Assembly (NCBI GenBank): GCA_944326685.1
Contig: CALVEV010000001.1
Location: 62,001-126,000 of the forward strand
DNA: 64,000 nucleotides
DNA from: Candidatus Gastranaerophilales bacterium
GTDB taxonomy: Bacteria; Cyanobacteriota; Vampirovibrionia; Gastranaerophilales; Gastranaerophilaceae
Reading direction: 5' to 3'
Both the position numbers and the translations under genes were made by a program. Shown in pieces: positions 1 to 64,000 of the stretch. Each line of letters opens with the position of its first letter. Positions within the stretch are counted from its first letter, which is position 1. The notes beneath the pieces are model-generated. The model saw only the letters and a list, made by a program, of their open reading frames with translations. It did not search any database and was not told the DNA's origin.

Positions 1-156
1 AAGAAACATACTGAAGATGATGATATAAAATTCAATTATTCGACAGGTAAAATTGTTCCAGCAGAAGAAATGAGCAAAACTATGATGCAAACATTTAAAG
101 TTTGTGCTGGAATGGATTATTTTAAACACGAGGCTCCAGACGATGAAGAATATTAA
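1..156 (+). CDS. C-terminal end of an unidentified protein (5' truncated by window edge)
   Basis: An open frame enters from the left edge and ends at TAA 154-156, giving the last 51 residues of a protein. The tail is acidic and ends DDEEY. It is too short to assign a family. Its end overlaps the start of the following GGDEF gene by 14 bases, which suggests translational coupling in one operon. Function unknown. Confidence 0.6.
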   Translation, partial: KKHTEDDDIKFNYSTGKIVPAEEMSKTMMQTFKVCAGMDYFKHEAPDDEEY

Positions 157-1549
157 TGAACTTGATATGTTAATGAATTTTTCTAATCTGATTAATTCGG
201 CTTCTGATATTTTTTCTATTGCTTCTAATATAAAACAATATTATAGAGGTCTAAAAGAATTTAATATTTTATTTTATGATTATTCTTCTAAAAAATTGAA
301 AGATGTTATTAATAACTTTTCTCCAATTGAAGATATGTACGATGAAACAGCAATTGGAGTTTTATATTCTAACTTCTTAAAATTATCAAATTGCGATTTT
401 ATAATTGATAATAAAGAGTATTACAAACTTAGTTTTAATGAAGAAATATCTTCTAAAGTATTATTAATACCATTAAAAATGTCAGATTCTATATATGGAA
501 TGATTGAATTAAGATTTAATGAAAATAAAGTATATAATTATAAAATTATAAATGCACTTAATATTTTTGCAAATCAACTTTTACTATTTATACAAAATAC
601 TTTATTAAAAGAAAAATTACAACTTAATTATGATTTTTATGACTCCTTAAAAAATATTGCAAAAATTATTGAAACTCAATATGAATTAAATTATATTATC
701 CCATTAATTGGAGAAATGATAGATAAATTTGTATCTAATCATTTAATATATATATTTATAAAAAATGGTTCAGAATATAAATTATTTTGGCCAAATGCTT
801 GTAGAGATAAAGGAGTAAATGAACTAATCAAAAAACTCAAAACCGATTACTTAATATCAGAAGATAGGAAAATAGGAATTTTCCCATTAATTACAGAAAA
901 AGAAATTCTAGGTTGTATCGTAGCTCATAGTACAATTGATAAATTAACTCCAGATGATATTGAATATATCAACCAATTAACAAAACAATCTTCTATAACT
1001 ATAGAAAGAGCCAACACATATGCTGAAGTATTAAAACATGCAACATTAGATGCTTTAACAGGTTTAAACAATAGACGTCAATTTGAAATTCGTTTAAAAC
1101 AAGAATATGCAAGTGCAAAACGTCAAAAGCACTCATTATGTGCAATGATGATTGATATTGATTTCTTTAAAAGTATTAACGATACATATGGGCATGCTAT
1201 TGGGGATAAAGTTTTAAAATCAGTTGCTAAGATAATAAAAGAACAACTACGGGAATATGATATTCCTTCTCGTTATGGTGGCGAAGAATTTTGTATATTA
1301 CTTCCTCAGACAAAAATAGAAGAAGCTAACATTGTTGCTCAAAGATTAAGAACAGCAGTTGAAAAAAGTGTTGTAGAAGTTTCTAATGAAAAAGAATCTC
1401 AAAATAAAAAAATAAATGTTACAATAAGTATAGGTCTATCTCAATTAAATAAAACAGATATAGCTGACGATTTATACAAAAGAGCTGATAGAGCTTTGTA
1501 TGAAGCAAAAGAAAGAGGCAGAAACAGGGTTGTAGTATATGAAGAATAA
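143..1549 (+). CDS. GGDEF-domain diguanylate cyclase with N-terminal GAF-like region
   Basis: Predicted to make cyclic di-GMP from two GTP. The C-terminal ~165 residues are a complete GGDEF domain with signature GGEEF near residue 379, the metal/nucleotide region DIDFFKSINDTYGH, and the closing ADRALYEAKERGRN motif. REYD lies five residues before GGEEF, matching the RxxD inhibitory I-site, so product inhibition is likely. The first ~300 residues look like one or two GAF-type sensor domains; no membrane segment is evident, so it is probably cytoplasmic. ATG 143 is preferred over ATG 104 because GAGG at 129-132 is well spaced before it. The 3' end overlaps tsaE by 11 bases. The input signal is unknown. 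Confidence 0.88.
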   Translation: MKNINELDMLMNFSNLINSASDIFSIASNIKQYYRGLKEFNILFYDYSSKKLKDVINNFSPIEDMYDETAIGVLYSNFLKLSNCDFIIDNKEYYKLSFNEEISSKVLLIPLKMSDSIYGMIELRFNENKVYNYKIINALNIFANQLLLFIQNTLLKEKLQLNYDFYDSLKNIAKIIETQYELNYIIPLIGEMIDKFVSNHLIYIFIKNGSEYKLFWPNACRDKGVNELIKKLKTDYLISEDRKIGIFPLITEKEILGCIVAHSTIDKLTPDDIEYINQLTKQSSITIERANTYAEVLKHATLDALTGLNNRRQFEIRLKQEYASAKRQKHSLCAMMIDIDFFKSINDTYGHAIGDKVLKSVAKIIKEQLREYDIPSRYGGEEFCILLPQTKIEEANIVAQRLRTAVEKSVVEVSNEKESQNKKINVTISIGLSQLNKTDIADDLYKRADRALYEAKERGRNRVVVYEE

Positions 1550-2012
1550 ATCTTATAAAAAGATATGTAAATCATTAGACGATACAAGAGTCTTAGCAAA
1601 AAAATTCGCATCACTTGTTCCAAACGGATGCTTTGTTAACCTATTTGGAGAAATCGGGGCAGGGAAAACCGCATTTGTACGTTTAGTTGCAGAAGCTCTT
1701 GATATTAAAGAAAAAGTTACAAGCCCAAGTTTTACTATTTTGAACGAATATCATACAGGTAATATTCCTATTTACCATTTTGATTTATACAGATTAGAAA
1801 ATGAAGGTGTTAAAACAATTACTGATGAGTTAAGAGAATATTCATCAGGGAAACAATTAACATTTGTTGAATGGGCAGAATTTTCACAAAACGAAATTCC
1901 TTTTGATAGAATAGAAATAAATGTAACTTATGATGATGAAGATAATAGATGTTTTGAATTTACATCACAAGGTGCTGGCATGGAAAAAATTATAGAAGGA
2001 TTAGAAAATTGA
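1539..2012 (+). CDS. tsaE: tRNA threonylcarbamoyladenosine biosynthesis ATPase TsaE
   Basis: TsaE is the small P-loop ATPase that works with TsaB and TsaD to transfer threonylcarbamoyl to A37 of ANN-decoding tRNAs. The Walker A motif GEIGAGKT lies at about residues 38-45, followed by the family motifs TSPSFTILNEY and HFDLYRL. Its 157 residues are the usual length. It overlaps the upstream GGDEF gene by 11 bases and overlaps tsaB by four (the sequence TTGA holds the tsaB start and the tsaE stop), so the pair is probably translationally coupled. No tsaD is in this window. Confidence 0.93.
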   Translation: MKNKSYKKICKSLDDTRVLAKKFASLVPNGCFVNLFGEIGAGKTAFVRLVAEALDIKEKVTSPSFTILNEYHTGNIPIYHFDLYRLENEGVKTITDELREYSSGKQLTFVEWAEFSQNEIPFDRIEINVTYDDEDNRCFEFTSQGAGMEKIIEGLEN

Positions 2013-2635
2013 TACTTTTAGCTTTTGATACTTGTTTAGATAAGACATATATTGTATTAAGAGAAGATGATAAAATACTTTCATCAAAAATATTAGAATC
2101 AGATGAAAGAAATTATCATTCAGCATACTTAATCTCAACAATAACAAAATTATTGAAAGAAAATAATTTAACACCAAAAGATATTGAAGGAATTGCAATA
2201 AATATTGGCCCTGGGAGTTTTACAGGCATAAGAGCTTGTACAACTGTTGCAAGAGTTATGGCTCAAGAACTTAACATAAAAGCAGTTGGAATATCCTCAT
2301 TAGAAATTTTATCAAGGGCAGGTGAAGATAAATATGTAGTAGCATTAGACGCAAGAAAAAATAAGGCATATTTATATGATGGGAAACTTTTCGGTGCAGT
2401 CGATTTAGAAGAAGTTGATACTATTGTGAAAAATCGTGATATTATTACTGATGATAGATTATTTGAACGATTTAAAAATATTGGAAATAGTGTAATATCA
2501 TACCAACAGGCAAATTTTGATTTAGGTAAAACTTTATCTGATATTGCAATAGAGCGTATAAAAACTGAAGAATGTGATTGGCATAAATTGTTGCCATTAT
2601 ATATTCAACCGCCTCCTGTTACTATAAAAAAATAA
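2009..2635 (+). CDS. tsaB: tRNA threonylcarbamoyladenosine biosynthesis protein TsaB
   Basis: TsaB is the catalytically inactive ASKHA-fold partner of TsaD in t6A synthesis. The N-terminus ILLAFDTCLDKTYIVL and the hallmark INIGPGSFTGIRACTTVARV (about residues 66-85) identify the family. At 208 residues it is slightly short but complete. The start appears to be TTG at 2009-2011, overlapping the tsaE stop; no better ATG exists upstream and the conserved N-terminal strand begins there. It sits between tsaE and a methyltransferase gene in the same direction with short gaps, consistent with one operon. Confidence 0.92.
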   Translation: MILLAFDTCLDKTYIVLREDDKILSSKILESDERNYHSAYLISTITKLLKENNLTPKDIEGIAINIGPGSFTGIRACTTVARVMAQELNIKAVGISSLEILSRAGEDKYVVALDARKNKAYLYDGKLFGAVDLEEVDTIVKNRDIITDDRLFERFKNIGNSVISYQQANFDLGKTLSDIAIERIKTEECDWHKLLPLYIQPPPVTIKK

Positions 2636-2651
2636 TATAGGAGTAATTGTA

Positions 2652-3527
2652 ATGAGTACATTATGTAAAAATTGGACTCAATGGTTAATGGAAACAAGGT
2701 TTTCAGCCTTAACGGATGAAATGAAAAAGCAAACAATGGATTGGCTTGATTCCGTTGGTAATGCTATAGTAAATATGGCTCAAATAAACGCAAGTGATGT
2801 AGTATTAGATATAGGTACAGGTACTGGGCTTTTAGCATTTAAAGCATTAGAAGCTATAGAAAAATTGAATGGTTCAGGAAAAGTTATATTTTCAGATAAA
2901 TTTTCAGATTGTTTAGATGCTTGTAAAGGCTTTTTAGAAAATAATCCTACAAATATTAAATATGAATTTTTAAACGCTTCTTGTGAAGATTTACAATTAA
3001 GTAATAATTCAATAGATAAAGCTCTTATGCGTTCAGTTTTAGTTCATATAGTAGATAAGCAACCTGCTATAGATGAAATATATAGAGTGTTGAAACCAGG
3101 TGGTTTTTTCTGTGCATTTGAACCAATTATTCGTTCAAATACGAGGTATTGGGAATTATTAGATCCTAAATATATATCATCATATTATGAATTTAAAAAT
3201 GCAGAAGATAATATAATGTCTAATCAAAATGATTCGTTATGTAATTTTGATGATTTAACAATAAAAAATAACCTTTCAAATGCTGGTTTTTCAAATTCTT
3301 CAACTTTATTACATGCTATTGAATCAAAATATGTTGTCACTCGAGAAATGGTAATACCTTGGTTTGTATCTCCTCCGTCACCTGATAGACCTTCTATGAA
3401 GGAAAGATTTTTGCAATATTTTGAAGAAGCTAAAGTGGATAATTATATTAAAGAAATTCAAAATTATTTAGAAGGTAAAGAAATTACCCTAAAAACGAAT
3501 TCTGTGTTAATACATGCTACAAAATAG
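2652..3527 (+). CDS. SAM-dependent methyltransferase (class I), substrate unknown
   Basis: The Rossmann SAM-binding motif VVLDIGTGTGLLAF sits at about residues 50-63, followed by an acidic post-I strand and VLKPGGFFCAFEP, as in the Methyltransf_11/25 (UbiE/Coq5-like) group. No membrane segment or tRNA/rRNA-binding domain is evident, so the substrate (small molecule or lipid) cannot be named. AGGAG lies about ten bases before ATG 2652. It follows tsaB by 16 bases and is probably the last gene of the operon beginning upstream of the GGDEF gene. Confidence 0.82.
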   Translation: MSTLCKNWTQWLMETRFSALTDEMKKQTMDWLDSVGNAIVNMAQINASDVVLDIGTGTGLLAFKALEAIEKLNGSGKVIFSDKFSDCLDACKGFLENNPTNIKYEFLNASCEDLQLSNNSIDKALMRSVLVHIVDKQPAIDEIYRVLKPGGFFCAFEPIIRSNTRYWELLDPKYISSYYEFKNAEDNIMSNQNDSLCNFDDLTIKNNLSNAGFSNSSTLLHAIESKYVVTREMVIPWFVSPPSPDRPSMKERFLQYFEEAKVDNYIKEIQNYLEGKEITLKTNSVLIHATK

Positions 3528-3611
3528 TTATTAACTATCATTCTCCAACTAAAGTTATACTAAAAATCATACTAAATAATGATTGTTTTAAGGCTTCTTT
3601 TTACTTACGAT

Positions 3612-3644
3612 ACTTGTGTTATCAGATAAGATAACAAAACAAGT
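3612..3644 (+). promoter_or_regulatory. Hairpin/inverted repeat upstream of the winged-helix gene
   Basis: ACTTGTGTTATC pairs with GATAAC...ACAAGT around a six-base loop (agataa), with a three-A bulge on the 3' arm. The core GTTATC-N6-GATAAC is a perfect inverted repeat. It lies 24-56 bases before the start of the small DNA-binding protein, so it could be an autoregulatory operator or a 5'-UTR hairpin. No U-run follows, so it is not a terminator. Confidence 0.4.
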
Positions 3645-3667
3645 TTACAAATAAGGAGAATCACAAA

Positions 3668-3889
3668 ATGGCTACAAAAATTAGAAAAGAAATGCAAGAA
3701 CAAATTATTGAATCAGCTGGTCAAATCTATAACTACTTAGCTGAAAAAGGTGAAGTAACAATTAACAAAATGTCAAAAGATTTAGACTTAGATGAAAACT
3801 TCATTTCTATGGGTTTAGGCTGGTTATCAAGAGAAGATAAATTAGCTTATACAAGAAAACCAAAATCAGTTTCTGTAAAATTAGTTTAA
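3668..3889 (+). CDS. Small winged helix-turn-helix protein (DUF2582-like)
   Basis: A 73-residue protein made almost entirely of one winged-helix fold: helix 1 (EQIIESAGQIYNYLAEKG), a predicted HTH (VTINKMSKDLDLDENFISMGLGWLSR) and a wing of YTRKPKSVSVKLV. This resembles the DUF2582 winged-helix proteins found in several anaerobes. It probably binds DNA, but target genes are unknown. AAGGAG lies close before ATG. The gene stands alone between a hairpin upstream and a strong terminator, so it is likely monocistronic and well expressed. Confidence 0.75.
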   Translation: MATKIRKEMQEQIIESAGQIYNYLAEKGEVTINKMSKDLDLDENFISMGLGWLSREDKLAYTRKPKSVSVKLV

Positions 3890-3912
3890 TTTAATAAAAC
3901 ATAACCTATTAA

Positions 3913-3945
3913 AAAGAACGATATTAATTTATCGTTCTTTTTTTT
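3913..3945 (+). terminator. Rho-independent terminator of the winged-helix gene
   Basis: AAAGAACGAT and ATCGTTCTTT form a ten-base-pair stem around an eight-base loop, followed by a run of T to 3945. Confidence 0.92.
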
Positions 3946-3977
3946 GTAAATAAATGTAACAACTATTAATAAAAATC

Positions 3978-4004
3978 TAAAGTTTTAATAAAAAATACCG
4001 ATAT
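3978..4004 (+). promoter_or_regulatory. Sigma-28 (FliA)-type promoter of the 442-aa family protein
   Basis: TAAAGTTT (3978-3985), an 11-base spacer, then ACCGATAT (3997-4004). The classical flagellar sigma-28 consensus is TAAAGTTT-N11-GCCGATAA, so the -35 matches fully and the -10 matches at six of eight positions. The predicted transcript would begin near 4011, about 26 bases before ATG 4037, leaving room for AAGGAG. Confidence 0.78.
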
Positions 4005-4036
4005 ATAGAATATTAGGAAACGAAAAAGGAGTAAAA

Positions 4037-5365
4037 ATGGGTTTAGCTACATCACAAGTTAGACTATTAGCATTAACATCTCGTAAAGCAGATGTTGAAA
4101 TGCAAATACAGCTTAACTCTAAGCGTAAAACTATGTTGACGCGTGAAGCTACAGAATTAGCTAAACTTTATTATGCTAAACTCCAAAATACTAGAATTCA
4201 ATATGCTACAACCAATGGAAATAAAGATGTTACATATAATTACTTGATGGGAACTCCTAATAGTAATTACTTTGATCAAATTATATACCCAACATCAGAA
4301 AACAATATTGATCGAAAAACATCGGACAGCATGGTGTTAACAGACGCATATGGACGTGTAATACTTTCTAATTCAATGGTTAATGTAGTTCTATCTACTT
4401 TAAATCAAGCAACAACACCTGGATTAGCCGGAGGACAAGAAACAACAGAATCAAGAACTATTTCTGCTATGGTTTATTTATTAGAAGAAATGGCTTCTGG
4501 CTCAATGGGAAATTCTAGTGCAGCAGGTGCAGTACTAGAAGTTTATAATTCACTTTACCAAGGGACTGCTTGGGGAACAGGTGGAAACCAAAAACCAGAA
4601 CTTGGTTATGAAATATTACAACATTTATTAAGAAATGGCTACAAACATGGTGGTGAAATATATCGTAAAGGAAGCACAGGAGCTTATACATATTATCCAA
4701 ATAGCAAATGCGAATCTGGAACTGAAATTACTCCAGAAAATGGAACATTTTATATAGTTAAAAATAGCGACGGTAGCTACGTAACAGCTGATGGAGTAGA
4801 CTCAAGTGGTTCAGGTATAATGTATTGGAACGGGGAATTTGTTCCTAAAATAAATACCATTGTGGCTCAAGAAATTTGTAATATGTATAGTTTTTATGGT
4901 TCTATTTTTTCTGCAGCTTTCAATGGAACAAATCAAGGTTGTCAAGGCTTCAACGTTGCAGCACAAATCAATTATAATAAAATAACTGGTGAATGGGTCC
5001 TTGTATCTAACGATGCATATAATACTGTTTCTAACGTTGAAAACTTACAAGATGGTTTAAAATCAGGAATGTATCAACTAGTTAATGTAGAAACACCTGT
5101 CACAGGAGGATATTCAAAAGCCCAAGGATTAGATTACTTTAAAACATTAAATTATGTTGTTGAAAAAGCAGATACAGCAGCAAGAGATACTATTACGGCT
5201 TGGTATGATGCTGCAAGAGCTGATTTAAATGAAAAAGAATCCTATTGGGACTCTGAAATTACAGCCTTATCTTCAGAGTTAAATTCAATAACTACAGAAA
5301 TAGAATCTGTAAAAAAATTAAGAGAGGATGCAATATCTTCAACATTTAAGTGGGGTGGAGCATAA
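4037..5365 (+). CDS. Unrecognised MGxAxSQ-family protein, long form 1 (442 aa)
   Basis: Not a family I recognise. It starts MGLATSQVRLLALTSRK, matching the starts of the proteins at 7943, 10103 and 13408, and ends in a predicted coiled coil (from about residue 400) finishing FKWGGA, again like those proteins. The ~350-residue middle is Asn/Thr/Gly/Tyr-rich and shares only scattered motifs such as IQY...NYxxG and DAYGRVI with the 7943 protein. There is no signal peptide and almost no cysteine. The sigma-28-type promoter 59 bases upstream links it to late flagellar genes. Inference: a substrate of the flagellar export apparatus that may assemble outside the cell through its end helices. AAGGAG precedes ATG 4037. 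Confidence 0.85.
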   Translation: MGLATSQVRLLALTSRKADVEMQIQLNSKRKTMLTREATELAKLYYAKLQNTRIQYATTNGNKDVTYNYLMGTPNSNYFDQIIYPTSENNIDRKTSDSMVLTDAYGRVILSNSMVNVVLSTLNQATTPGLAGGQETTESRTISAMVYLLEEMASGSMGNSSAAGAVLEVYNSLYQGTAWGTGGNQKPELGYEILQHLLRNGYKHGGEIYRKGSTGAYTYYPNSKCESGTEITPENGTFYIVKNSDGSYVTADGVDSSGSGIMYWNGEFVPKINTIVAQEICNMYSFYGSIFSAAFNGTNQGCQGFNVAAQINYNKITGEWVLVSNDAYNTVSNVENLQDGLKSGMYQLVNVETPVTGGYSKAQGLDYFKTLNYVVEKADTAARDTITAWYDAARADLNEKESYWDSEITALSSELNSITTEIESVKKLREDAISSTFKWGGA

Positions 5366-5419
5366 ATAAAAATTTAATTTCCTATAATTTCCTATTTCCT
5401 TTTTCAAATTTTTATAATA

Positions 5420-5442
5420 CCGTCTTAAAAGACGGTTTTTTA
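5420..5442 (+). terminator. Terminator of the 442-aa family gene
   Basis: CCGTCTTAAAAGACGG forms a short GC-containing hairpin followed by six T. It sits 55 bases after the stop of the rightward gene and directly beside the terminator of the converging fusA. Confidence 0.88.
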
Positions 5443-5449
5443 TTGCATT

Positions 5450-5478
5450 AAAAAAGCCGACAATTTCTTGTCGGCTTT
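5450..5478 (-). terminator. Terminator of fusA
   Basis: On the minus strand AAAGCCGACAA pairs with TTGTCGGCTTT around a short loop and the transcript ends in a U-run (the A-run at 5450-5455 on the plus strand). Confidence 0.9.
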
Positions 5479-5498
5479 CATATAAATAACTAGAGTTA

Positions 5499-7586
5499 TT
5501 ACGCTTTAGCAGCTCCTGATTTTTCAATAATTTCTTTTTCGATATTAGCAGGAACTTGTTCATAGCATTGGAATTCCATAGAGAAAGTACCACGGCCTTG
5601 AGTTTTAGAACGAATATCAGTTGCATATCCGAACATTTCAGCAAGTGGAACTAATGCTCTGATTTTTTGTATTCCAGTACCTTCAATGATTTCCATACCT
5701 TCAACACGTCCACGACGAGAAGAAATATCACCAATAATATCACCAGTGTTTTCTTCAGGAACTTCGATTTCTACTTTCATCATAGGTTCAAGAATACAAG
5801 GTTTTGCTTTTCTTGTACCTTCTTTGATAGCCATAGAACCAGCAATTTTAAATGCCATTTCAGAAGAGTCAACTTCGTGGTATGAACCATCATATAAAGT
5901 AACTTTAACGTCAATCATTGGGAATCCAGCTAAAATACCGCCTTCAAGTGCTTCTTCCATACCTTTTCTAGCAGGTTCAATGTATTCTTTAGGAATAGCA
6001 CCACCAACGATTTTATTTTCAAATACGAAACCAGCATTTTCTTCAGCAGGTTCGATTTGGATTTTAACGTGACCATATTGACCTTTACCACCAGATTGTC
6101 TGATGAATTTAGAATCTTGATCAGCATTACCTCTGATAGTTTCACGGTAAGCAACTTGAGGTTTACCAACGTTTGCGTCTACTTTGAATTCTCTTAATAG
6201 ACGGTCAACAATGATGTCTAAATGAAGTTCACCCATACCAGAAATAATTGTTTGACCAGTTTCGGTATCAGATTTAACTCTGAATGATGGATCTTCTTCT
6301 GCAAGTTTTTGAAGTGCAATACCCATTTTATCTTGGTCAGCTTTTGTTTTTGGTTCAATAGCAACTGAGATAACTGGTTCTGGGAAGTTGATTTTTTCTA
6401 AGATAATAGGTGCTTTTTCATCACATAATGTATCACCTGTTGTTGTATCTTTTAAACCAACTGCTGCACAGATATCACCTGCGTAAACTTCATCTTCTTC
6501 AAGTCTTTGATCAGCATACATTCTAACAAGTCTTGAAATACGTTCTTTTTTACCATTTGTAGCATTAAGAACATAAGAACCAGATGTAAGTTTACCAGAA
6601 TATATTCTCATGAATGTTAAACGACCAACATATGGGTCAGTCATAACTTTGAATGCTAAAGCTGAGAATGGTTCTTCATCAGAAGAATGTCTTTCTACTC
6701 TTGTTCCATCTTCTAATTCCCCTTCAATAGCTTTTACATCAACAGGTGAAGGCATTAATTCAACAATTGAATCTAATAATAATTGAACACCTTTGTTTTT
6801 GAATGCTGTACCACAAGTAACAGGAACAATTTTGTTATCGCAAACAGCTTTTCTTAAACCTTTTTTCAATTCATCAACAGTGATTTCTTCGCCTTCTAAA
6901 TATTTCATCATAAGTTCATCATCAGTTTCAGCAATAGCTTCAACTAATGCATCTCTATATGCTTTTGCATCATCTAACATATCTGCAGGAATTTCTTCTT
7001 CTTTAATATCAGTACCTAAGTCATTAGTGTAAATTTCTGCTTTCATTGTAAATAAATCAATTAAGCCTTTAAATTGATCTTCAGCACCAATAGGTAATCT
7101 GATAGGATGAGCATTAGCGCCTAATCTATTTTTGATTTGGTCTACTACACGATAGAAGTTAGCCCCTGTTCTATCCATTTTATTAACAAATACCATACGA
7201 GGAACTTCATATCTGTTAGCTTGTCTCCAAACTGTTTCAGATTGAGATTGAACACCACCTACTGCACAAAAAACAGCAACAACGCCGTCTAATACACGAA
7301 GAGAACGTTCTACTTCAATTGTAAAGTCAACGTGACCAGGGGTGTCAATAATATTAATTTGGTGTCCTTTCCAAGATGCAGTAACAGCAGCTGATTGGAT
7401 TGTAATACCACGTTCACGTTCTTGTTCCATAAAGTCAGTTACAGCTGCGCCATCGTGAACTTCACCAATTTTATGAGTTTTTCCTGTGTAAAACAAGATA
7501 CGCTCTGTTGTAGTGGTTTTACCAGCATCAATGTGAGCGGCAATACCAATGTTTCTAATTTTTGCTAATGGAGTCTTTCTTGCCAT
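5499..7586 (-). CDS. fusA: Translation elongation factor G
   Basis: EF-G catalyses GTP-dependent translocation and ribosome recycling. G1 [10 protein letters not shown]3 DTPGHVDF and G4 NKMD are all present in the first 150 residues, followed by domains II-V; 695 residues is the normal length. AAGGA precedes ATG. Oddly, fusA is not next to rpsL/rpsG/tuf here but sits alone between two members of the MGxAxSQ family transcribed the other way. Elongation factor G paralogues exist in some bacteria; the sequence looks fully canonical, so it may be the housekeeping copy. Confidence 0.97.
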
Positions 7587-7757
7587 AGTTGTTTTTTCCT
7601 TTATTTATATTCTAATACATATAACTATTAACTAGTCTTATCAAAATTGTCTCACAAACACAATTTAGTTACAAGAACTCTTAATTTTATCTTCTTTAAA
7701 AAATAAAAATTTAAATTTTAAATCTCATCTATTTAGTGTACTTTTTTTTAAGTTCCC

Positions 7758-7784
7758 TGTATTTAGAAAAAAAAATGTCGTTAG
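7758..7784 (+). promoter_or_regulatory. Weak sigma-28-like promoter of the first tandem copy
   Basis: GTCGTTAG at 7777-7784 resembles the sigma-28 -10 element GCCGATAA and matches the -10 elements before flagellin and at 9942 and 12960. The -35 at the N11 spacing (TGTATTTA) matches the consensus at only four positions. The predicted transcript would begin around 7791, exactly at the 5' side of a hairpin. Confidence 0.45.
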
Positions 7785-7791
7785 CCGTATT

Positions 7792-7859
7792 GAGAAGTCA
7801 TGTAAATATTGACTTTTCATCATGTTGACTTTGGAAAAAACGTCATTAAAGACAACATG
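7792..7859 (+). promoter_or_regulatory. Structured 5' leader of the first tandem copy (two hairpins)
   Basis: Hairpin 1: GAGAAGTCA pairs with TGACTTTTC around the loop TGTAAATAT. Hairpin 2: CATGTTGACTTT (7821-7832) pairs with AAAGACAACATG (7848-7859) except for one A-A mismatch. The second tandem copy has the same loop but a different paired stem (AACCCA/TGGGTT), so base pairing is kept while sequence changes, which is direct evidence for a selected RNA structure. It begins at the predicted transcript end and may stabilise the mRNA or control translation. Confidence 0.6.
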
Positions 7860-8031
7860 TACAAACTTGATGTATAGAAGGAAAAGTATGACAAAAAAAC
7901 AGTATAAACATTACCAAAACAGCAAAATAGGAGGACACGCTTATGGGTATGGCAGCATCTCAGGCTAGGTATATAGCCTTGACTGCTCGAAAGAGTAATG
8001 TTGAATACGAAGGGCAACAGATTAACCAAGC
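7843..8031 (+). repeat. Direct repeat copy 1 (leader, uORF and first ~90 bases of coding sequence)
   Basis: Near-identical to 10006-10191. The differences are a few substitutions and one 3-base deletion inside the short upstream ORF. The first ~88 bases of the large gene are identical in both copies, including third codon positions, whereas the middle of the genes has diverged. Confidence 0.9.
7888..7968 (+). CDS. Short upstream ORF (26 codons) overlapping the start of the 579-aa gene
   Basis: ATG 7888 has a close AAGGA and opens a 26-residue frame beginning MTKKQYKHYQNSK and ending YGYGSISG at TAG 7966-7968. It runs through the SD and start of the large gene (ATG 7943) in another frame, overlapping it by 26 bases. 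The second tandem copy keeps the frame despite sequence changes, including a whole-codon deletion. It may be a leader peptide whose translation opens or blocks the downstream start. It is not proven to be translated. Confidence 0.45.
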   Translation: MTKKQYKHYQNSKIGGHAYGYGSISG

Positions 8032-9682
8032 AAGGTTAGCGTTGGCAAATCAATCAGCCAATCTATTCAACCAAATGATGGGAATGAGTGTTCCGACACC
8101 ACCATCTACAACAGATTTTACAACCATTCAATATTCATTTAGTGATGGTGTAAATACTGAAGTATTATCAAATTATTATCAATTAGGTAATTCTGATTCT
8201 GAGTACAACTATGTTGTAACTACTTACCACAACGAAAAAGTTTACACAGGTTCTAAAAAATTACTTAATGACCCTCAAGTTCAAGCGACAGCTACAAATC
8301 ATTTCAGTTACGATCCTACATCAACTGATAATAATACAAGCATGAATGTTGCTAAAGCTTGGAAAAATACCGATGGAACTTATGGTATGCAACCAACAGA
8401 CGGTTCAACATCAATATTCCGTCCTGTTACAGCTAAAGAAGAAGACCAAGTAAGAGCTATTAACAAAGGTAATGGCCTTTATGAAGCTCAAGCAGCAGCT
8501 GGTGATGCCCCAGCAACTAATGGATTATTTAAAAATATTACAATTGATGGTGCAGGAACTTTCAATGCTGATAATGTTGATTCATTCAAATATGATGGTT
8601 CAACATTCCAAAAAGTTACTTATAATGCAGCTGGTACAGGCATGCCTGAAGGCACTAAGGATATAATTGATTCTGTAATTCAAACTCCAGGTACAAATGT
8701 ATATTATGTAGATGAAAATGGTCGTGTAATTACTGATGCTGATCTAAAAGCCGCTGAAACTGGTTATGGTGTTGGTGGGGCAACAAATCCTGAAGAACCA
8801 ATTGCAATAAGAGAAGCTAAAGGTCAAGGATTAGAAACTGCTGGTGATCAAAAATATTATACAGATGGTAAAAAATTCATTACTAAGGCAGATTTAGATA
8901 ATGCAGTTGCAAAATACAACAAATATGTAGAAACAGGCAAAAAAGAACCTAATGATGTTAATTTTATTAATGTGTCAAATGATCCAACATTCTCTAATTA
9001 TACAGCTGTAGGTAACTGTTCTTTAACAGAGTTAAAAGAACAAGATATAGAGAATGAAGATGTATGGACCGAATTAGAACAAATCATGAAGGATATGAAA
9101 GGTCCAAATGGTAGTCAATTAGCATCAGAAAACTTCGCAGCTTGTTTTGATACCGATGAAAATGGTGATCTTGTCTACAAAGGTGGTATTTATACATTCC
9201 AAATGGGTGGAACTACCTACTATACAACTAAAAATGACCTAGATGCATCTTTAGGAACATCTATTGTTGATAATGGTATTGATGTTCAACAAGGCAAGTT
9301 AAATTACTATAATGCAAGTTATCTTGAAACAAAAGTAGAAGAAACACAAAAAGCATTATTAGAAACAGATGGTGCAGGTCGTTTCAAAACCGTTAAATTT
9401 GAAAACGACTCAGTAACATATTCTTTAAATGCAGAAACAGTAACAGATGAGGCTGCATATAAGGATGCTATGAATCAGTATTATTATGAAAATGCTGAAT
9501 ATGAAAAAATGATTTCTGATATTAATGCGAAAACTGAAATCTTACAAGCACAAGATAGAACCCTAGAACTACGTCTTGAACAGTTGAATACTGAACAATC
9601 TGCATTACAAAATGAAATGGAAGCAGTTAAGAAGGTAGTAGACAAGCACGTAGAACAAGGCTTCAAGACATTTGGTGGCTAA
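7943..9682 (+). CDS. Unrecognised MGxAxSQ-family protein, tandem copy A (579 aa)
   Basis: Unrecognised. The N-terminal ~45 residues (MGMAASQARYIALTARKSN...) form a predicted amphipathic helix shared with 4037, 10103 and 13408. The C-terminal ~70 residues are a predicted coiled coil with Glu/Gln/Leu heptads (RTLELRLEQLNTEQSALQ) ending GFKTFGG. The central ~450 residues are Asp/Asn/Thr/Gly-rich with short repeats such as DENGRVIT, DENGDLVYKGGIY and TTYYTTKNDLD, likely beta-rich. No signal peptide. It has about 80% identity by eye with 10103, strongest at the ends. AGGAGG sits eight bases before ATG. The termini-conserved, centre-variable layout recalls flagellins; secretion and assembly are inference. 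Confidence 0.87.
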   Translation: MGMAASQARYIALTARKSNVEYEGQQINQARLALANQSANLFNQMMGMSVPTPPSTTDFTTIQYSFSDGVNTEVLSNYYQLGNSDSEYNYVVTTYHNEKVYTGSKKLLNDPQVQATATNHFSYDPTSTDNNTSMNVAKAWKNTDGTYGMQPTDGSTSIFRPVTAKEEDQVRAINKGNGLYEAQAAAGDAPATNGLFKNITIDGAGTFNADNVDSFKYDGSTFQKVTYNAAGTGMPEGTKDIIDSVIQTPGTNVYYVDENGRVITDADLKAAETGYGVGGATNPEEPIAIREAKGQGLETAGDQKYYTDGKKFITKADLDNAVAKYNKYVETGKKEPNDVNFINVSNDPTFSNYTAVGNCSLTELKEQDIENEDVWTELEQIMKDMKGPNGSQLASENFAACFDTDENGDLVYKGGIYTFQMGGTTYYTTKNDLDASLGTSIVDNGIDVQQGKLNYYNASYLETKVEETQKALLETDGAGRFKTVKFENDSVTYSLNAETVTDEAAYKDAMNQYYYENAEYEKMISDINAKTEILQAQDRTLELRLEQLNTEQSALQNEMEAVKKVVDKHVEQGFKTFGG

Positions 9683-9699
9683 TAATAGTTAGAACTAAA

Positions 9700-9836
9700 A
9701 TTGAGAAATCACAAGTATATTACAATTATGGTTTGCTGTTTTGGCGAATACTTAAAAGATGCTTATGGTTCCTTCCTATACCAGCTGGCTTGATTATTCG
9801 TCCCATTTGTTAAAATATATTGAATAATTTCTCAAT
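9700..9836. repeat. Ten-base inverted repeat enclosing a decayed gene remnant
   Basis: ATTGAGAAAT at 9700-9709 and ATTTCTCAAT at 9827-9836 are perfect inverted copies flanking the remnant of a Gly-rich gene. No target-site duplication or transposase is visible, so it may simply be an RNA stem or chance in AT-rich DNA. Confidence 0.35.
9728..9812 (+). pseudogene. Decayed copy of the 11889-type Gly-rich gene
   Basis: Two blocks match the beginning of the intact gene at 11889. The first corresponds to its DGLLVIANKF segment (here YGLLFWRI). The second reads AYGSFLYQLA-stop-LFVPF against ACGGFLYQLASLFAPS of the intact gene. About 110 bases between the blocks are missing, and a stop replaces a serine codon. 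It lies directly after copy A, where the intact gene lies after copy B, so the duplicated unit contained both genes and one partner has decayed. Confidence 0.72.
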
Positions 9837-9851
9837 AATACTAAGTAGAAT

Positions 9852-9887
9852 AACGAGATATCTTAAAAAAGGTATCTCGTTTTATTT
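9852..9887 (+). terminator. Terminator after tandem copy A
   Basis: AACGAGATATC and GGTATCTCGTT form an eleven-base-pair stem (one G-U pair) around an eight-base A-rich loop, followed by TTTATTTTAT. Confidence 0.88.
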
Positions 9888-9922
9888 TATCCTCCAAACA
9901 GATGAAATTATTTCATATAAGT

Positions 9923-9949
9923 TACATTTTTCAATGAATTTGTCGTTAG
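9923..9949 (+). promoter_or_regulatory. Sigma-28-like promoter of the second tandem copy
   Basis: TACATTTT (9923-9930), 11 bases, then GTCGTTAG (9942-9949). The -35 matches TAAAGTTT at six of eight positions; the -10 is identical to that of copy A. The predicted transcript begins near 9957, at the first conserved hairpin. Confidence 0.55.
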
Positions 9950-9956
9950 ACGTCAT

Positions 9957-10022
9957 GAGAACCCATGTAAATATTGGGTTTCAGACGTTGACTTTAATAA
10001 AAAAATCATTAAAGACAACATG
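9957..10022 (+). promoter_or_regulatory. Structured 5' leader of the second tandem copy (two hairpins)
   Basis: Hairpin 1: AACCCA and TGGGTT around the same TGTAAATAT loop as in copy A, with compensatory changes in the stem. Hairpin 2: GTTGACTTTAAT (9987-9998) pairs with ATTAAAGACAAC (10008-10019) with one A-A mismatch at the same position as in copy A. An outer ACGTC/GACGT pairing (9950-9954 with 9984-9988) is possible here but is largely upstream of the predicted transcript start and weak in copy A. Confidence 0.6.
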
Positions 10023-10191
10023 TACAAACTAAATGTATAGAAGGAAAAGTATGACAAAAAATCAGTATAAACATTACAACAACAAAATAGGAGGACATGC
10101 TTATGGGTATGGCAGCATCTCAGGCTAGGTATATAGCCTTGACTGCTCGAAAGAGTAATGTTGAATACGAAGGGCAACAGATTAACCAAGC
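10006..10191 (+). repeat. Direct repeat copy 2
   Basis: Partner of 7843-8031, covering the leader hairpin 3' arm, the upstream ORF, the SD and the first ~88 bases of the large gene. Confidence 0.9.
10051..10128 (+). CDS. Short upstream ORF (25 codons) overlapping the start of the 576-aa gene
   Basis: ATG 10051 with AAGGA just upstream opens a frame reading MTKNQYKHYNNK...GHAYGYGSISG and stopping at TAG 10126-10128, overlapping the main start (ATG 10103). Relative to copy A one codon is deleted and substitutions occur, but the frame, start, SD and stop are all kept. The C-terminal half is constrained by the overlap, so only the first half gives independent support. Confidence 0.45.
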   Translation: MTKNQYKHYNNKIGGHAYGYGSISG

Positions 10192-11833
10192 TAGAACAGC
10201 TTTGGCTAACCAAACGGCTAACCTATTCAACCAGATGATGGGTATGGGAGTTCCAACTCCACCATCAACAACAGATTTTACTACTGTACAATATTCATTC
10301 AGTGATGGTGTAAATACAGAAGTATTATCAAATTATTATCAATTAGGTAATTCTGATTCTGAGTATAACTATGTTGTAACTACTTACCACAACGAAAAAG
10401 TTTACACAGGTTCTAAGAAGAAGATGAATGACCCTCAAGTTCAAGCAACTAAAACAAACCACTTTACTTATGATCCGACATCAACAGATGATAATACAAG
10501 TATGACAGTTGCTAAAGCTTGGAAAAATACTGATGGAACATATGGAATAGAAGCATCAGATGGAACAACTACTATCTTCCGTCCAGTAACAGAAAAAGAA
10601 GAAGACCAAGTAAAAGCTATTAACAAAGGTAATGGTGTTTTAGTTGATCAAGCAGCTGCTGCTGATGCTCCATCAACAAATGGTTTATTTAAGAATATTA
10701 CGATTGATGGTGCAGGAACTTTCAATGCTGATAATGTTAATTCATTCAAATACGATGGTTCAACATTCACAAAAGTTGAATATGATACAGCAGATGCTTC
10801 AATGCAAGGCATAATTGATTCTGTAATTCAAAATCCTGCAGGTAATAATTACTATGTTGACGAAAATGGACGTGTAATTACAGATGATGATTTAAAAACT
10901 GCAGAAACAAATTATGGTGTTGGTGGTGCAACAAATCCTGAAGAACCAATCGCAATAAGAGAAGCTCAAGGTGAAGGTATCACTGGTGATCCTACTACAG
11001 AAAATTATTTTACAGACGGTAAAAAATTCATTTCAAGAACTGATTTGGATAATGCTGTTGCTAAATATAATAAGTATGTAGAAACAGGTAAAAAAGAACC
11101 TAATGAAGTTAATTACATAACTCCTCAAAATGACCCTACATATTCAAACTACACCGCTGTAGGTAACTGTAAATTAACAGAATTAAAAACAGCTGATCTT
11201 GAAGATGAAGATGTATGGGCTGAATTAGAACAAATCATGAAAGACATGAAAGGTCCTAATGGTGATACAACAGCAGCGGCAAACTTTGCAGCTTGCTTTG
11301 ACACTGATGAAAATGGGGATCTTGTCTACAAAGGTGGAATCTATAAATTCCAAATGGGTGGTACAACTTATTACACCACTAAAAATGATTTGGATACCTC
11401 ACTAGGAACATCTATCGTTGATAACGAAATTGATGTTCAACAAGAAAAGCTAAACTACTATAATGCTTCTTATTTAGAAACAAAAGTAGAAGACACTCAA
11501 AAAGCTTTATTAGAAACAGATGGTGCGGGTCGATTCAAAACCGTTAGATTTGAAGATGATTCAGTTACATACACTTTAAATACAGAAACAGTAACAGATG
11601 AAGATGCATACAACGATGCAATGAATCGTTACTACTACGAAAATGCACAATACGAAAAGAGTATTGCTGACATCAACGCTAAAACTGAAATTATTCAGGC
11701 TCAAGATAGAACCCTAGAACTACGTCTTGAACAGTTGAATACTGAACAATCTGCTTTACAAAACGAAATGGAAGCAGTTAAGAAGGTAGTAGACAAACAC
11801 GTAGAACTTGGATTCAAGACATTCGGCGGTTAA
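10103..11833 (+). CDS. Unrecognised MGxAxSQ-family protein, tandem copy B (576 aa)
   Basis: Paralogue of 7943, same architecture: N-terminal helix MGMAASQARYIALTARK, variable Asp/Asn/Thr-rich centre with DENGRVIT and DENGDLVYKGGIY, and a C-terminal coiled coil ending GFKTFGG. ATG 10103 is chosen over ATG 10097 because AGGAGG lies eight bases before it and the start then aligns exactly with copy A. Nucleotide identity is near complete over the first ~90 and last ~130 bases and lower in the middle. No terminator separates it from the Gly-rich gene 55 bases downstream, so the two are probably cotranscribed from the sigma-28-like promoter at 9923. Confidence 0.87.
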   Translation: MGMAASQARYIALTARKSNVEYEGQQINQARTALANQTANLFNQMMGMGVPTPPSTTDFTTVQYSFSDGVNTEVLSNYYQLGNSDSEYNYVVTTYHNEKVYTGSKKKMNDPQVQATKTNHFTYDPTSTDDNTSMTVAKAWKNTDGTYGIEASDGTTTIFRPVTEKEEDQVKAINKGNGVLVDQAAAADAPSTNGLFKNITIDGAGTFNADNVNSFKYDGSTFTKVEYDTADASMQGIIDSVIQNPAGNNYYVDENGRVITDDDLKTAETNYGVGGATNPEEPIAIREAQGEGITGDPTTENYFTDGKKFISRTDLDNAVAKYNKYVETGKKEPNEVNYITPQNDPTYSNYTAVGNCKLTELKTADLEDEDVWAELEQIMKDMKGPNGDTTAAANFAACFDTDENGDLVYKGGIYKFQMGGTTYYTTKNDLDTSLGTSIVDNEIDVQQEKLNYYNASYLETKVEDTQKALLETDGAGRFKTVRFEDDSVTYTLNTETVTDEDAYNDAMNRYYYENAQYEKSIADINAKTEIIQAQDRTLELRLEQLNTEQSALQNEMEAVKKVVDKHVELGFKTFGG

Positions 11834-11888
11834 TACTAGTTAGTATTAAATATTGTTACTATTCAATTAGCATAATATTGAGGACACA

Positions 11889-12746
11889 ATGGCATATAAG
11901 AATGATGGTTTACTGGTTATAGCGAATAAGTTCGGAGCAGCATCCGCTGATGCAAAGTGTATGCTATACGAAACTTATGATAGATTAAGAGACTTAACCG
12001 TTTCTGGTTCTGCAAGCTCCGGAACAGGCTTTGAGGCTTGTGGTGGCTTCCTATACCAACTTGCCAGCCTATTCGCTCCATCCTCTTTTATGAATACATT
12101 GGGCGGAACTCAATCATTTAATATCCCTGGTACTTCATATTGGTCACCATATTCTGGTGGTACAGGTACTGTAAGTGGGGGTTATGGCGCTTTTGGACTT
12201 AGCGGACTAGGGAACTATTCAGGGTTCCCTAGTGGAGCCGCTAATGTTAAGTGGGGCTTAGGAAGCGGTTCTACAACTGGTGGAGCGTCTAGTATTAATG
12301 GATTATTATCAGGACTTGGATCTGCAAGTGGCACAGTTACAGGAGGAGCTTCAAGTATTGGTAGCGTTGCAGATGTAGCATCTGCAGCTGCATATGGTAT
12401 TGGAACTGCAAATGGTTATGGGATTGGAGCTGCGGGTATTTTAATGCCTTTAGCCGGATTAGTTTCTGGTTGGGGTGGTATTATGACTGCGGCAGCACCT
12501 TATTTAGGAGAATTCGGATTACCTGCTATTGTTATGGGTAATTTAATGCAAGGAACTTCATCAGCAGCTTTATCTGCTTATCAAAATGTATCTAGTAATA
12601 TTTTATCAAATGCCGACACAATTCTTTCTCAAAAAGTTGCAAACATTGAAACTGTTTGTAAAATGCTTGATACACAAGGTGAAGTTGTAAGAAAAATGTT
12701 AAAAGAACAAATGGACGGCGACAGCAAAGCTATTCAAAACTTATAG
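11889..12746 (+). CDS. Gly/Ser-rich hydrophobic protein cotranscribed with copy B (285 aa)
   Basis: Unrecognised. Residues ~1-75 are mixed (YETYDRLRDLTVSGS, then FLYQLASLFAPS). Residues ~80-165 are Gly/Ser/Thr-rich low complexity. Residues ~165-225 are long hydrophobic Gly/Ala-rich stretches with glycine-zipper spacing (YGIGAAGILMPLAGLVSGWG). The last ~60 residues are a helical, charged tail (NIETVCKMLDTQGEVVRKML). There is no N-terminal signal peptide. A hydrophobic Gly-rich centre followed by a helical tail could insert in a membrane, and its placement after the family protein suggests a common pathway; both are inference. GAGGA precedes ATG 11889. A decayed copy follows tandem copy A. Confidence 0.82.
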   Translation: MAYKNDGLLVIANKFGAASADAKCMLYETYDRLRDLTVSGSASSGTGFEACGGFLYQLASLFAPSSFMNTLGGTQSFNIPGTSYWSPYSGGTGTVSGGYGAFGLSGLGNYSGFPSGAANVKWGLGSGSTTGGASSINGLLSGLGSASGTVTGGASSIGSVADVASAAAYGIGTANGYGIGAAGILMPLAGLVSGWGGIMTAAAPYLGEFGLPAIVMGNLMQGTSSAALSAYQNVSSNILSNADTILSQKVANIETVCKMLDTQGEVVRKMLKEQMDGDSKAIQNL

Positions 12747-12816
12747 GGGTAAATTAATTTTGTTTTAATTTTTAATACTCCAATAAAACTTAGTTAATTG
12801 ATATATAGGTATTTAA

Positions 12817-13035
12817 ATGAAGATTAGAACTTTTTTAAGAATAATGTTTAATGATATATTAAGAGATAACATTATATCTAAAACTATTATATCCCTTGTT
12901 AATTTTTGTTACGAATTTGGTATCTTTGGAGAAAAACGACTAAAGAACAATAAAAATCTGTCGTTAAGCATGATGGATACTAAGAGAAATATATTTTTTC
13001 AAAGTATTACAGGTGATAAAATAGACTGCCAATAA
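12817..13035 (+). CDS. Possible 72-aa protein, doubtful
   Basis: An open frame of 72 codons starting MKIRTFLRIMFNDIL with a short hydrophobic stretch. The SD is weak (only AGG ten bases upstream), and a good sigma-28-type promoter (12941-12967) for the next genes lies inside it. No homologue is recognised. It may be non-coding. Confidence 0.25.
   Translation: MKIRTFLRIMFNDILRDNIISKTIISLVNFCYEFGIFGEKRLKNNKNLSLSMMDTKRNIFFQSITGDKIDCQ
12941..12967 (+). promoter_or_regulatory. Sigma-28-type promoter of the 13130-13749 gene pair
   Basis: TAAAGAAC (12941-12948), 11 bases, then GTCGTTAA (12960-12967), matching TAAAG and most of GCCGATAA with the canonical spacing. Transcription would start near 12974, giving a ~155-base leader before ATG 13130 that includes the hairpin CATGTT-acg-AACATG (13045-13059). 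Confidence 0.65.
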
Positions 13036-13129
13036 TTATTAAGACATGTTACGAACATGCAAAAGTAAGGCAATTATTCAATTTAACATGTTTTATAATA
13101 TATGGAAGTCTTGAATTGGGTGTAAGAAT

Positions 13130-13399
13130 ATGAATGAATCAATAGAGACCTCCCTAAGACGAATAAAAAATTTCATCAATTTTTCAAGATCATTTTTTAT
13201 TAGAAAAAATCCTTTTAAAATGCTTGTTGAAGGAATTGTTGGAAGCTTGAAAGATATGTTCAGTATTAGGCAAAAATTAAAAATGGCTCAATATAGAGTT
13301 AATTATCACAAACACCAATTAATGAAAATGGAGTCGCTAATCGCAGAAAATAATGAGCATACTTTCTTGAAAGGTAAGAACCTAAACGAAACAAGGTAA
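13130..13399 (+). CDS. Small basic protein of unknown function (89 aa)
   Basis: Unrecognised. Highly basic and helical: LRRIKNFINFSRSFFIRK, a short amphipathic stretch MLVEGIVGSLKDMFSI, and a basic tail (RQKLKMAQYRVNYHKHQLMK) that may form a coil. It could be a chaperone-like or cytoplasmic partner of the next gene, which begins nine bases after its stop, but nothing in the sequence proves this. The sigma-28-type promoter at 12941 would drive both. Confidence 0.6.
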   Translation: MNESIETSLRRIKNFINFSRSFFIRKNPFKMLVEGIVGSLKDMFSIRQKLKMAQYRVNYHKHQLMKMESLIAENNEHTFLKGKNLNETR

Positions 13400-13407
13400 G
13401 GTATACT

Positions 13408-13749
13408 ATGGGTTTAATAGCATCATCAATGCGATTATTAACACTAACTGCTTATAAAAATCAGTTAGAAATGCGCATTCAATCTGTGACTGAAAGTTTA
13501 ATTGGACTTCAATCACAAATTGATGAATTAGTAACAATAGGTGCTGATTTAGACCCTGATAGTGATGCTTTAAAAGATTTAAAAGTTAAAAAAGAACGCC
13601 TTAATTTAATAGAGAAAAAATTAGAAATGCAACAAAAACAATTCCAAACTCAATTGGAAGCTGTTAACCAAGAAATTCAATCTTGTCAACAAATGCTTGT
13701 TGGTAATATTCAAAGCGGAATCTTTGGATATTCTTTAGGCGGTAGATAA
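13408..13749 (+). CDS. Unrecognised MGxAxSQ-family protein, minimal form (113 aa)
   Basis: Begins MGLIASSMRLLTLTAYKNQLE, aligning with the N-termini of 4037, 7943 and 10103, and continues directly into a predicted coiled coil (LNLIEKKLEMQQKQFQTQLE) that ends FGYSLGGR, matching their C-terminal ends. The variable centre is absent, so this protein consists of just the two conserved ends. This defines the family core and suggests the ends work together, for example by pairing as in flagellin D0. AAGG precedes ATG 13408. Sigma-28-type transcription is likely through the upstream 89-aa gene. Confidence 0.8.
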   Translation: MGLIASSMRLLTLTAYKNQLEMRIQSVTESLIGLQSQIDELVTIGADLDPDSDALKDLKVKKERLNLIEKKLEMQQKQFQTQLEAVNQEIQSCQQMLVGNIQSGIFGYSLGGR

Positions 13750-13790
13750 TAAATAATAAATTATTTTGAATAATATATTTATATTTAATC

Positions 13791-13825
13791 TTGCACTATA
13801 ATAACTTAAGGAATTATTTGTGCAA
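13791..13825 (+). other. Inverted repeat between the minimal family gene and the OmpH-like gene
   Basis: TTGCAC (13791-13796) and GTGCAA (13820-13825) enclose ATAAT...ATTAT, giving a nested hairpin with an AT-rich loop. There is no clear U-run. It could be a weak terminator or an operator for the OmpH-like gene. Confidence 0.35.
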
Positions 13826-13942
13826 TACTAGTACAAATATTATACAAAATTAATAAAAAAATAAATTTATATCTAAGTTATTGAAAAAATTTTAATAATT
13901 GATATAATTTATATGGTTTTAATATTATGAAAGGTATGTTAA

Positions 13943-14407
13943 ATGAAAAATCAAATTAAAGTTTTAATGGCTGTTGCATTTGCATTTGGAATCGGTTTTG
14001 GAACTGCAAATATTGCAATGTCAACTGCACCAGCTCCAAGTATTGCTGTAGTTAATATTGATAAATTATTGAATTCATCAGCTCAAGTATCAGCATTAAA
14101 GAAAGAACAACAAGCAAAAGCTGTAGAACTTAAATCTTGGTTAAAAAATGCTCAAGCTGATGTTGATAAACAAAAAACCCCTCAAGCTAAACAAGCAACA
14201 AAAGCTAAATACGAAAAAGAACTTTTAAATAAAAGAGCTGCTAATAACAAAGCATTCTCTGGAAAATTAGCTTCAATTGATTCAAGTATAACTAAAACTG
14301 TATCACAATATGCTAAAGCAAAAGGATATTCTATTGTTATTGCAAAAAGTGCTGTAATATATGGCGGAACTGATATTACATCTGAAGTTGCAAAACTTGT
14401 AAAATAG
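13943..14407 (+). CDS. OmpH/Skp-like periplasmic chaperone
   Basis: Skp/OmpH proteins hold unfolded outer membrane proteins in the periplasm. A lysine-initiated signal peptide (about residues 1-30, MKNQIKVLMAVAFAFGIGFG) is followed by SIAVVNIDKLLNSSAQV, the family's first strand, then a long Lys/Ala/Gln-rich helical hairpin and a closing strand KGYSIVIAKSAVIYGGTDIT. At 154 residues it is typical. It supports an outer membrane in this organism. The gene is alone; AAGGT-like SD precedes ATG, and a shared terminator follows. Confidence 0.85.
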   Translation: MKNQIKVLMAVAFAFGIGFGTANIAMSTAPAPSIAVVNIDKLLNSSAQVSALKKEQQAKAVELKSWLKNAQADVDKQKTPQAKQATKAKYEKELLNKRAANNKAFSGKLASIDSSITKTVSQYAKAKGYSIVIAKSAVIYGGTDITSEVAKLVK

Positions 14408-14420
14408 AACTATAAAATAT

Positions 14421-14454
14421 AAAAATAGGCTAATTATTTAATTAGCCTATTTTT
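14421..14454. terminator. Bidirectional terminator between converging genes
   Basis: AAAAATAGGCTAAT and ATTAGCCTATTTTT form a fourteen-base-pair stem with A-run and T-run on either side, able to end the OmpH-like gene (+) and the 193-aa gene (-), whose stop codon lies at its edge. Confidence 0.9.
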
Positions 14455-15035
14455 TATTTGAAAGTACCCATTTTATTACCATACATATCAAATTGAGTTG
14501 TAGTATTATTATTGTTTACTCTATACACACCTATTTTTTTTCCATATTTATTATAACCATAGATTGTTCCATTTGGGCCTTTTTTAAATCTTACAGCATC
14601 ACCATCAAAATTGACAGTTGCATTAGCAGCAGCTTGCTGATTCTTTAAACGATAACTATCATTAAATCTATTATATGAGTTATCTATTCTTATAGAATTT
14701 GTCCTTTGATAATTTCTTCCATACTGTCCATAATTAGGACTGCCTTGTTTCATTAACTGATTTGCGTTTCCAGAAACAGTTTTAAAAACATTTGATTGTG
14801 GCTGATTATAATTGGGCATATAATTACTATTATATTGTGTTGTTTGTTTTGAAATATTAGATTTTGATTTTTTCTTTTTTTTATTTTCTTTTGAACTAGT
14901 TTTATTTTGAATAATCTTATTTATTGCATTAGAAGAATTATCTCCATATAACCCATATAAAGTATCTGCTAAAACATTATCCACTAATGAAAAGCTTATA
15001 CCTAAAATAAACAATATAATAACAAAATTTCGCAT
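14454..15035 (-). CDS. Exported Asn/Gln-rich protein of unknown function (193 aa)
   Basis: Unrecognised. A signal peptide (MRNFVIILFILGISFSLVDN, cleavage near VLADT) leads to a Lys-rich segment (KENKKKKKSKSN), an Asn/Gln/Tyr-rich linker and a C-terminal repeat-like region KKGPNGTIYGYNKYGKKIGVY...MYGNKMGTFK that resembles short YD/WG-type beta repeats. Probably periplasmic or surface located. A weak SD (GAGGAGT) lies before ATG. It converges with the OmpH-like gene. Confidence 0.75.
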   Translation of the reverse strand: MRNFVIILFILGISFSLVDNVLADTLYGLYGDNSSNAINKIIQNKTSSKENKKKKKSKSNISKQTTQYNSNYMPNYNQPQSNVFKTVSGNANQLMKQGSPNYGQYGRNYQRTNSIRIDNSYNRFNDSYRLKNQQAAANATVNFDGDAVRFKKGPNGTIYGYNKYGKKIGVYRVNNNNTTTQFDMYGNKMGTFK

Positions 15036-15087
15036 ACTATACTCCTCATATAAATAATATCATTTTATTTACATGAGAGCTAATTTG

Positions 15088-15372
15088 TTAAGAAACTACC
15101 ATTTCATATCTTGCATTTTTAGACATTCTTTCACTATATTTTTTTATATTATTAACAAGCATTGCAGTTTGTTTTATTCTGAATACATAGAGTCAATAAG
15201 CATTGAGAATGCTTTATTAGAAACTGCATGATACCCCAGCTTTAAGATTAGGATTGTTTTTTGCAATTATGCTAATTCTTCTGAAGAAATATATCTTTCT
15301 TCATCAAAATTATATTCCGTTCTAACATCAGATCTATCAGGCTTGATTGAAAATTCTCTATATTTCTTTTGA
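15088..15372 (-). pseudogene. Frameshifted gene remnant, family unknown
   Basis: The minus strand reads as coding in pieces: KEYREFSIKPDRSDVRTEYN...YISSEELA then stop; after a frame change IIAKNNPNLKAG; after another, NKAFSMLIDSMYSE; and finally RIKQTAMLVNNIKKYSERM...ARYEMVVS with a stop at 15088-15090. Each piece is protein-like and the order is consistent, so a once continuous C-terminal region has been broken by several frameshifts. It lies just downstream of the 926-aa gene. This explains the otherwise empty 360 bases at 15036-15397. Confidence 0.6.
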
Positions 15373-15397
15373 TCTGTTTACATTAGGGGAGTTTTTT

Positions 15398-18154
15398 CTA
15401 TTCCGCAGGCATATTTTTCAACTCTTCTCTTGATTTAGCATTATCTAAGTTAGTTTGCATATTTTTATTAATTCTATAATTTTGCTGAACTTCATTAATA
15501 TTCTCACGAGGAATTTCTTCTAAGGTTCTGATATAATTCCAAATTCGTAATGCTTTTTGATAATTAGACTTATTATAAGCCGCTAAAACATGCTTTTTAC
15601 CTGTTACATCTTGAACCCAAAATACCATTTTCTTTTCTGTTGGAGCTACTTGTCCTATAGGCCAGCCATATTCATTAACAAGAATTTTTTCTGAACCTAC
15701 AGCTTTTCTACTTATTATAGTTCCATCTGGAAGGATAAAATCTTTATCACTTTTAAAAGATTCCATCCCAATATTATCATTTACCTGGCTCTCTGGAATA
15801 AATGATAATAATTTATCTAAGTAAGCTCCTGTTTCTCGTTGGGCTTGAGATGAACTAAAATCTTTCACTTTCCGACCATAAAAATTACCATCATTTGAAA
15901 TTTTATCTATAAAAGAAACTATAGGATAACCATTTTCATCTAAAGGTATATCATTTTTGTCTTTATTATTTCCTATGGCACTTTTTGATTTAACTGCCTC
16001 ATTTAAAACAGTTGGTTTACCATTTTGGTCATACTCAACCAATGTTCCATCAGGCATAAGTTTAATATTTCTTCCTTCAGCAGACTTTTGCATTACAAAA
16101 CCTAATACTCCTGATACTACTTCATCAGGATTTTTAGTTTTATATTCAACATCTTGATTTTTAATGATATATTCAATACTACCATTAGGCAATTTTTCTT
16201 GTTGAACTTCTATATTTTGAAGAGCTTCAAGCGTTGCTTTATTAACTCTACCTCCTACAATCATATTCATAAATCTTGCAAACGCTTCACCCTTAGCATT
16301 TGACCCAAATGCTTCAGAAATATCATTACCATTTAGAATTCGTTCAAATAAAGTATCAGCTCCAACTTCTGATATAAATCCAATACTTCCAGCACTTTTT
16401 GTAAATATTCTATTTAAAAGATTAGTTGAAAATCCCGGATTTGACCTCAATACATTTTTTACAGATTCTCCTATAGGTCCTGATACATACACCCCAAAAA
16501 TTGTATAGGGCAATGTATTAGCATATCTTTGATTAATATTATCATACTTTTCTTCTGTTAAACCTTCTTGACTAGACATTGCATTTAATAGATCTATTCC
16601 ATATGATTCTGCTATTACTCCTAAAGCTAAATCAAGTCTGATTACCTCTTTAGCTGCAGTTGTCCCAATTTTCTTTACTAAAGCCTCGCCCCCTTGCTGT
16701 ACAAGATTTGAACCACCTAGCATTATGGATGTAGCAATTACTGCTCCCATTTTTATCATTTCGCCAGTTGCTTGACCTGTAGCTAAATTAGCTTCTATTT
16801 CGTCTTGTTTATTTTCTACTCCATAAAATTCTTTATATTCATTTAAATATCTAGATTTAAGATTTTCGTATTTTTCGCCTCCTAGTTCATTATTATATCT
16901 TTTTTCTGTTAGAGTTTTTATTTCTTTTAATATGCTTATCATTTTTTCTGGAGAAATTTCATCTTTTGAATTGATATCAGACGCTAATCCAGATAAAAAT
17001 GTTGCAGCAAGTTCTGAATTTCCATCAAAGTATTGTGTTAATGCTTCCATTAATACTTGGTCATATGTTTTATCTCTATTTGCAACAGTTATACCTTGTT
17101 TTCTTAATTGTTCTTCTTTATACAGTTTTTCAACCGTTTTTATTGCATTATTAAGCATTTCGGTTCTTTGTTTAAGCCCCGTTAGTGTTTTATATTTTAC
17201 AACCGTTTGTTGAAACTCATTAGCTTGCATAATATTATAATCGTGACCTGTTGTATTTTTATATACAGTTTCAAAATTATATTCAGGATGAGCAATTGCA
17301 TATGGGGAATTAGGTGTTACTTTACCTGCCATATACAAATTTGATGATTTATCAATATTTTTTCTTGTTTGATTTACTAATTCTGCGTATGTATTATATT
17401 CTTTACCTGATGCTTTTGAGAATAATTCTTGAGCTGTATCACTTACAAAAAGACCAAACTTATCTAAATCACCTGAGGTATAATCGAATTTTTGTATCAG
17501 ATTATTTTGTTCATCAACAGTTTCTTTAAAGTGTTCTCCTGCAAATTCTCTTAACTCTTGCTGTGCCCTTTCAGAGAACTCTGTTTTAGAAACCATTCTT
17601 GTATTTGTATTTGGGATAATATTTATTGATTTAGGTTTAATATAAAGTGTTTCACTATTTTTATTACTTGATAAAAATTTTCTTTCCAACATTTTTTCAT
17701 ATTCTTGTTGGGTATATTCTTTTCCATCAATAGTATAAGTTATTTCTGTAACTTTTTTCTCTATATGTTTCATTTTAATTTCGCCATCAGGATAGTATGT
17801 TATTGTTTCCTTTATGCCATTATTGTAAGAAGTTATAATTGTTTTTTCGCCATTAGAGTTTGTAATAGTTTTTGAGTCAATAATATCTTTAGCTGCTAGT
17901 GATAAATTTTTAGCAAAATCATTTATTGGTTTTTTGTAATCATTTTCAGAATCTTTTTTATTAATATTTGCAATAAGAGAAGATAATGAAGAGGCTTCAT
18001 TTGAGTCTAGTGTTTTATTTCCATCAGAATCGAACATATCAAATAATTGGTGGTATTTATTATCTACTTGTTCTTTTTTTACCCCACCTTTTAATATGAA
18101 TTGGTTTCTTATATTACTTTGATTCTGTGAATTTATATTATTTTCACCTGACAA
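15398..18154 (-). CDS. Large protein with EF-hand-like loop, function unknown (~918 aa)
   Basis: Unrecognised. Near the N-terminus LFDMFDSDGNKTLDSNEA is an EF-hand-like calcium loop. A long helical region follows, with two hydrophobic segments (MIKMGAVIATSIMLGGSN and TLPYTIFGVYVSGPIGESV) in the middle and a beta-rich C-terminal part with KLMPDGTLVEYDQNGKP repeats. No signal peptide. The start is placed at TTG 18154 because AAAGGA lies well spaced before it; GTG 18178 is possible upstream but has a poor SD. Possible roles include a large secreted or membrane-interacting protein. Compare with 34295 and 51906, which have a similar layout. Confidence 0.7.
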   Translation of the reverse strand: MSGENNINSQNQSNIRNQFILKGGVKKEQVDNKYHQLFDMFDSDGNKTLDSNEASSLSSLIANINKKDSENDYKKPINDFAKNLSLAAKDIIDSKTITNSNGEKTIITSYNNGIKETITYYPDGEIKMKHIEKKVTEITYTIDGKEYTQQEYEKMLERKFLSSNKNSETLYIKPKSINIIPNTNTRMVSKTEFSERAQQELREFAGEHFKETVDEQNNLIQKFDYTSGDLDKFGLFVSDTAQELFSKASGKEYNTYAELVNQTRKNIDKSSNLYMAGKVTPNSPYAIAHPEYNFETVYKNTTGHDYNIMQANEFQQTVVKYKTLTGLKQRTEMLNNAIKTVEKLYKEEQLRKQGITVANRDKTYDQVLMEALTQYFDGNSELAATFLSGLASDINSKDEISPEKMISILKEIKTLTEKRYNNELGGEKYENLKSRYLNEYKEFYGVENKQDEIEANLATGQATGEMIKMGAVIATSIMLGGSNLVQQGGEALVKKIGTTAAKEVIRLDLALGVIAESYGIDLLNAMSSQEGLTEEKYDNINQRYANTLPYTIFGVYVSGPIGESVKNVLRSNPGFSTNLLNRIFTKSAGSIGFISEVGADTLFERILNGNDISEAFGSNAKGEAFARFMNMIVGGRVNKATLEALQNIEVQQEKLPNGSIEYIIKNQDVEYKTKNPDEVVSGVLGFVMQKSAEGRNIKLMPDGTLVEYDQNGKPTVLNEAVKSKSAIGNNKDKNDIPLDENGYPIVSFIDKISNDGNFYGRKVKDFSSSQAQRETGAYLDKLLSFIPESQVNDNIGMESFKSDKDFILPDGTIISRKAVGSEKILVNEYGWPIGQVAPTEKKMVFWVQDVTGKKHVLAAYNKSNYQKALRIWNYIRTLEEIPRENINEVQQNYRINKNMQTNLDNAKSREELKNMPAE

Positions 18155-18288
18155 TTTCTTATTCCTTTTTTGATACACTTCAACTATTTAATATCTACGG
18201 TAATGTATTAGAATATCTTTAGAATTTGTTAAGAAATCTAAACTTATATTAAAAATAAGAAGTAATTAAGGATTTTTTCTTTACTATT

Positions 18289-18316
18289 TTGCCTGTTTAA
18301 AATAGTATGATAATAT
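18289..18316 (+). promoter_or_regulatory. Candidate housekeeping promoter of ftsZ
   Basis: TTGCCT (18289-18294), 16 bases, TAATAT (18311-18316), giving a ~40-base leader before GTG 18360. Confidence 0.5.
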
Positions 18317-18359
18317 ATAGTAAAGTATATAATGTATAGTTAATAAAAGAGGTTAAATC

Positions 18360-19529
18360 GTGGAAAATTTAGGACCAGATATTTTTGGAAGAAAAGAAGT
18401 AATAGAACCAAAAGATAACAATATGCCGCCTTTAGCACCAGGGGTAGGACCAGCAAAAATTAAAGTTATTGGTGTAGGTGGTGGTGGCGGAAACGCTGTA
18501 AACCGAATGATTAAATCAGGATTAACAGGTGTTGAATTCTGGTTAATGAATACAGATTTACAAGTATTGCAATATTCATCTTGTGATAACAAATTGCAAT
18601 TAGGTCCAAAATTAACAAATGGTTTAGGTGCTGGTGGCGAACCTCAAATCGGGGAAAAAGCTGCTGAAGAAGCACAACAAGAAATTACAAAAGCAATTGA
18701 AGGCGCAGATATGGTTTTCGTTACTGCAGGTATGGGTGGCGGAACTGGTACAGGAGCTGCTCCTATCGTTGCTAAAATTGCTAAAGATTTAGGTATTTTA
18801 ACAATTGGTGTTGTTACAAAACCTTTCTCTTTTGAAGGGAAACGTAGAGCAAACCAAGCTGAACAAGGGCTTGAAAAATTAAGAGAATCAGTTGATGCTT
18901 TAATCGTAATTCCTAACGATAAATTATTAGATGTTGTAGATAGAAGAGTATCTCTTCAAGAATCATTCATCGTAGTTGATGAAGTTCTTCTAAGAGGTGT
19001 TCAAGGTATTTCTGACATCATCACAATTCCTGGCTTAATTAACGTTGACTTTGCGGATGTTAAGAGTGTAATGCAAGCATCTGGTTCAGCATTAATGGGT
19101 ATTGGTCGTGGAACTGGTGAAGGTAGAGCAATTGAAGCTGCTAAAATTGCAGTTAACTCTCAATTATTAGAAACATCTATCAATGGTGCATCTGGTGTAA
19201 TTGTTAATATTACAGGTGGTCCTGATATGACATTACATGAAGTTACAGATGCTACAAATATTATCAATGATGCAGTATTAGATGACGCAAGAGTTATTAT
19301 TGGTGCTGTTATTGATGATAATATCCAAGGAGAAATTCAAATTACTGTTATAGCAACAGGCTTTGAATTAAAATCTCAAAAACCTGTATTTGAAAGAGCT
19401 GCTGAAGATAGAATTAATCCTGCAGACTTCTTTGCTGGTTTCAACAGAGATAACAATACATCTTCTAGAACAAATGATATGTTACCTAGCTTTACTAATA
19501 TAGAAATCCCTGATTTCTTAAAAAAATAG
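18360..19529 (+). CDS. ftsZ: Cell division GTPase FtsZ
   Basis: FtsZ polymerises into the cytokinetic ring. The N-terminal [13 protein letters not shown] loop and tubulin signature [15 protein letters not shown] are intact, followed by [19 protein letters not shown] and the C-terminal anchoring peptide EIPDFLKK, which normally binds FtsA/SepF-type partners. 389 residues is a normal length with a short C-terminal linker. The start is GTG 18360 with AGAGG upstream. It is not flanked by the usual dcw genes (ftsQ, ftsA); a terminator follows immediately, so it looks monocistronic. Confidence 0.97.
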
Positions 19530-19557
19530 TAAATGCTAAAAATTAATATTAATAAAA

Positions 19558-19586
19558 AAAAGCCCTGAGATTTTCTCAGGGCTTTA
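19558..19586 (+). terminator. Terminator of ftsZ
   Basis: AAAGCCCTGAGA and TCTCAGGGCTTT form a twelve-base-pair stem around a three-base loop; A- and T-rich flanks mean it may also act on the converging 85-aa gene. Confidence 0.85.
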
Positions 19587-19609
19587 AATTCATTACATAC
19601 CTATTACAC

Positions 19610-19867
19610 TTAACCATTAGATCTTTGTAAACATCTTTGACCAGATGCTTTATATCTTGCTTTCGCATTAATTTGAGCACATATATTACCTAATTTATTT
19701 GATAATGCAAGCATATTTCTCTGAATATATGCTACATCATTCATTGTTTCCATCATTTTTTCAGGATCAACCATTTTTTCCATTAATCCTTCATGGTTTT
19801 CCACTTGTTTTCCTGCATATTTTTTGACAAGTAATTTATCAATATAGTCTTGAGCACCTATTGCCAT
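19610..19867 (-). CDS. Small helical protein of unknown function (85 aa)
   Basis: Unrecognised. All-helical and without a membrane segment: AIGAQDYIDKLLVKKYAGK, then KMVDPEKMMETMNDVAYIQR, LSNKLGNICAQINAKA and a short Cys/Arg tail. No clear SD lies before ATG. It converges on ftsZ with the shared terminator between them. Possible function cannot be given. Confidence 0.6.
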   Translation of the reverse strand: MAIGAQDYIDKLLVKKYAGKQVENHEGLMEKMVDPEKMMETMNDVAYIQRNMLALSNKLGNICAQINAKARYKASGQRCLQRSNG

Positions 19868-19970
19868 AACTTTATTCCCTAAAATATAACCGTTTTCCCA
19901 TGTATATAAAGTTTATTTTCATGGGATTATTGCTTTTTTAGGGCGGAAATATTACAAGTTTGTTACATAA

Positions 19971-20114
19971 TTATTCAATAGTAATATTAAATTTATCAAA
20001 ATCAATATTTTCTTTTGGTTTGCTATTCTGTTGATTTAGTTTTGTTCTCAATGTTAGCCAATTATTAATAATAGAGTTAGTTGTATATTTTTTTTCTATT
20101 GTGGTTGATGTCAT
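19971..20114 (-). CDS. Very small protein (47 aa) of unknown function
   Basis: AAGGAG sits eight bases before ATG 20112-20114 (minus strand). The frame reads MTSTTIEKKYTTNSIINNW, continues LTLRTKLNQQ and ends KFNITIE at TAA 19971-19973. A strong SD with a low-complexity, polar protein supports a real gene, but no family is recognised. It and the 85-aa gene occupy most of the 800 bases between ftsZ and the ATP-grasp gene. Confidence 0.5.
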   Translation of the reverse strand: MTSTTIEKKYTTNSIINNWLTLRTKLNQQNSKPKENIDFDKFNITIE

Positions 20115-20333
20115 TTTCTACTCCTTCACATTTTGGATAAATATTCTGAATAATAAAAATTGCTAAATTGTTAAAAGTTATTTACAGTTATTTAATAAAA
20201 GAACAATTTTAGCCTTCCTCTATTAACTATATTCATTAGAGTATAATTATTTCCAATCGGGCTATTATTTGAATGTAGTATTGTTGATTTTTTTTGTTAA
20301 TGCTACCATTGTTGATATTGTAGGGAGGATATT

Positions 20334-21389
20334 ATGAACATTCTTTTTGTAATAGATAAAATTGAACTTAAATATTTTGAGTTTAATAATCTTGTAACAA
20401 ACTTTTGGCTAATTAAAGAATTTTTAGATAGAGGAAATGAAGTTTGCATAACAACAATTAATAACCTTTATCTTGAAAAGTCTGAAGCATATGCAAAAGT
20501 TCATCAGTCTTACGTCTTAAATAATAATATTTTTTACAAAGAAGAATCATTAAATTTCAAAGTTGATGATTTTGATTTAGTAATGTTCCGTCCAGATCCT
20601 CCTGTTGATAATGATTACTTAGCAGCAACTTATATTTTAGATTTTGTAAAACATGCAAGAATTATTAATAATCCAAAATCTATTAGAAACTTTAATGAAA
20701 AAATGCATACAGCATTATTTTCTGATTTAATGCCAAAATACTTAGTATCTGCAAGCCGTTCAAGAATTGAAGACTTCCTAAATGAATGTGGGGAAATTGT
20801 ACTAAAACCATTAAATCAGTGTTTCGGAAAAGGTGTAATGTATTTACATGTTGGAGATCCTAATACTCGTTCAATAATCAACAATTTAACGAATAATGAA
20901 AATTCTCTTATTATGGTTCAAAGATATTTACCAGATGTAAAATTTGGAGATAAAAGAGTATTAACTCTAGGAGACGAAGTTTTATCAGAATGTGTATTAA
21001 AACTTCCGACAAGCGATGATTTCAAATTTAATACCCATAATGATAGTTATATAAGACGAGGTAAACTTACTTTTTCAGAAGAAGAAAACTTTAAAAGAGT
21101 TGCTAAAGAACTTAATAATATGGGAATTCCAATGGCTGGTTTAGATGTAGTTAATGAACAAATTATCGAAATTAATATTACAAGTCCTTGCTATTTTATT
21201 AAAGAAATAAATGAACAATTTGGAGTTAATTTAGAAAAGAAAATTTGTGATTATATCCAAAATGAAAGTTTATATTATGTAAAAAATAAATTATCTGTAG
21301 AACCTGTAGTTGTTCCACAAATTGAAGTAAACAGCCAAATAGTTATAGGAGAAGATAATTCTTATCCTTATAAGACAGAAACATTTTAA
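20334..21389 (+). CDS. gshB: Glutathione synthetase-like ATP-grasp enzyme (GshB type)
   Basis: The prokaryotic GshB family joins glycine to gamma-glutamylcysteine with ATP. Family features in order: N-terminal NILFVIDKIE, the substrate-domain motif MFRPDPPVDNDYLAATYILD, an ATP-grasp segment EIVLKPLNQCFGKGVMYL (lysine and glycine-rich loop), GDKRVLTLGDEV, and the metal-binding C-terminal EINITSPCYFIKEINEQFG. About 351 residues compared with ~315-320 in enterobacteria; the C-terminal ~45 residues are extra. SD AGGGAGG precedes ATG. No gshA is in the window, so the real substrate is uncertain. Confidence 0.85.
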   Translation: MNILFVIDKIELKYFEFNNLVTNFWLIKEFLDRGNEVCITTINNLYLEKSEAYAKVHQSYVLNNNIFYKEESLNFKVDDFDLVMFRPDPPVDNDYLAATYILDFVKHARIINNPKSIRNFNEKMHTALFSDLMPKYLVSASRSRIEDFLNECGEIVLKPLNQCFGKGVMYLHVGDPNTRSIINNLTNNENSLIMVQRYLPDVKFGDKRVLTLGDEVLSECVLKLPTSDDFKFNTHNDSYIRRGKLTFSEEENFKRVAKELNNMGIPMAGLDVVNEQIIEINITSPCYFIKEINEQFGVNLEKKICDYIQNESLYYVKNKLSVEPVVVPQIEVNSQIVIGEDNSYPYKTETF

Positions 21390-21465
21390 TTATTCTTACA
21401 AAATAAGCAATTTTTATGCACAAATTGTTTTATATAAAATATAACAGTGTGTGTGGAGGTAAACT

Positions 21466-22110
21466 ATGGTTTATTCTGTAAGTAATAATAAAGCATTTAT
21501 TAATGGCCAAAATGGGATTTATGACAAAAAGGTCAACAACCCAGAAGTAAAATATGGTCGAAATGCAACCAATAACTACATTACATATGTAAAAGATATT
21601 GCAAGAAATCCAATGCCTCCACTTAATTTTGAATACAGATACATTCCAAATGGTCAATATTCATACAAAGCATTAATGGGAAATGCTTATGAAGAATTAG
21701 GTAAAAAGACAGAAGTTTCAGTATCAGAACTAAACCAAAAATTTGATGCTGATAAACAAAAGATTGAAGCAATGAATAAGGAAATTTTAGCTAGAAATCC
21801 TAATAGTCCTGTTGTAAATCCTGATTTTACGGCAGAAGCTTTAGATTTAAATGGTGATGGAAAAGTTGATATTGCAGAATATGCTACATCAACTATGGCT
21901 GCTGATATGTTAGATGGCGATCAAACAAAATGTGATATTAGAAATTTAGATGGAGTTATAACAAATAAAGGAGAAGATGCATCAATGGCATTGTATATGA
22001 AACAAAATGTACAAAATGCTAAAGCTTTATTTAACGAAATACATAAAACATTCCAATTAGATAAAGCTATGAATGAGTTTAAATCTGATCCAAATAATAT
22101 GGTTCAATAA
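21466..22110 (+). CDS. EF-hand protein of unknown function (214 aa)
   Basis: Unrecognised overall. Residues 127-138 (DLNGDGKVDIAE) are a perfect twelve-residue EF-hand loop with D1, N3, D5, D9 and E12, and a degenerate partner follows around residue 157 (DIRNLDGVITNK). The N-terminal half is Asn/Tyr-rich without a signal peptide, and the tail is helical. Calcium binding is likely; the role is unknown. TGGAGG precedes ATG 21466. It ends at a terminator facing thrS. Confidence 0.75.
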   Translation: MVYSVSNNKAFINGQNGIYDKKVNNPEVKYGRNATNNYITYVKDIARNPMPPLNFEYRYIPNGQYSYKALMGNAYEELGKKTEVSVSELNQKFDADKQKIEAMNKEILARNPNSPVVNPDFTAEALDLNGDGKVDIAEYATSTMAADMLDGDQTKCDIRNLDGVITNKGEDASMALYMKQNVQNAKALFNEIHKTFQLDKAMNEFKSDPNNMVQ

Positions 22111-22113
22111 TAA

Positions 22114-22148
22114 TAAAAGGTCAGACTTAATAAAGTCCGACCTTTTTA
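22114..22148 (+). terminator. Terminator of the EF-hand gene
   Basis: AAAAGGTC-a-GACTT pairs with AAGTC-c-GACCTTTT around AATA, followed by T-rich sequence; it is close to symmetrical and may also stop thrS transcripts from the other side. Confidence 0.85.
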
Positions 22149-22167
22149 TTTATAAGGTAAATAAGCA

Positions 22168-23958
22168 TTATTTACCTATTTCATTAACACCTTTAGTTTG
22201 GATTTCGTCAAGAAGCTTGTTAATGAATTCATCAACTTCAAAAACTCCAACTTGTCCAACCCCACGTTTTCTTACTGCAAGTGAGTTAGATTCTTTTTCC
22301 TTATCACCTACAACACAAACATAAGGAACTTTGTGTTGTTGTAGAGCTTCTCTTATTTTGTAGTTCATACTTTCAGATCTGTCATCAAGTTGAACTCTTA
22401 TACCTTTAGCTCTCATTTTGTTGTATACTTCTTCAGCGTAATCAGCATGTTTATCATTTGAAATTGGAACAATAGTTACTTGATTTGGTGCTAACCAAGC
22501 AGGGAATGCACCTGCATAGTGTTCGATTAAGATACCATGGAATCTTTCCATTGAACCAAATACTACTCTGTGTAACATAACAGGTGTTTTCATGCTTCCA
22601 TCTTTATCTTGGTATTTGATACCAAATCTTTCAGGAAGGTTGAAATCAAGCTGAATAGTTGCACATTGCCAAGTTCTACCGATAGCATCTTTAACTTTGA
22701 AGTCAATTTTAGGTCCGTAGAATGCTCCATCTCCTTCGTTGATTTCGTATTGCATACCACGTTTATCCATAGCTTCTTTAAGTCCTGCTTCTGCTAAATC
22801 CCAGTTAGCAAGTTCCCCTACATAACTTTCAGGGCGAGTTGACAATTCAACTTCAAAATTCATATTGAAGATTTTCATTGTATCTGATACAAAATCAATA
22901 ATTTCATTGATTTCGTTAACTAATTGTTCTGGCGTACAGAAGATGTGAGCATCGTCTTGAGTAAATCCTTGAACACGAGTTAAACCAGCTAATGCTCCTG
23001 ATTTTTCTCTTCTATATACTGTTCCCAGTTCAGCCATTCTTAATGGTAATGAACGATATGAATGTCTGTTTGCTTGATAAATCAAAATATGGAATGGACA
23101 GTTCATAGGTTTTACTACAAATTGATCATCTGAATCTTCATCTTTTTGGATAAAGAACATATTTTCTTTATAGTGATCCATATGACCTGATATTTCCCAA
23201 AGTTTTGATTTCGCAATTTGTGGAGTGTTAACAATTACATAGCCACGTTTTCTATGTTCTGATCTCCAATAGTTTTCGATTTCTTCTCTTACAATTGCAA
23301 GATTTGGATGCCATAGAACAAGGCCTCCACCTAATTCTTCTCTTACTGAAAATAAATCAAGTTGTTTACCTAATTTTCTATGATCACGTTTTTCTGCTTC
23401 TTCTAAGAAAGTTAAATATCCTTGAAGATCTTCTTTATTCCAATACGCAGTTGCATAAATTCTTTGAAGCATTTTATTCTTTTCATCGCCTCGCCAATAT
23501 GCTCCTGCTACTTTTAATAATTTTATTGCATTCCCTTTGATATAAGATGTATTAGGGATATGAGGACCTGCACAAAGGTCATTAAACAATACATTTCCTT
23601 CTTTATCTTTTGTTAGATAAAGAGTTGGATTATCATTTCTGTGTTCTTCTAATAACTCAGCTTTGTAAATTTCGCCTTCTGCTTTAAATTCTGCAATCTT
23701 TGCATCAACATCTTCTACTTCATATTTTTCAAATACAAGATTTTGTTTGATGATGTTTTTCATTTCTTCTTCGATTTTTCCTAAATCTTCTTGAGTAAAA
23801 GCATAACCATCAGTCAAATCAAAATCATAATAGAATCCATCAGCTGTAGAAGGTCCAATAGCCAACTTTGCTTGTGGAAATAACTTCTGAACAGCTTGAG
23901 CCATAATGTGTGAGCAAGAGTGTCTTAATACACTTAAAGTTTCATTATTCTTTTCCAT
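22168..23958 (-). CDS. thrS: Threonyl-tRNA synthetase
   Basis: Charges tRNA-Thr. The editing domain has HSCSHIMAQAVQKLFP and the class II catalytic motifs include MNCPFHILIYQ (zinc cysteine), RVQGFTQDDAHIFC (zinc His) and motif 3 GSMERFHGILIEHYAGAFP. 596 residues lacks the N-terminal TGS domain present in the ~640-residue enzymes, a known short form. The start ATG 23958 follows a GC-rich structured leader (see 23990-24055), which may be an operator for self-control. It converges on the EF-hand gene. Confidence 0.96.
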   Translation of the reverse strand: MEKNNETLSVLRHSCSHIMAQAVQKLFPQAKLAIGPSTADGFYYDFDLTDGYAFTQEDLGKIEEEMKNIIKQNLVFEKYEVEDVDAKIAEFKAEGEIYKAELLEEHRNDNPTLYLTKDKEGNVLFNDLCAGPHIPNTSYIKGNAIKLLKVAGAYWRGDEKNKMLQRIYATAYWNKEDLQGYLTFLEEAEKRDHRKLGKQLDLFSVREELGGGLVLWHPNLAIVREEIENYWRSEHRKRGYVIVNTPQIAKSKLWEISGHMDHYKENMFFIQKDEDSDDQFVVKPMNCPFHILIYQANRHSYRSLPLRMAELGTVYRREKSGALAGLTRVQGFTQDDAHIFCTPEQLVNEINEIIDFVSDTMKIFNMNFEVELSTRPESYVGELANWDLAEAGLKEAMDKRGMQYEINEGDGAFYGPKIDFKVKDAIGRTWQCATIQLDFNLPERFGIKYQDKDGSMKTPVMLHRVVFGSMERFHGILIEHYAGAFPAWLAPNQVTIVPISNDKHADYAEEVYNKMRAKGIRVQLDDRSESMNYKIREALQQHKVPYVCVVGDKEKESNSLAVRKRGVGQVGVFEVDEFINKLLDEIQTKGVNEIGK

Positions 23959-23989
23959 AAAAATCTTTCTGTCCTTTTGGGTGCGTTGG

Positions 23990-24052
23990 CAAATTATCCA
24001 TAAAACACTAACGTATGTTTTAAAATTTGCCCCCTGGGGTGGACCCCCCTAA
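23990..24052 (-). promoter_or_regulatory. Structured leader of thrS
   Basis: Reading the minus strand: a GC-rich hairpin (GGGG-tcca-CCCC within AGGGGGGTCCACCCCAGG) is followed by GCAAATT...AATTTGC enclosing AAAACA-tacgttag-TGTTTT. The inner stem is six base pairs with an eight-base loop containing CGT. These lie 30-90 bases before ATG. No T-box specifier/antiterminator sequence is seen. ThrRS of E. coli represses its own mRNA by binding anticodon-like hairpins; a similar control is possible here but unproven. Confidence 0.5.
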
Positions 24053-24100
24053 CTGTACGTTTATATTTTACCACTTAAAGATATTTAAGAAATATTTTAA

Positions 24101-24568
24101 CTATTTTTTCTTAAAAAAAGTTTCTCTTATCCAGCTTTTTTTAGTTGGTTTGTTTTTAGTTTCTTTCTTTTGAATCGTTAGAAATACTTCACTAAAAGGA
24201 ATAACAGGCTCCATCTTATACCCACAATCTTCCGACAATGAACCACCCATTGAAAACAATTCTTCCTGAGGATATCTTCTGCAGATTCCAGGGCGGGTTT
24301 TATGAATTTTACAACGGTTAGTTTCTGGGTCTAAATTTGTACATTCAAAGACTAAACCTGTTTCATCTTTATCAATTACTTTTAAGTAGGTATAAAACCT
24401 GTGTTGGTATTTTAAATTCTCAAATTCTTTTTCATCTTGAATTATACCCTTATAATGTTTTACATATATTTTTTTGCAACACTTCCCACAGCCCAAACAA
24501 TGACCGGTTCTGTAATATTTTCGTTTTAATATTTTTGAATAAAAGAATTTTTGAAATTTATTTAACAT
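24101..24568 (-). CDS. YkgJ-type cysteine-cluster protein
   Basis: The N-terminal HCLGCGKCCKKIYVKH and C-terminal CTNLDPETNRCKIHKTRPGI plus a further C at CRRYP give the conserved Cys set of the YkgJ/UPF0153 putative zinc- or iron-chelating family. 155 residues; the N-terminus is basic and there is no signal peptide. Biochemical role is not established in the family. It overlaps the preceding TPR gene by 11 bases (same strand), so they are probably cotranscribed. Confidence 0.85.
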   Translation of the reverse strand: MLNKFQKFFYSKILKRKYYRTGHCLGCGKCCKKIYVKHYKGIIQDEKEFENLKYQHRFYTYLKVIDKDETGLVFECTNLDPETNRCKIHKTRPGICRRYPQEELFSMGGSLSEDCGYKMEPVIPFSEVFLTIQKKETKNKPTKKSWIRETFFKKK

Positions 24569-25748
24569 TGACTAATTTTGACTTTGCTAATTTATACTCA
24601 TTTGAACTAGGACTTGCTAAGTGCATTACTTCTGTGAAATATTTATTTGCACCTTTTATTTCACCCTTCAATAATAATTTATTACCTTTTTCAAGATAAG
24701 TTTTGGTAATACTATCTTCTGAATTAATAAAACTATTTAATTTATTAATTTCATCTGCATATTCAAACTTTAATTCTGGATTTAATATAATAATATTTTC
24801 ATATTCTATTAATGCATCATAGTATTCATTATTTTCATAATGTTTTTTGGCAAGTTCTAAAGTTATATCAATTGATGATTCATCGATAAACTTTTTAATA
24901 TTACTAATTTTTCTTAGCATTAATAAATACTCATCTTGGAGCGATATTATATATTTTAAATATCTGTTATAAAAACAATATGCCATTCTATAATCATTTA
25001 CTAATTCATAACATTTAGCCATTTTTAAATAGATATTTTTCATATCTTTATTATTTCTAGTTGCATAATCATAAAAATGTAATGCATCAGCATAATTCTT
25101 TGATTCATAATATAAGTCTGCAACGGCTAAAGAATATTCACTTATTATTGGATATTTTTTTACTGCTTGCAAATAATATGTCAGTGCAAGATTCTTTTCA
25201 TTTTTTGAAAAATAATTTTGTCCTGTTATAAACAAATCATTTGCATTTCTAAATTGTTCATTAATATTTTTTTGAATAGATAGATATTGTTTATTATCCT
25301 TATTTTGAGAATATTTTAAATATTTATCATAATAAAATACAGATTCATAAAGCATATTTTTTGCAAAATAAGCAATTGCAAGATTCAAACATACAAATTC
25401 ATCTTTGGGACTTATACTTCTTGCAATAGTCCAATTTTCTATTGCTTTATTTGCATCAAGTTTTCGAAAATAACAATTTCCAAGATAAGAAAATGCTAAT
25501 GAATTTGTTATATCAAGTTGAGATGACTGATTCAAATACTCAATTGCAGAATCAAAATCTCCCTTTTTATAAAAACAAATTCCGACATCTAAATATAACT
25601 TAGAAGATGCACTAGTTTTTAATAAACCTAGATATAATTTTAAAGCAGCATCATAATTCCCTTCTTTAAAATGCTTTTTTGCTGCATTAATAATAGAAGT
25701 TTCTATATCAGCATTATCTTCTACACTATATCCAACTACATCTACCAT
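24558..25748 (-). CDS. Tetratricopeptide repeat protein
   Basis: Nearly the whole 396 residues are TPR helices: repeats such as HFKEGNYDAALKLYLGLL, CFYKKGDFDSAIEYLNQSSQ, CYFRKLDANKAIENWTIARS and YESKNYADALHFYDYATRN are visible, roughly eight to ten units. No signal peptide, catalytic domain or membrane span. TPRs mediate protein-protein contacts; partner unknown. No SD precedes ATG 25748; instead a TATAAT ends eight bases upstream, suggesting a leaderless transcript. The promoter lies within the end of the gene upstream (25769). Confidence 0.85.
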   Translation of the reverse strand: MVDVVGYSVEDNADIETSIINAAKKHFKEGNYDAALKLYLGLLKTSASSKLYLDVGICFYKKGDFDSAIEYLNQSSQLDITNSLAFSYLGNCYFRKLDANKAIENWTIARSISPKDEFVCLNLAIAYFAKNMLYESVFYYDKYLKYSQNKDNKQYLSIQKNINEQFRNANDLFITGQNYFSKNEKNLALTYYLQAVKKYPIISEYSLAVADLYYESKNYADALHFYDYATRNNKDMKNIYLKMAKCYELVNDYRMAYCFYNRYLKYIISLQDEYLLMLRKISNIKKFIDESSIDITLELAKKHYENNEYYDALIEYENIIILNPELKFEYADEINKLNSFINSEDSITKTYLEKGNKLLLKGEIKGANKYFTEVMHLASPSSNEYKLAKSKLVNVK

Positions 25749-25756
25749 ACGCAGAT

Positions 25757-25785
25757 ATTATAACATATTTACAGACCTAAGTCAT
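25757..25785 (-). promoter_or_regulatory. Promoter of a leaderless transcript (TPR gene)
   Basis: On the minus strand ATGACT, 17 bases, TATAAT, then eight bases to ATG 25748. The start of transcription would fall at or next to the ATG. No SD is present. Confidence 0.5.
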
Positions 25786-26131
25786 CTATTAATGATTTGT
25801 TAGTTGCAAGAGCTGCGATTGTACTATCTTCAAAAACATCAACAACCCCTTTTGAAAACATTTCTTTCATAATTTCATTATGAGAAGTGTTTTCTTCATC
25901 AGATACTGCAAGCTCAGTAAATTTTTTAATATCAAGTTCTCTTTGATACATCTCCATAGCTTTATTAGATATGTCAGATGAGTCAATCAGTAAATTTGAA
26001 TTATCTACTGCATTATTTTGCGAACGGCGATTAGCGTTTGTTCCTAGAATACTGTTTAATGAATCCTGTTGAACTAAACGGGAATTTAATGCTAAATCAT
26101 TTGAATTGTTATTATCAATGTTATTAAGCAT
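25769..26131 (-). CDS. Unknown protein (120 aa), Asn-rich N-terminus
   Basis: Unrecognised. Residues 1-50 are Asn/Ser-rich (NNIDNNNSNDLALNSR), and residues 55-120 are helical (DISNKAMEMYQRELDIKKF, EIMKEMFSKGVVDVFEDS). No signal or membrane segment. GGGAGG lies close before ATG. A large hydrophobic core is absent, so it may be a partner-dependent protein, possibly an export substrate or regulator. The TPR promoter overlaps its end. Confidence 0.65.
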   Translation of the reverse strand: MLNNIDNNNSNDLALNSRLVQQDSLNSILGTNANRRSQNNAVDNSNLLIDSSDISNKAMEMYQRELDIKKFTELAVSDEENTSHNEIMKEMFSKGVVDVFEDSTIAALATNKSLIDDLGL

Positions 26132-26250
26132 TGCCCTAATCCTCCCTGCAATGAACGGATTTATTTACTATTCTTAAGTTTTACCTCTCCGCCATAATAT
26201 TATGGAATATATTTTGAATAATGTCATCATTCATTCATACGAGATAAATT

Positions 26251-26281
26251 AAAAGGCTAGATATGTTAAATCTAGCCTTTT
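26251..26281 (-). terminator. Terminator between the 120-aa gene and ilvE
   Basis: AAAAGGCTAGAT and ATCTAGCCTTTT form a twelve-base-pair stem with A/T runs on both sides; it lies just after the ilvE stop (26305) on the minus strand. Confidence 0.88.
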
Positions 26282-26304
26282 AATTATAAAGTTATTTATT
26301 TATA

Positions 26305-27330
26305 TTAAACTATAACTCTTACCCAACCTTCAGGACCTTTAATTTTACCAAATTGTATCCCTGTTAAAGTATCATACAATTTTTTAGAAATTGGCCCCAT
26401 TCCATTTTGAGAATTTTTGAAAACAATTTCTCTTCCATGATCATTTACCTTTCCTACTGGAGATACAACTGCAGCAGTTCCGCATAGACCACATTCTACA
26501 AAATTATCAAGTTCTGATAAGAGAACTTCTCTTTCTTCAACAACATAACCTAATTCTTGAGCCAATGACATCAAAGAACGTCTTGTTATTGAAGGCAAAA
26601 TTGTTAAAGATTTTGGAGTAACAACTTTGTTATCAGCCGTTACAAAGAAGAAATTAGCACCACCTGTTTCTTCTACTTTTGTTCTTGTTTTAGCATCAAG
26701 ATACATGTTTTCATTAAAACCTTCATTATGAGCAGTAACTATAGGATGCAAACTCATTGCATAATTTAATCCTGCCTTAATATGCCCTGTTCCATTTGGT
26801 GCTGATCTATCAAAATCACTTACTTTTAATACTAAAGATGATGCTCTGCCTTTTTTAAAGTAAGGACCAACAGGAGATGCAAAAATTCTAAATTGATATT
26901 CCATTGCTGGTTTTACTCCCATTACAGGTCCTGTTGCAAACATTACAGGTCGTAAATATAATGCCGCACCTGTCCCAAAAGGAGGAACAAATTCTATATT
27001 TGCTTTTACTACTTGTTCAACTGCATCTAGAAACCTTTCAACAGGAAAAGCAGGCATTTCTAATCTTGTTGCTGTTTCAACCATTCTTTGAGCATTCAAT
27101 TCAGGTCTAAATACAACTACATGACCATCTTCTGTTGTATATGCCTTCATCCCTTCAAAACAAGTTTGACAATAATGAATTACACCTGCACATTCACTCA
27201 TGGTTATTGTTGAATCTTCGCTTATACAACCTGCATCCCATTGTCCATCTTTATAATTTGATACATACCTTTTATCTGTTTTGTAATAACCAAAACCTAA
27301 ATTTTCCCAGTCTATATCTTTTTTTTGCAT
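26305..27330 (-). CDS. ilvE: Branched-chain amino acid aminotransferase
   Basis: PLP enzyme (fold type IV) interconverting Val/Leu/Ile and their 2-oxo acids. The N-terminal IDWENLGFGYYKTDKRYVSN resembles class II branched-chain aminotransferases (about 341 residues). The PLP region holds HYCQTCFEGMKAY, HIKAGLNYAMSLHPIV (catalytic lysine K) and the loop VEETGGANFFFV, then CGTAAVVSPVG. Complete. No SD is clearly seen before ATG; the gene follows the 98-aa gene by ~12 bases in the same direction. Confidence 0.95.
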   Translation of the reverse strand: MQKKDIDWENLGFGYYKTDKRYVSNYKDGQWDAGCISEDSTITMSECAGVIHYCQTCFEGMKAYTTEDGHVVVFRPELNAQRMVETATRLEMPAFPVERFLDAVEQVVKANIEFVPPFGTGAALYLRPVMFATGPVMGVKPAMEYQFRIFASPVGPYFKKGRASSLVLKVSDFDRSAPNGTGHIKAGLNYAMSLHPIVTAHNEGFNENMYLDAKTRTKVEETGGANFFFVTADNKVVTPKSLTILPSITRRSLMSLAQELGYVVEEREVLLSELDNFVECGLCGTAAVVSPVGKVNDHGREIVFKNSQNGMGPISKKLYDTLTGIQFGKIKGPEGWVRVIV

Positions 27331-27342
27331 TCTATGCCTCTC

Positions 27343-27594
27343 TTATTTTAATTTAGGATCTCTTACTATCCCCATACGTTTTAAACCTTTTGCTATCATT
27401 GTACCCATTTTTTTGCTTTGTGTACTTAAAGTAATTTTATCATTTCCCATATCAAAAACTGTTTTAATACCCTTACCTTGAATAAAATCATGTATATTAT
27501 TATATAAATAAGGTTTATGTTTATTACTTTTACCTGAAACTGTATAATTATACGTAGGTGTTTTCGGATACTTTACTGTGATTACTTTTACCAT
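27343..27594 (-). CDS. Small basic protein of unknown function (83 aa)
   Basis: Unrecognised. The start is set at ATG 27594 because GGGGGA lies directly upstream; an ATG at 27639 is possible but without SD. The protein is beta/alpha mixed (VKVITVKYPKTPTYNYTVSG, then GKGIKTVFDMGNDKITLS) and ends with a basic helix (IAKGLKRMGIVRDPKLK). Immediately upstream of ilvE, likely the same transcript. Role unknown. Confidence 0.6.
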   Translation of the reverse strand: MVKVITVKYPKTPTYNYTVSGKSNKHKPYLYNNIHDFIQGKGIKTVFDMGNDKITLSTQSKKMGTMIAKGLKRMGIVRDPKLK

Positions 27595-27655
27595 TTTTCC
27601 CCCTTCTTTATCCTCTACATTTATATCAAACCACATCAAGATTTATTTTGTTACT

Positions 27656-28345
27656 TTAAACATTCATTGTTACATTCGGAAATAAAATATCATATACTGA
27701 TTTAAAATCAGAAATTATATAATCTACCCCTTCAATTTGTTCGTAATATTCTCTAGTTTCCATTGAAGTAACTGCAACTATTTTCCCTATGCCTGCTCTT
27801 TTTGCAGCTTCAATTCCTGATAATGCATCTTCAAATACAACACATTCTTTTGGATTTACTCCAATTTTATTAGCTGCTATTAAGAATATGTCAGGATTAG
27901 GTTTCCCAGGAATTGTACCATCTGAATATACTATCTTATCTAAATCAAACCACTTAGCAAGATTAAATTCTTTTTTATAAAAATCTACATTATCTTTTTC
28001 TGACATTGTAGCAATTGTCATTGGAATATTTTTTGATTTTAAAAAATCTAAAAATTCTTCAACACCTTCTGCTAAATGGAATTGTTCAGGAAGTTTTTTA
28101 CACATATTACGATAATATGATTCTTTTTCTTTTGCTAATGCAATTATTTCTGATTCAGGTAATTTTTTGCCCACTGCATACTCTATAATATCTGAATTTG
28201 TTCTTCCGAACATATATTTCTGCATCTCTTCATCGGAAAAAGGATACCCTCTTAATTTTGTTGAATAATCTATCCAAGCATCATAATGTAATTTTGAATC
28301 CCAAAATAATGTTCCGTTAAAATCAAAAATAAATCCTTTTATCAT
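27656..28345 (-). CDS. HAD-family phosphatase (beta-phosphoglucomutase-like subgroup)
   Basis: Motif I reads FIFDFNGTLFWD, so the second Asp of the usual DxDGT is Asn; this variant occurs in several HAD members. Motif II/III features (TIATMSEK and, further on, GKPNPDIFLIAANKIGVNPKECVVFEDALSGIEAAKRAG) are typical of the subfamily I hydrolases. 229 residues. The substrate is a small phosphorylated metabolite, not identifiable from sequence. It overlaps the end of the PPC-domain gene by four bases (ATGA), indicating coupling. Confidence 0.85.
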   Translation of the reverse strand: MIKGFIFDFNGTLFWDSKLHYDAWIDYSTKLRGYPFSDEEMQKYMFGRTNSDIIEYAVGKKLPESEIIALAKEKESYYRNMCKKLPEQFHLAEGVEEFLDFLKSKNIPMTIATMSEKDNVDFYKKEFNLAKWFDLDKIVYSDGTIPGKPNPDIFLIAANKIGVNPKECVVFEDALSGIEAAKRAGIGKIVAVTSMETREYYEQIEGVDYIISDFKSVYDILFPNVTMNV

Positions 28346-28887
28346 TTTTTTGCTCCAAAATCATATACATTTAACCCGATTTCAGAATCAAATTTACGGT
28401 CTACTTTTGCATTTGGATATGCTTCTACCTCAAATTCTGCAGCACCATTTATTACTGCTGACATCAGATGACCTGCAATTGCTTTATACTCACTATTTCC
28501 AAAAGTCGCATGAATATGTAAATATGCCTCACCATCTTTTGTTGAAACATTGCCGATTAAATTTGAAATTTCCATTTGTTCATTAAATGTTTTATCAACA
28601 TATTGTTTTGTTTCTGGATTAAAAAATCTTAGAGTTGCCGAATTTACAGCACCTAATCCTGATATTGTTCCTACATTTATTTTTTGAGTTTTTACAAAAT
28701 CATTTAAAGTCGATACAACTTCACTACGGTTATTTAAACTCAAAATATACTTATTTCCATATTGTTTAGCTTGCCAATTATCCCCTGTTACAATTTTTCC
28801 GTAATCATTACTCATCTTGAAGAACAAAATACATGCCAGTATGATAAGTGTTATATTAAAAACTAAAAAAAATACTTTCGGATTCAT
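28342..28887 (-). CDS. PPC (DUF296) domain protein with N-terminal membrane anchor
   Basis: An N-terminal hydrophobic helix (VFFLVFNITLIILACILFF) leads to a PPC/DUF296 domain: ISGLGAVNSATLRFFNPETK, then AYLHIHATFGNSEYKAIAGH and an alternating C-terminal strand. The histidines of LHIHA match the conserved metal-site region of bacterial PPC proteins. ATG 28887 is preferred because TGGAGG lies before it; ATG 28902 overlaps that SD. DNA-binding AT hooks are absent, so the role differs from plant AHL proteins. Bacterial function unknown. Confidence 0.8.
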   Translation of the reverse strand: MNPKVFFLVFNITLIILACILFFKMSNDYGKIVTGDNWQAKQYGNKYILSLNNRSEVVSTLNDFVKTQKINVGTISGLGAVNSATLRFFNPETKQYVDKTFNEQMEISNLIGNVSTKDGEAYLHIHATFGNSEYKAIAGHLMSAVINGAAEFEVEAYPNAKVDRKFDSEIGLNVYDFGAKK

Positions 28888-28923
28888 CGTCAAAACCTCC
28901 ATAAATATTATAATACAAATAAA

Positions 28924-28946
28924 AAGGGAGCATAAAATGCCCCCTT
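28924..28946 (-). terminator. Terminator of the flagellar FlgF/G-like gene
   Basis: On the minus strand AAGGG-g-GCAT pairs with ATGC-t-CCCTT around a three-base loop and is followed by TTTATTTG. It lies 47 bases after the stop of the flagellar gene and before the PPC gene. Confidence 0.75.
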
Positions 28947-28992
28947 AAAATGGAGTTTAACTAACACTAATAACCTATTTTAGAAATTAGTA

Positions 28993-29829
28993 TTATTGAC
29001 TTACTAATCTCATCGCTTCTTCCAACAATTCTTTGTTTGATTTAATCAACGCATTAACAAGTTCCATTTGAACTTTTGCTTGTTGATAATTCGTCATATT
29101 TCCTTTAAAGTCTGTATTTGCTTGTTCTAAAAGACCTGCTCTTATTGAGCCACGTCCTATAACGGGTTTACCTGAATCTTCTGTTTCAACAAAATAACCT
29201 TCTTTAACTTCGTATAATCCTCCAGGGTTATGGAAGTTTGCAGTTGCTATTTTGTATAAAGGCACAGAGCGTTTCCCTCCATCTGCCTTTCCATAAATAG
29301 TTCCATCTTCTTTGATTTCATATTCATCATATTTACCCATAAACTTACCGTTATTTGGGTCTATCCACATTTTTATATTTGTTGTAGGTATACTTAATGC
29401 TCCACCCTTTAGAGCTGTTTCTTCATACAAATCTGCACTAATTGATTTTGTTCCAGCCATAATCTCACCATTATCATTTAAGATATAGCCTTGAACTGTA
29501 TCACCATTTTTTGCTCTATATATACCTTCTGAATCGAATGTAAATTCACCTAAACGAGTATACCCTGTTTTTCCTTCACTATTTCTTGTTATAAAGAACC
29601 CGCTACCTTCAAAGAATACGTTTTCATTTGAAGTCCCAGGAGTTGATTTACCTTGACCTTGGTTTTTCAATGGGTTATCAACCATTGCACCACCCAAAAA
29701 TGTTTGGAAAGTCACCTTACTTTCTCTAAACCCTGGTGTATATTGGTTCATCATGTTATCTGTCAACGTTTCCATCCAGTGGGTTGTTGCTCTTTGAGTG
29801 TTTATGGCCGTTGTAAATGAATCATACAT
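28993..29829 (-). CDS. Flagellar hook/basal-body protein (FlgF/FlgG type)
   Basis: These proteins build the flagellar rod or hook. The N-terminal helix with NTQRATTHWMETLTDNMMNQYTPGF matches the family's start (N...TPGF), the FLGG loop follows, then FFEGSGFFITRNSEGKTGYTRLGEFTFDSEG, a hallmark of FlgE/F/G. The C-terminal RAGLLEQANTDFKGNMTNYQQAKVQMELVNALIK is the conserved export/packing helix. 278 residues fits FlgF/FlgG better than FlgE. It follows the FliK-like gene by 29 bases and shares its sigma-28-type promoter. Confidence 0.86.
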   Translation of the reverse strand: MYDSFTTAINTQRATTHWMETLTDNMMNQYTPGFRESKVTFQTFLGGAMVDNPLKNQGQGKSTPGTSNENVFFEGSGFFITRNSEGKTGYTRLGEFTFDSEGIYRAKNGDTVQGYILNDNGEIMAGTKSISADLYEETALKGGALSIPTTNIKMWIDPNNGKFMGKYDEYEIKEDGTIYGKADGGKRSVPLYKIATANFHNPGGLYEVKEGYFVETEDSGKPVIGRGSIRAGLLEQANTDFKGNMTNYQQAKVQMELVNALIKSNKELLEEAMRLVSQ

Positions 29830-29858
29830 CTGATTCTCTCCTTTATATTAGTGTATCG

Positions 29859-31103
29859 TTAGTTCTTCTTTTCCAATAATTCTGTATCGATGCCGGCTGA
29901 TTTTATTGTATTTATTACTTCTTGCATATCAAGCTGTGCATCGCTATTTTGTGTCGATGTGTGTTCTATTTTGTCATATTTTATACCTTGTTCCTCAAAT
30001 TTCTGTCTTAGGATATATAAATTATTCTTCAAGTTTTCTTCTAGTTCTTTACTTGAAGTTAAGAAGTTTGCTGAGATTTTTCCTTCCACATCTATTTTTA
30101 TAATGACAGAAATTTCATTGTCAAAATCTATTCTAAAAACTTTTTTATTTGTTAAGGTTTCTTTAAGCATTGAAAGAAATTTTGCTGATAAAGCTGATGG
30201 ATTTTCTTTATCATCAAAATTAAAATCAGCTGTTCCTTGTTTTAACAGATTTGTTATATAATCAACATCTTCTGATGACAATTCTGAAACATCAAGTTTT
30301 ACTAATTTACTTTTACTTTCTTCAATTATTTGTGCCATTACATTTTCTGCACTTTTTATTACTGAAGAGTTTGAAACTTCAATTCTTGATTGGTTATGGA
30401 TACTTATAATTTCTGATAAAAGTTCCATATCCTCTTCTCCGTTATGGCTAAAATCTTCATCTGACAAATCAGAATATCCACTATTTTGTCTTGCCATAGC
30501 TAAGTTTTCTTCATCAGTTGACAAAATTGACATATCTTCCAACAATTCTTCATGAGTTTCATGGAATTCATCTTCTTTTTTACTTTTTTTAGAATCCGAC
30601 ATCTTCTCTTCACTTGTTGATAAATCTATAGTTGTTTTAATTGCCTCATCTGATTCTTTTTCTTGAATTTGAGCTTCTTGTAAAACTTTACTAACTATTC
30701 CTGCAAGTTCTTCTGGAGTTTCAGATACGGCACCTGTCATATTCTCTAATTCTTTCTTACTTTTTGAGATTTGAACAGGATTGATTTTTGTTGAAATATC
30801 CATTAATTTTAATACACTTCTTGCATCAATATCAGGTTTATTTTCTATGGATTTGTTTTGAGCTTCTTGATTTACCCCCCCTGAACGCTTTTTTGCAATA
30901 GCTTGGTTTTCTTCATCTGTAGAAAGTATTGATTCGTCTTCCCTTATTTCCGCTTCAGTTTCTCTTAATTTCCCTGATACAGTTTCATCCTTTTCAAGCA
31001 TTGAAGAAAATCCTTCTCCTTCAAAATCAAAATTTTGACTTGTCTGAGATTTTAATTTGTCTTCTTTTATTGGAGTATATGTATCAATTTTATTTGAAAA
31101 CAT
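29859..31103 (-). CDS. FliK-like flagellar hook-length control protein
   Basis: Assigned by position and form: a long acidic, low-complexity N-terminal region and a C-terminal domain (residues ~270-400: KVFRIDFDNEISVIIKIDV...GKISANF...LRQKFEEQGIKYDKIEH) like the FliK C-terminal fold, which switches export specificity. The N-terminal part contains two copies of ILSTDEENxAxA (residues 59-70 and 193-204), the only internal repeat seen. No SD of note; it starts 27 bases after its promoter's -10. Call is tentative because the family is weakly conserved. Confidence 0.6.
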   Translation of the reverse strand: MFSNKIDTYTPIKEDKLKSQTSQNFDFEGEGFSSMLEKDETVSGKLRETEAEIREDESILSTDEENQAIAKKRSGGVNQEAQNKSIENKPDIDARSVLKLMDISTKINPVQISKSKKELENMTGAVSETPEELAGIVSKVLQEAQIQEKESDEAIKTTIDLSTSEEKMSDSKKSKKEDEFHETHEELLEDMSILSTDEENLAMARQNSGYSDLSDEDFSHNGEEDMELLSEIISIHNQSRIEVSNSSVIKSAENVMAQIIEESKSKLVKLDVSELSSEDVDYITNLLKQGTADFNFDDKENPSALSAKFLSMLKETLTNKKVFRIDFDNEISVIIKIDVEGKISANFLTSSKELEENLKNNLYILRQKFEEQGIKYDKIEHTSTQNSDAQLDMQEVINTIKSAGIDTELLEKKN

Positions 31104-31129
31104 TAAGGAATCCTCTATCTACAAATAAA

Positions 31130-31156
31130 ATATCGGTATAAAAAGGAGTTTCTTTA
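31130..31156 (-). promoter_or_regulatory. Sigma-28-type promoter of the FliK-like/FlgF/G-like operon
   Basis: On the minus strand TAAAGAAA (31156-31149), 11 bases, ACCGATAT (31137-31130). The -10 is identical to that before the 442-aa family gene at 3997. Transcript start would be near 31123, about 20 bases before ATG 31103. Confidence 0.75.
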
Positions 31157-31238
31157 TTATATTTGATATTTTTCCTCTTTATAGTGTAGTATTAATGATT
31201 TTTAAGAAATAATCCAAGTTTTAATGTATTATATAGAT

Positions 31239-31724
31239 ATGCCATTTAGATATCGATTACAAAAAATACTTGAATTTAGAATAAGAAAAAAAGAAGAACA
31301 AGAAGCTGTTGTACAAAAAGCACAACAAGCTGTTCATCAAGCTGAAATGGATATCGAACAAAATAATAATGAAATCCAACAAACAATAATGGCTAAAAAA
31401 ATGGCTGATTACAGAATGATGGAATATTATGATAAATATCTTCATCACCTTTGGGATAAAGCCGAAGAACTTGAAAAGAAACGACAAGAATTACAACAAG
31501 TTCTTGATGAAGAGATGCAAAAACTTATTAAATGCGAACAAGAAGTTAAAGTTCTTGAAAATCACAAAGAAAAGAAAAGAGAACAATATATTGCAGAAGA
31601 AAAAGCTGCAGAATTAAAAATGTTTTCAGAATTAGGTGTTCAAAGACACTTCCTAAGAAGCCGAGAAGAAGCAATTGAGCAAGAAGCATTAGAAGAAATG
31701 TATAATCAAGAAGATGAACAATAA
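31239..31724 (+). CDS. FliJ-like flagellar export chaperone/coupling protein
   Basis: FliJ sits in the export ATPase ring of the flagellar type III apparatus. The N-terminal PFRYRLQKILEFRIRKKEEQE follows the family pattern and the whole 161 residues are charged coiled coil (KAEELEKKRQELQQ, VKVLENHKEKKREQY). ATG 31239 is chosen because TATTAT lies six bases before it and no SD exists before either this or ATG 31224, suggesting a leaderless transcript. Assignment rests on its position beside other flagellar genes and on coil composition; it could be another coiled-coil protein. Confidence 0.65.
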   Translation: MPFRYRLQKILEFRIRKKEEQEAVVQKAQQAVHQAEMDIEQNNNEIQQTIMAKKMADYRMMEYYDKYLHHLWDKAEELEKKRQELQQVLDEEMQKLIKCEQEVKVLENHKEKKREQYIAEEKAAELKMFSELGVQRHFLRSREEAIEQEALEEMYNQEDEQ

Positions 31725-31728
31725 AAAA

Positions 31729-31746
31729 GCTGCATTTAATGCAGCC
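31729..31746 (-). terminator. Terminator facing the 82-aa gene
   Basis: GCTGCATTTAATGCAGC forms a hairpin; on the minus strand it is followed by a U-run (AAAAAA on the plus strand at 31724-31729), so it ends the leftward 82-aa gene. Confidence 0.8.
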
Positions 31747-31785
31747 ATAACATACACACTATCACTTATCTTTTCAAACTTATTT

Positions 31786-32034
31786 TTAAGGTTTAAATTT
31801 TTTAATCAATTTCCAAGCACCTGCAACTAAAGCTGTTGCACCTGCTAAAATGCCTCCTATTTTTAAACCTGTTTTAACTTTGTCTTTTTTAGAATTTGTA
31901 GGTTCAAATGAATCAGCTGGATAATCACAAGCCTTAGGCATTGGCTTATTACCACAGATTTTACTGCCTTCATCATACAATGCATTTATTAATAAATCAT
32001 CTGCACCATAGCATTGTGGTGGTAATTTTATCAT
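31786..32034 (-). CDS. Small membrane protein of unknown function (82 aa)
   Basis: Unrecognised. A Cys-containing N-terminal part (PPQCYGADDLL...ICGNKPMPKACDYP) precedes a C-terminal membrane helix (GLKIGGILAGATALVAGAWKL) and a basic tail. Likely tail-anchored with the N-terminus in the cytoplasm. The Cys residues could be redox- or metal-linked. SD AAAGG before ATG. Function unknown. Confidence 0.65.
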   Translation of the reverse strand: MIKLPPQCYGADDLLINALYDEGSKICGNKPMPKACDYPADSFEPTNSKKDKVKTGLKIGGILAGATALVAGAWKLIKKFKP

Positions 32035-32161
32035 TGCTAACCTTTCTAAATTCTAACCTTACATGTATATTAAGTTTTTTTTGATAAAAAAATTGCCTTT
32101 TTGTAAACCTATGTAACATTACAATCCTAGAAATAGCAAAATTTCTTATTCCCATGACTTA

Positions 32162-32190
32162 TTGAAATAGTGGCAAAAAACCTGTATAAT
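32162..32190 (+). promoter_or_regulatory. Housekeeping promoter and long leader of the uridine-kinase-like gene
   Basis: TTGAAA (32162-32167), 17 bases, TATAAT (32185-32190): close to the ideal sigma-70 form. The ~145-base leader before ATG 32342 holds GGGG-aaaa-CCCC (around 32219-32230) and an AAAAAATT/AATTTTTT hairpin (32271-32290). No known riboswitch motif is recognised. This accounts for the 307 bases between 32034 and 32342. Confidence 0.75.
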
Positions 32191-32341
32191 GATAAAAACA
32201 ACTACTATAATCTATACAGGGGAAAACCCCAGTAAATAAAAGTGTGTAACCTAAAAGTAACAAAACATTAAAAAATTAAGTAATTTTTTATATTTTACTG
32301 TAAAATATTACTAATATGTATGGGATAAGATGGTGTAAATT

Positions 32342-33184
32342 ATGATGGAAACATTAGAATTAGCGAATTACAATTTTTATTCAAACCGTTTAGATATGGA
32401 ATTAATATCTAATATTGTTGAGGGTTTTAAGGAAATTCTTGAAGAAGATAAAAAACAAAAACAACCTTTGTTTTTAAGGGTTCAAGATAATTTTATTATG
32501 AATCTTGCACGTAAAGTTGTTCAAGAAAAGAAAAAAACTTTCCTTATTGGTATTACTGGAGAAAGTGCTTCAGGGAAAACTGTTTTCGTTGATAACACCA
32601 TTAAAGCTGTTGTAAAAGATAAAAAAGAAGGTATTTATACAGTAATTCGTTGTGATGACTATTACAAAGACACTTCTAAAGAACTTCAAGCAGCAGGAAG
32701 TTACGAAGAATTATTCAAATCAGGTTTTAGTTTTGATACTCCTGATGTTATAAATTTAAAATTAATGAAAGAACATCTTATCGGTTTAAAAAATGGAGAA
32801 ACTGTTGTATCTCCTCGTTACGATTTTAAAACTTGTGAATCTCATCCAGATGGAGATATTAAAACTCCAGCTAAAGTTATTTTAACTGAAGGATTATATG
32901 TTCTTAATGAAGAAGTTAGAGATATTATGGATGTAAAAGTTTATGTATTTACTCCACTTAACGTTATAAAAGAAAGATGGTACAAACGAGCTATATCTCG
33001 AGGAAAAACAGGTGAAGCTGCTGATTTACAATTCAAAGATGTAAATAAAACAGCTCAACAATATATTCGCCCTACATACCAAATTGCTGATTGTATTATT
33101 AATGGTATGGTTACTCAAGAATATATTCAGGAAATTACTGATAAAATGTTTAAGAAAATTTCTGATATTGTTTCTCAAATCTAG
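32342..33184 (+). CDS. Uridine kinase-like P-loop kinase
   Basis: The phosphoribulokinase/uridine kinase family phosphorylates uridine/cytidine, pantothenate or ribulose phosphate. Walker A GITGESASGKTVF (about residues 74-86), the acidic strand IRCDDYYKDTS and KVILTEGLYVLNEEVRDIMDVKVYVFT are present. A ~70-residue N-terminal helical extension is unlike E. coli Udk, so the substrate may differ. 280 residues. Two ATGs (32342 and 32345) are possible. It is followed by a CCA-transferase-like gene 36 bases on. Confidence 0.8.
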   Translation: MMETLELANYNFYSNRLDMELISNIVEGFKEILEEDKKQKQPLFLRVQDNFIMNLARKVVQEKKKTFLIGITGESASGKTVFVDNTIKAVVKDKKEGIYTVIRCDDYYKDTSKELQAAGSYEELFKSGFSFDTPDVINLKLMKEHLIGLKNGETVVSPRYDFKTCESHPDGDIKTPAKVILTEGLYVLNEEVRDIMDVKVYVFTPLNVIKERWYKRAISRGKTGEAADLQFKDVNKTAQQYIRPTYQIADCIINGMVTQEYIQEITDKMFKKISDIVSQI

Positions 33185-33219
33185 CATTAATTCATAAATT
33201 CAAGTACAATATTGGAGTT

Positions 33220-34305
33220 ATGAATTTAATCGAAACAAAGGAAGATAATTTATTTTATATCGGTGGAATCGTTAGAGATATGATTCTTAACCGAGAGTCT
33301 TTTGATGTCGATATTACTTATGTAGGTAATGCAATTGAATTTGCAAAAACAATTCCTAATGCTGAAATTATAAAAATTAATGAACCTTTTGGAACTGTTA
33401 AAATTTTAATTGATAATAAAGAAATAGACCTTGCCTCAACCAGAAATGAAATATATCCTAAAGTTGGGCATTTACCTCAGGTTACAGAAATAGGATGTTC
33501 GCTAAAAAAAGATGTTCTAAGACGAGATTTTACAATAAACACTCTTGCCAAATCTCTTAAAACAGGTGAAATTGTAGATTATTTAGGTGGAATTGAAGAT
33601 ATCAAAAATAAAACAATTCGAATAATTCATGATAATAGCTTTATTGATGATCCGACACGTATTATTAGAGGTTTAAAATTTTCTGTTAGATTCGGATTTA
33701 ATTTAGATAAACATACCAAAGATTTACAAAATGATTATCTAAATAATATTAATTATGATATGAGCTACAAAAGAGTAAAAAAAGAGCTTATTGAGACATT
33801 TAATCTGAATTCTCAAGAAGCATTTGAAAGATTTTTCTCCGAAAATATTTATAAATTATTGACAGAAAATGAAATTATTGCACCTAAATATAATATCCAA
33901 AATCTAGTCGATAAATATCCAGTAAAAGATATATGGCTTGTTTATTTGGGTTGGATGGATTTAGAAAAACTACCATTAACTAAAAGAGAAAGTAAAATTA
34001 TATCAGATTATAATTATTTAAAATCACAAAAATTAAATGATGATTATTCAATATACTCAGAATTTAAAAATTGCGAAAAAGAAAGTTTGCTTCTTTATGC
34101 GATTAATATTGACGATAAAAAAGTATTTGAATATTTTGATAAGTTATCTAAAATTAAACTAAAAATTACAGGAAAAGACCTACAAAATATGGGAATTAAG
34201 CCATCAAAAGAATATTCAAAATGTTTTGAATATATCTTGAAAGAAAAAATAAAATCACCAAATATCAATGAAAAAGAATTAGCTAAAAAATTCTTTAAGC
34301 TTTAG
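33220..34305 (+). CDS. tRNA nucleotidyltransferase/poly(A) polymerase family enzyme (CCA-adding type)
   Basis: Adds or repairs the CCA end of tRNA, or a related polymerase. The head has YIGGIVRDMILNRESFDVDITYVG (GG motif, R, metal-binding DVD), the neck KKDVLRRDFTINTLAKS and the motif DDPTRIIRGLKFSVRFGF, diagnostic of the class II family. At 361 residues it is shorter than bacterial CCA enzymes (~400-450) and the C-terminal arm is reduced, so specificity (CCA or A-adding) is open. TTGGAG lies before ATG. The tail overlaps the converging 514-aa gene by 11 bases. Confidence 0.88.
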   Translation: MNLIETKEDNLFYIGGIVRDMILNRESFDVDITYVGNAIEFAKTIPNAEIIKINEPFGTVKILIDNKEIDLASTRNEIYPKVGHLPQVTEIGCSLKKDVLRRDFTINTLAKSLKTGEIVDYLGGIEDIKNKTIRIIHDNSFIDDPTRIIRGLKFSVRFGFNLDKHTKDLQNDYLNNINYDMSYKRVKKELIETFNLNSQEAFERFFSENIYKLLTENEIIAPKYNIQNLVDKYPVKDIWLVYLGWMDLEKLPLTKRESKIISDYNYLKSQKLNDDYSIYSEFKNCEKESLLLYAINIDDKKVFEYFDKLSKIKLKITGKDLQNMGIKPSKEYSKCFEYILKEKIKSPNINEKELAKKFFKL

Positions 34306-35839
34306 CTATAACTTTTGGCTTTTTATTTTCATTTAATTTTTGCGCTTGATTATTTTTTGCTGTATTAGCTTTTGAATAATCATATGTTCCTGGAAAGGCA
34401 TTTGTACCTGTAGTTTTTCTTGTATACCAATATTGCAAATCAGGAATAATTCTAGATAAGAATAACGATGCAACAGCAAAACCTGCTAAGAAGTTAACAC
34501 CACTCAAGACTAAATTCTTTTGTTTCATTTTATTCAATAATTTTTTATTTACTTTACCATCACCTTTTTCAGCAGCTTTGCAGATATCATCTACATAATC
34601 CTTCATTCTATCGTTCAATTTTTCTAATTTTTTATATGAAACATATTTGTTTGGATTAGATGATGCACCACCTGTAAAGAGTTCATAAGATTCTTTCAAT
34701 AAATCAGGAGCATTAATTTTACCACCGGTATAAACACCTATAACTTGTTTTTTAGTTAATACACTCTTATCAACTTGTTTAGGTTGTAATTTAGACATTT
34801 CTAATGCACGTTTTTGTAATTCAGGATTTGTTTCAATTTTATTAAATTCTTCCAATGTAATAGCTTCTTGACCTTTACCGAAGAACTTATTCAAATCTAG
34901 CACTTTTGTGTCTTTACCTAGAACAGATTCTCTAAATTCGTTTATTGACATAGAACTGTTATCATTTTCAAATAAACCTGATAAATGTTTATGAACAATA
35001 CCTGCAGTATTAGGATCTAACCTTGTCCAACGGCCTGATTCAGCTTTATTCAAAGCAGCTCTTACATGGTCTTGCGCCCACATATAGAAATAAATTGAGC
35101 CACCATCTCTGATTATAATTTCTGCTTTTTCTTGTTTTCTTCTTGCATTATAAGTTCTTCCACCTAATACACCTAAGTCTGTTGATAATAATTGACCTGT
35201 ATTAGTATTTTCTATAAAGTTTGTAAATGTATTTAATCCACCTTTAAATGCTACTTGATTTAGTTTGTGATTATCTTTACTCATTACAGATTCTTTAAAG
35301 TGTTCAAATCTTGTTTTATCTATATGAGGAACAATATGTTCTTTATCTTTTTTAGCAAAATAATTTGTAAGTTTATGATTCAATGGAGGAACTATAAAAC
35401 CGATAATATAGTTAGCTGCAAGAATACTTGCCGCAACTTTCCCAAATTTCATTAATGAAACTGTTCTTTCTGATAAATTCTTAGGATTTAATAATTTATT
35501 ATTTAAGAAATTATTAAATGGTTTTCTAATAGCATCTTGACCTACATCAACACTAGTATCAAGTCTTTTACCATTAGCACCTTTTGTTGCATTTAAGAAT
35601 TTACCAAGAGCTTTATCTCCAAGCCAATTAAATGCTTGTACCCCCCAAAGCCAAACAATAGAACCACTTGTCTCTTCTATAACTCTCTCTCTTGCTTCTG
35701 TAACACCGCCTCGTTTGTAAGCTTTATCTGTACGGCCGGCAATAACAGTTCCTTCCAATGCTACAATTGGAATTTTAGCATCAGTTTTTGTAACTGCTGT
35801 AATAGTTTTACCTAATATATTTCCTAATCCGGCTGTCAC
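34295..35839 (-). CDS. Unknown membrane-associated protein (514 aa)
   Basis: Unrecognised. Helical with two hydrophobic segments (MKFGKVAASILAANYIIGF and NLVLSGVNFLAGFAVASLFL), Lys/Asn/Thr-rich linkers and a basic tail. No signal peptide. The start is GTG at 35839 with AAAAGGA upstream; the protein begins MTAGLGNILGKTITAV. Members of similar layout appear at 15398 and 51906. Possibly an organism-specific membrane protein. It converges on the CCA-type gene with an 11-base overlap. Confidence 0.65.
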   Translation of the reverse strand: MTAGLGNILGKTITAVTKTDAKIPIVALEGTVIAGRTDKAYKRGGVTEARERVIEETSGSIVWLWGVQAFNWLGDKALGKFLNATKGANGKRLDTSVDVGQDAIRKPFNNFLNNKLLNPKNLSERTVSLMKFGKVAASILAANYIIGFIVPPLNHKLTNYFAKKDKEHIVPHIDKTRFEHFKESVMSKDNHKLNQVAFKGGLNTFTNFIENTNTGQLLSTDLGVLGGRTYNARRKQEKAEIIIRDGGSIYFYMWAQDHVRAALNKAESGRWTRLDPNTAGIVHKHLSGLFENDNSSMSINEFRESVLGKDTKVLDLNKFFGKGQEAITLEEFNKIETNPELQKRALEMSKLQPKQVDKSVLTKKQVIGVYTGGKINAPDLLKESYELFTGGASSNPNKYVSYKKLEKLNDRMKDYVDDICKAAEKGDGKVNKKLLNKMKQKNLVLSGVNFLAGFAVASLFLSRIIPDLQYWYTRKTTGTNAFPGTYDYSKANTAKNNQAQKLNENKKPKVIAKA

Positions 35840-35964
35840 AGTTGGTCCTTTTTCTACACTTACAGAATGTATAAACCATGTAAATCACAATACTTGCTTA
35901 TTTTAGCAAAAATGTAACAAGTTTTGAAGAAAAATGTTACATTTTAACGTAATATTTACACTTA

Positions 35965-36627
35965 TTATACCAAACCTTCTTTTAATGCTTTGACAGCAGC
36001 TTGAGTTCTATCATCAACAACGAGTTTTTGAATAATATTACAAACATGAGCTTTTGCCGTATGCTCACTAATTGTAAGAGTTTTTGCAATTTCACTATTT
36101 GTTTGACCATCTACTACTAATTTTAAAACCTCATATTCTCTTTGGGTTAAATTTGCATGTGTTTCTCTAAACCCTGCTCGAGATAATTGGCGAGGCGGAA
36201 TTACTCCACAGTTCTTATCTTTAATATATGGAACAACATGCGAATCTATCCACATAGCTCCATTTTTTATTGTTTTTATTATCGTCATCAAAAACTCTGT
36301 ATTAATATCCTTCATAATATAGCCAAAGGCTCCGGCTGATAATGAATCAAATATCTCTTGTTCAGAAATATGAGATGTTAACATTATTACTTTTAAATTA
36401 GGGATATTAAGTTCCATAATCTTTTTAGTAGCCTCTATCCCAGTCATATCAGGCAAACCTATATCCATCAAAACAATATCAGGTTTTAGTAATTTTGATT
36501 TTTCTATAGCTTCTGCACCATTTTGGGCTTCTGCAATTATTTCCATTTCTTTGTAATCATCAAATAAGGATTTAATACCTATTCGCATTAATTTCTGGTC
36601 CTCGACCAATAAAATACGTATATTCAT
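35965..36627 (-). CDS. NarL/FixJ-type response regulator
   Basis: Receiver domain (residues 1-120) with acidic pocket VEDQ, phosphoacceptor D in DIVLMDIGLPDMTG and the T/K sites (MLTSH, MKD), then a LuxR-type HTH (residues 150-215: LTQREYEVLKLVVDGQTNSEIAKTLTISEHTAKAHVCNII). Probably a DNA-binding transcription regulator. It resembles the regulator at 56889 (shared DIVLMDIGLP and GxxWID segments). No sensor kinase neighbours it, so the partner is elsewhere. GGAGG precedes ATG. Confidence 0.92.
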   Translation of the reverse strand: MNIRILLVEDQKLMRIGIKSLFDDYKEMEIIAEAQNGAEAIEKSKLLKPDIVLMDIGLPDMTGIEATKKIMELNIPNLKVIMLTSHISEQEIFDSLSAGAFGYIMKDINTEFLMTIIKTIKNGAMWIDSHVVPYIKDKNCGVIPPRQLSRAGFRETHANLTQREYEVLKLVVDGQTNSEIAKTLTISEHTAKAHVCNIIQKLVVDDRTQAAVKALKEGLV

Positions 36628-36761
36628 AATTGTCCTCCGATTTTATTCTAGGTTGGATTTATAAATTTAATATCGGATGAGTATTTTTGAATAATGACAA
36701 TATTATAAATTTAGGATTTTGAATTCTTATTTGAGTTATTGAAATATTTCTAATATCTAAC

Positions 36762-36792
36762 AAAAAAAAACTAGAGTTTAGAAAACTCTAGT
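36762..36792 (-). terminator. Terminator of the marR-emrA transcript
   Basis: ACTAGAGTTT and AAACTCTAGT form a ten-base-pair stem (36770-36792) with a three-base loop and a nine-base U-run on the minus strand. Confidence 0.92.
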
Positions 36793-36837
36793 CTGTAAGT
36801 TTTGTATACAATTAATTTATCTATTATGTTTTATTAT

Positions 36838-37830
36838 TTATCTAACTTTTATTTTTGGAACTACTGACATTCCAGGAACAATTGTGTATTCATTTGGATC
36901 AATCTTTTCATCAAATACAATTTTTACAGGTATTCTTTGAACAATTTTTACAAATGAACCAACTGCGTTTTCTGGAGGAAATAAGCTTGATTTTGCTCCA
37001 GAACTGCGTTGAATACTGTCAATTTTTCCTTTGAATTTATGATTAGGATATGTATCCACTTTTATTTCTACAGGCATGCCAGGCTTCATTCCTCTCAATT
37101 GAGTTTCTTTGAAATTAGCTACAACCCATACTTCGTGAGGGACTAAAGTGAATAATGGAGATCCTGCATTAACCATCATACCTTTTTCTACACGTCTTGA
37201 TGATACTGTTCCATCTTGAGGAGCATATATTGTTGTATATGATAAATTTAATGCGGCTGCATCTCTTTGAGCCTTTAAGACTTTGATATTTGCATCTGCT
37301 ACCTTATTACCTGATTGAGAGTTTGATAATACATCTTCTTGAGCTCTTGTATGTTGAGCCATCAATGCATCTCTTTTTGTTATTGCATTATCTAATGTTT
37401 GCTTAGAAACTGCACCTGCTGCGTATAAATTTGTATAACGTTTTACATCTGTATTTGCTAATTCTAATTCTGAATTTGATGCATTTAAATTTGCTTTTGC
37501 ATTCTTTTGGTTTAATAACTCTCTTTGATATGCTGCATCTGCTTGAGCCAATCTTACTTCATAATCTTTTGGATCAATTTTTGCGACTATATCACCCTTT
37601 TTAACAGATTGGTTATCCTTTACATAAACCTCAATTATCTGACCTGATATACGAGGTGCTACACTTACTGTTGTTGTTTCGACATATGCATCATCTGTTG
37701 ACTGATACTTCATTTCTTCAAATATCCAAAACAAAAGTAATATTGCAACTAATACACCTATAAATATCATTACATGTTTTTTTACACTTAGTTTATTCTT
37801 TTTATTTTCTGTTTGTTTTTCGTCCATCAT
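36838..37830 (-). CDS. EmrA/HlyD-type membrane fusion protein
   Basis: Adaptor linking an inner membrane exporter to an outer membrane channel. One N-terminal membrane helix (VMIFIGVLVAILLLFWIFEE), a biotinyl-lipoyl half (DAYVETTTVSVAPRISGQIIEVYVKDNQSVKKGDIVAKIDP), a coiled-coil hairpin (LNASNSELELANTDVKR...QHTRAQEDVLS) and the closing half (YTTIYAPQDGTVSSRRVEKGMMVNAG). 330 residues. The family is usually paired with an EmrB-type MFS exporter; none is adjacent here. It follows marR by five bases and is cotranscribed. Confidence 0.92.
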   Translation of the reverse strand: MMDEKQTENKKNKLSVKKHVMIFIGVLVAILLLFWIFEEMKYQSTDDAYVETTTVSVAPRISGQIIEVYVKDNQSVKKGDIVAKIDPKDYEVRLAQADAAYQRELLNQKNAKANLNASNSELELANTDVKRYTNLYAAGAVSKQTLDNAITKRDALMAQHTRAQEDVLSNSQSGNKVADANIKVLKAQRDAAALNLSYTTIYAPQDGTVSSRRVEKGMMVNAGSPLFTLVPHEVWVVANFKETQLRGMKPGMPVEIKVDTYPNHKFKGKIDSIQRSSGAKSSLFPPENAVGSFVKIVQRIPVKIVFDEKIDPNEYTIVPGMSVVPKIKVR

Positions 37831-37835
37831 AACCT

Positions 37836-38333
37836 CTATATCTGTAACTCTACTATATCTTTAAATGTATCTCTCATTCGCTTCAATATATCCTTTGCAA
37901 ACTTTATTTCTTCATCTGTAAAATTTGCTGAAACCTTATCAAATACAGGAAATACTTTTTCCATAACATCATGAAGAATTTTATCTCCTTCTTCTGTTAA
38001 TACTATTTTCTTAACTAAACGATTATTTTTTACATCTACTACACGTTTTATAAATGCTTTTTTCTCTAATGATTCTAACAATCTTCCTGTATTAGCTCTA
38101 TCTTTTACTAATAATTTTGCCAAATCTCTCTGACAAATATCAGGATTTGAATATGTTACATCCAATACCAAAAATTCTTCTGGTGACACTGGAGAGTTTA
38201 ATTTAGCAAACAATTGCAATCCCAACATCTTAGAAAATTTTTCAGTTAGCTTTACATCATAATAAAGTGAATCTGTATATAATCTATTTGATAATTTTGA
38301 TTTTAATTCTTCTGCTTTTACTTCTTCTGTCAT
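37836..38333 (-). CDS. MarR-family transcriptional regulator
   Basis: 165 residues with the winged helix-turn-helix of MarR: helices around VTYSNPDICQRDLAKLLVKDRANTGRLLESLEKKAFIKRVVDVKNNRLVKKIVLTEEG. It likely represses itself, emrA and the divergent outer membrane gene through the inverted repeat at 38371. The ligand is unknown. A short SD is seen before ATG. First gene of the marR-emrA transcript. Confidence 0.9.
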   Translation of the reverse strand: MTEEVKAEELKSKLSNRLYTDSLYYDVKLTEKFSKMLGLQLFAKLNSPVSPEEFLVLDVTYSNPDICQRDLAKLLVKDRANTGRLLESLEKKAFIKRVVDVKNNRLVKKIVLTEEGDKILHDVMEKVFPVFDKVSANFTDEEIKFAKDILKRMRDTFKDIVELQI

Positions 38334-38370
38334 AACTTCTTTCTTTATAATATAATGTTGCTATAAAAAC

Positions 38371-38402
38371 ATGTTGCATTTACAACATACTTATGTTATC
38401 AT
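38371..38402 (+). promoter_or_regulatory. MarR operator candidate overlapping the outer membrane gene's promoter
   Basis: ATGTTG-N6-CAACAT (38371-38388) is a perfect inverted repeat of the size used by MarR dimers. A rightward promoter TTGCAT-N17-TATCAT (38374-38402) overlaps it, so binding would block transcription. Another ATGTTG lies at 38355. The region separates marR and the outer membrane gene. Confidence 0.65.
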
Positions 38403-38437
38403 CATCGTATTAAAAAAGCAAGTAGTAGGAGAAAATA

Positions 38438-39898
38438 ATGAAAAAAAGGATAATTGCAGGATTATTGTTAACTAATTTCATAAGCATGAATTGCATGCCT
38501 GCATTAGCTTTTATACACCTAGGGGTTCAAAAAGATTCTGTTGATACTAATAATACAAAAGTAGAATCAACCAAAGTTGAAAAAGTTAAAACAAATAAAA
38601 AACAAAAAACAAAATGGACAAAATTAAAAGTAGAAAATAAATATGATTTCATCAATTTACCTTGGTGGGAAAATTTTAATGATGATTGTTTGAATAATTA
38701 TATTCAAAAAGCAATGGAGCATAATTATAATGCCAAAATTGCATCATTAACAGTTGATGAATATTTTCAAAATGTAAAAGCACAAAGAGCCAATGAACTT
38801 CCAAAAGTTGGAGCAGGTTTTATTCCAGGTTATGGAGGAACAGAGCATACAAGTGATGGCTCATTATTATTTCCTATAACTGTAAATTATGAAGCAGATA
38901 TATTTTTGAAAAATCACGATAAAACAAAATCTGTTAAAAAATTATATGAAGCATCTATTCAAGATGAACGAGCAGCATATATTTCAATAATTTCAGCAGT
39001 TGGAACAACATATTTTAATATTATTCAATTAGATCAATTAATTGAAACTCAAAAACATATTGTTGATTTGAGAAAAGAAATTTATAACCAAATGCTTATC
39101 AGTAACAGAGAAGGTGTTACATCAACATCAGATGTAGTAAAAGCTAACAAAGCTATGGTCGCAGGAGAAGCTGATTTAATAGATTTAGAAAAAGCAAGAA
39201 TTAAAGCATTGAACCAATTAGCTGTTTTAATTGGAGAAAGCCCTGAAAATATTAACTCACTAAAACGTGCAAGTTATAAATCAATTGATTATAAATACAA
39301 CATGCCAGAAAGTATTTCATCAGAAATTATTACTCAAAGACCTGATTATATTAAATCAGAATTAATGCTTCAAAAAGCAGGTATTGATGTAAGAGTTGCT
39401 AAAAAAGAATTCTTACCAACAATTAACATTGGTGGATTTGCATTATTTAATGTTTTGAATTCTAGTAATATGTCAATGATTCCAAATCTAATATGGGGAT
39501 TTGGCGGTGGAGTAATGGAAACATTCTTCACTGGCGGAGCTAAAATGGCTAACTTAAAAATGAACAAAGTTAAATATGAAAAAATGCTTGAATCGTATAG
39601 AAATACAAATTTAACATCAATACAAGAAGTAAATGATGCGATGTATGCTTACAAATACAGTAATGATAAATATAATCAAAACCTTAAAAACTTAAAATTA
39701 GAAACAAAAGATTATAATTTATCTAAAAAAATGTATGAACAAGGAGTTATGTCAAAACTAGATTTGAACCAAAAACAAGAAAATCTTTTGACTATAGACA
39801 ACCTTGTTGTACAAAACAAAATTGCCTGCATTGTTGATTCAATTGGTTTATACAAAGCAACAGGAGCAGGAGTAAATAAAACAAAAAGATTAGACTAG
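38438..39898 (+). CDS. TolC/OprM-type outer membrane efflux protein
   Basis: Outer membrane channel of a tripartite efflux system. A signal peptide (MKKRIIAGLLLTNFISMNCMPALAF) leads to two similar halves, each with helical tunnel segments: LPWWENFNDDCLNNYIQKAM and NYNAKIASLTVDEYFQN in the first half, the GESPENI turn, then SEIITQRPDYIKSELMLQKAGIDVRVAKKEFLP in the second. 486 residues. AGGAG precedes ATG. Divergent from marR-emrA, which suggests one regulon; the missing inner pump must be elsewhere. Confidence 0.9.
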   Translation: MKKRIIAGLLLTNFISMNCMPALAFIHLGVQKDSVDTNNTKVESTKVEKVKTNKKQKTKWTKLKVENKYDFINLPWWENFNDDCLNNYIQKAMEHNYNAKIASLTVDEYFQNVKAQRANELPKVGAGFIPGYGGTEHTSDGSLLFPITVNYEADIFLKNHDKTKSVKKLYEASIQDERAAYISIISAVGTTYFNIIQLDQLIETQKHIVDLRKEIYNQMLISNREGVTSTSDVVKANKAMVAGEADLIDLEKARIKALNQLAVLIGESPENINSLKRASYKSIDYKYNMPESISSEIITQRPDYIKSELMLQKAGIDVRVAKKEFLPTINIGGFALFNVLNSSNMSMIPNLIWGFGGGVMETFFTGGAKMANLKMNKVKYEKMLESYRNTNLTSIQEVNDAMYAYKYSNDKYNQNLKNLKLETKDYNLSKKMYEQGVMSKLDLNQKQENLLTIDNLVVQNKIACIVDSIGLYKATGAGVNKTKRLD

Positions 39899-39942
39899 AC
39901 ATATAAACTAAGAAATCCTAAAACTACCAAAATAAATCTAAG

Positions 39943-39969
39943 GGTAAGCATAATAGCTTACCTTTTTAT
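39943..39969 (+). terminator. Terminator of the outer membrane efflux gene
   Basis: GGTAAGC and GCTTACC form a seven-base-pair stem around ATAATA followed by TTTTTATTTTG. Confidence 0.88.
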
Positions 39970-39986
39970 TTTGATAAAATCAAAAT

Positions 39987-40322
39987 TTAGTTTTCATTTT
40001 GCCATTTTTTACAATCAAAACGCAGGTCTTTTAGAGTAATTTTTAGAGATTTCAAATATGGGGCAAATTTTTCTATCAACATTCTTTTTTGCATATTTAA
40101 TTCTTGAGCTACAATAGAATTTTTGCAAGCAATAACCATTACACCAGCTCCAACCATACTATATGGTTTTGATTTTTCAGCAAATTTTTCACCAGCAACT
40201 TTTTTCCAAAAACGATACAAATTAGATTTTGTAATCGCTTTTTTTATATCTTTGTTTTCTAACATATCAGCAATTACGAAATCAACACCTTCAAAATCAG
40301 TATATAAAACCTTTTTTGTCAA
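39987..40322 (-). CDS. dciA: DciA-type (DUF721) protein
   Basis: DUF721/DciA proteins help load the replicative helicase in bacteria without DnaC/DnaI. The 111 residues show the family form: helix WKKVAGEKFAEKSKPYSMVG, strand AGVMVIACKNSIVAQELNMQK and helix MLIEKFAPYLKSLKITLKDLRFD. The start faces nrnA, with about 50 bases between the two genes. Recognition is at family level; function by analogy. Confidence 0.8.
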   Translation of the reverse strand: MTKKVLYTDFEGVDFVIADMLENKDIKKAITKSNLYRFWKKVAGEKFAEKSKPYSMVGAGVMVIACKNSIVAQELNMQKRMLIEKFAPYLKSLKITLKDLRFDCKKWQNEN

Positions 40323-40372
40323 AAAATTTATACCCCTACTTTTTTTCTCGTTATTTGTGATAGTATTATATA

Positions 40373-41335
40373 ATGAAATTTAATCAACTGGAAGAATTAA
40401 TAAAAAATTCTAAAAAAATATTAATTGTATCTCATATAAATCCGGATGGAGATGCTGTTGGTTCTGTATGTTCAATGTATACAACCATTTATGATAATTT
40501 TAAAAAGAAATCAGATATTTTAGTTGTTGGACATTTACCAAATTCATATAAATTCTTGCCAAATATTGATAAAGCAGAATTCAAATTTGATGATTCTATG
40601 GTTTATGATTTAGTTATAACATTAGATGTTGCAGCATTAGATAGATTATCAAATGCAAAAATCTTATTTGAAAAAGCAAAAGCAACTATTAATATAGATC
40701 ACCACAAAACAAATAATGAATTTGGCAATATTAATGTAGTAAAAGGAAATGCAAGTTCAACAGGTGAAGTTTTATTAGAAATTTATAACGAACAAAATTG
40801 GAAAATTTCTTTAGATTCCGCTATTGGATTATACACAGCAATATTAACTGATACAGGCGGATTTAGATATGAAAACACATCTGAAAATGTTTTCAAATCT
40901 GCTGCTCAACTTGTTAAAATTGGAATTAATCCAAATGAAATTTATAAACATTGTTATGAACTAAAATCTAAGAATTTTGTAATGTTTCAAAATTATTGTA
41001 TTAATAAAGCTGAATTTGCACATGATGATAAAATTGCATACTCAACTGTTTACAAAAGAGATATTGAAAGATTCAACGGAGAAGAAGATTTTACTGACGG
41101 ACTAGTAGAAATTTTAAGAGCAATTGAAACAACAGATATAGCATTTTTAGCAAAAGAAATTGACTCTAAAACAACAAAAATTTCAATGAGAAGTAAAAAA
41201 TCAGATGTCGCAGAAATATGTTCTGTTTATGGAGGCGGAGGTCACACTTTTGCCGCAGGTTGTACAATTAAAACCAACATTGAAGGAGCTGTTAAAAGAA
41301 TGTTAAAAACCATCGAGGAGAAAATTTATGGGTAA
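40373..41335 (+). CDS. nrnA: DHH-family phosphoesterase NrnA (nanoRNase/pAp phosphatase type)
   Basis: Degrades short oligoribonucleotides and 3'-phosphoadenosine 5'-phosphate. Motifs in order: VSHINPDGDAVGSVCSMYT (DGD), NIDHHKTNNEFG (DHH), TDTGGFRYENTS, and the DHHA1 domain EICSVYGGGGHTFAAGCTI. 320 residues is typical. No SD precedes ATG; TATTAT lies close upstream and the transcript may be leaderless. Its 3' end overlaps brkB by eight bases, indicating coupling. Confidence 0.93.
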   Translation: MKFNQLEELIKNSKKILIVSHINPDGDAVGSVCSMYTTIYDNFKKKSDILVVGHLPNSYKFLPNIDKAEFKFDDSMVYDLVITLDVAALDRLSNAKILFEKAKATINIDHHKTNNEFGNINVVKGNASSTGEVLLEIYNEQNWKISLDSAIGLYTAILTDTGGFRYENTSENVFKSAAQLVKIGINPNEIYKHCYELKSKNFVMFQNYCINKAEFAHDDKIAYSTVYKRDIERFNGEEDFTDGLVEILRAIETTDIAFLAKEIDSKTTKISMRSKKSDVAEICSVYGGGGHTFAAGCTIKTNIEGAVKRMLKTIEEKIYG

Positions 41336-42218
41336 GGCTTTTGATTTTGTTGTAAAAACAGTCAAATCTATTATCGATAATGATTTTTCAGGTATGGCAG
41401 CTGAAATGAGCTATATGCTTGTTATTGGCATTTTTCCTTTTATGCTGTTTTTAATGTCTTTATTCAATCTTATTGGCAAAAACTATTTCATGAATCCATT
41501 ATTTATTTTTATGGAACGAGTTATGCCGGATGATTCGATAAGGTTAATTATTAGTGTACTTAACCAAGTATTAGGGTTTCAAAAAGGTACAACTGTTGCT
41601 ATCGCAGCGTTATTAATAACTTTATTTATGTCAATGAATGCTTTATCTGTAATTATTAAAGGATTAAATAGAGCATACAAAGTTGAAGAAACAAGAGCAT
41701 TTATTTATACAAGGTTTTTATCTTTATTAATGGTTATAGTAAACACTTTGGTATTATTTTTAAGTATAAATATAATCATTTTTGGTAAAGTTATTATCAG
41801 ATTTTTAACCGCATTTATAAATTTATCGCCTAACGTTGCAGAAACATTACTTGCAATAAGATGGCCTATTGCTTTTATGGCATTATTTTTAATGGCATTT
41901 CTACAGTATTACATATTCCCTGATGTAAGTTGGTCTGATAGATTAAAAAGAAAAAGTGCACTTCCTGGAACTATATTTTTCTGTGTAATATGGTTAATTG
42001 CATCAGGAGGTTTTTCAATTTACGTTAACAAATTACATACATATAACTTTGTATATGGGACAATCGCAGCATTTGCAATGTTAATGGTATGGTTTTATTT
42101 TACCTCTATGCTTATTCTTATCGGGGGAGAAATTAACTCTCAGGTTCATGACAAATTAGAACAAGATGAGCTTATTGCAATCATGGAAGCAGAAGAAAAC
42201 GAAAACGAAGAATTATAA
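41328..42218 (+). CDS. YihY/BrkB-family membrane protein
   Basis: Polytopic inner membrane protein of the YihY/virulence factor BrkB family, role still unclear. About six membrane helices are visible (MLVIGIFPFMLFLMSLFNLI, ATVAIAALLITLFMSMNALS, LSLLMVIVNTLVLFLSINIIIF, ALFLMAFLQYYIF, FFCVIWLIASGGFSIYV, FAMLMVWFYFTSMLILIGGEINS) and the family signature MVWFYFTSMLILIGGEIN. 296 residues. GAGGAG lies before ATG and the gene overlaps nrnA. Confidence 0.9.
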   Translation: MGKAFDFVVKTVKSIIDNDFSGMAAEMSYMLVIGIFPFMLFLMSLFNLIGKNYFMNPLFIFMERVMPDDSIRLIISVLNQVLGFQKGTTVAIAALLITLFMSMNALSVIIKGLNRAYKVEETRAFIYTRFLSLLMVIVNTLVLFLSINIIIFGKVIIRFLTAFINLSPNVAETLLAIRWPIAFMALFLMAFLQYYIFPDVSWSDRLKRKSALPGTIFFCVIWLIASGGFSIYVNKLHTYNFVYGTIAAFAMLMVWFYFTSMLILIGGEINSQVHDKLEQDELIAIMEAEENENEEL

Positions 42219-42223
42219 CCAAA

Positions 42224-42256
42224 ACGCAACAGCTATAAATTATATAACTGTTGCGT
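42224..42256. terminator. Hairpin terminator between brkB and the Cys-rich gene
   Basis: ACGCAACAG and CTGTTGCGT form a nine-base-pair stem with a fifteen-base AT-rich loop. On the minus strand it is followed by TTTT; on the plus strand the tail is weak. It probably serves the leftward gene. Confidence 0.7.
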
Positions 42257-42282
42257 CATAATTCATAAAATAATAGTAGCTT

Positions 42283-42639
42283 CTATTGTTCTGTTGCTTC
42301 TTGTAATTTATCACAAGCATCACATTGTGGCATTGGTTTGCAATTATCACATGGAGCAACGGTTTTTTGGCAAGGATCACATTGCGCTTTTTGTTCGCAT
42401 GGATCACATTTTGGTTTACAAGGGTCACAAGTATTTTTCTTGCAAGGGTCACATTTTTGTTTTTTACATTTACATTTTGGTTTGCAAGGATCACAATTAT
42501 CTTTCTTACAAACTTTTTCACATTTTGGACAAGTACCCCAATTTGCAGGGTTTAAATTTTGCCAGCAAAATGCGTGAGATGCTGTTGTACTTGCAGCAAT
42601 TGCAACTAATAATGTTGTAGCTAATAATGTTTTCTTCAT
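42283..42639 (-). CDS. Exported Cys-rich repeat protein (118 aa), CxxC/CDPCK repeats
   Basis: Unrecognised. A clear signal peptide (MKKTLLATTLLVAIAASTTA, cleavage near SHA) precedes a ~95-residue mature part with 20 cysteines arranged mostly as CxxC pairs: CPKCEKVC, then repeats of CDPCK/CDPCE/CDPCQ and a final CDNC...CDAC. Lys-rich between, acidic tail. Repeated pairs suggest zinc or another metal bound in the periplasm, or disulphide links. The exported location argues against an intracellular metallothionein. SD AAGGAG precedes ATG. The next gene upstream runs the other way, so it is alone. Confidence 0.8.
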   Translation of the reverse strand: MKKTLLATTLLVAIAASTTASHAFCWQNLNPANWGTCPKCEKVCKKDNCDPCKPKCKCKKQKCDPCKKNTCDPCKPKCDPCEQKAQCDPCQKTVAPCDNCKPMPQCDACDKLQEATEQ

Positions 42640-42785
42640 AATATCTCCTTTTCCTTATCGACATCCAACGTCGCACATTTTCATGTTACAAACCCAATAA
42701 AAAATGACTATTCCCCAATTGGAGATACCATAAAGATTAATTTTTTAGTTTGATGTATAATAAGTTTAAAAATGAGGTTTAGGAA

Positions 42786-44783
42786 ATGAGTAAATATTTA
42801 TTAGAAATAGGGGTAGAAGAACTACCATATAAATTTATACCATCTGCAATCAAGCAATTAAAGGAAAGTTTTGGAAAATTTTTAGAAAACAATCATATTG
42901 AATATTCAGATATTAATGTTCTTGCAACACCAAGAAGATTAGCTGTAATTATTGATGGACTAGCTGATTCACAACCTGATTCTGAAAAAGTTTTTAAAGG
43001 TCCTATCAAAAAAATTGCCTATGATGAAAATGGCAATTTAACAAAAGCTGGTGAAGGTTTTGCAAAGAAAAATGGAATCAATCCTAGTGATTTATATGTA
43101 GAAGACGATTACGTTTTTGCTAAAGTTTTCACAAAAGGAAAAGATACTAAATCTATCCTTACAGAAAACATTTCTAATATTATATTAAAACTTCAAGGCT
43201 CACACTTTATGAGATGGAGTTGTCACGATGAAAAATTCTCTCGTCCTATCAGATGGATTGTATCTGTATATAATAACGAAGAATTACCTGTACAAATTTT
43301 AGATATTAAATCATCAAGATTTTCAAGAGGTCATCGTTCTTATACTCAACCTGTTGAAATCAAAAATATTGATGATTACAAAGATGAATTAAGAAAAGCT
43401 TATGTAATTGTTGATCAAAACGAAAGACAAGCAAAAATTGTTGAACTTGCAAAAGAAGAATCAGCAAAAATTGGAGCTACAACAAGAATTTCTGATGATT
43501 TATTAGAAGAAGTTACATATATTTGTGAATGGCTGGTAGCTGTTGTTTGCAACTTTGATGAAGAATTCCTTACAATTCCTGATGAAGTTACAATTACAGT
43601 TATGGAATCTCACCAAAGATATTTTGCATTATTTAAAGATGGCAAACTTACAAATAAATTCATCACAATCGCAAACTATATTGGTAATGACTTCTCAAAT
43701 ATTCAAGCAGGAAACTTAAGAGTTATCAAAGCAAGACTTGATGATGCTGTTTTCTTTGTTAAGAACGACACTAAAAAACCTTTAGAAGATTATGTTGAAA
43801 ACCTTAAAGGTATGACATTCCAAAAAGGTATGGGTTCAGTTTATGATAAAACTCAAAGATTAATCAAATTAGCAAAATCTATAAACGAAGAAGTTAATAA
43901 CGGACAAGATTCTGAAACTGTTATTAGAACAGCATATCTTTGTAAAGCAGATTTAGCAACAAATCTTGTATTCGAATTCACTGAACTTCAAGGATATATT
44001 GGTTCTGATTATGCAAAATTAAACGGAGAAGCTCAAGGTGTTGTTGAAGGGATTAAAGAACATTACTTCCCTCTAAATGCTGATAGCGAACTTGCAAAAT
44101 CAATCGAAGGTCAAATCGTTGGTATTGCAGATAAAATTGATACTATATGTGCCGTTTTTGCATCAGGCAAAAAACCTACCGGTTCTTCTGACCCGCTAGG
44201 TGTTAGACGTGCTGCTTTAGGTATTATCAAAACTGTTATCGAAAATAAATTAAACTTAAATATTTCTAATCTTATTAAATCAGCTTTAGAACTTTTACCT
44301 GTTCAAGTTGATTGCCAAAAAGATGTTGAAGAATTCTTTGTTCAAAGATTAGTTATATTCTTAGCTGATAATTATAAGAAAGATGTTCTTGAAAGTTGCT
44401 TAAACAACAATCCTCTTTCAAATTTATCAGATTACATGGCAAGAGTTAATGCGATAGCTAAACTTGATAACCCAATGATGATAGAAAATGCAAACAGAAT
44501 TATAAGAATTCTAAAAGATGCATCTATTGATAATATTGATGAAAGCTTATTCGTAGATGATGCTGAAAAGAAATTATATGATTGCATGAAAGAAGTAAGC
44601 TTCACAAACGATTATGATGACTATATCAAACAATTAATCGGACTAAACGCACAAATCGATAATTTCTTTGAAAAAGTTCTTGTTATGGATAAAGATGAAA
44701 AAATCAAAAATAACAGAATCGGGCTTTTAACAGCATTAAAGAAAGATTACGATAAAATCGCAGATTTTTCTAAGTTGCACTAA
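42786..44783 (+). CDS. glyS: Glycyl-tRNA synthetase beta subunit
   Basis: Part of the alpha2beta2 glycyl-tRNA synthetase; the beta subunit binds the tRNA. The start LLEIGVEELPYKFIPSAIKQL, the ATPRRLAVII strand, the repeated HRSYTQP and the C-terminal GIADKIDTICAVFASGKKPTGSSDPLGVRRAALGIIK are typical of GlyS. 665 residues (usual ~690). No glyQ alpha subunit is adjacent in this window. SD GAGG...AGGA precedes ATG; a TATAAT lies about 25 bases upstream. Confidence 0.96.
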   Translation: MSKYLLEIGVEELPYKFIPSAIKQLKESFGKFLENNHIEYSDINVLATPRRLAVIIDGLADSQPDSEKVFKGPIKKIAYDENGNLTKAGEGFAKKNGINPSDLYVEDDYVFAKVFTKGKDTKSILTENISNIILKLQGSHFMRWSCHDEKFSRPIRWIVSVYNNEELPVQILDIKSSRFSRGHRSYTQPVEIKNIDDYKDELRKAYVIVDQNERQAKIVELAKEESAKIGATTRISDDLLEEVTYICEWLVAVVCNFDEEFLTIPDEVTITVMESHQRYFALFKDGKLTNKFITIANYIGNDFSNIQAGNLRVIKARLDDAVFFVKNDTKKPLEDYVENLKGMTFQKGMGSVYDKTQRLIKLAKSINEEVNNGQDSETVIRTAYLCKADLATNLVFEFTELQGYIGSDYAKLNGEAQGVVEGIKEHYFPLNADSELAKSIEGQIVGIADKIDTICAVFASGKKPTGSSDPLGVRRAALGIIKTVIENKLNLNISNLIKSALELLPVQVDCQKDVEEFFVQRLVIFLADNYKKDVLESCLNNNPLSNLSDYMARVNAIAKLDNPMMIENANRIIRILKDASIDNIDESLFVDDAEKKLYDCMKEVSFTNDYDDYIKQLIGLNAQIDNFFEKVLVMDKDEKIKNNRIGLLTALKKDYDKIADFSKLH

Positions 44784-44805
44784 TAAATATATTAATTAAA
44801 CATAT

Positions 44806-44838
44806 AAAAAAGACTTTGGTTTTCCCAAAGTCTTTTTT
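44806..44838 (+). terminator. Terminator of glyS
   Basis: AAAAGACTTTGG and CCAAAGTCTTTT form a twelve-base-pair stem with a five-base loop followed by T-run. Confidence 0.93.
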
Positions 44839-44959
44839 ATTTAAAAATAACCACATATTATTTTAACCATTTCACTACTTTAGTAGAATGTTTTATATTT
44901 TTTTCGATTTAACCTAGTACCATATGGGAATAAGTTTTCCCAACATAGGAGGTTAAATG

Positions 44960-45508
44960 ATGAACTATACAGATATTGAATTAGAAGGAATTGATGTAAA
45001 CGGAAATCAAACTAAAATGAAGTTAGCAGATTTAAAAGGTAAAAATATTATTCTATATTTCTATCCGAAAGATGAAACACCAATTTGTACAAAAGAAGCT
45101 CAACATTTTAGAGATGCAATAAGCAAGTTACCCGAAGATACTGTTGTTATTGGAGTAAGCCCTGATAATATTGAATCACACAAAAAATTCTTTAATAATC
45201 ACAAACTTAATTTCAAAATTTTATCAGATACAGAACACAAACTTGCAAGAGCTTTTAAGAATTTGAAAAATGATATTGAAGAAAAAGCATCTGATATGAA
45301 AGACAAAATGGAAGAAAAACGAATTGAAATGAAAATCAAACATGCCGAAAAACAAATGGAAAACGAATGGAAAAAAAGCCATGATAAACCGGTTACAATG
45401 CGTTCTACTTTCATTATCGGAAAAGACGGTAATCTTTTAAAAGAAATGAGAGATATAGATATCAGAGGCCATGTTGATGAAGTAGTAGAATACGTAAAAA
45501 AATTATAA
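44960..45508 (+). CDS. Bcp/PrxQ-type peroxiredoxin with charged helical insertion, 1-Cys
   Basis: Thioredoxin-fold peroxidase reducing hydroperoxides. FYPKDETPICTKEAQHFRD carries the peroxidatic cysteine; the usual resolving cysteine five residues on is Gln, and no other cysteine exists, so it is 1-Cys and needs an outside reductant. Between ILSDTEHKLARAF and TMRSTFIIGKDG there is a ~45-residue charged helix (EEKASDMKDKMEEKRIEMKI...) not found in the usual family. AGGAGG lies seven bases before ATG 44960; ATG 44957 is three bases too close. Monocistronic with a terminator at once downstream. Confidence 0.85.
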   Translation: MNYTDIELEGIDVNGNQTKMKLADLKGKNIILYFYPKDETPICTKEAQHFRDAISKLPEDTVVIGVSPDNIESHKKFFNNHKLNFKILSDTEHKLARAFKNLKNDIEEKASDMKDKMEEKRIEMKIKHAEKQMENEWKKSHDKPVTMRSTFIIGKDGNLLKEMRDIDIRGHVDEVVEYVKKL

Positions 45509-45517
45509 ATTAACATT

Positions 45518-45549
45518 AAGGAGTCGTAACATGACGACTCCTTTTTTTC
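45518..45549 (+). terminator. Terminator of the peroxiredoxin gene (contains a decoy SD-ATG)
   Basis: AAGGAGTCG (45518-45526) pairs with CGACTCCTT (45535-45543) around TAACATGA and a T-run follows. The ascending arm looks like an SD and the loop contains ATG 45531, which is why a false start appears there. Confidence 0.9.
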
Positions 45550-45572
45550 ATCTTTGTAGTATCCTATTTTCT

Positions 45573-47573
45573 ATGATAAAAAAATTAATCATCATAGTAT
45601 TATTATTCATCATCTCAAATCAAGCTATCGCTAGTATTATAAGTCCTGAATTAGAACTTGAAATGCGATATAACATCTCTAAAATATATGGAGAAGAAAA
45701 CACAGATGAAATTTATAAAAATATAGAAAACCTTGCTAAAAAAGCAAAAATCCAACGACCTAGAACTTTAATTCAAGAGGATTTAACAAGAAGTTCTGAT
45801 TGGTACAAAGATGAAATTATTTATATGTTCTACATTGACCAATTTGGAACAGATAATCAAAAAAAATCCAACACTTTTAAAGATGGGATAAAAATGCTTG
45901 ATTACCTAAAAGATTTAGGTATAACAACAATTTATATCCTACCTTTTGCAGATTCTCCAATGGGCGATTCAGGTTTTGATGTTAAAAATCCTAATAATGT
46001 TAGACAAGATTTAGGAGGAATGAAAGAATTTAGAGAATTTGTAAAAGTTGCAAGGGAAAAAGGCTTTAAAATAAAAGCAGACTTGATTCTTAATCATTTT
46101 TCCGACCAACATGAATGGTTCCAAGAAGCATTAAAAGGAGATTTAGATAAACTAAACTATTTTATCGTAAGAGAGGACATGCCTGAATATACAAAATATG
46201 TTGATAAGAAAAAAGGAACAATAATTGAATACAAAGAACCAGACGGAAAAATCTCTAAACGCAGGCTTATATTTCCTGATATCACTGAAAATCATTATAG
46301 GAAAGTTACTATAAATAACAAAGACTATTATATATATCATACTTTTTACCCCTTCCAATTAGATATAAATTGGGAAAATCCTAAGGTTTTATATTACTGT
46401 CTTGATAGCATAAGTTATTGGGCAAATATCGGAATTGATATCTTTAGAATGGACGCTATTCCATATTTTTCAAAAGAAGAAGGAACAGATGCAGAAAACT
46501 TAGACACAACGCATTATATAGTAAAACTTTTAAGCGAATACATACAAGCGACAGCACCACGCTCAGTTCTACAAGCAGAAGCCTGTCAAAAACCTAAAGA
46601 CATTCTTCCATACTTTGGAAAAGAAAGAGAAGTTAACACATATATTGATAATCGAATTAAACGAATAAATCGAACTGACGAAATACAAATAGCATATCAC
46701 TTTCCATACATGCCAGCACTTTGGGCAATGTTTATAACAGAAGATAATAAATATTTTATAGATGCAAACAAACACACACCTAAAATACCAGATAGTGCAA
46801 GTTGGGCAACATTTTTAAGAGTACATGATGAGCTTACATTAGAGATGATTAACCCCGAAGATAGAGAATTAATTTATAATGCACTTGAACCTAAAGGATG
46901 TGAATTTAGAAAAGGTTTAGGAGTAAGCGGAAGAACTGCAAATTTCTTAGACAATAATCCTGATAGAATAACTCTTGCATTCTCAACTCTTCTTTCCATG
47001 CCAGGCATTCCAATTATTTATTATGGAGATGAAATAGCTGCCCAAAACAATTTTGAATATGCTGACAATTATGCCGAAAAAAGAGAAAAACAACTTAAGA
47101 AAAATAAAATAAAACTTTTAACCTTCTTTGACAGTAGAGATATAAATAGAGGTGATATAACTTATCAATCATTTATGGATTCAATGAAAAAGAAAAATAC
47201 ACTAAGTTCAAAAGTAAGATTTAAAATCAAACAAATGATTAAACTTAGGAAAATGAATCCTGCAATCGCAAGAGGCTCTTTTGAAATAATAAAAACAAAA
47301 TTACCATCAACTTTTGCGTACATAAGAACATATAAAGATACAAAATTTTTAATCGTTCATAATCTATCTAAAGAAAAACAAAAAGTAGAAATTTCACTTC
47401 CATCAGAAATTATTGAAAAAGATAATGATGGATATGTAAACTTTAAGAACTTATTAGATAATAAAAAATATAGAATAAAAATTTCATTAACAGATAAAAA
47501 AATACATCTTTTAATGCAGCCATATTCTACAATGTGGCTTAAAATAATTACAAATAAAAAAGGAGAAGTCTAA
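45573..47573 (+). CDS. Exported GH13 alpha-glucosidase/trehalose-synthase-like enzyme
   Basis: Acts on alpha-glucosidic sugars. A signal peptide (MIKKLIIIVLLFIISNQAIA) is followed by a ~85-residue helical region and a GH13 barrel with YMFYIDQF, DSPMGDSGFDV, KADLILNHFSDQHEWF (region I), GIDIFRMDAIPYF (region II with catalytic D), LQAEAC (region III with E) and FLRVHDELTLEM (region IV), then MPGIPIIYYGDEIAAQN. Region IV VHDELTLEM and the following residues are like trehalose synthase (TreS). ATG 45573 is preferred: the earlier ATG 45531 lies in the terminator loop. Ends in the shared terminator. Confidence 0.85.
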   Translation: MIKKLIIIVLLFIISNQAIASIISPELELEMRYNISKIYGEENTDEIYKNIENLAKKAKIQRPRTLIQEDLTRSSDWYKDEIIYMFYIDQFGTDNQKKSNTFKDGIKMLDYLKDLGITTIYILPFADSPMGDSGFDVKNPNNVRQDLGGMKEFREFVKVAREKGFKIKADLILNHFSDQHEWFQEALKGDLDKLNYFIVREDMPEYTKYVDKKKGTIIEYKEPDGKISKRRLIFPDITENHYRKVTINNKDYYIYHTFYPFQLDINWENPKVLYYCLDSISYWANIGIDIFRMDAIPYFSKEEGTDAENLDTTHYIVKLLSEYIQATAPRSVLQAEACQKPKDILPYFGKEREVNTYIDNRIKRINRTDEIQIAYHFPYMPALWAMFITEDNKYFIDANKHTPKIPDSASWATFLRVHDELTLEMINPEDRELIYNALEPKGCEFRKGLGVSGRTANFLDNNPDRITLAFSTLLSMPGIPIIYYGDEIAAQNNFEYADNYAEKREKQLKKNKIKLLTFFDSRDINRGDITYQSFMDSMKKKNTLSSKVRFKIKQMIKLRKMNPAIARGSFEIIKTKLPSTFAYIRTYKDTKFLIVHNLSKEKQKVEISLPSEIIEKDNDGYVNFKNLLDNKKYRIKISLTDKKIHLLMQPYSTMWLKIITNKKGEV

Positions 47574-47586
47574 AACCTCTCCTTTA
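47558..47586. terminator. Terminator shared by the GH13 and rubrerythrin genes
   Basis: AAAGGAG...CTCCTTT forms a seven-base-pair stem with a loop holding the GH13 stop codon (47571-47573), with A-run before and T-rich after. Confidence 0.7.
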
Positions 47587-47592
47587 TCTGTA

Positions 47593-48132
47593 TTAATAAT
47601 TTGTCGCTTTGACCTCAAAATATGATTTTGGGTGCTTACAAACAGGACAAATTTCTAAGGCTTTTTCTCCAACAATTGAATGACCGCAATTAGCACATTC
47701 CCAAACAACTTTTTCGTCTTTTTCAAATACTTTGTTGTTTACGATGTTTTCATATAATTTTCTATAACGCTCTTCATGCTCTTTTTCAATCAAAGCAACT
47801 TTTTCAAATAAAAACGCTATATCATTAAATCCTTCTTCTCTAGCCTCTTTTGCAAAAGTTGAATACATATCTGTCCATTCGTAATTTTCGCCTTCTGCAG
47901 CTGCTTTTAAGTTATCTAATGTATTTCCTATCGCTCCGCCTTCTAATAGTTTAAACCATATTTTGGCATGTTCCTTTTCATTATTAGCAGTCATTTCAAA
48001 TATCTTAGCTATCTGATTATAACCTTCTTTCTTAGCTTGAGAGGCAAAATATGTATACTTATTTCTTGCTTGTGATTCGCCTGCAAATGCTGTTTGTAAA
48101 TTCTTTTCTGTTTTGCTTCCTTTTAATTCCAT
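47593..48132 (-). CDS. rbr: Rubrerythrin
   Basis: Non-heme iron peroxidase of anaerobes. The ferritin-like domain has [22 protein letters not shown] (with E and helix A), [16 protein letters not shown] and [20 protein letters not shown] (diiron ligands) and the C-terminal rubredoxin-like domain [23 protein letters not shown] binds the FeS4 iron. 179 residues is normal. AAAGGAG precedes ATG. Probably transcribed with rubredoxin and the PerR/Fur gene. Confidence 0.95.
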
Positions 48133-48162
48133 AATTTATACTCCTTTCTTTGAGGGAGAAAG

Positions 48163-48185
48163 GCAGGGCTTGTAATAAGCCCTGC
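48163..48185 (-). other. Hairpin between rubredoxin and rubrerythrin genes
   Basis: GCAGGGCTT and AAGCCCTGC form a nine-base-pair stem without a U-run on either strand. Possibly a processing or mRNA-stabilising element that sets the ratio of the two products. Confidence 0.4.
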
Positions 48186-48197
48186 AAATCTATATTA

Positions 48198-48338
48198 CTA
48201 TTCAGCAGGGCTGAATTGATCTTTTCCTACGCCACATAATGGGCAAGCATAATCTTCCGGTAAATCAGCGAATGATACATTATCATTTTCTGCCGGATCA
48301 TATACATAACCGCATACATCACATACGAATTTTTCCAT
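48198..48338 (-). CDS. Rubredoxin (46 aa)
   Basis: A small electron carrier. The frame reads [19 protein letters not shown], then [20 protein letters not shown] and ends SPAE. The two CxxCG iron-binding knuckles (CDVCG, CPLCG) and the DLPxDYxCP signature are complete, though the loop between them is short (46 rather than 52-54 residues). It lies between the Fur/PerR and rubrerythrin genes on the same strand. It would hand electrons to rubrerythrin. AGGAG precedes ATG. Confidence 0.92.
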
Positions 48339-48374
48339 TTTTTGTCTCCTTATACTGTGTAAACTAACTAGGGA

Positions 48375-48800
48375 TTACCCTCTACATTTATGACAAATTC
48401 CTTTAACCTGTAAATTAGTTTGAAGAATTTCGCCATATTGAAAACTTTCTTTAGGTGGTTCTATATGATTATCCATATGAATATCATAAACAGCTCCACA
48501 CTTAATACATATGAAATGACAATGAGGTGACAAATCAGCATCATAACGACTTTTAGGTAATTCATTATCAACTTTAAATATCAAACCTAAGTCCTCTAAT
48601 GATGCCAATGTCCTATATACAGTATCTAAAGATATAAAAGGCATAACCTCTTTAACTGATTCATATACAGTTTCAGCATCAGGATGAGTATCTGTTGATG
48701 CAATCATCTTTAATACCTCTATCCTTTGTGGTGTAAGACGCATATTTGCCTCTGCACACTTTTGTTTTAATGCTTCTATCTTTGATTCTATATTAATCAT
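48375..48800 (-). CDS. Fur-family regulator, PerR-like
   Basis: Fur-family repressor; the neighbours rubredoxin and rubrerythrin and the operator suggest a PerR-type peroxide sensor. DNA-binding domain includes RLTPQRIEVLKMIASTDTHPDAETVYESVK...ISLDTVYRTLASLEDLGLIFK; the metal region has RYDADLSPHCHFICIKCGAVYD and a C-terminal GICHKCRG, giving the two CxxC structural zinc pairs. ATG 48800 (AAGGA six bases before) is preferred over ATG 48806. 141 residues. Likely self-regulated through the palindrome at 48810. Confidence 0.92.
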   Translation of the reverse strand: MINIESKIEALKQKCAEANMRLTPQRIEVLKMIASTDTHPDAETVYESVKEVMPFISLDTVYRTLASLEDLGLIFKVDNELPKSRYDADLSPHCHFICIKCGAVYDIHMDNHIEPPKESFQYGEILQTNLQVKGICHKCRG

Positions 48801-48809
48801 AATCATTCC

Positions 48810-48857
48810 TTATTAGTAATTATTACTAATAATAACATATTGTTTCATTTTTTGCAA
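48810..48857 (-). promoter_or_regulatory. PerR/Fur-type operator palindrome overlapping the fur/perR promoter
   Basis: 48810-48832 is a perfect 23-base palindrome (eleven-base arms, centre T) with core TTAGTAATTATTACTAA, close to the PerR box TTATAATTATTATAA. A minus-strand promoter TTGCAA-N17-TATTAT (48857-48829) overlaps it, so repressor binding would block polymerase. A degenerate second site, TTAATAATTTGTACTAA, lies about 30 bases further upstream. Confidence 0.82.
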
Positions 48858-48927
48858 CCCCTATTAATAATTTGTACTAATCCTTTGTAGGGATTAATGA
48901 ATAATAAATTATAGATATATTATTAAT

Positions 48928-50070
48928 ATGAAAAATATTAAGCGAAATACTCTATTGAATTATTTAAAAGATGATTTTGATATTGAATCAAATGTGAATA
49001 AAGATAGGATATTTGATTTTAATAAAAAACCTGAAAAATCAGATAAAATAGTTTATTTATGCGAAAGAGAATTAAGAGAAGAAGATAATTTTGCACTTAA
49101 TTTTGCTTATGAAAAATCTAATAATGTAAAAATTGTTCATTCTTTGCTTGAATTAAGACAAGAAAAATTTGGAGTTTTGCTAATCGATTTTAATCCGATT
49201 AGAAATTACAGCATGCTAAATAATATTGATTGCAAAATCTATGAAGTAGATTCTCATAATATTGTTCCTGCAAGAGCTGCTTCTGATAAACAAGAATATT
49301 CAGCCGCTACATTTAGAAGAAAAATATATTCACTTATAAATAATTATTTAACTAAATATCCAGAAAAAGAGATAAAAAATAAGCATGCCAGAAAAGTTTT
49401 AGATAATTTTATAAAATACAAATTAGATTACTATTCAGAATACAGAAACCACCCTGATAAAAATATTACATCAGGATTATCTATATATTTAAATAGAGGG
49501 TTTATATCCTCACAAAGAGTTGTATTAGAAGTATTAAATTCTAATACCCATAAAGAAAACAAAGAAGAATTTTTAGAAGAAATTATTGTAAGAAAAGAAT
49601 TAGCAGACAATTTTTGTCTTTATAATAAAAACTTTAACAACATAAACGGAATTCCCCAATGGGCAAGAGAGAGCCTAAATTATCATGAAAAGGATATAAG
49701 AAGTTACCTATATACAAAAGAAGAATTTGAGCATGCCAAAACCCATGACATATTATGGAATACAGCTCAAAAACAATTAGTTAAAGAAGGAATAATCCAT
49801 AGTTATATAAGAATGTATTGGGCAAAAAAGATTCTTGAATGGAGCAGAACTCCAGAAGAAGCAATCTCAATCGCAATATATTTGAATGATAAATACGCAC
49901 TTGATGCCCCATCTGCTAATGGTTATGTCGGGATACTTTGGTCAATAGGAGGATTACACGATAGGGCATTTGCAGACTATGAAGTCACTGGTAAAATTAG
50001 GCGCATGACATTTAATGGAATAAAATCAAAATACAAAATAGAAGACTATATTTCAAAATATAAAAATTAA
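48928..50070 (+). CDS. phr: Class II CPD photolyase with shortened N-terminal domain
   Basis: Light-driven repair of cyclobutane pyrimidine dimers. The class II motifs are clear: VDSHNIVPARAASDKQEYSA, then IPQWARESLNYHEKDIRSYLYTKEEFE, HDILWNTAQ and the FAD-binding tail SYIRMYWAKKILEWSRTPEEA, LNDKYALDAPSANGYVGILWSIGGLHD. The tryptophans of the electron chain are kept. Only 380 residues against ~450-480; about 60 residues are missing in the N-terminal Rossmann part after REEDNFALNFAYEK, where an antenna chromophore would sit. No SD is seen before ATG and the leader may be very short. Function in light-poor habitats is puzzling. Confidence 0.88.
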   Translation: MKNIKRNTLLNYLKDDFDIESNVNKDRIFDFNKKPEKSDKIVYLCERELREEDNFALNFAYEKSNNVKIVHSLLELRQEKFGVLLIDFNPIRNYSMLNNIDCKIYEVDSHNIVPARAASDKQEYSAATFRRKIYSLINNYLTKYPEKEIKNKHARKVLDNFIKYKLDYYSEYRNHPDKNITSGLSIYLNRGFISSQRVVLEVLNSNTHKENKEEFLEEIIVRKELADNFCLYNKNFNNINGIPQWARESLNYHEKDIRSYLYTKEEFEHAKTHDILWNTAQKQLVKEGIIHSYIRMYWAKKILEWSRTPEEAISIAIYLNDKYALDAPSANGYVGILWSIGGLHDRAFADYEVTGKIRRMTFNGIKSKYKIEDYISKYKN

Positions 50071-50075
50071 GCATT

Positions 50076-50098
50076 AAAAAAGCGGGATAAATTCCCGC
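50076..50098 (-). terminator. Terminator of the 102-aa gene
   Basis: GCGGGA-taaat-TCCCGC with A-run on the left; on the minus strand the stem is followed by a U-run. It lies just after the photolyase stop and before the 102-aa stop. Confidence 0.8.
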
Positions 50099-50115
50099 CT
50101 TGTGTGATTTTGACA

Positions 50116-50424
50116 TTATTCAAAACGAATATTGTCGCTGGCTTGAAGCTGTTTTTTCTTAATATTATGAATTACTGCATCAACTAATAATTCATAACTT
50201 GAAGAGTTTTCAATATTAGGAAACTCCATCTTGATTTGTTCTCTGACCATCGCTTCCAACCTTCTCTCGTCAGAAAGAGTTTGAATTTCTTTATTATCGG
50301 CCAACATATCAACGTATTCTTTACGGTTATTTTTTTGCGCAGACGCAAAACTTAACCACAAAGCTTTGGGGTCAACATTCTTAAGTTTTTGTACTAACTT
50401 AAAATTTTTCCATTGATTAAACAT
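50116..50424 (-). CDS. Small helical protein of unknown function (102 aa)
   Basis: Unrecognised. Cytoplasmic-looking, all helical and charged: MFNQWKNFKLVQKLKNVD, KNNRKEYVDMLADNKEIQ, LEAMVREQIKMEFPNIEN and LLVDAVIHNIKKKQLQ. A TATAAT lies about 20 bases upstream. No SD of note apart from AGAGG. Function unknown. Confidence 0.65.
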   Translation of the reverse strand: MFNQWKNFKLVQKLKNVDPKALWLSFASAQKNNRKEYVDMLADNKEIQTLSDERRLEAMVREQIKMEFPNIENSSSYELLVDAVIHNIKKKQLQASDNIRFE

Positions 50425-50541
50425 TGATTGAACCTCTACACACTATTATACTATGATAAAGTAAACTAAAATAAAATAATTGTCTAGTTGTTAATTAGTT
50501 TGTTACATAATTTTACATGTTAAAATTTTACATATATGTAT

Positions 50542-50570
50542 AAGCCGGACTGAGTTAATCAATCCGGCTT
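50542..50570 (-). terminator. Candidate terminator hairpin after flagellin
   Basis: AAGCCGGA and TCCGGCTT form an eight-base-pair GC-rich stem with an inner TGA/TCA pairing. The minus-strand tail is not a strong U-run, so it may serve as a stability hairpin as well as a terminator. Confidence 0.6.
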
Positions 50571-50615
50571 ACTATTGAAAGGAACATTAGTTATATATTA
50601 ATTACGTTCATCTTA

Positions 50616-51677
50616 CTAAATTAAGTTTAACGCAATACTAGGAGTTTGGTTAGCAGTTGTTAACATTGAAGCACCTGCTTGTTGTAATATTTGAGCTGCA
50701 ATGAACTCAGATGATACAGCTGCAATATCAGCATCTTTAATAAGTGATTTAGCACCTGTTAAATTATCACCTTGAACAGCTAAACTTTCTACAGCTGAAT
50801 CAACTCTGTTCATATAAGAACCGATTTCAGTAGCTCTTGCTGTTACGTCATTTACTGCTAAGTCAACTGTGTCTAAGAACATACGAGCTGAATTATCATT
50901 TGTGAATACTGCATTACAGATTGTAGTAATTGTTAATGCATTTTCTACTACTGTCGCTGTACCATTTGCACCAGTTACACCAGTAAATGCAGCTGAGTCT
51001 GTATCATACAATGCTGCAATTGTTGCACTTTCAAAATAGTATGTACCATCAGCATTCGCATAATAATTTTCTTTTTCTGCATCAGTTAAACCATTATAAG
51101 TAGCACTGTTGATAAAGCCCATTTTTTGGCCAGCACCTGTATTTAACTGCATAAGAGAAGTGATTTTTGCACTTGCAAATAATGATTTATCTAAAGTAAT
51201 TACGTTTTCATCTCCAGAATTAATACCAACTTGAAGGTTAACACCATCAGTTTGTGAACCATCTAATAGTTTTAATCCGTTGAAATCTGTAATATCACAT
51301 AAACGGTTCATTTCTTGCATTCTTTGTGCAACTTCTGATGCAATCGCAACTCTTGAAGATGTTGCATATGTTCCGTTAGCTGCTTGTTCGGTCAAATCTC
51401 TAATACGTTGAAGGTAACTTCCGATAATTTCTAATACACCTTCTTGTGTTTGTAATAAACTTGAACCCATTTGACCATTTGTTTCAGCTACATCATAGGT
51501 ACTAAGAACTGATTCCATTTTCTTAACTACACCATAACCAGCTGCGTCATCAGCTGCAGAGTTTATTTTAAACCCTGTTGTCATTTTTTCCATTGCGTCA
51601 TTCATTCTGCTAGTTGTAGAGTTAAAGTGTCTCTGAACAGTTAATGAAATAACGTTTGTGTTAATACTTAGACTCAT
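50616..51677 (-). CDS. fliC: Flagellin
   Basis: Subunit of the flagellar filament. N-terminal D0/D1 helices SLSINTNVISLTVQRHFNS...MTTGFKINSAADDAAGYG and LTEQAANGTYATSSRVAIASEVAQRMQEMNRLCDITDFNGLKLLDG are typical. The C-terminal helix ends VSSEFIAAQILQQAGASMLTTANQTPSIALNLI, matching the export and polymerisation end. 353 residues, with a short Ala/Gly/Thr-rich D2-like centre. AAAGGAG precedes ATG. A sigma-28-type promoter lies 43-70 bases upstream (51720). This shows that the cell makes a filament. Confidence 0.96.
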   Translation of the reverse strand: MSLSINTNVISLTVQRHFNSTTSRMNDAMEKMTTGFKINSAADDAAGYGVVKKMESVLSTYDVAETNGQMGSSLLQTQEGVLEIIGSYLQRIRDLTEQAANGTYATSSRVAIASEVAQRMQEMNRLCDITDFNGLKLLDGSQTDGVNLQVGINSGDENVITLDKSLFASAKITSLMQLNTGAGQKMGFINSATYNGLTDAEKENYYANADGTYYFESATIAALYDTDSAAFTGVTGANGTATVVENALTITTICNAVFTNDNSARMFLDTVDLAVNDVTARATEIGSYMNRVDSAVESLAVQGDNLTGAKSLIKDADIAAVSSEFIAAQILQQAGASMLTTANQTPSIALNLI

Positions 51678-51719
51678 AACTATCTCCTTTCAATATTTGT
51701 CTTTGTAGTTATGCTCATG

Positions 51720-51747
51720 ATAACGACTAACAGAATTTAAAAGTTTA
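51720..51747 (-). promoter_or_regulatory. Sigma-28-type promoter of flagellin
   Basis: Minus strand TAAACTTT (51747-51740), 12 bases, GTCGTTAT (51727-51720), one base longer than the usual N11. The -10 equals those of 7777, 9942 and 12960 apart from the last base. Confidence 0.75.
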
Positions 51748-51841
51748 ACAGATTATAAAATATATCAACCATATGTAGGAGACAAAAAAATAAAAACCTT
51801 GTACAGCATAGTTTTAAGCTACATCATATTTATTTAAAATT

Positions 51842-51882
51842 AAAACGAAATGGAAGGATTAATAACCCTTCCATTTCGTTTT
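51842..51882. terminator. Long hairpin terminator after the 686-aa gene
   Basis: AAAACGAAATGGAAGG pairs with CCTTCCATTTCGTTTT, a sixteen-base-pair stem with an AT loop; U-rich tail on the minus strand. It lies between the 686-aa gene and the flagellin promoter. Confidence 0.9.
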
Positions 51883-51905
51883 CTAGATTGATATTTTATA
51901 TTTTA

Positions 51906-53966
51906 TTAAATAATACCTAACATATCCATTGATGCATCAAGTTTTTGAATATCATTGAAATTTACTCCTTGAGTTTGTTGTGCTGCTTGAGGATAATAAC
52001 TATTATATCCTGTATATTGAGGAAATCCTTGATGTTGATACATTGCTGATAATTTATCTAATTCAGCTTTGTTTTTATAAAATTCATCTACTTGTTTAGG
52101 AGTCATACCCATTTCAGCTAAAAACATTTCTTCGATTGAAGGACCACCTACTGATGGATTTGGAACATTACTACCTGTTATTATTACATGATTTGGAATT
52201 GATACTTTTGGAACTGTAAATTTACCAAATGTTTTACCAGAAATAGAAGGAATATGTTTATTTGTAAAAGGAATCTTTGCATTTGCAAATGGGATATCTA
52301 ATGTTGTAGAACCATACTGTTCTTTTAAAGTATTATTAAATGTATTATATGATTTTGATAAAAATGCTTTTGCTGTTCCTACATAATCACAACCTGATGA
52401 TGCTGTTTTGTATGATTCATAAAGATTTTTTTGAATTTTTGCTTGTTGTAATTCTCTTATTGCTGTTCTATATGCATATCGTGCATCAACTTCTGCTGTA
52501 TGTGCTGCCAATCTTTCAGCTGATTGATCTCCTGGTTTATTCAATTTGTTATATGCATTTTGTGCTTCTGTATATTCAGCTTTAGTTTTATCAACTAATT
52601 CTTGTTTTTTTGATACAAGTGCATCTGCTTCATCAAATTTATCACTATAATTTTTGTGTGTGGCTCTTTCAGGTAATTCAAATTTCAATTGTCTTTCTTG
52701 ATTTATTAATTCTTGTTTTCTTGCGGTTAATTGAGCTGAACCTTTACCATCTGCTTCTTTTTTAGCGATAGATTCTAGTTCACTTCTAATATTTCTACCT
52801 AATGATACTTTTTGATCAATTACTCTATTGTATACTTCTAATTTTGCTTCTAATACTGAAAGTTCTTGATTTAAATTTGTTTTTGTAATCCTATTTGTTG
52901 TATTTGATAATTTATTTTGTGTTTTAACAATCTCTTGCTCTAATGCTACTTTTTTATTTTGAGCTTGCGAGAATGATGTTACATTATTAATTTCATCATA
53001 AGCACTTGCTATATCAGCCTTTCTTGCTTCTAATCGTCTTACTTGAGCTTCATATTTTGCTTTATCACGGCCTTTTGCTACTTCTGCTTTTGCCTTAAAT
53101 TCATTAATTTTTGTTTCCAAATCTTTAATTTGTTTATTTTGTTTTTCTTGAACAGTTAATTGTTTTGATGATTCATTCCAATTATTTTTTATTGTTTTCC
53201 AATTATTTTTTACAATCATAGCATTTTTATTCCAAGCGGATTTTATTGTAGACGTAGGATGTTTTACAAAATTAGTAAAATCATTCCAACCAGACTTAAT
53301 TGAACCCATAAATCCTTGTTTAGGAGTTGTTACTGTTCCAGCTTTTGGAACTTTAGCTGCTTTCGCACCAATAACTGCTCCTGTGAATGCAAATAGATTT
53401 GCACCTAAATCTTCCAATGCCGAACGTTTTTGAGCATCTGTTTTTACAGTAAATGTTTGATATGCTGATTTTGCTAAGCCCATACCAGTTGTATAAATAC
53501 CATAAGCAGTAACAATTGAAGGAATAGCTGTACCCCAAGTAAAGAAACAAAGCGCAGCTATTGCAGTACCTACAGCTAAATTTTTAGCTAATCTACCAGC
53601 ACTCCAATTACCATCTTTATCGAAACCTATAAATCCAGCGCAAATGTTTTTAACACCTTTGGCAAGATGTTTTACACCTTGCCAAAAACCAATCTTACCA
53701 TCATCTTTTCCATCAGTGCAACCTTCTGGTTTTTGTGATTGTTGTGCTTGTTGTTGTGGTTGTAACTGTTGGTTATTTTGCAATTGTTGAGCTTGCATTA
53801 ATGACATTTCATCTAAATATTGTTGATACATAGCATCTTGCATTGCACCTTGGTTTGGATAACCTGCTTGCTGTGCATAGTTAGCTTGAGCGTAAGCCTC
53901 TGCCCTACGTCTTGCTTCTTGTGCGAAAAGATCTTGTGATGAATACGCACCGATTCCATTTACCAT
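51906..53966 (-). CDS. Large Gln-rich, coiled-coil protein of unknown function (686 aa)
   Basis: Unrecognised. The N-terminal 80 residues are Gln/Ala/Tyr-rich (QAQQLQNNQQLQPQQQAQQS); residues ~90-190 carry hydrophobic stretches (LAVGTAIAALCFFTWGTAI, NLFAFTGAVIGAKAAK); residues ~270-500 are coiled coil (KDLETKINEFKAKAEVAKGR, QELINQERQLKFELPERA); and the C-terminus holds Pro-rich VPKVSIP repeats and Tyr/Gln-rich sequence. No signal peptide. An export substrate or membrane-associated assembly protein is possible. AGGAG precedes ATG. It is beside flagellin but without a sigma-28 promoter. Confidence 0.7.
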   Translation of the reverse strand: MVNGIGAYSSQDLFAQEARRRAEAYAQANYAQQAGYPNQGAMQDAMYQQYLDEMSLMQAQQLQNNQQLQPQQQAQQSQKPEGCTDGKDDGKIGFWQGVKHLAKGVKNICAGFIGFDKDGNWSAGRLAKNLAVGTAIAALCFFTWGTAIPSIVTAYGIYTTGMGLAKSAYQTFTVKTDAQKRSALEDLGANLFAFTGAVIGAKAAKVPKAGTVTTPKQGFMGSIKSGWNDFTNFVKHPTSTIKSAWNKNAMIVKNNWKTIKNNWNESSKQLTVQEKQNKQIKDLETKINEFKAKAEVAKGRDKAKYEAQVRRLEARKADIASAYDEINNVTSFSQAQNKKVALEQEIVKTQNKLSNTTNRITKTNLNQELSVLEAKLEVYNRVIDQKVSLGRNIRSELESIAKKEADGKGSAQLTARKQELINQERQLKFELPERATHKNYSDKFDEADALVSKKQELVDKTKAEYTEAQNAYNKLNKPGDQSAERLAAHTAEVDARYAYRTAIRELQQAKIQKNLYESYKTASSGCDYVGTAKAFLSKSYNTFNNTLKEQYGSTTLDIPFANAKIPFTNKHIPSISGKTFGKFTVPKVSIPNHVIITGSNVPNPSVGGPSIEEMFLAEMGMTPKQVDEFYKNKAELDKLSAMYQHQGFPQYTGYNSYYPQAAQQTQGVNFNDIQKLDASMDMLGII

Positions 53967-54164
53967 TTTTCTTACTCCTATATCCCCTGTAACAATTTAT
54001 ATATAAAATTTTCCAATACAAAATAGACCACTAAATAGTAGTACTTTTTTCGTATCTTAATTCCCGTACTTATATAAAGTTTTTTATTGCATGAAAATTG
54101 CCTTGTTCATGATGTCTCAAGGCAAAAATCAATATATTATTATTTCATGAGCATTTACATTTTG

Positions 54165-54392
54165 TTACAATGTTTTTAAGTATTCTATGATATCTCCTGA
54201 CTCATACATTTCAACACCATGTTCTTTATCTACCAAGAATGGAACCTGACGTTTTCCTCCAATTTTTATTAATGCCTCCTCATTTCTAGGATTTGTTATA
54301 TCTATTTTTTTATAAGAAATATTATTTTCATCCATAAACTTCATAACTTTCAAACAATATGGACAAGTTGGCAACATAAATAATTCTAACAT
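54165..54392 (-). CDS. Glutaredoxin-like thiol-disulphide protein
   Basis: A 75-residue glutaredoxin fold with active site TCPYC in LFMLPTCPYCLKVMKFM, the cis-Pro strand KRQVPFLV and the GDIIEYL end. It probably reduces disulphides or mixed disulphides, with thioredoxin reductase or a low-molecular-weight thiol. AAGGAG precedes ATG. The GshB-like gene in this window could supply the thiol, which is inference. Confidence 0.9.
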   Translation of the reverse strand: MLELFMLPTCPYCLKVMKFMDENNISYKKIDITNPRNEEALIKIGGKRQVPFLVDKEHGVEMYESGDIIEYLKTL

Positions 54393-54529
54393 TTTAGATT
54401 CTCCTTATTAATTATAATAATTTTACAAATTATTATTTACACCTACTATTTACCCCTATTATTTACTCGACCCCAGATTTTTTCATCATCCAATTAGATA
54501 TTTCAAAATTCTTAACAAAATGAGGATGT

Positions 54530-54741
54530 GGAAAATCCAAAAATCTGTCAATTTTTGAGATTTTTCAAATCCGACCTAAGGTGTGTGAATATCAGGTCGT
54601 GTGCGGAATAGGAGACAACCTAATGTAAAACCGTCCCCCAGAGCTTGCGAGAAAATGTTAATTTTTTCGCAAACTCGAATAGTTTATACGCTTGCATTCA
54701 ATATCTCTTTATGGTTTGATTATCATGGAATAAGCTATTCC
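54530..54741 (+). ncRNA. Candidate structured RNA between glutaredoxin and rpsP
   Basis: A 430-base gap (54393-54819) contains a run of hairpins: GGAAAATC/GATTTTTC (54530-54566); CGACCT/AGGTCG (54572-54599); a strong GAG-c-TTGCGAGAAAAT/ATTTTTTCGCAA-a-CTC (54641-54676); and GGAATA/TATTCC (54727-54741). The segment is more GC-rich than other intergenic DNA. It does not show the conserved cores of tmRNA, SRP RNA or RNase P RNA. It may be a 6S-like or other small RNA, or a ribosomal-protein leader for rpsP. Strand is assumed from rpsP. Confidence 0.4.
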
Positions 54742-54819
54742 TCTTAAGCTTATTTAGCTAAAGATTAAGCGGCGAATCTTTACACTAGAGAATAAATAAA
54801 TTAAGAAGGAAAATTAAAC

Positions 54820-55200
54820 ATGTTAAAAATCAGACTTAAAAGATTAGGTGCTAAAAAAGCTCCAGTATACAGAATTATTGTTATCAACTCTACTACTAAA
54901 AGAGAAGGTAGACCAATTCAAGAATTAGGATACTACAATCCAAAATCTAAAGAAATGAAACTAGATAAAGCAACTGCTGAATCTTGGATTTCTAAAGGAG
55001 CTCAACCTACTGATACAGTTGCATACTTACTTAAAAACTGCAACGAAGATGGTACTTTAAACTACAAAAAATCTGATGTAGTTAAATTATCTAAAAAAGC
55101 TAAAGCTAAACAAGAAGCTGAAGCTGCAGCTAAGGCTGAAGCTGAAAAAGCAGCTGCTGAAGCTCAAGAAGCTCCTGCAGAAGAAACTGCTGCTGAATAA
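54820..55200 (+). CDS. rpsP: Ribosomal protein bS16
   Basis: Small-subunit protein S16. [42 protein letters not shown] is diagnostic. 126 residues: after the ~80-residue core there is a C-terminal Lys/Ala/Glu-rich tail ([19 protein letters not shown]), longer than in E. coli (82 aa). AAGGAA precedes ATG. The long structured gap upstream could be its leader. No rimM or trmD is adjacent, unlike many bacteria. Confidence 0.97.
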
Positions 55201-55228
55201 TAAGTTATTTAATTCACACACACATAGA

Positions 55229-55268
55229 ACACCGATAAAACTTAATTGTTTCATCGGTGTTTTTTATT
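55229..55268 (+). terminator. Terminator of rpsP
   Basis: ACACCGAT and ATCGGTGT (with AAAC/GTTT inside) pair across a small loop and are followed by TTTTTTATT. Confidence 0.92.
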
Positions 55269-55324
55269 AACTTTATTATTGTTTACAATTTGTCTTAATT
55301 ATAATAATAAGTTATGATTATTAT

Positions 55325-56887
55325 ATGGAAAGTGGGAAGATTGTTGTAGTCGATGATGAAAAAATAGTAACCTCAGCCTTTAAAACTTTATTAATGGTTG
55401 AAGGCTTTGATAATGCCGAATTTTTCAACAACCCTAAAGAAGCTCTTGAATATTTAAAAAACAACACCCCAGACCTTATTATCTCTGATTTTCTCATGCC
55501 AGAAATGAACGGATTAGAATTTTTAACAAAAGCTAAAAAATTATATCCGGAAGTAAGTAAAATTCTACTTACTGGTTATGCTGATAAAGAAAATGCAATA
55601 AGAGCAATTAACGAAGTTGGACTTTATAGATATATTGAAAAACCTTGGGATAACGACGATTTAATAATCAATATAAAAAATGGAATTGAAAGAAGTTACT
55701 TATTATCACAACTAAGACAAAAAATTGCAGAACTCGAAGTTGCCAAAAAAGAACTTGAAAATTATTCTCACAATCTTGAAAGAATTGTTGCAGAAAGAAC
55801 TGCTGATCTTGTAGAATCAAATGCAAAACTAAGCAGTATTATTACAAATTCAGCAGACGGAATTTTTGTTGTTAACAATCAAGGGAAAATTGAACAAGCA
55901 AACCCTGCTTGCGAAACTTTATCAGGTTTAAGCGAAGAAAATCTTAAAAAATTACATATTGAAAAATTCATATGTTCTGACAAAATCGACATAATGGATT
56001 CAATAAAATCATCTGATGACAATGAATTTCATGTCAGAGATTGCTATATATTAAATCTTTTAAGCAATTCTCAAATACCTATTGATATAAGTCTTGCTAA
56101 AATTTCTGATACCAGTTATGTTGGAGTAATTCATGATATATCAGAACAAAAAGAATCTGATAAACTTAGAGATGATTTTATTGCAACGTTAACACATGAT
56201 TTAAGAACGCCATTACTGGCAGCAATTCAAACTTTAAAATTCTTTATAGATGGCTCTTTAGGTGAAATCTCTGATAAACAAAAAGTTTTATTATCTACAA
56301 TGCAAAAAAGTAATGAAGATTTATTAGGTCTTGTTAATGCTTTATTAGAAGTATATCGTTTTGATGCGCAAAAGCTTGTACTTTGTAAAACTAATTTCTG
56401 CTTTAACTCTTTAGTAAAACAAGTATACAACGAATTACTTCCACTTGCTCAAAAGAAAAATATAGATTTTAAACTAGACATTCCTGAAAATAACATTACA
56501 ATACATGCAGATGGTGGCGAAATAAGACGAGTTATTTGTAATTTATGCGGAAATGCTATTAATTATACCAATAATGGAGGAGAAGTTATTGTATCTGTAA
56601 AAACAGAAGAAAAAGATTTAATATTCTCTGTTCTTGACAATGGAAATGGAATCCCTAAAGAAGATATACCACACTTATTCCAAAGATTTTCTCAGGGGAC
56701 AAGCCAAAAACGTTCAACAGGAACAGGATTAGGCTTATATCTTTCAAGACAAATAATAGAAGCTCATAATGGGAAAATTTGGCTTGAAAGCAAATTAAAT
56801 AAAGGAAGTGAATTTTCATTCCTTCTAACAGATGTAGTCGAAATTAATACACAAAATAGTAAAAAAGAAGAGGTTAAAATAAAATAA
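55325..56887 (+). CDS. Hybrid receiver-PAS-histidine kinase
   Basis: An N-terminal receiver (residues 1-125: VVDDEK, phosphoacceptor D in LIISDFLMPEMNG, K in EKPWDNDD), a coiled coil, a PAS domain (residues ~165-280: IITNSADGIFVVNNQGKIEQANPACETLSG), then HisKA with THDLRTPLLAAIQ (phospho-His) and HATPase with NAINYTNNGGEV (N box), VLDNGNGIP (G1) and STGTGLGLYLSRQ (G2). 520 residues, no membrane helix, so cytoplasmic sensing. The next gene, one base on, is a NarL-type regulator, its likely partner. Confidence 0.94.
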   Translation: MESGKIVVVDDEKIVTSAFKTLLMVEGFDNAEFFNNPKEALEYLKNNTPDLIISDFLMPEMNGLEFLTKAKKLYPEVSKILLTGYADKENAIRAINEVGLYRYIEKPWDNDDLIINIKNGIERSYLLSQLRQKIAELEVAKKELENYSHNLERIVAERTADLVESNAKLSSIITNSADGIFVVNNQGKIEQANPACETLSGLSEENLKKLHIEKFICSDKIDIMDSIKSSDDNEFHVRDCYILNLLSNSQIPIDISLAKISDTSYVGVIHDISEQKESDKLRDDFIATLTHDLRTPLLAAIQTLKFFIDGSLGEISDKQKVLLSTMQKSNEDLLGLVNALLEVYRFDAQKLVLCKTNFCFNSLVKQVYNELLPLAQKKNIDFKLDIPENNITIHADGGEIRRVICNLCGNAINYTNNGGEVIVSVKTEEKDLIFSVLDNGNGIPKEDIPHLFQRFSQGTSQKRSTGTGLGLYLSRQIIEAHNGKIWLESKLNKGSEFSFLLTDVVEINTQNSKKEEVKIK

Positions 56888-56888
56888 T

Positions 56889-57560
56889 ATGATAAGAGTT
56901 TTACTTGTTGAAGATCACGAACTTGTAAGAATGGGTTTATCAATAATGATTGATAAAGCCGAAGATATAACTCTTGTAGGAGAAGCAGAAAACGGATTAT
57001 CAGGGGTAGAGCTTGCAAAACAATTATCACCTGACATTGTGCTTATGGATATTGGACTTCCTAATATTGATGGTATTGAAGCAACAAAAAGAATAAAAGA
57101 TTTTAACCCACAAATAAAAGTTTTAATTTTTACCTCAAGAGATACTGAAGATGATGTATTTGCAGCTTTCAAATCAGGTGCTGACGGTTATATTATGAAA
57201 GGAGCAAGTACAGAAAATATTCATACTGCTATACGCTCTGTTAATGAAGGTGTTGCTTGGATTGATCCTGCTATTGCAAGACTTGTTTTATCAAGTATTC
57301 AAGCACCAACAACTAATAATGAAACACGAACATCAAACGGAATAAATTATAAAGCTGGAAAATCTATGTATGGCTTAACTGAAAGAGAAATGGAAGTTTT
57401 AGCCCTTATTGTAAATGGGCTTACTAACCCACAAATTGCAGAAGAATTAACAATTACAAGAGCAACTGCAAAAGCACATGTTCATAGTGTTCTACAAAAA
57501 CTTTCGACTGCAACAAGAACTCAAGCAACAAGAAAAGCGATGGATGAGGGCTTAGTATAA
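56889..57560 (+). CDS. NarL/FixJ-type response regulator
   Basis: Receiver (VEDHEL, DIVLMDIGLPNIDG with phosphoacceptor D, TSRD, K in MKGAS) and a LuxR-type HTH (LTEREMEVLALIVNGLTNPQIAEELTITRATAKAHVHSVLQKL). 223 residues. It follows the hybrid kinase by one base and precedes the 433-aa membrane protein by one base, so the three genes form a unit. It is similar to the regulator at 35965. Confidence 0.94.
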   Translation: MIRVLLVEDHELVRMGLSIMIDKAEDITLVGEAENGLSGVELAKQLSPDIVLMDIGLPNIDGIEATKRIKDFNPQIKVLIFTSRDTEDDVFAAFKSGADGYIMKGASTENIHTAIRSVNEGVAWIDPAIARLVLSSIQAPTTNNETRTSNGINYKAGKSMYGLTEREMEVLALIVNGLTNPQIAEELTITRATAKAHVHSVLQKLSTATRTQATRKAMDEGLV

Positions 57561-57561
57561 A

Positions 57562-58863
57562 ATGTTTTGGGCAATTATTGCTATAGCTTTTGTAACATTT
57601 TTTAGAGTACAAGTAGAGGATATGCATGTATTCAAAGAAAAAAATCCTGTACTTAGACAATATCAATACGAATATGAAGCTCAAAAAGAAAATTTAAAAG
57701 AAGAATATGAAAAAAGTATTCTTCCAAAATCAGGTTTCATGCTTGAAGAAGAATACCAACAACAATCCACAGGTATAGATAATGAAAATAGAATCGTAGA
57801 AGATAGAAAATACCCAAAACCTGCTGATATGAAATATGTCCCTCAGCCAACTTATAAACTTGTAAGATATAACAATCCTCCGGGAACTCCGGAATTAAAT
57901 ATCCCTAGAAAAATCGAATTTGAAAGAATTGTTAATGCACAAGGTATTGTATCAGGAGATTTTACAAAACTTGTATATCCTTCAATATACTATTATCCAA
58001 AACAAAGATGTACAGCTTGTGATGTTTTTGTGATTCCTTTAGATACAAAATTAAATAGAGTTGAAAGAGTTCAAAAAGCAAATGTTATAAAAAAAATTCC
58101 TGAACCAATTTTTTCAACAATTAAAGATTTATCAGAAGAAGGTGCTTTTAGAACAATTACACCTGTAGATTATTCTCCTGACAACAGATATATTGTTGCA
58201 AAAGAAAAAACAGGTTACATTTTTGATGGGATATGGAAAACAGAATTACTTGTCCATGATTTCATGACTGGAAAATCAAAAAAACTTACGGAAGCAAGAG
58301 AAACAATTACTGATTATTGGCATAATGTTTCAGGAGTTGAATTTGATGACTATAGATGGGACATATATCCTTTAGGATTTGACCAAACAGACCCTACAAG
58401 AATTTTTGTTACAGGTTATGCATATACAGGTGGAGTACCAATATTCTTAGGGACTTGGGCTGTAGATGTTAATGGAGAAAGAACTCAATTAATAGATTTG
58501 GAAGGAACTAACCATCCTGTATGTATAGTTGGATATAAATTAGTTCACGATAGCTATGTCCCAAGAGAAGAAGTTGAATGGGAAAATGCGAGACAAGAAA
58601 AATTAGAAAAAAGTAATAAGAAAAAAGCCAAAAAAGAACTAAAAAAAGTAAATAAAGAAAAAAAAGTTCAATATAAAAAGAAACTAAAAGAACTTCGAAT
58701 GCAATATAGATTAAGAGTAAAAGAGTACAAGAAAAATAGCAAGTCAGGTATGTCAGGAGTCGATGGAAATGTTGTTCCACAAGAAACAACAACTACACCA
58801 TTAGAAAATAATTCTCCTCAAGACGAAAATATCAAAAATATAAACCAAGAAAGCTCAAATTAA
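57562..58863 (+). CDS. Unknown protein with N-terminal membrane helix, possibly beta-propeller-like (433 aa)
   Basis: Unrecognised. A short N-terminal hydrophobic helix (MFWAIIAIAFVTFFRV) anchors or exports the protein. Residues ~95-340 contain alternating strands and WD-like turns (ITPVDYSPDNRYIVAKEK, FDDYRWDIYPLGFD, IFVTGYAYTGGVPIF), like a six- or seven-bladed propeller but not certain. The C-terminal ~90 residues are Lys-rich helices (EKSNKKKAKKELKK, KKKLKELRMQYRLR) and a Gln/Asn tail. A CxxC lies at RCTACDVF. Cotranscribed with the two-component pair. Function unknown. Confidence 0.7.
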   Translation: MFWAIIAIAFVTFFRVQVEDMHVFKEKNPVLRQYQYEYEAQKENLKEEYEKSILPKSGFMLEEEYQQQSTGIDNENRIVEDRKYPKPADMKYVPQPTYKLVRYNNPPGTPELNIPRKIEFERIVNAQGIVSGDFTKLVYPSIYYYPKQRCTACDVFVIPLDTKLNRVERVQKANVIKKIPEPIFSTIKDLSEEGAFRTITPVDYSPDNRYIVAKEKTGYIFDGIWKTELLVHDFMTGKSKKLTEARETITDYWHNVSGVEFDDYRWDIYPLGFDQTDPTRIFVTGYAYTGGVPIFLGTWAVDVNGERTQLIDLEGTNHPVCIVGYKLVHDSYVPREEVEWENARQEKLEKSNKKKAKKELKKVNKEKKVQYKKKLKELRMQYRLRVKEYKKNSKSGMSGVDGNVVPQETTTTPLENNSPQDENIKNINQESSN

Positions 58864-58866
58864 ATT

Positions 58867-60717
58867 CTATATCTTAGTAGATAAAGATGGAGCAATTTGT
58901 ATAAATTTACGAATCAAATTAGAATCCCATTGTTTTCCAGCACCTTCTGTTAGAATATTGCAAGCAACATCAAGACTTAGACCTTTTCTGTATGGTCTAT
59001 CACTAATTAGGGCATGGAATGCATCAGCTACAGCAACAATTTTAGCTGCAAGAGGGATTTCATCACCTTTTAATTTTTCAGGATATCCTGTTCCATCAAT
59101 ATGTTCATGGTGATATTTTACAATTGGAATTAAATCTCTTAGTGCTTCATTTGGCATCAATACTTTATCTGCACCAATAGTTGGGTGTTGTTTCATAACA
59201 TTCCATTCATCATCAGATAATCTATCAGGTTTTTTCAAGATATTTTCAGGAATACCAATTTTCCCTACATCATGTAATAATGCACCTAATTTAATTCTTT
59301 GAACTTCATCTTCAGGAAGATTTATAGCTCTTGCTAATGCCTCAGAATATCTTGATACAGATGTTGAATGACCTTTTGTATAAGGATCTTTTGCATCAAT
59401 TGCACCTGCTAAAGATGTAGCAATTTCTGATAAGTGATTTACAGAATTAATTTGTTCATTATTGAATTTTTTCAATAATTCTTCTTCAAAATTCATTCCC
59501 ATTTGCGAATGACGTTTTGATAAAACTTCAGCATATGAATGAAGAGCAACATCATCCCAGAAATTAAAATCAGAAGAACTTATTATTGCTGACATACCAT
59601 CTTTATATCCTTGAGCTTGAGATATGTACATAGCTTGCTCTGCAAGAATTAACAACTTTTCTTGTTCCTTCGCACATTCAGGATATGATGCGATACCTAC
59701 AGAAACTTTAACAGGTCCTACATCATCTACAAAACAACAAGACAAGCTATATGTAATATATTCTGCAATATACTTTGCCTCAGATACATTAGTATTAGGC
59801 AATATTAAAGCAATCTCATCTCCTCCATAACGTCCTGCCATGTCAGATTTTCTCATATTATGTTTTACCTTTTCGGCAACAAGTTTTATAACCTCGTCAC
59901 CTTTTGCATGGCCTAACTCTCTATTTATTTTGGAAATATTATTTACATCTAACATTACAATTGATAAATCTTGACCTGTTTCTTCAGCATTGTTTAATTC
60001 TTTTGTTAAACATTCTTGGAAACCTCTGTGGTTATACAATTGAGTTAAAGAGTCAGTATTTCTATGAGCATTTGCTGCATCAATCAAGGAATAATTATCA
60101 ATTACAGTTGCAACATAATTAGCAACAAAGGAACATAGATTTCTTTGAGATTCGTCTAATTCATCTGATATTATCATTACACCAATACACTTATTTAAAG
60201 ATATCATTGGGAATATCGTAACAGAATGATTATGAAAATATGCTAAATTTAAGAAATTAACATTTTTTTCGCTTACTACAGATTGACTAAAAAATGCTTT
60301 ATTTACAGGATTGGCTGTATCATTTTTAAATACTTTTGAAACAAAAGCATTATCCATTTTATCTATTAATTTTAAATTTATGCAACCAGAATTTTCATTA
60401 TATAATCCACAAGCAGTAAAAGAAGCTCCAATATAATTTCTTAATATTTTATGGATTCTCAAATAAAAAGATGATGGATCCTTCGCAGGTGATAATCTTA
60501 AAATTGCATCAATAACTTGTTTGTAAATTTGAGTATCATTTTTGTTTCTATTTGATAATGAATTTAAAGTTGAAATTCGGCTTGGAACAGATGTTGATGA
60601 TAACAAATTAACCTTCGCCACTAACTTACTTGCAGATAGGGGCGATGTAGCATTTGTATTATTGGGAAAATGCTTTTTCGTATCTTCCTTGAGTATATGT
60701 TGTTTATTGCGTTCCAA
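58867..60717 (-). CDS. GAF-GGDEF-HD-GYP cyclic di-GMP protein (616 aa)
   Basis: Fusion of a cyclase and a phosphodiesterase module. GAF-like sensor (about residues 75-215), GGDEF (about 216-380) with RYGGDEI at 298-302 and an I-site RKSD five residues before it, then HD-GYP with HDVGK (482-486) and HHEHIDGTGYP (536-546). All key residues are present, so it may both make and break cyclic di-GMP, or one half may be regulatory. The start is TTG 60717, with AGG about 11 bases upstream; no ATG fits. It converges on the 433-aa gene with a 3-base gap. Confidence 0.9.
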   Translation of the reverse strand: MERNKQHILKEDTKKHFPNNTNATSPLSASKLVAKVNLLSSTSVPSRISTLNSLSNRNKNDTQIYKQVIDAILRLSPAKDPSSFYLRIHKILRNYIGASFTACGLYNENSGCINLKLIDKMDNAFVSKVFKNDTANPVNKAFFSQSVVSEKNVNFLNLAYFHNHSVTIFPMISLNKCIGVMIISDELDESQRNLCSFVANYVATVIDNYSLIDAANAHRNTDSLTQLYNHRGFQECLTKELNNAEETGQDLSIVMLDVNNISKINRELGHAKGDEVIKLVAEKVKHNMRKSDMAGRYGGDEIALILPNTNVSEAKYIAEYITYSLSCCFVDDVGPVKVSVGIASYPECAKEQEKLLILAEQAMYISQAQGYKDGMSAIISSSDFNFWDDVALHSYAEVLSKRHSQMGMNFEEELLKKFNNEQINSVNHLSEIATSLAGAIDAKDPYTKGHSTSVSRYSEALARAINLPEDEVQRIKLGALLHDVGKIGIPENILKKPDRLSDDEWNVMKQHPTIGADKVLMPNEALRDLIPIVKYHHEHIDGTGYPEKLKGDEIPLAAKIVAVADAFHALISDRPYRKGLSLDVACNILTEGAGKQWDSNLIRKFIQIAPSLSTKI

Positions 60718-60820
60718 AATAAATTACCTACACATGATATGATACAATATTTAAGTAAAAAAATAAATCTTTTTTGCCATTTTAATTCAGATTGTTAACA
60801 TTTTTTAAGAAATTTGACAC

Positions 60821-61603
60821 CTATTTTCGCATGCTTTTTAATTTATTTTCTATTACAAAGTTGATAAAACCTTGTGGTAAATGGGAAAATATTTCTGTTA
60901 CTTTTGCGTCAAAACCAATTGTATATGATGGTTTTGGATTAGATAATTTTTCTATGTTTAATATCTTATCTACAACTTTTGAAACTGGCATACCTTTTGT
61001 TTCATTTTTTAGCGCATTTTTTACAAGATATTTACATTCTGCCTCATATCCGTTTGATTTCTCTAATACATTGTTGTTTTCTTTTATTGACTTTGACCAA
61101 ATTGGTGTGGCAATTGAGCCTAATTTTAGTGAAACAACTTTTATACCACTTTCTAAACTATACAAATTAAATAAAATATCCAATGCTCTTTTTGATGCAC
61201 AATAAGGAGCAATAAATGGATATATCCCAAACGAAGACATAGAACTTATATTAACCACTTTATTCACTGATAATGCCCTTGTTAATTCTAATGCCCCAAA
61301 TACATTTACATCGAATTGGCGTCTTAATTCGGTCATATCAATTAATTCTAAAGCCCCTGCAACAACACACCCTGCTACATTAAATATAGTATCTATTTTT
61401 TCTGTTTGAGAATTAATAAATTCTATTGCTTGTTGGATTGTTTCAGGCTTTGAATAATCTACATAAAAAGGAATTATATTTTCGCCTGTTAATTTTAATT
61501 TTTCATTCCTGTAGCCAGCATAAACAATATTATTCTTTGAATATTCTTCTGCTAAGGCTTTACCTATTCCAGATGTTGTTCCTGTTATTACATAAGTTTT
61601 CAT
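60821..61603 (-). CDS. Short-chain dehydrogenase/reductase
   Basis: NAD(P)-dependent SDR. TGTTSGIGKALAEEY is the TGxxxGIG cofactor loop; VNISSMSSFGIYPFIAPYCASK holds the S and YxxxK catalytic residues. 260 residues. Substrate unknown; similar enzymes act on sterols, sugars or acyl groups. No SD seen near ATG 61603. The GT2 gene diverges upstream. Confidence 0.9.
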   Translation of the reverse strand: MKTYVITGTTSGIGKALAEEYSKNNIVYAGYRNEKLKLTGENIIPFYVDYSKPETIQQAIEFINSQTEKIDTIFNVAGCVVAGALELIDMTELRRQFDVNVFGALELTRALSVNKVVNISSMSSFGIYPFIAPYCASKRALDILFNLYSLESGIKVVSLKLGSIATPIWSKSIKENNNVLEKSNGYEAECKYLVKNALKNETKGMPVSKVVDKILNIEKLSNPKPSYTIGFDAKVTEIFSHLPQGFINFVIENKLKSMRK

Positions 61604-61685
61604 AATTATATTCTATTATAACCAAACCATGCCTGTACATTTGAATTTTTTTATTGTTTAGAATAAACTCTTATTGGAGACTATT

Positions 61686-63227
61686 ATGATTTTATTATTT
61701 TTATATTTATCTATTTTTACAATTTATTTCATTACACTAACCGTAATGAGTTTAAAACATGAGAAAAAACAAAGAGATACATACAACCAAAGAGAACACA
61801 ATCTATGTGTTGTTATATATTCTCACAACAATGCTCAAACTATTGAAAACTTAGTTAAGCAATTAAAAACACAAACTTATCCAAGAAGAAACTATTCTAT
61901 TAATGTCATCTTAGATAACTGTAGTGATGAATCTGAATTTTTATTCCAAAGTGATTTAGATGTTAATGTTTTAAATATCAAAAACGTTGATACAGTGGGC
62001 AAAGACCAAGCTATATCTATTATGACAGAAAGATTATCTACTGTTACAAATATCGATGCATACGTTTTCCTTGATGCTAAATATTACGTAAATTCAGATT
62101 TTCTTACAAACATAAATAATTCATTACAAAAAAATCACGTTATTACTGGTGCAGTTAATCTTATTTGCAAAGATGAATTATCTTTAATAGATAATATTAA
62201 ATATAACTATAATCAATATTGTAATAATTTTATCAATAAATCTAGAGCAAAATTAGGATTAAGCACTTTAATTAATTCTGATGCGCTTGTTATTAAAAAA
62301 CAAATTGTTGATGCAATTGGTTCTGTTAACTTTAAAGATATTAATTCTGAATTAAAATATACGCTTTTACTTGCTAAATTAAATTGTAAATGTATTTTTG
62401 ATTCAAATATTAAAGTTTATCTAGATATGGAACATTATGATTTAAGAATTCCATCTCTAAGTCACAGATGTTCTATGTTCTTTAATGCAATTAAACAAAT
62501 TAGCTTTAAAAATAAAAGTCTTACAGAACTTATTTTTTCTTTAATTGCGCCAAATTGTTTAACAGTTATTTTAGGTTATTTCGCACTACTTACATATGCA
62601 TATAAGTATATTTTTTCTGTAAATATTTATCTTATCGCATTAATGTTCGCAGCTCTTACTATAAGTTTTTGCGCAAGCTTATTAAATACAAAAATATTTG
62701 CAAAAGAACATTTATATCTTTTTGCTTATCCAGCATATACATTCTGTAGAGTGATTTATAACTTCCCTCCTATAAGGTTTGTGAGAAATCTTATGTTTGG
62801 AAAAACAGAAGCAAAACATATAGAAAAACTATTAGTTGATGTATTCGTTTTCGATGGTAGAAGAAATTATCCTTGTAAATTAGAAATTATTTCTGATAGC
62901 GGACTTGTTAAAGTTGTATTTATTAATAGAAAGAAAAAATACACAACAAAAACACAACATATCAGAGTTATTGATGCAATAAAAGAAATTTCTTCAAAAC
63001 TTGAAGAACACGGAATGACTCTTAAAATTTGCCAACACTGTAAATATTTTGAACCAACTCAAGATGGTTCAACAAATATGGTTAAAGGTTGTTGCAAATT
63101 TGAATTCGCAAACAGAACACCTGGCGATATTCTTCCAACTGTTCTATGGAACTCTTGTGAAAGTTTTGAAAAAATGAATATTATAAGTCTTGTTGACGCT
63201 ATTGGTGCAGGATTAAATAAAGAATAA
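61686..63227 (+). CDS. Family 2 glycosyltransferase with C-terminal membrane helices and Cys cluster
   Basis: Transfers a sugar from a nucleotide donor, probably to a surface polymer. N-terminal membrane helix (ILLFLYLSIFTIYFITLTVM), GT-A domain with CVVIYSHNNAQTIENLVKQL...VILDNCSDES and VFLDAKYYVNSDFL (metal-binding D), then two or three hydrophobic helices (CLTVILGYFALLTYAYKYIF, IYLIALMFAALTISFCASLL). The C-terminal ~130 residues contain a Cys cluster (ICQHCKYFEP, GCCKFEF, WNSCESF) unlike usual GT2 enzymes. ATG 61686 (TTGGAG before it) is chosen; an in-frame TTG lies at 61674. HemW begins two bases after the stop. Confidence 0.85.
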   Translation: MILLFLYLSIFTIYFITLTVMSLKHEKKQRDTYNQREHNLCVVIYSHNNAQTIENLVKQLKTQTYPRRNYSINVILDNCSDESEFLFQSDLDVNVLNIKNVDTVGKDQAISIMTERLSTVTNIDAYVFLDAKYYVNSDFLTNINNSLQKNHVITGAVNLICKDELSLIDNIKYNYNQYCNNFINKSRAKLGLSTLINSDALVIKKQIVDAIGSVNFKDINSELKYTLLLAKLNCKCIFDSNIKVYLDMEHYDLRIPSLSHRCSMFFNAIKQISFKNKSLTELIFSLIAPNCLTVILGYFALLTYAYKYIFSVNIYLIALMFAALTISFCASLLNTKIFAKEHLYLFAYPAYTFCRVIYNFPPIRFVRNLMFGKTEAKHIEKLLVDVFVFDGRRNYPCKLEIISDSGLVKVVFINRKKKYTTKTQHIRVIDAIKEISSKLEEHGMTLKICQHCKYFEPTQDGSTNMVKGCCKFEFANRTPGDILPTVLWNSCESFEKMNIISLVDAIGAGLNKE

Positions 63228-63228
63228 A

Positions 63229-64000
63229 ATGGCAAATTGTGTATACATACATATTCCATTTTGCTTAAGCAAATGTAAATATTGTTCATTCATATCTTTC
63301 ACTGATATTTCAAAAAAAACAGGATATCTTTATTCTTTACTTAAAGAAATAGATTACTACTACCAAAATGAACCTTTAGATACTATTTATTTTGGAGGTG
63401 GAACTCCATCTTTAATGGAAATAAATGAGTTAAAGAAAATATTAGATAAACTCAATTTTAACAAAGATACCGAAATTACTATTGAGGTTAACCCTGATTC
63501 TATTGATGAAAAATATCTTATTGGATTAAAAGATATTGGATTTAACAGATTAAGCATTGGTTCACAATCATTTGATGATAATATACTTGTTCAAATAGGG
63601 CGTAGACACAATGCTGACCAAATATTTCAAACAATTGAACTTGCTCAAAAAGCTGGTTTTAAAAATATAAGTGTTGATTTAATATACGGTCTTCCAAACC
63701 AAACTCTTGAGATGTTTAAAAAAGACCTGAATATAATAAATTCATTACCAATTCAACATGTTTCACTATACGGATTAAAAATTGATGAAGGGTGTTATTT
63801 TTATAAAAACTTTCCTCAAAATCTTCCAAATGATGATATTCAGGCAGATATGTATTTAACAGCTATTGAGAAATTAAAAGATTTTGACCATTATGAAATA
63901 AGTAATTTTGCAAAAACAGGCTTTGAATCCAAACACAACCTTAACTATTGGAAAGAAAATGAATATTATGGCTTTGGAATAGCGGCTCATGGATTTATTG
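63229..64000 (+). CDS. hemW: HemW-like radical SAM protein (3' truncated by window edge)
   Basis: Radical SAM family related to coproporphyrinogen III oxidase; HemW itself binds heme and is thought to be a heme chaperone. VYIHIPFCLSKCKYCSF carries the CxxxCxxC iron-sulphur motif, followed by TIYFGGGTPSLM, ITIEVNPDSID, NRLSIGSQSFDD, and ISVDLIYGLPNQT. The reading frame stays open to the window end (257 codons). It follows the GT2 gene by one base and is probably coupled. The 3' end lies outside. Confidence 0.9.
   Translation, partial: MANCVYIHIPFCLSKCKYCSFISFTDISKKTGYLYSLLKEIDYYYQNEPLDTIYFGGGTPSLMEINELKKILDKLNFNKDTEITIEVNPDSIDEKYLIGLKDIGFNRLSIGSQSFDDNILVQIGRRHNADQIFQTIELAQKAGFKNISVDLIYGLPNQTLEMFKKDLNIINSLPIQHVSLYGLKIDEGCYFYKNFPQNLPNDDIQADMYLTAIEKLKDFDHYEISNFAKTGFESKHNLNYWKENEYYGFGIAAHGFI

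Follow-up and report, generated by a model that had tools for sequence, protein, structure and literature searches.

Two tandem neighbouring genes of Candidatus Gastranaerophilales, an uncultured gut bacterium, each have one hairpin ahead of them, and comparison of the leaders within the genus gives moderate support to conservation of the hairpin's shape. Our best explanation, held tentatively, is a genus-specific stem-loop at the 5' end of the message, probably mRNA-stabilising, upstream of a second promoter and of a conserved, overlapping upstream open reading frame (uORF). If this is right, Gastranaerophilales have in the hairpin a cis-regulatory RNA element with sequence support; following it up also brought to light a 25-bp element, which probably marks a flagellar/type III export regulon. 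A passage in PMC4040986 records complete flagella gene sets in only three of the nine genomes of the order then available.

Genes in the window

The window, that is, the whole stretch of DNA analysed (64,000 nucleotides), carries on its plus strand CDS A (7943..9682) and its paralogue CDS B (10103..11833), which are 85% identical and were assigned to no Pfam family. In the family, CDS A included, the N- and C-terminal parts are conserved and the middle is variable, a flagellin-like layout, and the AlphaFold model of CDS B shows a helix (2-46), a beta-rich middle and a second helix (500-573). Flagellin identity by fold was considered for CDS B and rejected: its best PDB matches are flagellar filaments, yet they are weak (E 1.6e-3, TM 0.12), and for this reason only a flagellin-like layout is claimed. 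Many of the named relatives are from Candidatus Gastranaerophilales. The genome of the window encodes a FliA/WhiG sigma factor above cut-off; FlhA-type matches number three, of which two are full-length. Ten sigma factors scored above cut-off. Apart from A and B themselves, the genome holds 13 further matches of CDS B, in some cases two parts of one gene; more proteins with an MG-[ML]-x-[AST]-S-like start lie at 4037-5365 and 13408-13749 of the window, and proteins with this start form a large family of probable export substrates with the N-terminus in common.

Between CDS A and CDS B, the stretch at 9696-9810 derives from the gene at 11889-12746 and is its decayed leftover from a tandem duplication. 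The intergenic segment 9697-9845 was tried as a structured RNA (fold z -2.6, partly retained in genomes G002 and G007), but was set aside as gene remnant.

The hairpin in the two copies

Hairpin A (7795..7815, plus strand) consists of AAGTCA, the loop TGTAAATAT and TGACTT, with a 10-bp stem when folded as 40 nt; hairpin B (9960..9980, plus strand) consists of AACCCA, the same loop TGTAAATAT and TGGGTT, and is extended by a lower stem (ACGTC/GACGT). Both exist as the earlier sequence-only reading of this DNA had described them. They were predicted in all four leader folds made, and as 40-nt segments they reach z -3.87 (A) and -4.13 (B), with none of 200 shuffles folding as well. That reading had counted three compensatory stem pairs; the copies in fact differ at only two (G-C to C-G and T-A to C-G), both of them changed on both sides of the stem. 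Since the stem has been altered on both sides and the shape retained, the hairpin probably acts as folded RNA.

Comparison of leaders within the genus

Eleven leaders were collected, from seven of the eight genomes of the genus, and the hairpin could be drawn in every one. The loop had been called invariant, which holds for copies A and B but not across the genus: TGTAAATAT is intact in 8 of the 11 leaders, CATGTAAA in all 11, and three leaders diverge in the 3' half of the loop. Sites of GYCGTTAGMCGTNNTRAGAA without mismatch number 10, all at hairpin leaders, and one stray site with two mismatches occurs in G001; G007:C28 carries a CATGTAAATATTG site outside any such leader context, which was left out of the leader set.

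The alignment (A2) has 11 rows, nine of them distinct, and only seven distinct hairpin segments. The six pairs of the upper stem are paired in 92.6% of its cells; one of these pairs is G-C in five distinct rows and C-G in two, and the adjacent one is U-A, U-G or C-G. In leader G007_A the old 3' arm has been replaced and the hairpin re-formed as AAGAAG-UCAUGUAAAU-CUUCUU, with CATGTAAA still within the loop. Two of eight segments fold weakly, no better than shuffles (G002_A, z -0.71; G006, z 0.20); apart from these, the unpaired stems and drifting loop that the sequence-only reading had named as evidence against itself were not seen within the genus. In a shuffle control on A2, the covariation score was matched by 5 of 500 shuffles and the count of double-changed pairs by 196 of 500.

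The arms vary around a fixed CATGTAAA, which the re-formed hairpin of G007_A also keeps in its loop, and this is what would be expected if the conserved loop CAUGUAAA were bound by a protein or small RNA, the stem merely presenting the loop and the target lying in the transcript started upstream of the hairpin. We think this improbable: the 3' half of the loop is not constant, the loop has no GGA, and no known RNA family was matched.

In the tree-aware null, per-column substitution counts were kept, the substitutions were placed at random on an assumed species-and-copy tree, rather than an inferred gene tree, and new bases were random. The mean MFE of the seven distinct hairpin segments is -10.9 kcal/mol, against -6.7 (sd 1.3) in the weighted null, where 4 of 1000 replicates reach the observed value, and -6.8 (sd 1.2) with uniform branches, where 1 of 1000 does. 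When the whole leader was scanned in 25 sliding windows of 48 columns, those at the hairpin alone stood at about -3.5 (z -3.6 and -3.5); the next-best one (z -1.7) overlaps the hairpin. For the 11 genes, IQ-TREE gave a tree in which A and B copies are intermixed, and which was therefore not used for the null; the tandem copies have probably exchanged sequence, as by gene conversion. Because of this mixing the rows cannot be counted as independent, which makes the p-value (about 0.001-0.004) a rough one.

The single genus, the few distinct rows, the two weak folds and a double-changed pair count so readily equalled by shuffling would all suit a hairpin with no function, an inverted repeat from one ancestor that has stayed undecayed in close, gene-converting tandem copies and whose matched changes are luck. 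Such an origin is in our judgement unlikely, given how rarely the tree-aware null reaches the observed folding energy and shuffles reach the covariation score, the re-formed stem of G007_A, and the hairpin being the sole region of the scan to approach z -3.5. Selection on RNA structure at the first hairpin is supported, moderately and for this genus only, by compensatory or wobble changes at two pairs, the G007_A stem and the tree-aware null. The sequence-only reading had spoken of direct evidence for selected RNA structure; selection at the first hairpin is supported, but 'direct' is too strong for 11 related leaders with seven distinct segments from one genus, with tandem exchange and two weak folds, and the second stem that it had included adds no support.

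The second stem and the 25-bp element

This second stem, GTTGACTTT/AAAGACAAC, lies at 7824-7832/7848-7856 in copy A and at 9987-9995/10011-10019 in copy B and had been put forward as a retained CTTT/AAAG pairing. It is indeed kept in all 11 leaders, but as none of its eight pairs varies there is no covariation evidence for it; with a sliding-window z of -0.8 besides, it was rejected as evidence of RNA structure. It is overlapped by the 25-bp element, here called P2 (7825..7849 in copy A, 9988..10012 in copy B, both plus strand), which has the form TTGACTT-N11-TCATTAA and occurs order-wide.

The strict form is present in 6 of the 11 genus leaders and TTGACTT-N12-CATTAA in all 11. Strict sites number 87, in 39 of 58 genomes, against one site for the reversed control; the element can also be written TTGACTT-N3-A-rich-TCATTAA, and the looser TTGAC-N14/15-NTTA[AT] precedes 75 of 80 CDS A/B-family genes. 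Flagellar rod/FliJ-like genes are among those behind strict elements, which include an FlgEFG-family gene over the subfamily cut-off, FlgC-like and FliJ-like genes, both under their cut-offs, and genes for small zinc-ribbon-like proteins; other strict elements lie in regions divergent from a gene that we take to resemble DUF1858. At loci L226 and L227 the element directly follows a terminator-like hairpin, and at L214 and L215 it lies 26 nt ahead of the start codon and no -10 can be recognised upstream, contexts that disfavour a leader-RNA motif. Recurring as it does before flagellar and other genes, some of them with no visible upstream promoter, the element is more likely, from its sequence contexts, to be a promoter or operator than leader RNA, and it probably serves a flagellar/type III export regulon. 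An ordinary sigma70 promoter (TTGACT, 17 nt, TATAAT) was rejected, as 47 distinct sites show no -10-like conservation downstream; when 7500-10200 was scanned with a generic sigma70 model, promoter-like sites were no more frequent than in shuffles (11 vs 12.1).

A DNA role for P2 bears on the hairpin as well, which lies just upstream of it, where activators bind, and whose centre is better conserved than its arms. Either the inverted repeat as a whole or CATGTAAA at its centre might then be an operator or activator site next to an element that itself acts like a DNA signal, the RNA hairpin being incidental. We hold this to be slightly less probable than either a loop-binding partner or a repeat with no function: within one genome the half-sites read AAGTC and AACCC, each with its partner side matched, which a single DNA-binding protein would not need, and family leaders elsewhere retain P2 without the hairpin.

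A recurrent dyad, CATN-N5/6-GATGATTTTT, operator-like in form, was also observed in the window at about 7723-7748 and 9901-9925, and at L198, L202, L220 and L223; it lies upstream of CDS A/B-family genes and, in flagellar genes, downstream of the 25-bp element.

The upstream promoter-like site

The hairpin is located between P2 and a promoter-like site, P1, whose sigma28-type -10-like part GTCGTTAG is found at 7777..7784 (copy A) and 9942..9949 (copy B), both plus strand. Its -35 is not recognisable, and P1 is proposed here from other family leaders. GTCGTTAG is kept in 9 of the 11 hairpin leaders, with GCCGTTAG and ACCGTATG in the remaining two; a TAAAG -35, which would stand some 15 nt ahead of the -10's CG, is found in none of the 11. 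Of 70 other element-bearing family leaders, 21 have TAAAG-N13..16-NNCG[TA] upstream of the element, 8 or 9 nt away from TTGAC, where 0.2 would be expected; among these 70 are L116, L117, L118 and L123, other paralogues in genomes of the hairpin genus. The sigma28 (FliA/WhiG) promoter consensus is TAAAGTTT-N11-GCCGATAA. The family resembles sigma28 promoters in these 21 leaders, and the genome has a sigma factor of the FliA/WhiG type, whereas the 11 hairpin leaders retain the -10-like part alone.

The hairpin had been said to begin at the predicted transcription start. A start just 5' of it is plausible with GTCGTTAG immediately before, but the TAAAG -35 that would complete such a promoter is lacking from every hairpin leader. 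As the sigma28-like promoter is degenerate there, we infer transcription of the hairpin from P1 by similarity to the other leaders.

The uORF

The uORF lies between P2 and the gene, on the plus strand, at 7888..7968 in copy A (26 codons) and at 10051..10128 in copy B (25 codons, MTKNQYKHYNNKIGGHAYGYGSISG); each copy has its own SD and overlaps the main start in another frame. It is intact in all 11 genus leaders, with 24-26 codons; its length shifts by whole codons (3 nt) only, and its last 26 nt lie within the main gene, in the other frame. In the sliding test the uORF/SD region was less folded than the null. The sole terminator-like site in 7500-10200 is at 9852-9881, upstream of leader B.

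Range of the hairpin

A covariance model of the leader (R1) was run on 146 family genomes and matched 9 of them at E <= 0.01, five from the hairpin genus; leader-bearing G002 and G007 are absent among the matches listed. The four other genomes contribute five R1 loci, and a hairpin in other genera was rejected on the contexts of four of these (all except L254), which show no CATGTAAA-loop hairpin. A P1-like site was recognised at 48 of 75 loci with other family leaders, and in 43 of them 4 or 12-16 nt separate it from TTGAC, too little to accommodate the hairpin. Family leaders elsewhere keep P2 without it; as judged from these sequences, this genus has added the hairpin. Rfam gave no match at the gathering threshold in the whole window and none at E up to 1 in 7600-10110, and our literature searches found no work on leaders or promoters of Gastranaerophilales, nor such a leader there.

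Proposed function and comparison with known systems

Under the explanation that we favour, the two tandem flagellin-like genes would each have a longer transcript, with the hairpin as an RNA stem-loop close to its 5' end. Transcripts started at P1 would begin with the stem-loop and those started at P2 would be without it, and both would carry the conserved uORF overlapping the main start. The stem would slow 5'-end-dependent decay of P1 transcripts, as a stabiliser of the ompA kind. Such a stabiliser is the most likely function because conservation is stronger in the shape than in the sequence of the stem, the hairpin contains neither a terminator nor an SD, and the uORF/SD region, itself unstructured, is not tied up by it.

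A more elaborate reading treats the whole leader as a composite control region without described counterpart, with a sigma28-type promoter and hairpin, a 25-bp second promoter and an overlapping leader peptide, in which the 25-bp promoter is that of an uncharacterised sigma factor or activator driving a residual flagellar/type III export regulon. We give this the least credence of the readings set out here. If it were true, one gene would give a long-lived or a short-lived message according to the promoter used, the transcripts differing only in the hairpin-bearing 5' part.

Leader-peptide attenuators combine a conserved uORF in the leader with an alternative terminator before the gene. The leaders described here likewise have a short conserved uORF; unlike in attenuators, no terminator lies between uORF and gene, and the uORF overlaps the main start, in all 11 leaders.

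CsrA binds GGA motifs, and in Campylobacter the leader of flagellin is reported to be under CsrA/FliW control (PMC4894983). The likeness is that here, too, a flagellin-like gene has a stem-loop in its leader. No GGA of the CsrA type is present in the hairpin loop, TGTAAATAT or its variants, in the 11 aligned leaders, and the loop is thus not a CsrA-type site.

In the E. coli ompA type, a 5'-terminal stem-loop stabilises a bacterial mRNA. The present element differs in that its genes are flagellin-like and its loop is partly conserved; as to position at the 5' end, the -10-like GTCGTTAG is in place and the TAAAG -35 occurs in 0 of 11 leaders. It resembles the ompA type in having a conserved stem-loop structure, with moderate support, which is apparently near the 5' end, keeps its shape despite changes in the stem, contains no terminator and lies far upstream of the ribosome-binding site.

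Follow-up and report, generated by a model that had tools for sequence, protein, structure and literature searches.

Two large genes stand in tandem in the window (the whole 64,000-nucleotide stretch of Candidatus Gastranaerophilales DNA that was analysed), each preceded by a short open reading frame that runs into its beginning, and the question that arises is whether these upstream ORFs (uORFs) are translated elements acting on the genes behind them, or by-products of leaders conserved for some other reason. The first-pass annotation had described both as SD-preceded ORFs that pass, in another frame, through the SD and start codon of the gene behind, and we found this layout in copy A as well as in copy B (Table 1): the large-gene ATGs that are crossed lie at 7943 (copy A) and 10103 (copy B), and the uORF stop codon (TAG) falls 24-26 nt inside the large gene in both. 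The copy B uORF likewise proved to be that of copy A minus exactly three bases, with start, frame and stop kept, and the two differ by a few substitutions as well. A longer version of the uORF, which would begin at an in-frame ATG situated 18 nt upstream (MYRRKS...), was discarded, as this ATG is missing in G001, G004, G006 and one G007 leader.

Table 1. Features of the tandem locus (window coordinates; +, forward strand).
Feature	Position	Strand	Description or basis
Conserved upstream element, copy A	7789..7806	+	ATTGAGAAGTCATGTAAA (genus form CATGAGAAGTCATGTAAA), upstream of the promoter; genus-wide matches
Predicted promoter, copy A	7825..7852	+	TTGACT - 16 nt - TAAAGA; TTGAC-N16-TAWA pattern across leaders
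SD of uORF, copy A	7878..7882	+	AAGGA; sequence; GAGG/AAGGA kept in relatives
uORF, copy A	7888..7968	+	ATG 7888 to TAG 7966-7968; 26 codons plus TAG; peptide MTKKQYKHYQNSKIGGHAYGYGSISG
SD of large gene, copy A	7929..7934	+	AGGAGG, within the uORF; sequence
Large gene, copy A	7943..9682	+	579 aa; MGMAASQARYIALTARKSN... family, function unknown, no Pfam family
Predicted hairpin at coding start, copy A	7962..7979	+	AGGCUA-GGUAUA-UAGCCU; minimum-free-energy and consensus fold; uORF stop in 5' arm
Decayed remnant of the downstream gene (11889-12746)	9696..9806	+	blastn to 11834-12150, two pieces, 76%, E 1e-6 and 4e-6
Intrinsic terminator between the copies	9852..9881	+	13-pair stem, then T run; sole one found
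Conserved upstream element, copy B	9954..9971	+	CATGAGAACCCATGTAAA; genus-wide matches
Predicted promoter, copy B	9988..10015	+	TTGACT - 16 nt - TAAAGA; TTGAC-N16-TAWA pattern across leaders
SD of uORF, copy B	10041..10045	+	AAGGA; sequence; SD kept in relatives' leaders
uORF, copy B	10051..10128	+	ATG 10051 to TAG 10126-10128; 25 codons plus TAG; peptide MTKNQYKHYNNKIGGHAYGYGSISG
SD of large gene, copy B	10089..10094	+	AGGAGG, within the uORF; sequence
Large gene, copy B	10103..11833	+	576 aa; 85% identity to copy A
Predicted hairpin at coding start, copy B	10122..10139	+	as in copy A; minimum-free-energy and consensus fold

The large genes belong to a multi-copy protein family (MGMAASQAR...) with about 15 matches per genome, found in 56 of 58 relatives; other members are located at 4037-5365 and 13408-13749 of the window and at loci L009-L045 of the relatives. 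For copy B, the start at 10097 given by the ORF-list call was not adopted, since that ATG is missing in copy A. Searches of the large protein against Pfam, NCBIfam, PHROGs and PDB returned no relative above the cut-off, and a literature search on the family yielded nothing relevant. Its predicted structure has a mean pLDDT of 38; helices are predicted at the N-terminus (2-46) and the C-terminus (500-574) on either side of a variable middle, with no known domain, and the layout alone of this low-confidence model recalls filament or secreted-rod proteins. Given the remnant of the 11889-12746 gene behind copy A, the duplicated unit comprised the leader, the large gene and the start of the next gene, and the terminator at 9852-9881 indicates that the two copies are separate transcription units. 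An Elongation factor G gene (5499-7586, minus strand) lies divergently upstream of copy A.

Each copy has a predicted promoter of its own, the TTGAC-N16-TAWA pattern of which (with identical 16-nt spacing) recurs in 7/7 distinct uORF leaders scanned and in 22/36 other family leaders; a generic promoter scan did not list that of copy A. This promoter pattern is family-wide (leaders L009-L030, from many genera) and often has CCGTATAATT some 20 nt upstream of it. In the genus, the conserved upstream element (form CATGAGAAGTCATGTAAA, at most 2 mismatches) has 11 matches, one per readable uORF leader and none elsewhere in those genomes, and may be a candidate regulator site. With transcription predicted to begin about 7 nt downstream of TAAAGA, the 5'UTR measures 71-83 nt in the leaders with a uORF versus mostly 24-57 nt in those without, which suggests that the uORF arrived together with a lengthening of some 35-40 nt.

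The uORF is restricted to one genus of uncultured bacteria from the gut (Candidatus Gastranaerophilales), in which all 11 readable leaders (two each from G000, G002, G003 and G007, and one each from G001, G004 and G006) carry it with the same start, frame and stop, covering seven of the eight species; in the eighth genome (G005) the large-gene start is lost at a contig end. A search with the uORF peptide gave no match in the 280 family genomes outside the genus (288 searched, the genus included), and the uORF was found neither in the leaders of other genera nor in two other paralog groups checked in the same genomes; leader L038 of paralog 2 carries an unrelated SD-preceded uORF. From the uORF ATG to the large-gene SD (-52..-16) the mean pairwise identity across seven species is 0.92, compared with 0.64 just upstream of this block (-85..-52, same species) and with 0.73 and 0.49 for -52..-16 in two control paralogs of the same seven species, and it is precisely with the uORF ATG that the conservation sets in. 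Control paralog 1, which has no uORF, shows an identity of 0.90 in its leader at -85..-52.

Within the block, the frame-preserving indels that the first-pass annotation had proposed to look for were indeed observed: after the uORF ATG only multiples of three occur (-3/+3; length differences of 3 and 6 nt), the distance from the uORF ATG to the large-gene ATG being 55, 52 or 49 nt, and the length changes before the uORF ATG amount to 5-6 nt and are not multiples of three. Neither a frameshift nor a stop codon, named beforehand as the observation that should count against a maintained uORF, was present in the 11 leaders of the 7 species; the ATG and the SD were never lost, and in every leader the latter (GAGG or AAGGA) has kept its distance of 4-6 nt to the ATG despite a diverged and length-changed spacer. 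Neutral simulations restricted to substitutions left the ORF open in every lineage in 42% of runs, a share that fell to 1.5% once two indels, their lengths drawn from an assumed natural distribution, were added. As substitutions alone leave the ORF intact so frequently, the coding evidence depends on the two indels and on SD retention, and as all sequences derive from one genus the independent events are few. On the basis of these alignments we regard the conserved element beginning at the uORF ATG as real, and consider that there is moderate evidence that the frame of the uORF matters.

To what extent such an arrangement could arise by accident can be judged from leader shuffles (promoter-proximal part randomised, the large gene's own SD and start retained), which produced an SD-preceded, start-overlapping uORF in 1.6-2.2% of cases, or about 2% per leader; the corresponding frequency was 1/38 in leaders of relatives and paralogs, and 1/38 in other genes of the window. 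When no SD is required, an overlapping ATG uORF appears in 32-36% of shuffles, and because overlapping ATG frames of this kind are common, it is the SD and the conservation that make the uORF notable. A chance ORF, kept merely through the closeness of the species and through gene conversion between the tandem copies, would accord with this rate of about 2% and with the first 20 codons of copies A and B, which are almost identical, as expected from gene conversion; it is already disfavoured, and in our view quite improbable, by the strong divergence of the adjacent leader stretch and of the rest of the gene between the same species, and by the 70% protein identity to G001 and G004, both of which are single-copy. 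Of selection on the peptide there is no sign. The synonymous bias anticipated for the non-overlapping first half of the uORF is missing (about 9 nonsynonymous changes versus 1 synonymous, where neutral change would give 72%, 18% and 9% for nonsynonymous, synonymous and stop), residues 7-12 are free to vary (YKHYQN, YTHYNN, YIQC-N), and purifying selection on the amino-acid sequence was not detected among these few changes, which afford low power; since the bias is missing, the uORF peptide does not look selected. A functional microprotein (in copy B, MTKNQYKHYNNKIGGHAYGYGSISG) would be suggested by its occurrence in every readable leader of the genus and by a second half (KIGGHAYGYGSI[ST]G) that is invariant except for S/T, but that half is constant because it is dictated by the large-gene SD and the beginning of the large-gene coding sequence, the first half shows no amino-acid constraint, and there is no match elsewhere among the 288 family genomes, all of which renders this explanation extremely improbable. 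The large-gene start itself shows almost no synonymous change across the genus up to about codon 22 (7943-8010, 10103-10170). We do not take this conservation as specific evidence of dual-coding constraint, nor count it as evidence for the uORF, because it extends past the uORF stop (at codon 9) and is shared with a uORF-free control paralog that is equally conserved at its coding start (0.97 over 0..27).

At the RNA level the leader proved to be unstructured, its fold z-scores ranging from -0.55 to 0.52, and without an Rfam match, a terminator between the uORF and the large gene, or covarying or compensatory changes and competing helices. The hairpin predicted at the coding start (+20..+37) is kept apart from a single U-A to U-G change, compensatory changes being absent, and, with the uORF stop sitting in its 5' arm, would be opened by a ribosome translating the uORF. 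The likeness to classical leader-peptide control drawn in the first-pass annotation found no support, as this unstructured leader offers no attenuator, terminator, stall motif or alternative hairpins. That the uORF should be a true regulatory leader peptide, namely an arrest peptide or attenuator at which stalling alters the RNA structure and switches the large gene, is very improbable: its shortness and its own SD resemble known leader-peptide systems and the hairpin is located at its stop, but the free variation of residues 7-12 speaks against it, as does the lack of a single-amino-acid codon run. The main rival to a throttling or coupling uORF is of another kind, namely that the A-rich block (ATGACAAAAAATCAGTATAAACA...) is conserved as nucleotides (an unstructured leader that offers ribosomes a standby site or enhances translation, an element for RNA stability, or a site bound by an sRNA or protein) and that the open frame is a by-product. 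We treat this as a serious possibility, clearly below an even chance, since it would account for first-half changes without synonymous bias in an unstructured leader, since conserved leaders free of any uORF do occur in the genus (as in control paralog 1), and since the frame so often stays open under substitutions alone; on the other hand, the block has its start precisely at an ATG whose SD is maintained, its internal indels are multiples of three only, and the control paralogs do without such a block.

Taken together, these observations leave the coupling or limiting effect proposed in the first-pass annotation plausible, and suggest that the uORF is probably a simple throttle or coupler of translation and not a working peptide. 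To the more specific proposition, that a translated overlapping uORF throttles or couples initiation on the large gene independently of the peptide, we would give nearly an even chance; it fits the low amino-acid constraint of the first half. Under such a scheme, each tandem gene would be transcribed from its own TTGACT-N16-TAAAGA promoter, the mRNA having a leader of 71-83 nt on which the uORF, equipped with its own ribosome-binding site, would start some 30 nt behind the predicted 5' end. Once on the uORF, ribosomes would cross the large-gene SD and ATG out of frame and terminate at the TAG 24-26 nt inside the large gene, intermittently occluding the large-gene start site and melting the hairpin. 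As a net result, translation of the large gene would be coupled or subject to a fixed throttle, an effect that needs initiation and frame of the uORF but not its peptide. Coupling is not obviously needed by the large gene, because its own SD (AGGAGG) is strong and unstructured. As for its origin, the uORF would have been gained with the leader lengthening in the ancestor of the genus, and later duplicated together with the gene. More tentatively, we consider it possible that selection on this genus-specific overlapping uORF concerns only its initiation, its frame and the position of its stop. It would then be a hard-wired throttle or coupler whose out-of-frame overlap, at 26 nt, is unusually deep, and would have been gained on a single member of a large multi-copy family and retained when the gene was duplicated in tandem.

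By analogy, the nearest known layout appears to be that of E. coli uof-fur, in which expression of fur is described as coupled to the short leader ORF uof (PMC11550727), which lies immediately upstream of fur, crosses its start and ends just past it (PMC7867234). The likeness is one of layout only (a short leader ORF crossing the downstream start), and we claim no relation in sequence. The uORF described here shares with this type an SD-preceded start, an open out-of-frame run through the downstream start and conservation above the local background (within one genus), and, just as uof is missing in the related genus Yersinia, it is missing outside its own genus. However, uof ends a few bases past the fur start whereas the present overlap measures 26 nt, and uof is a RyhB target with iron-responsive rare codons, while no such partner is known for the uORF. 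There is also some likeness to the coat-lysis arrangement of the RNA phage MS2 (termination-reinitiation), in that the downstream gene begins before the preceding frame has reached its stop; owing to this position, a ribosome terminating on the uORF would need to move about 25 nt backward. RNA structure keeps the lysis start of MS2 closed, and this start is located within a long coding gene, in contrast to the strong and open SD at the large-gene start. Leader peptides of the trpL, ermCL and tnaC type are likewise short SD-preceded leader ORFs, but they end before the gene, whereas the uORF overlaps the gene start and has neither an attenuator nor a conserved stall sequence.

Should the block turn out to be merely an A-rich leader element, the locus would amount to a minor curiosity. 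If the uORF is translated, it would be a clean natural example of an overlapping uORF acquired by a single genus, for which the uORF-free paralogs of these genomes serve as internal controls, and it would show that selection on such uORFs can act on position and frame and on nothing else. A further consequence would be a hint of translational control in the uncultured Gastranaerophilales, exerted on a family of unknown function that has about 15 members per genome.
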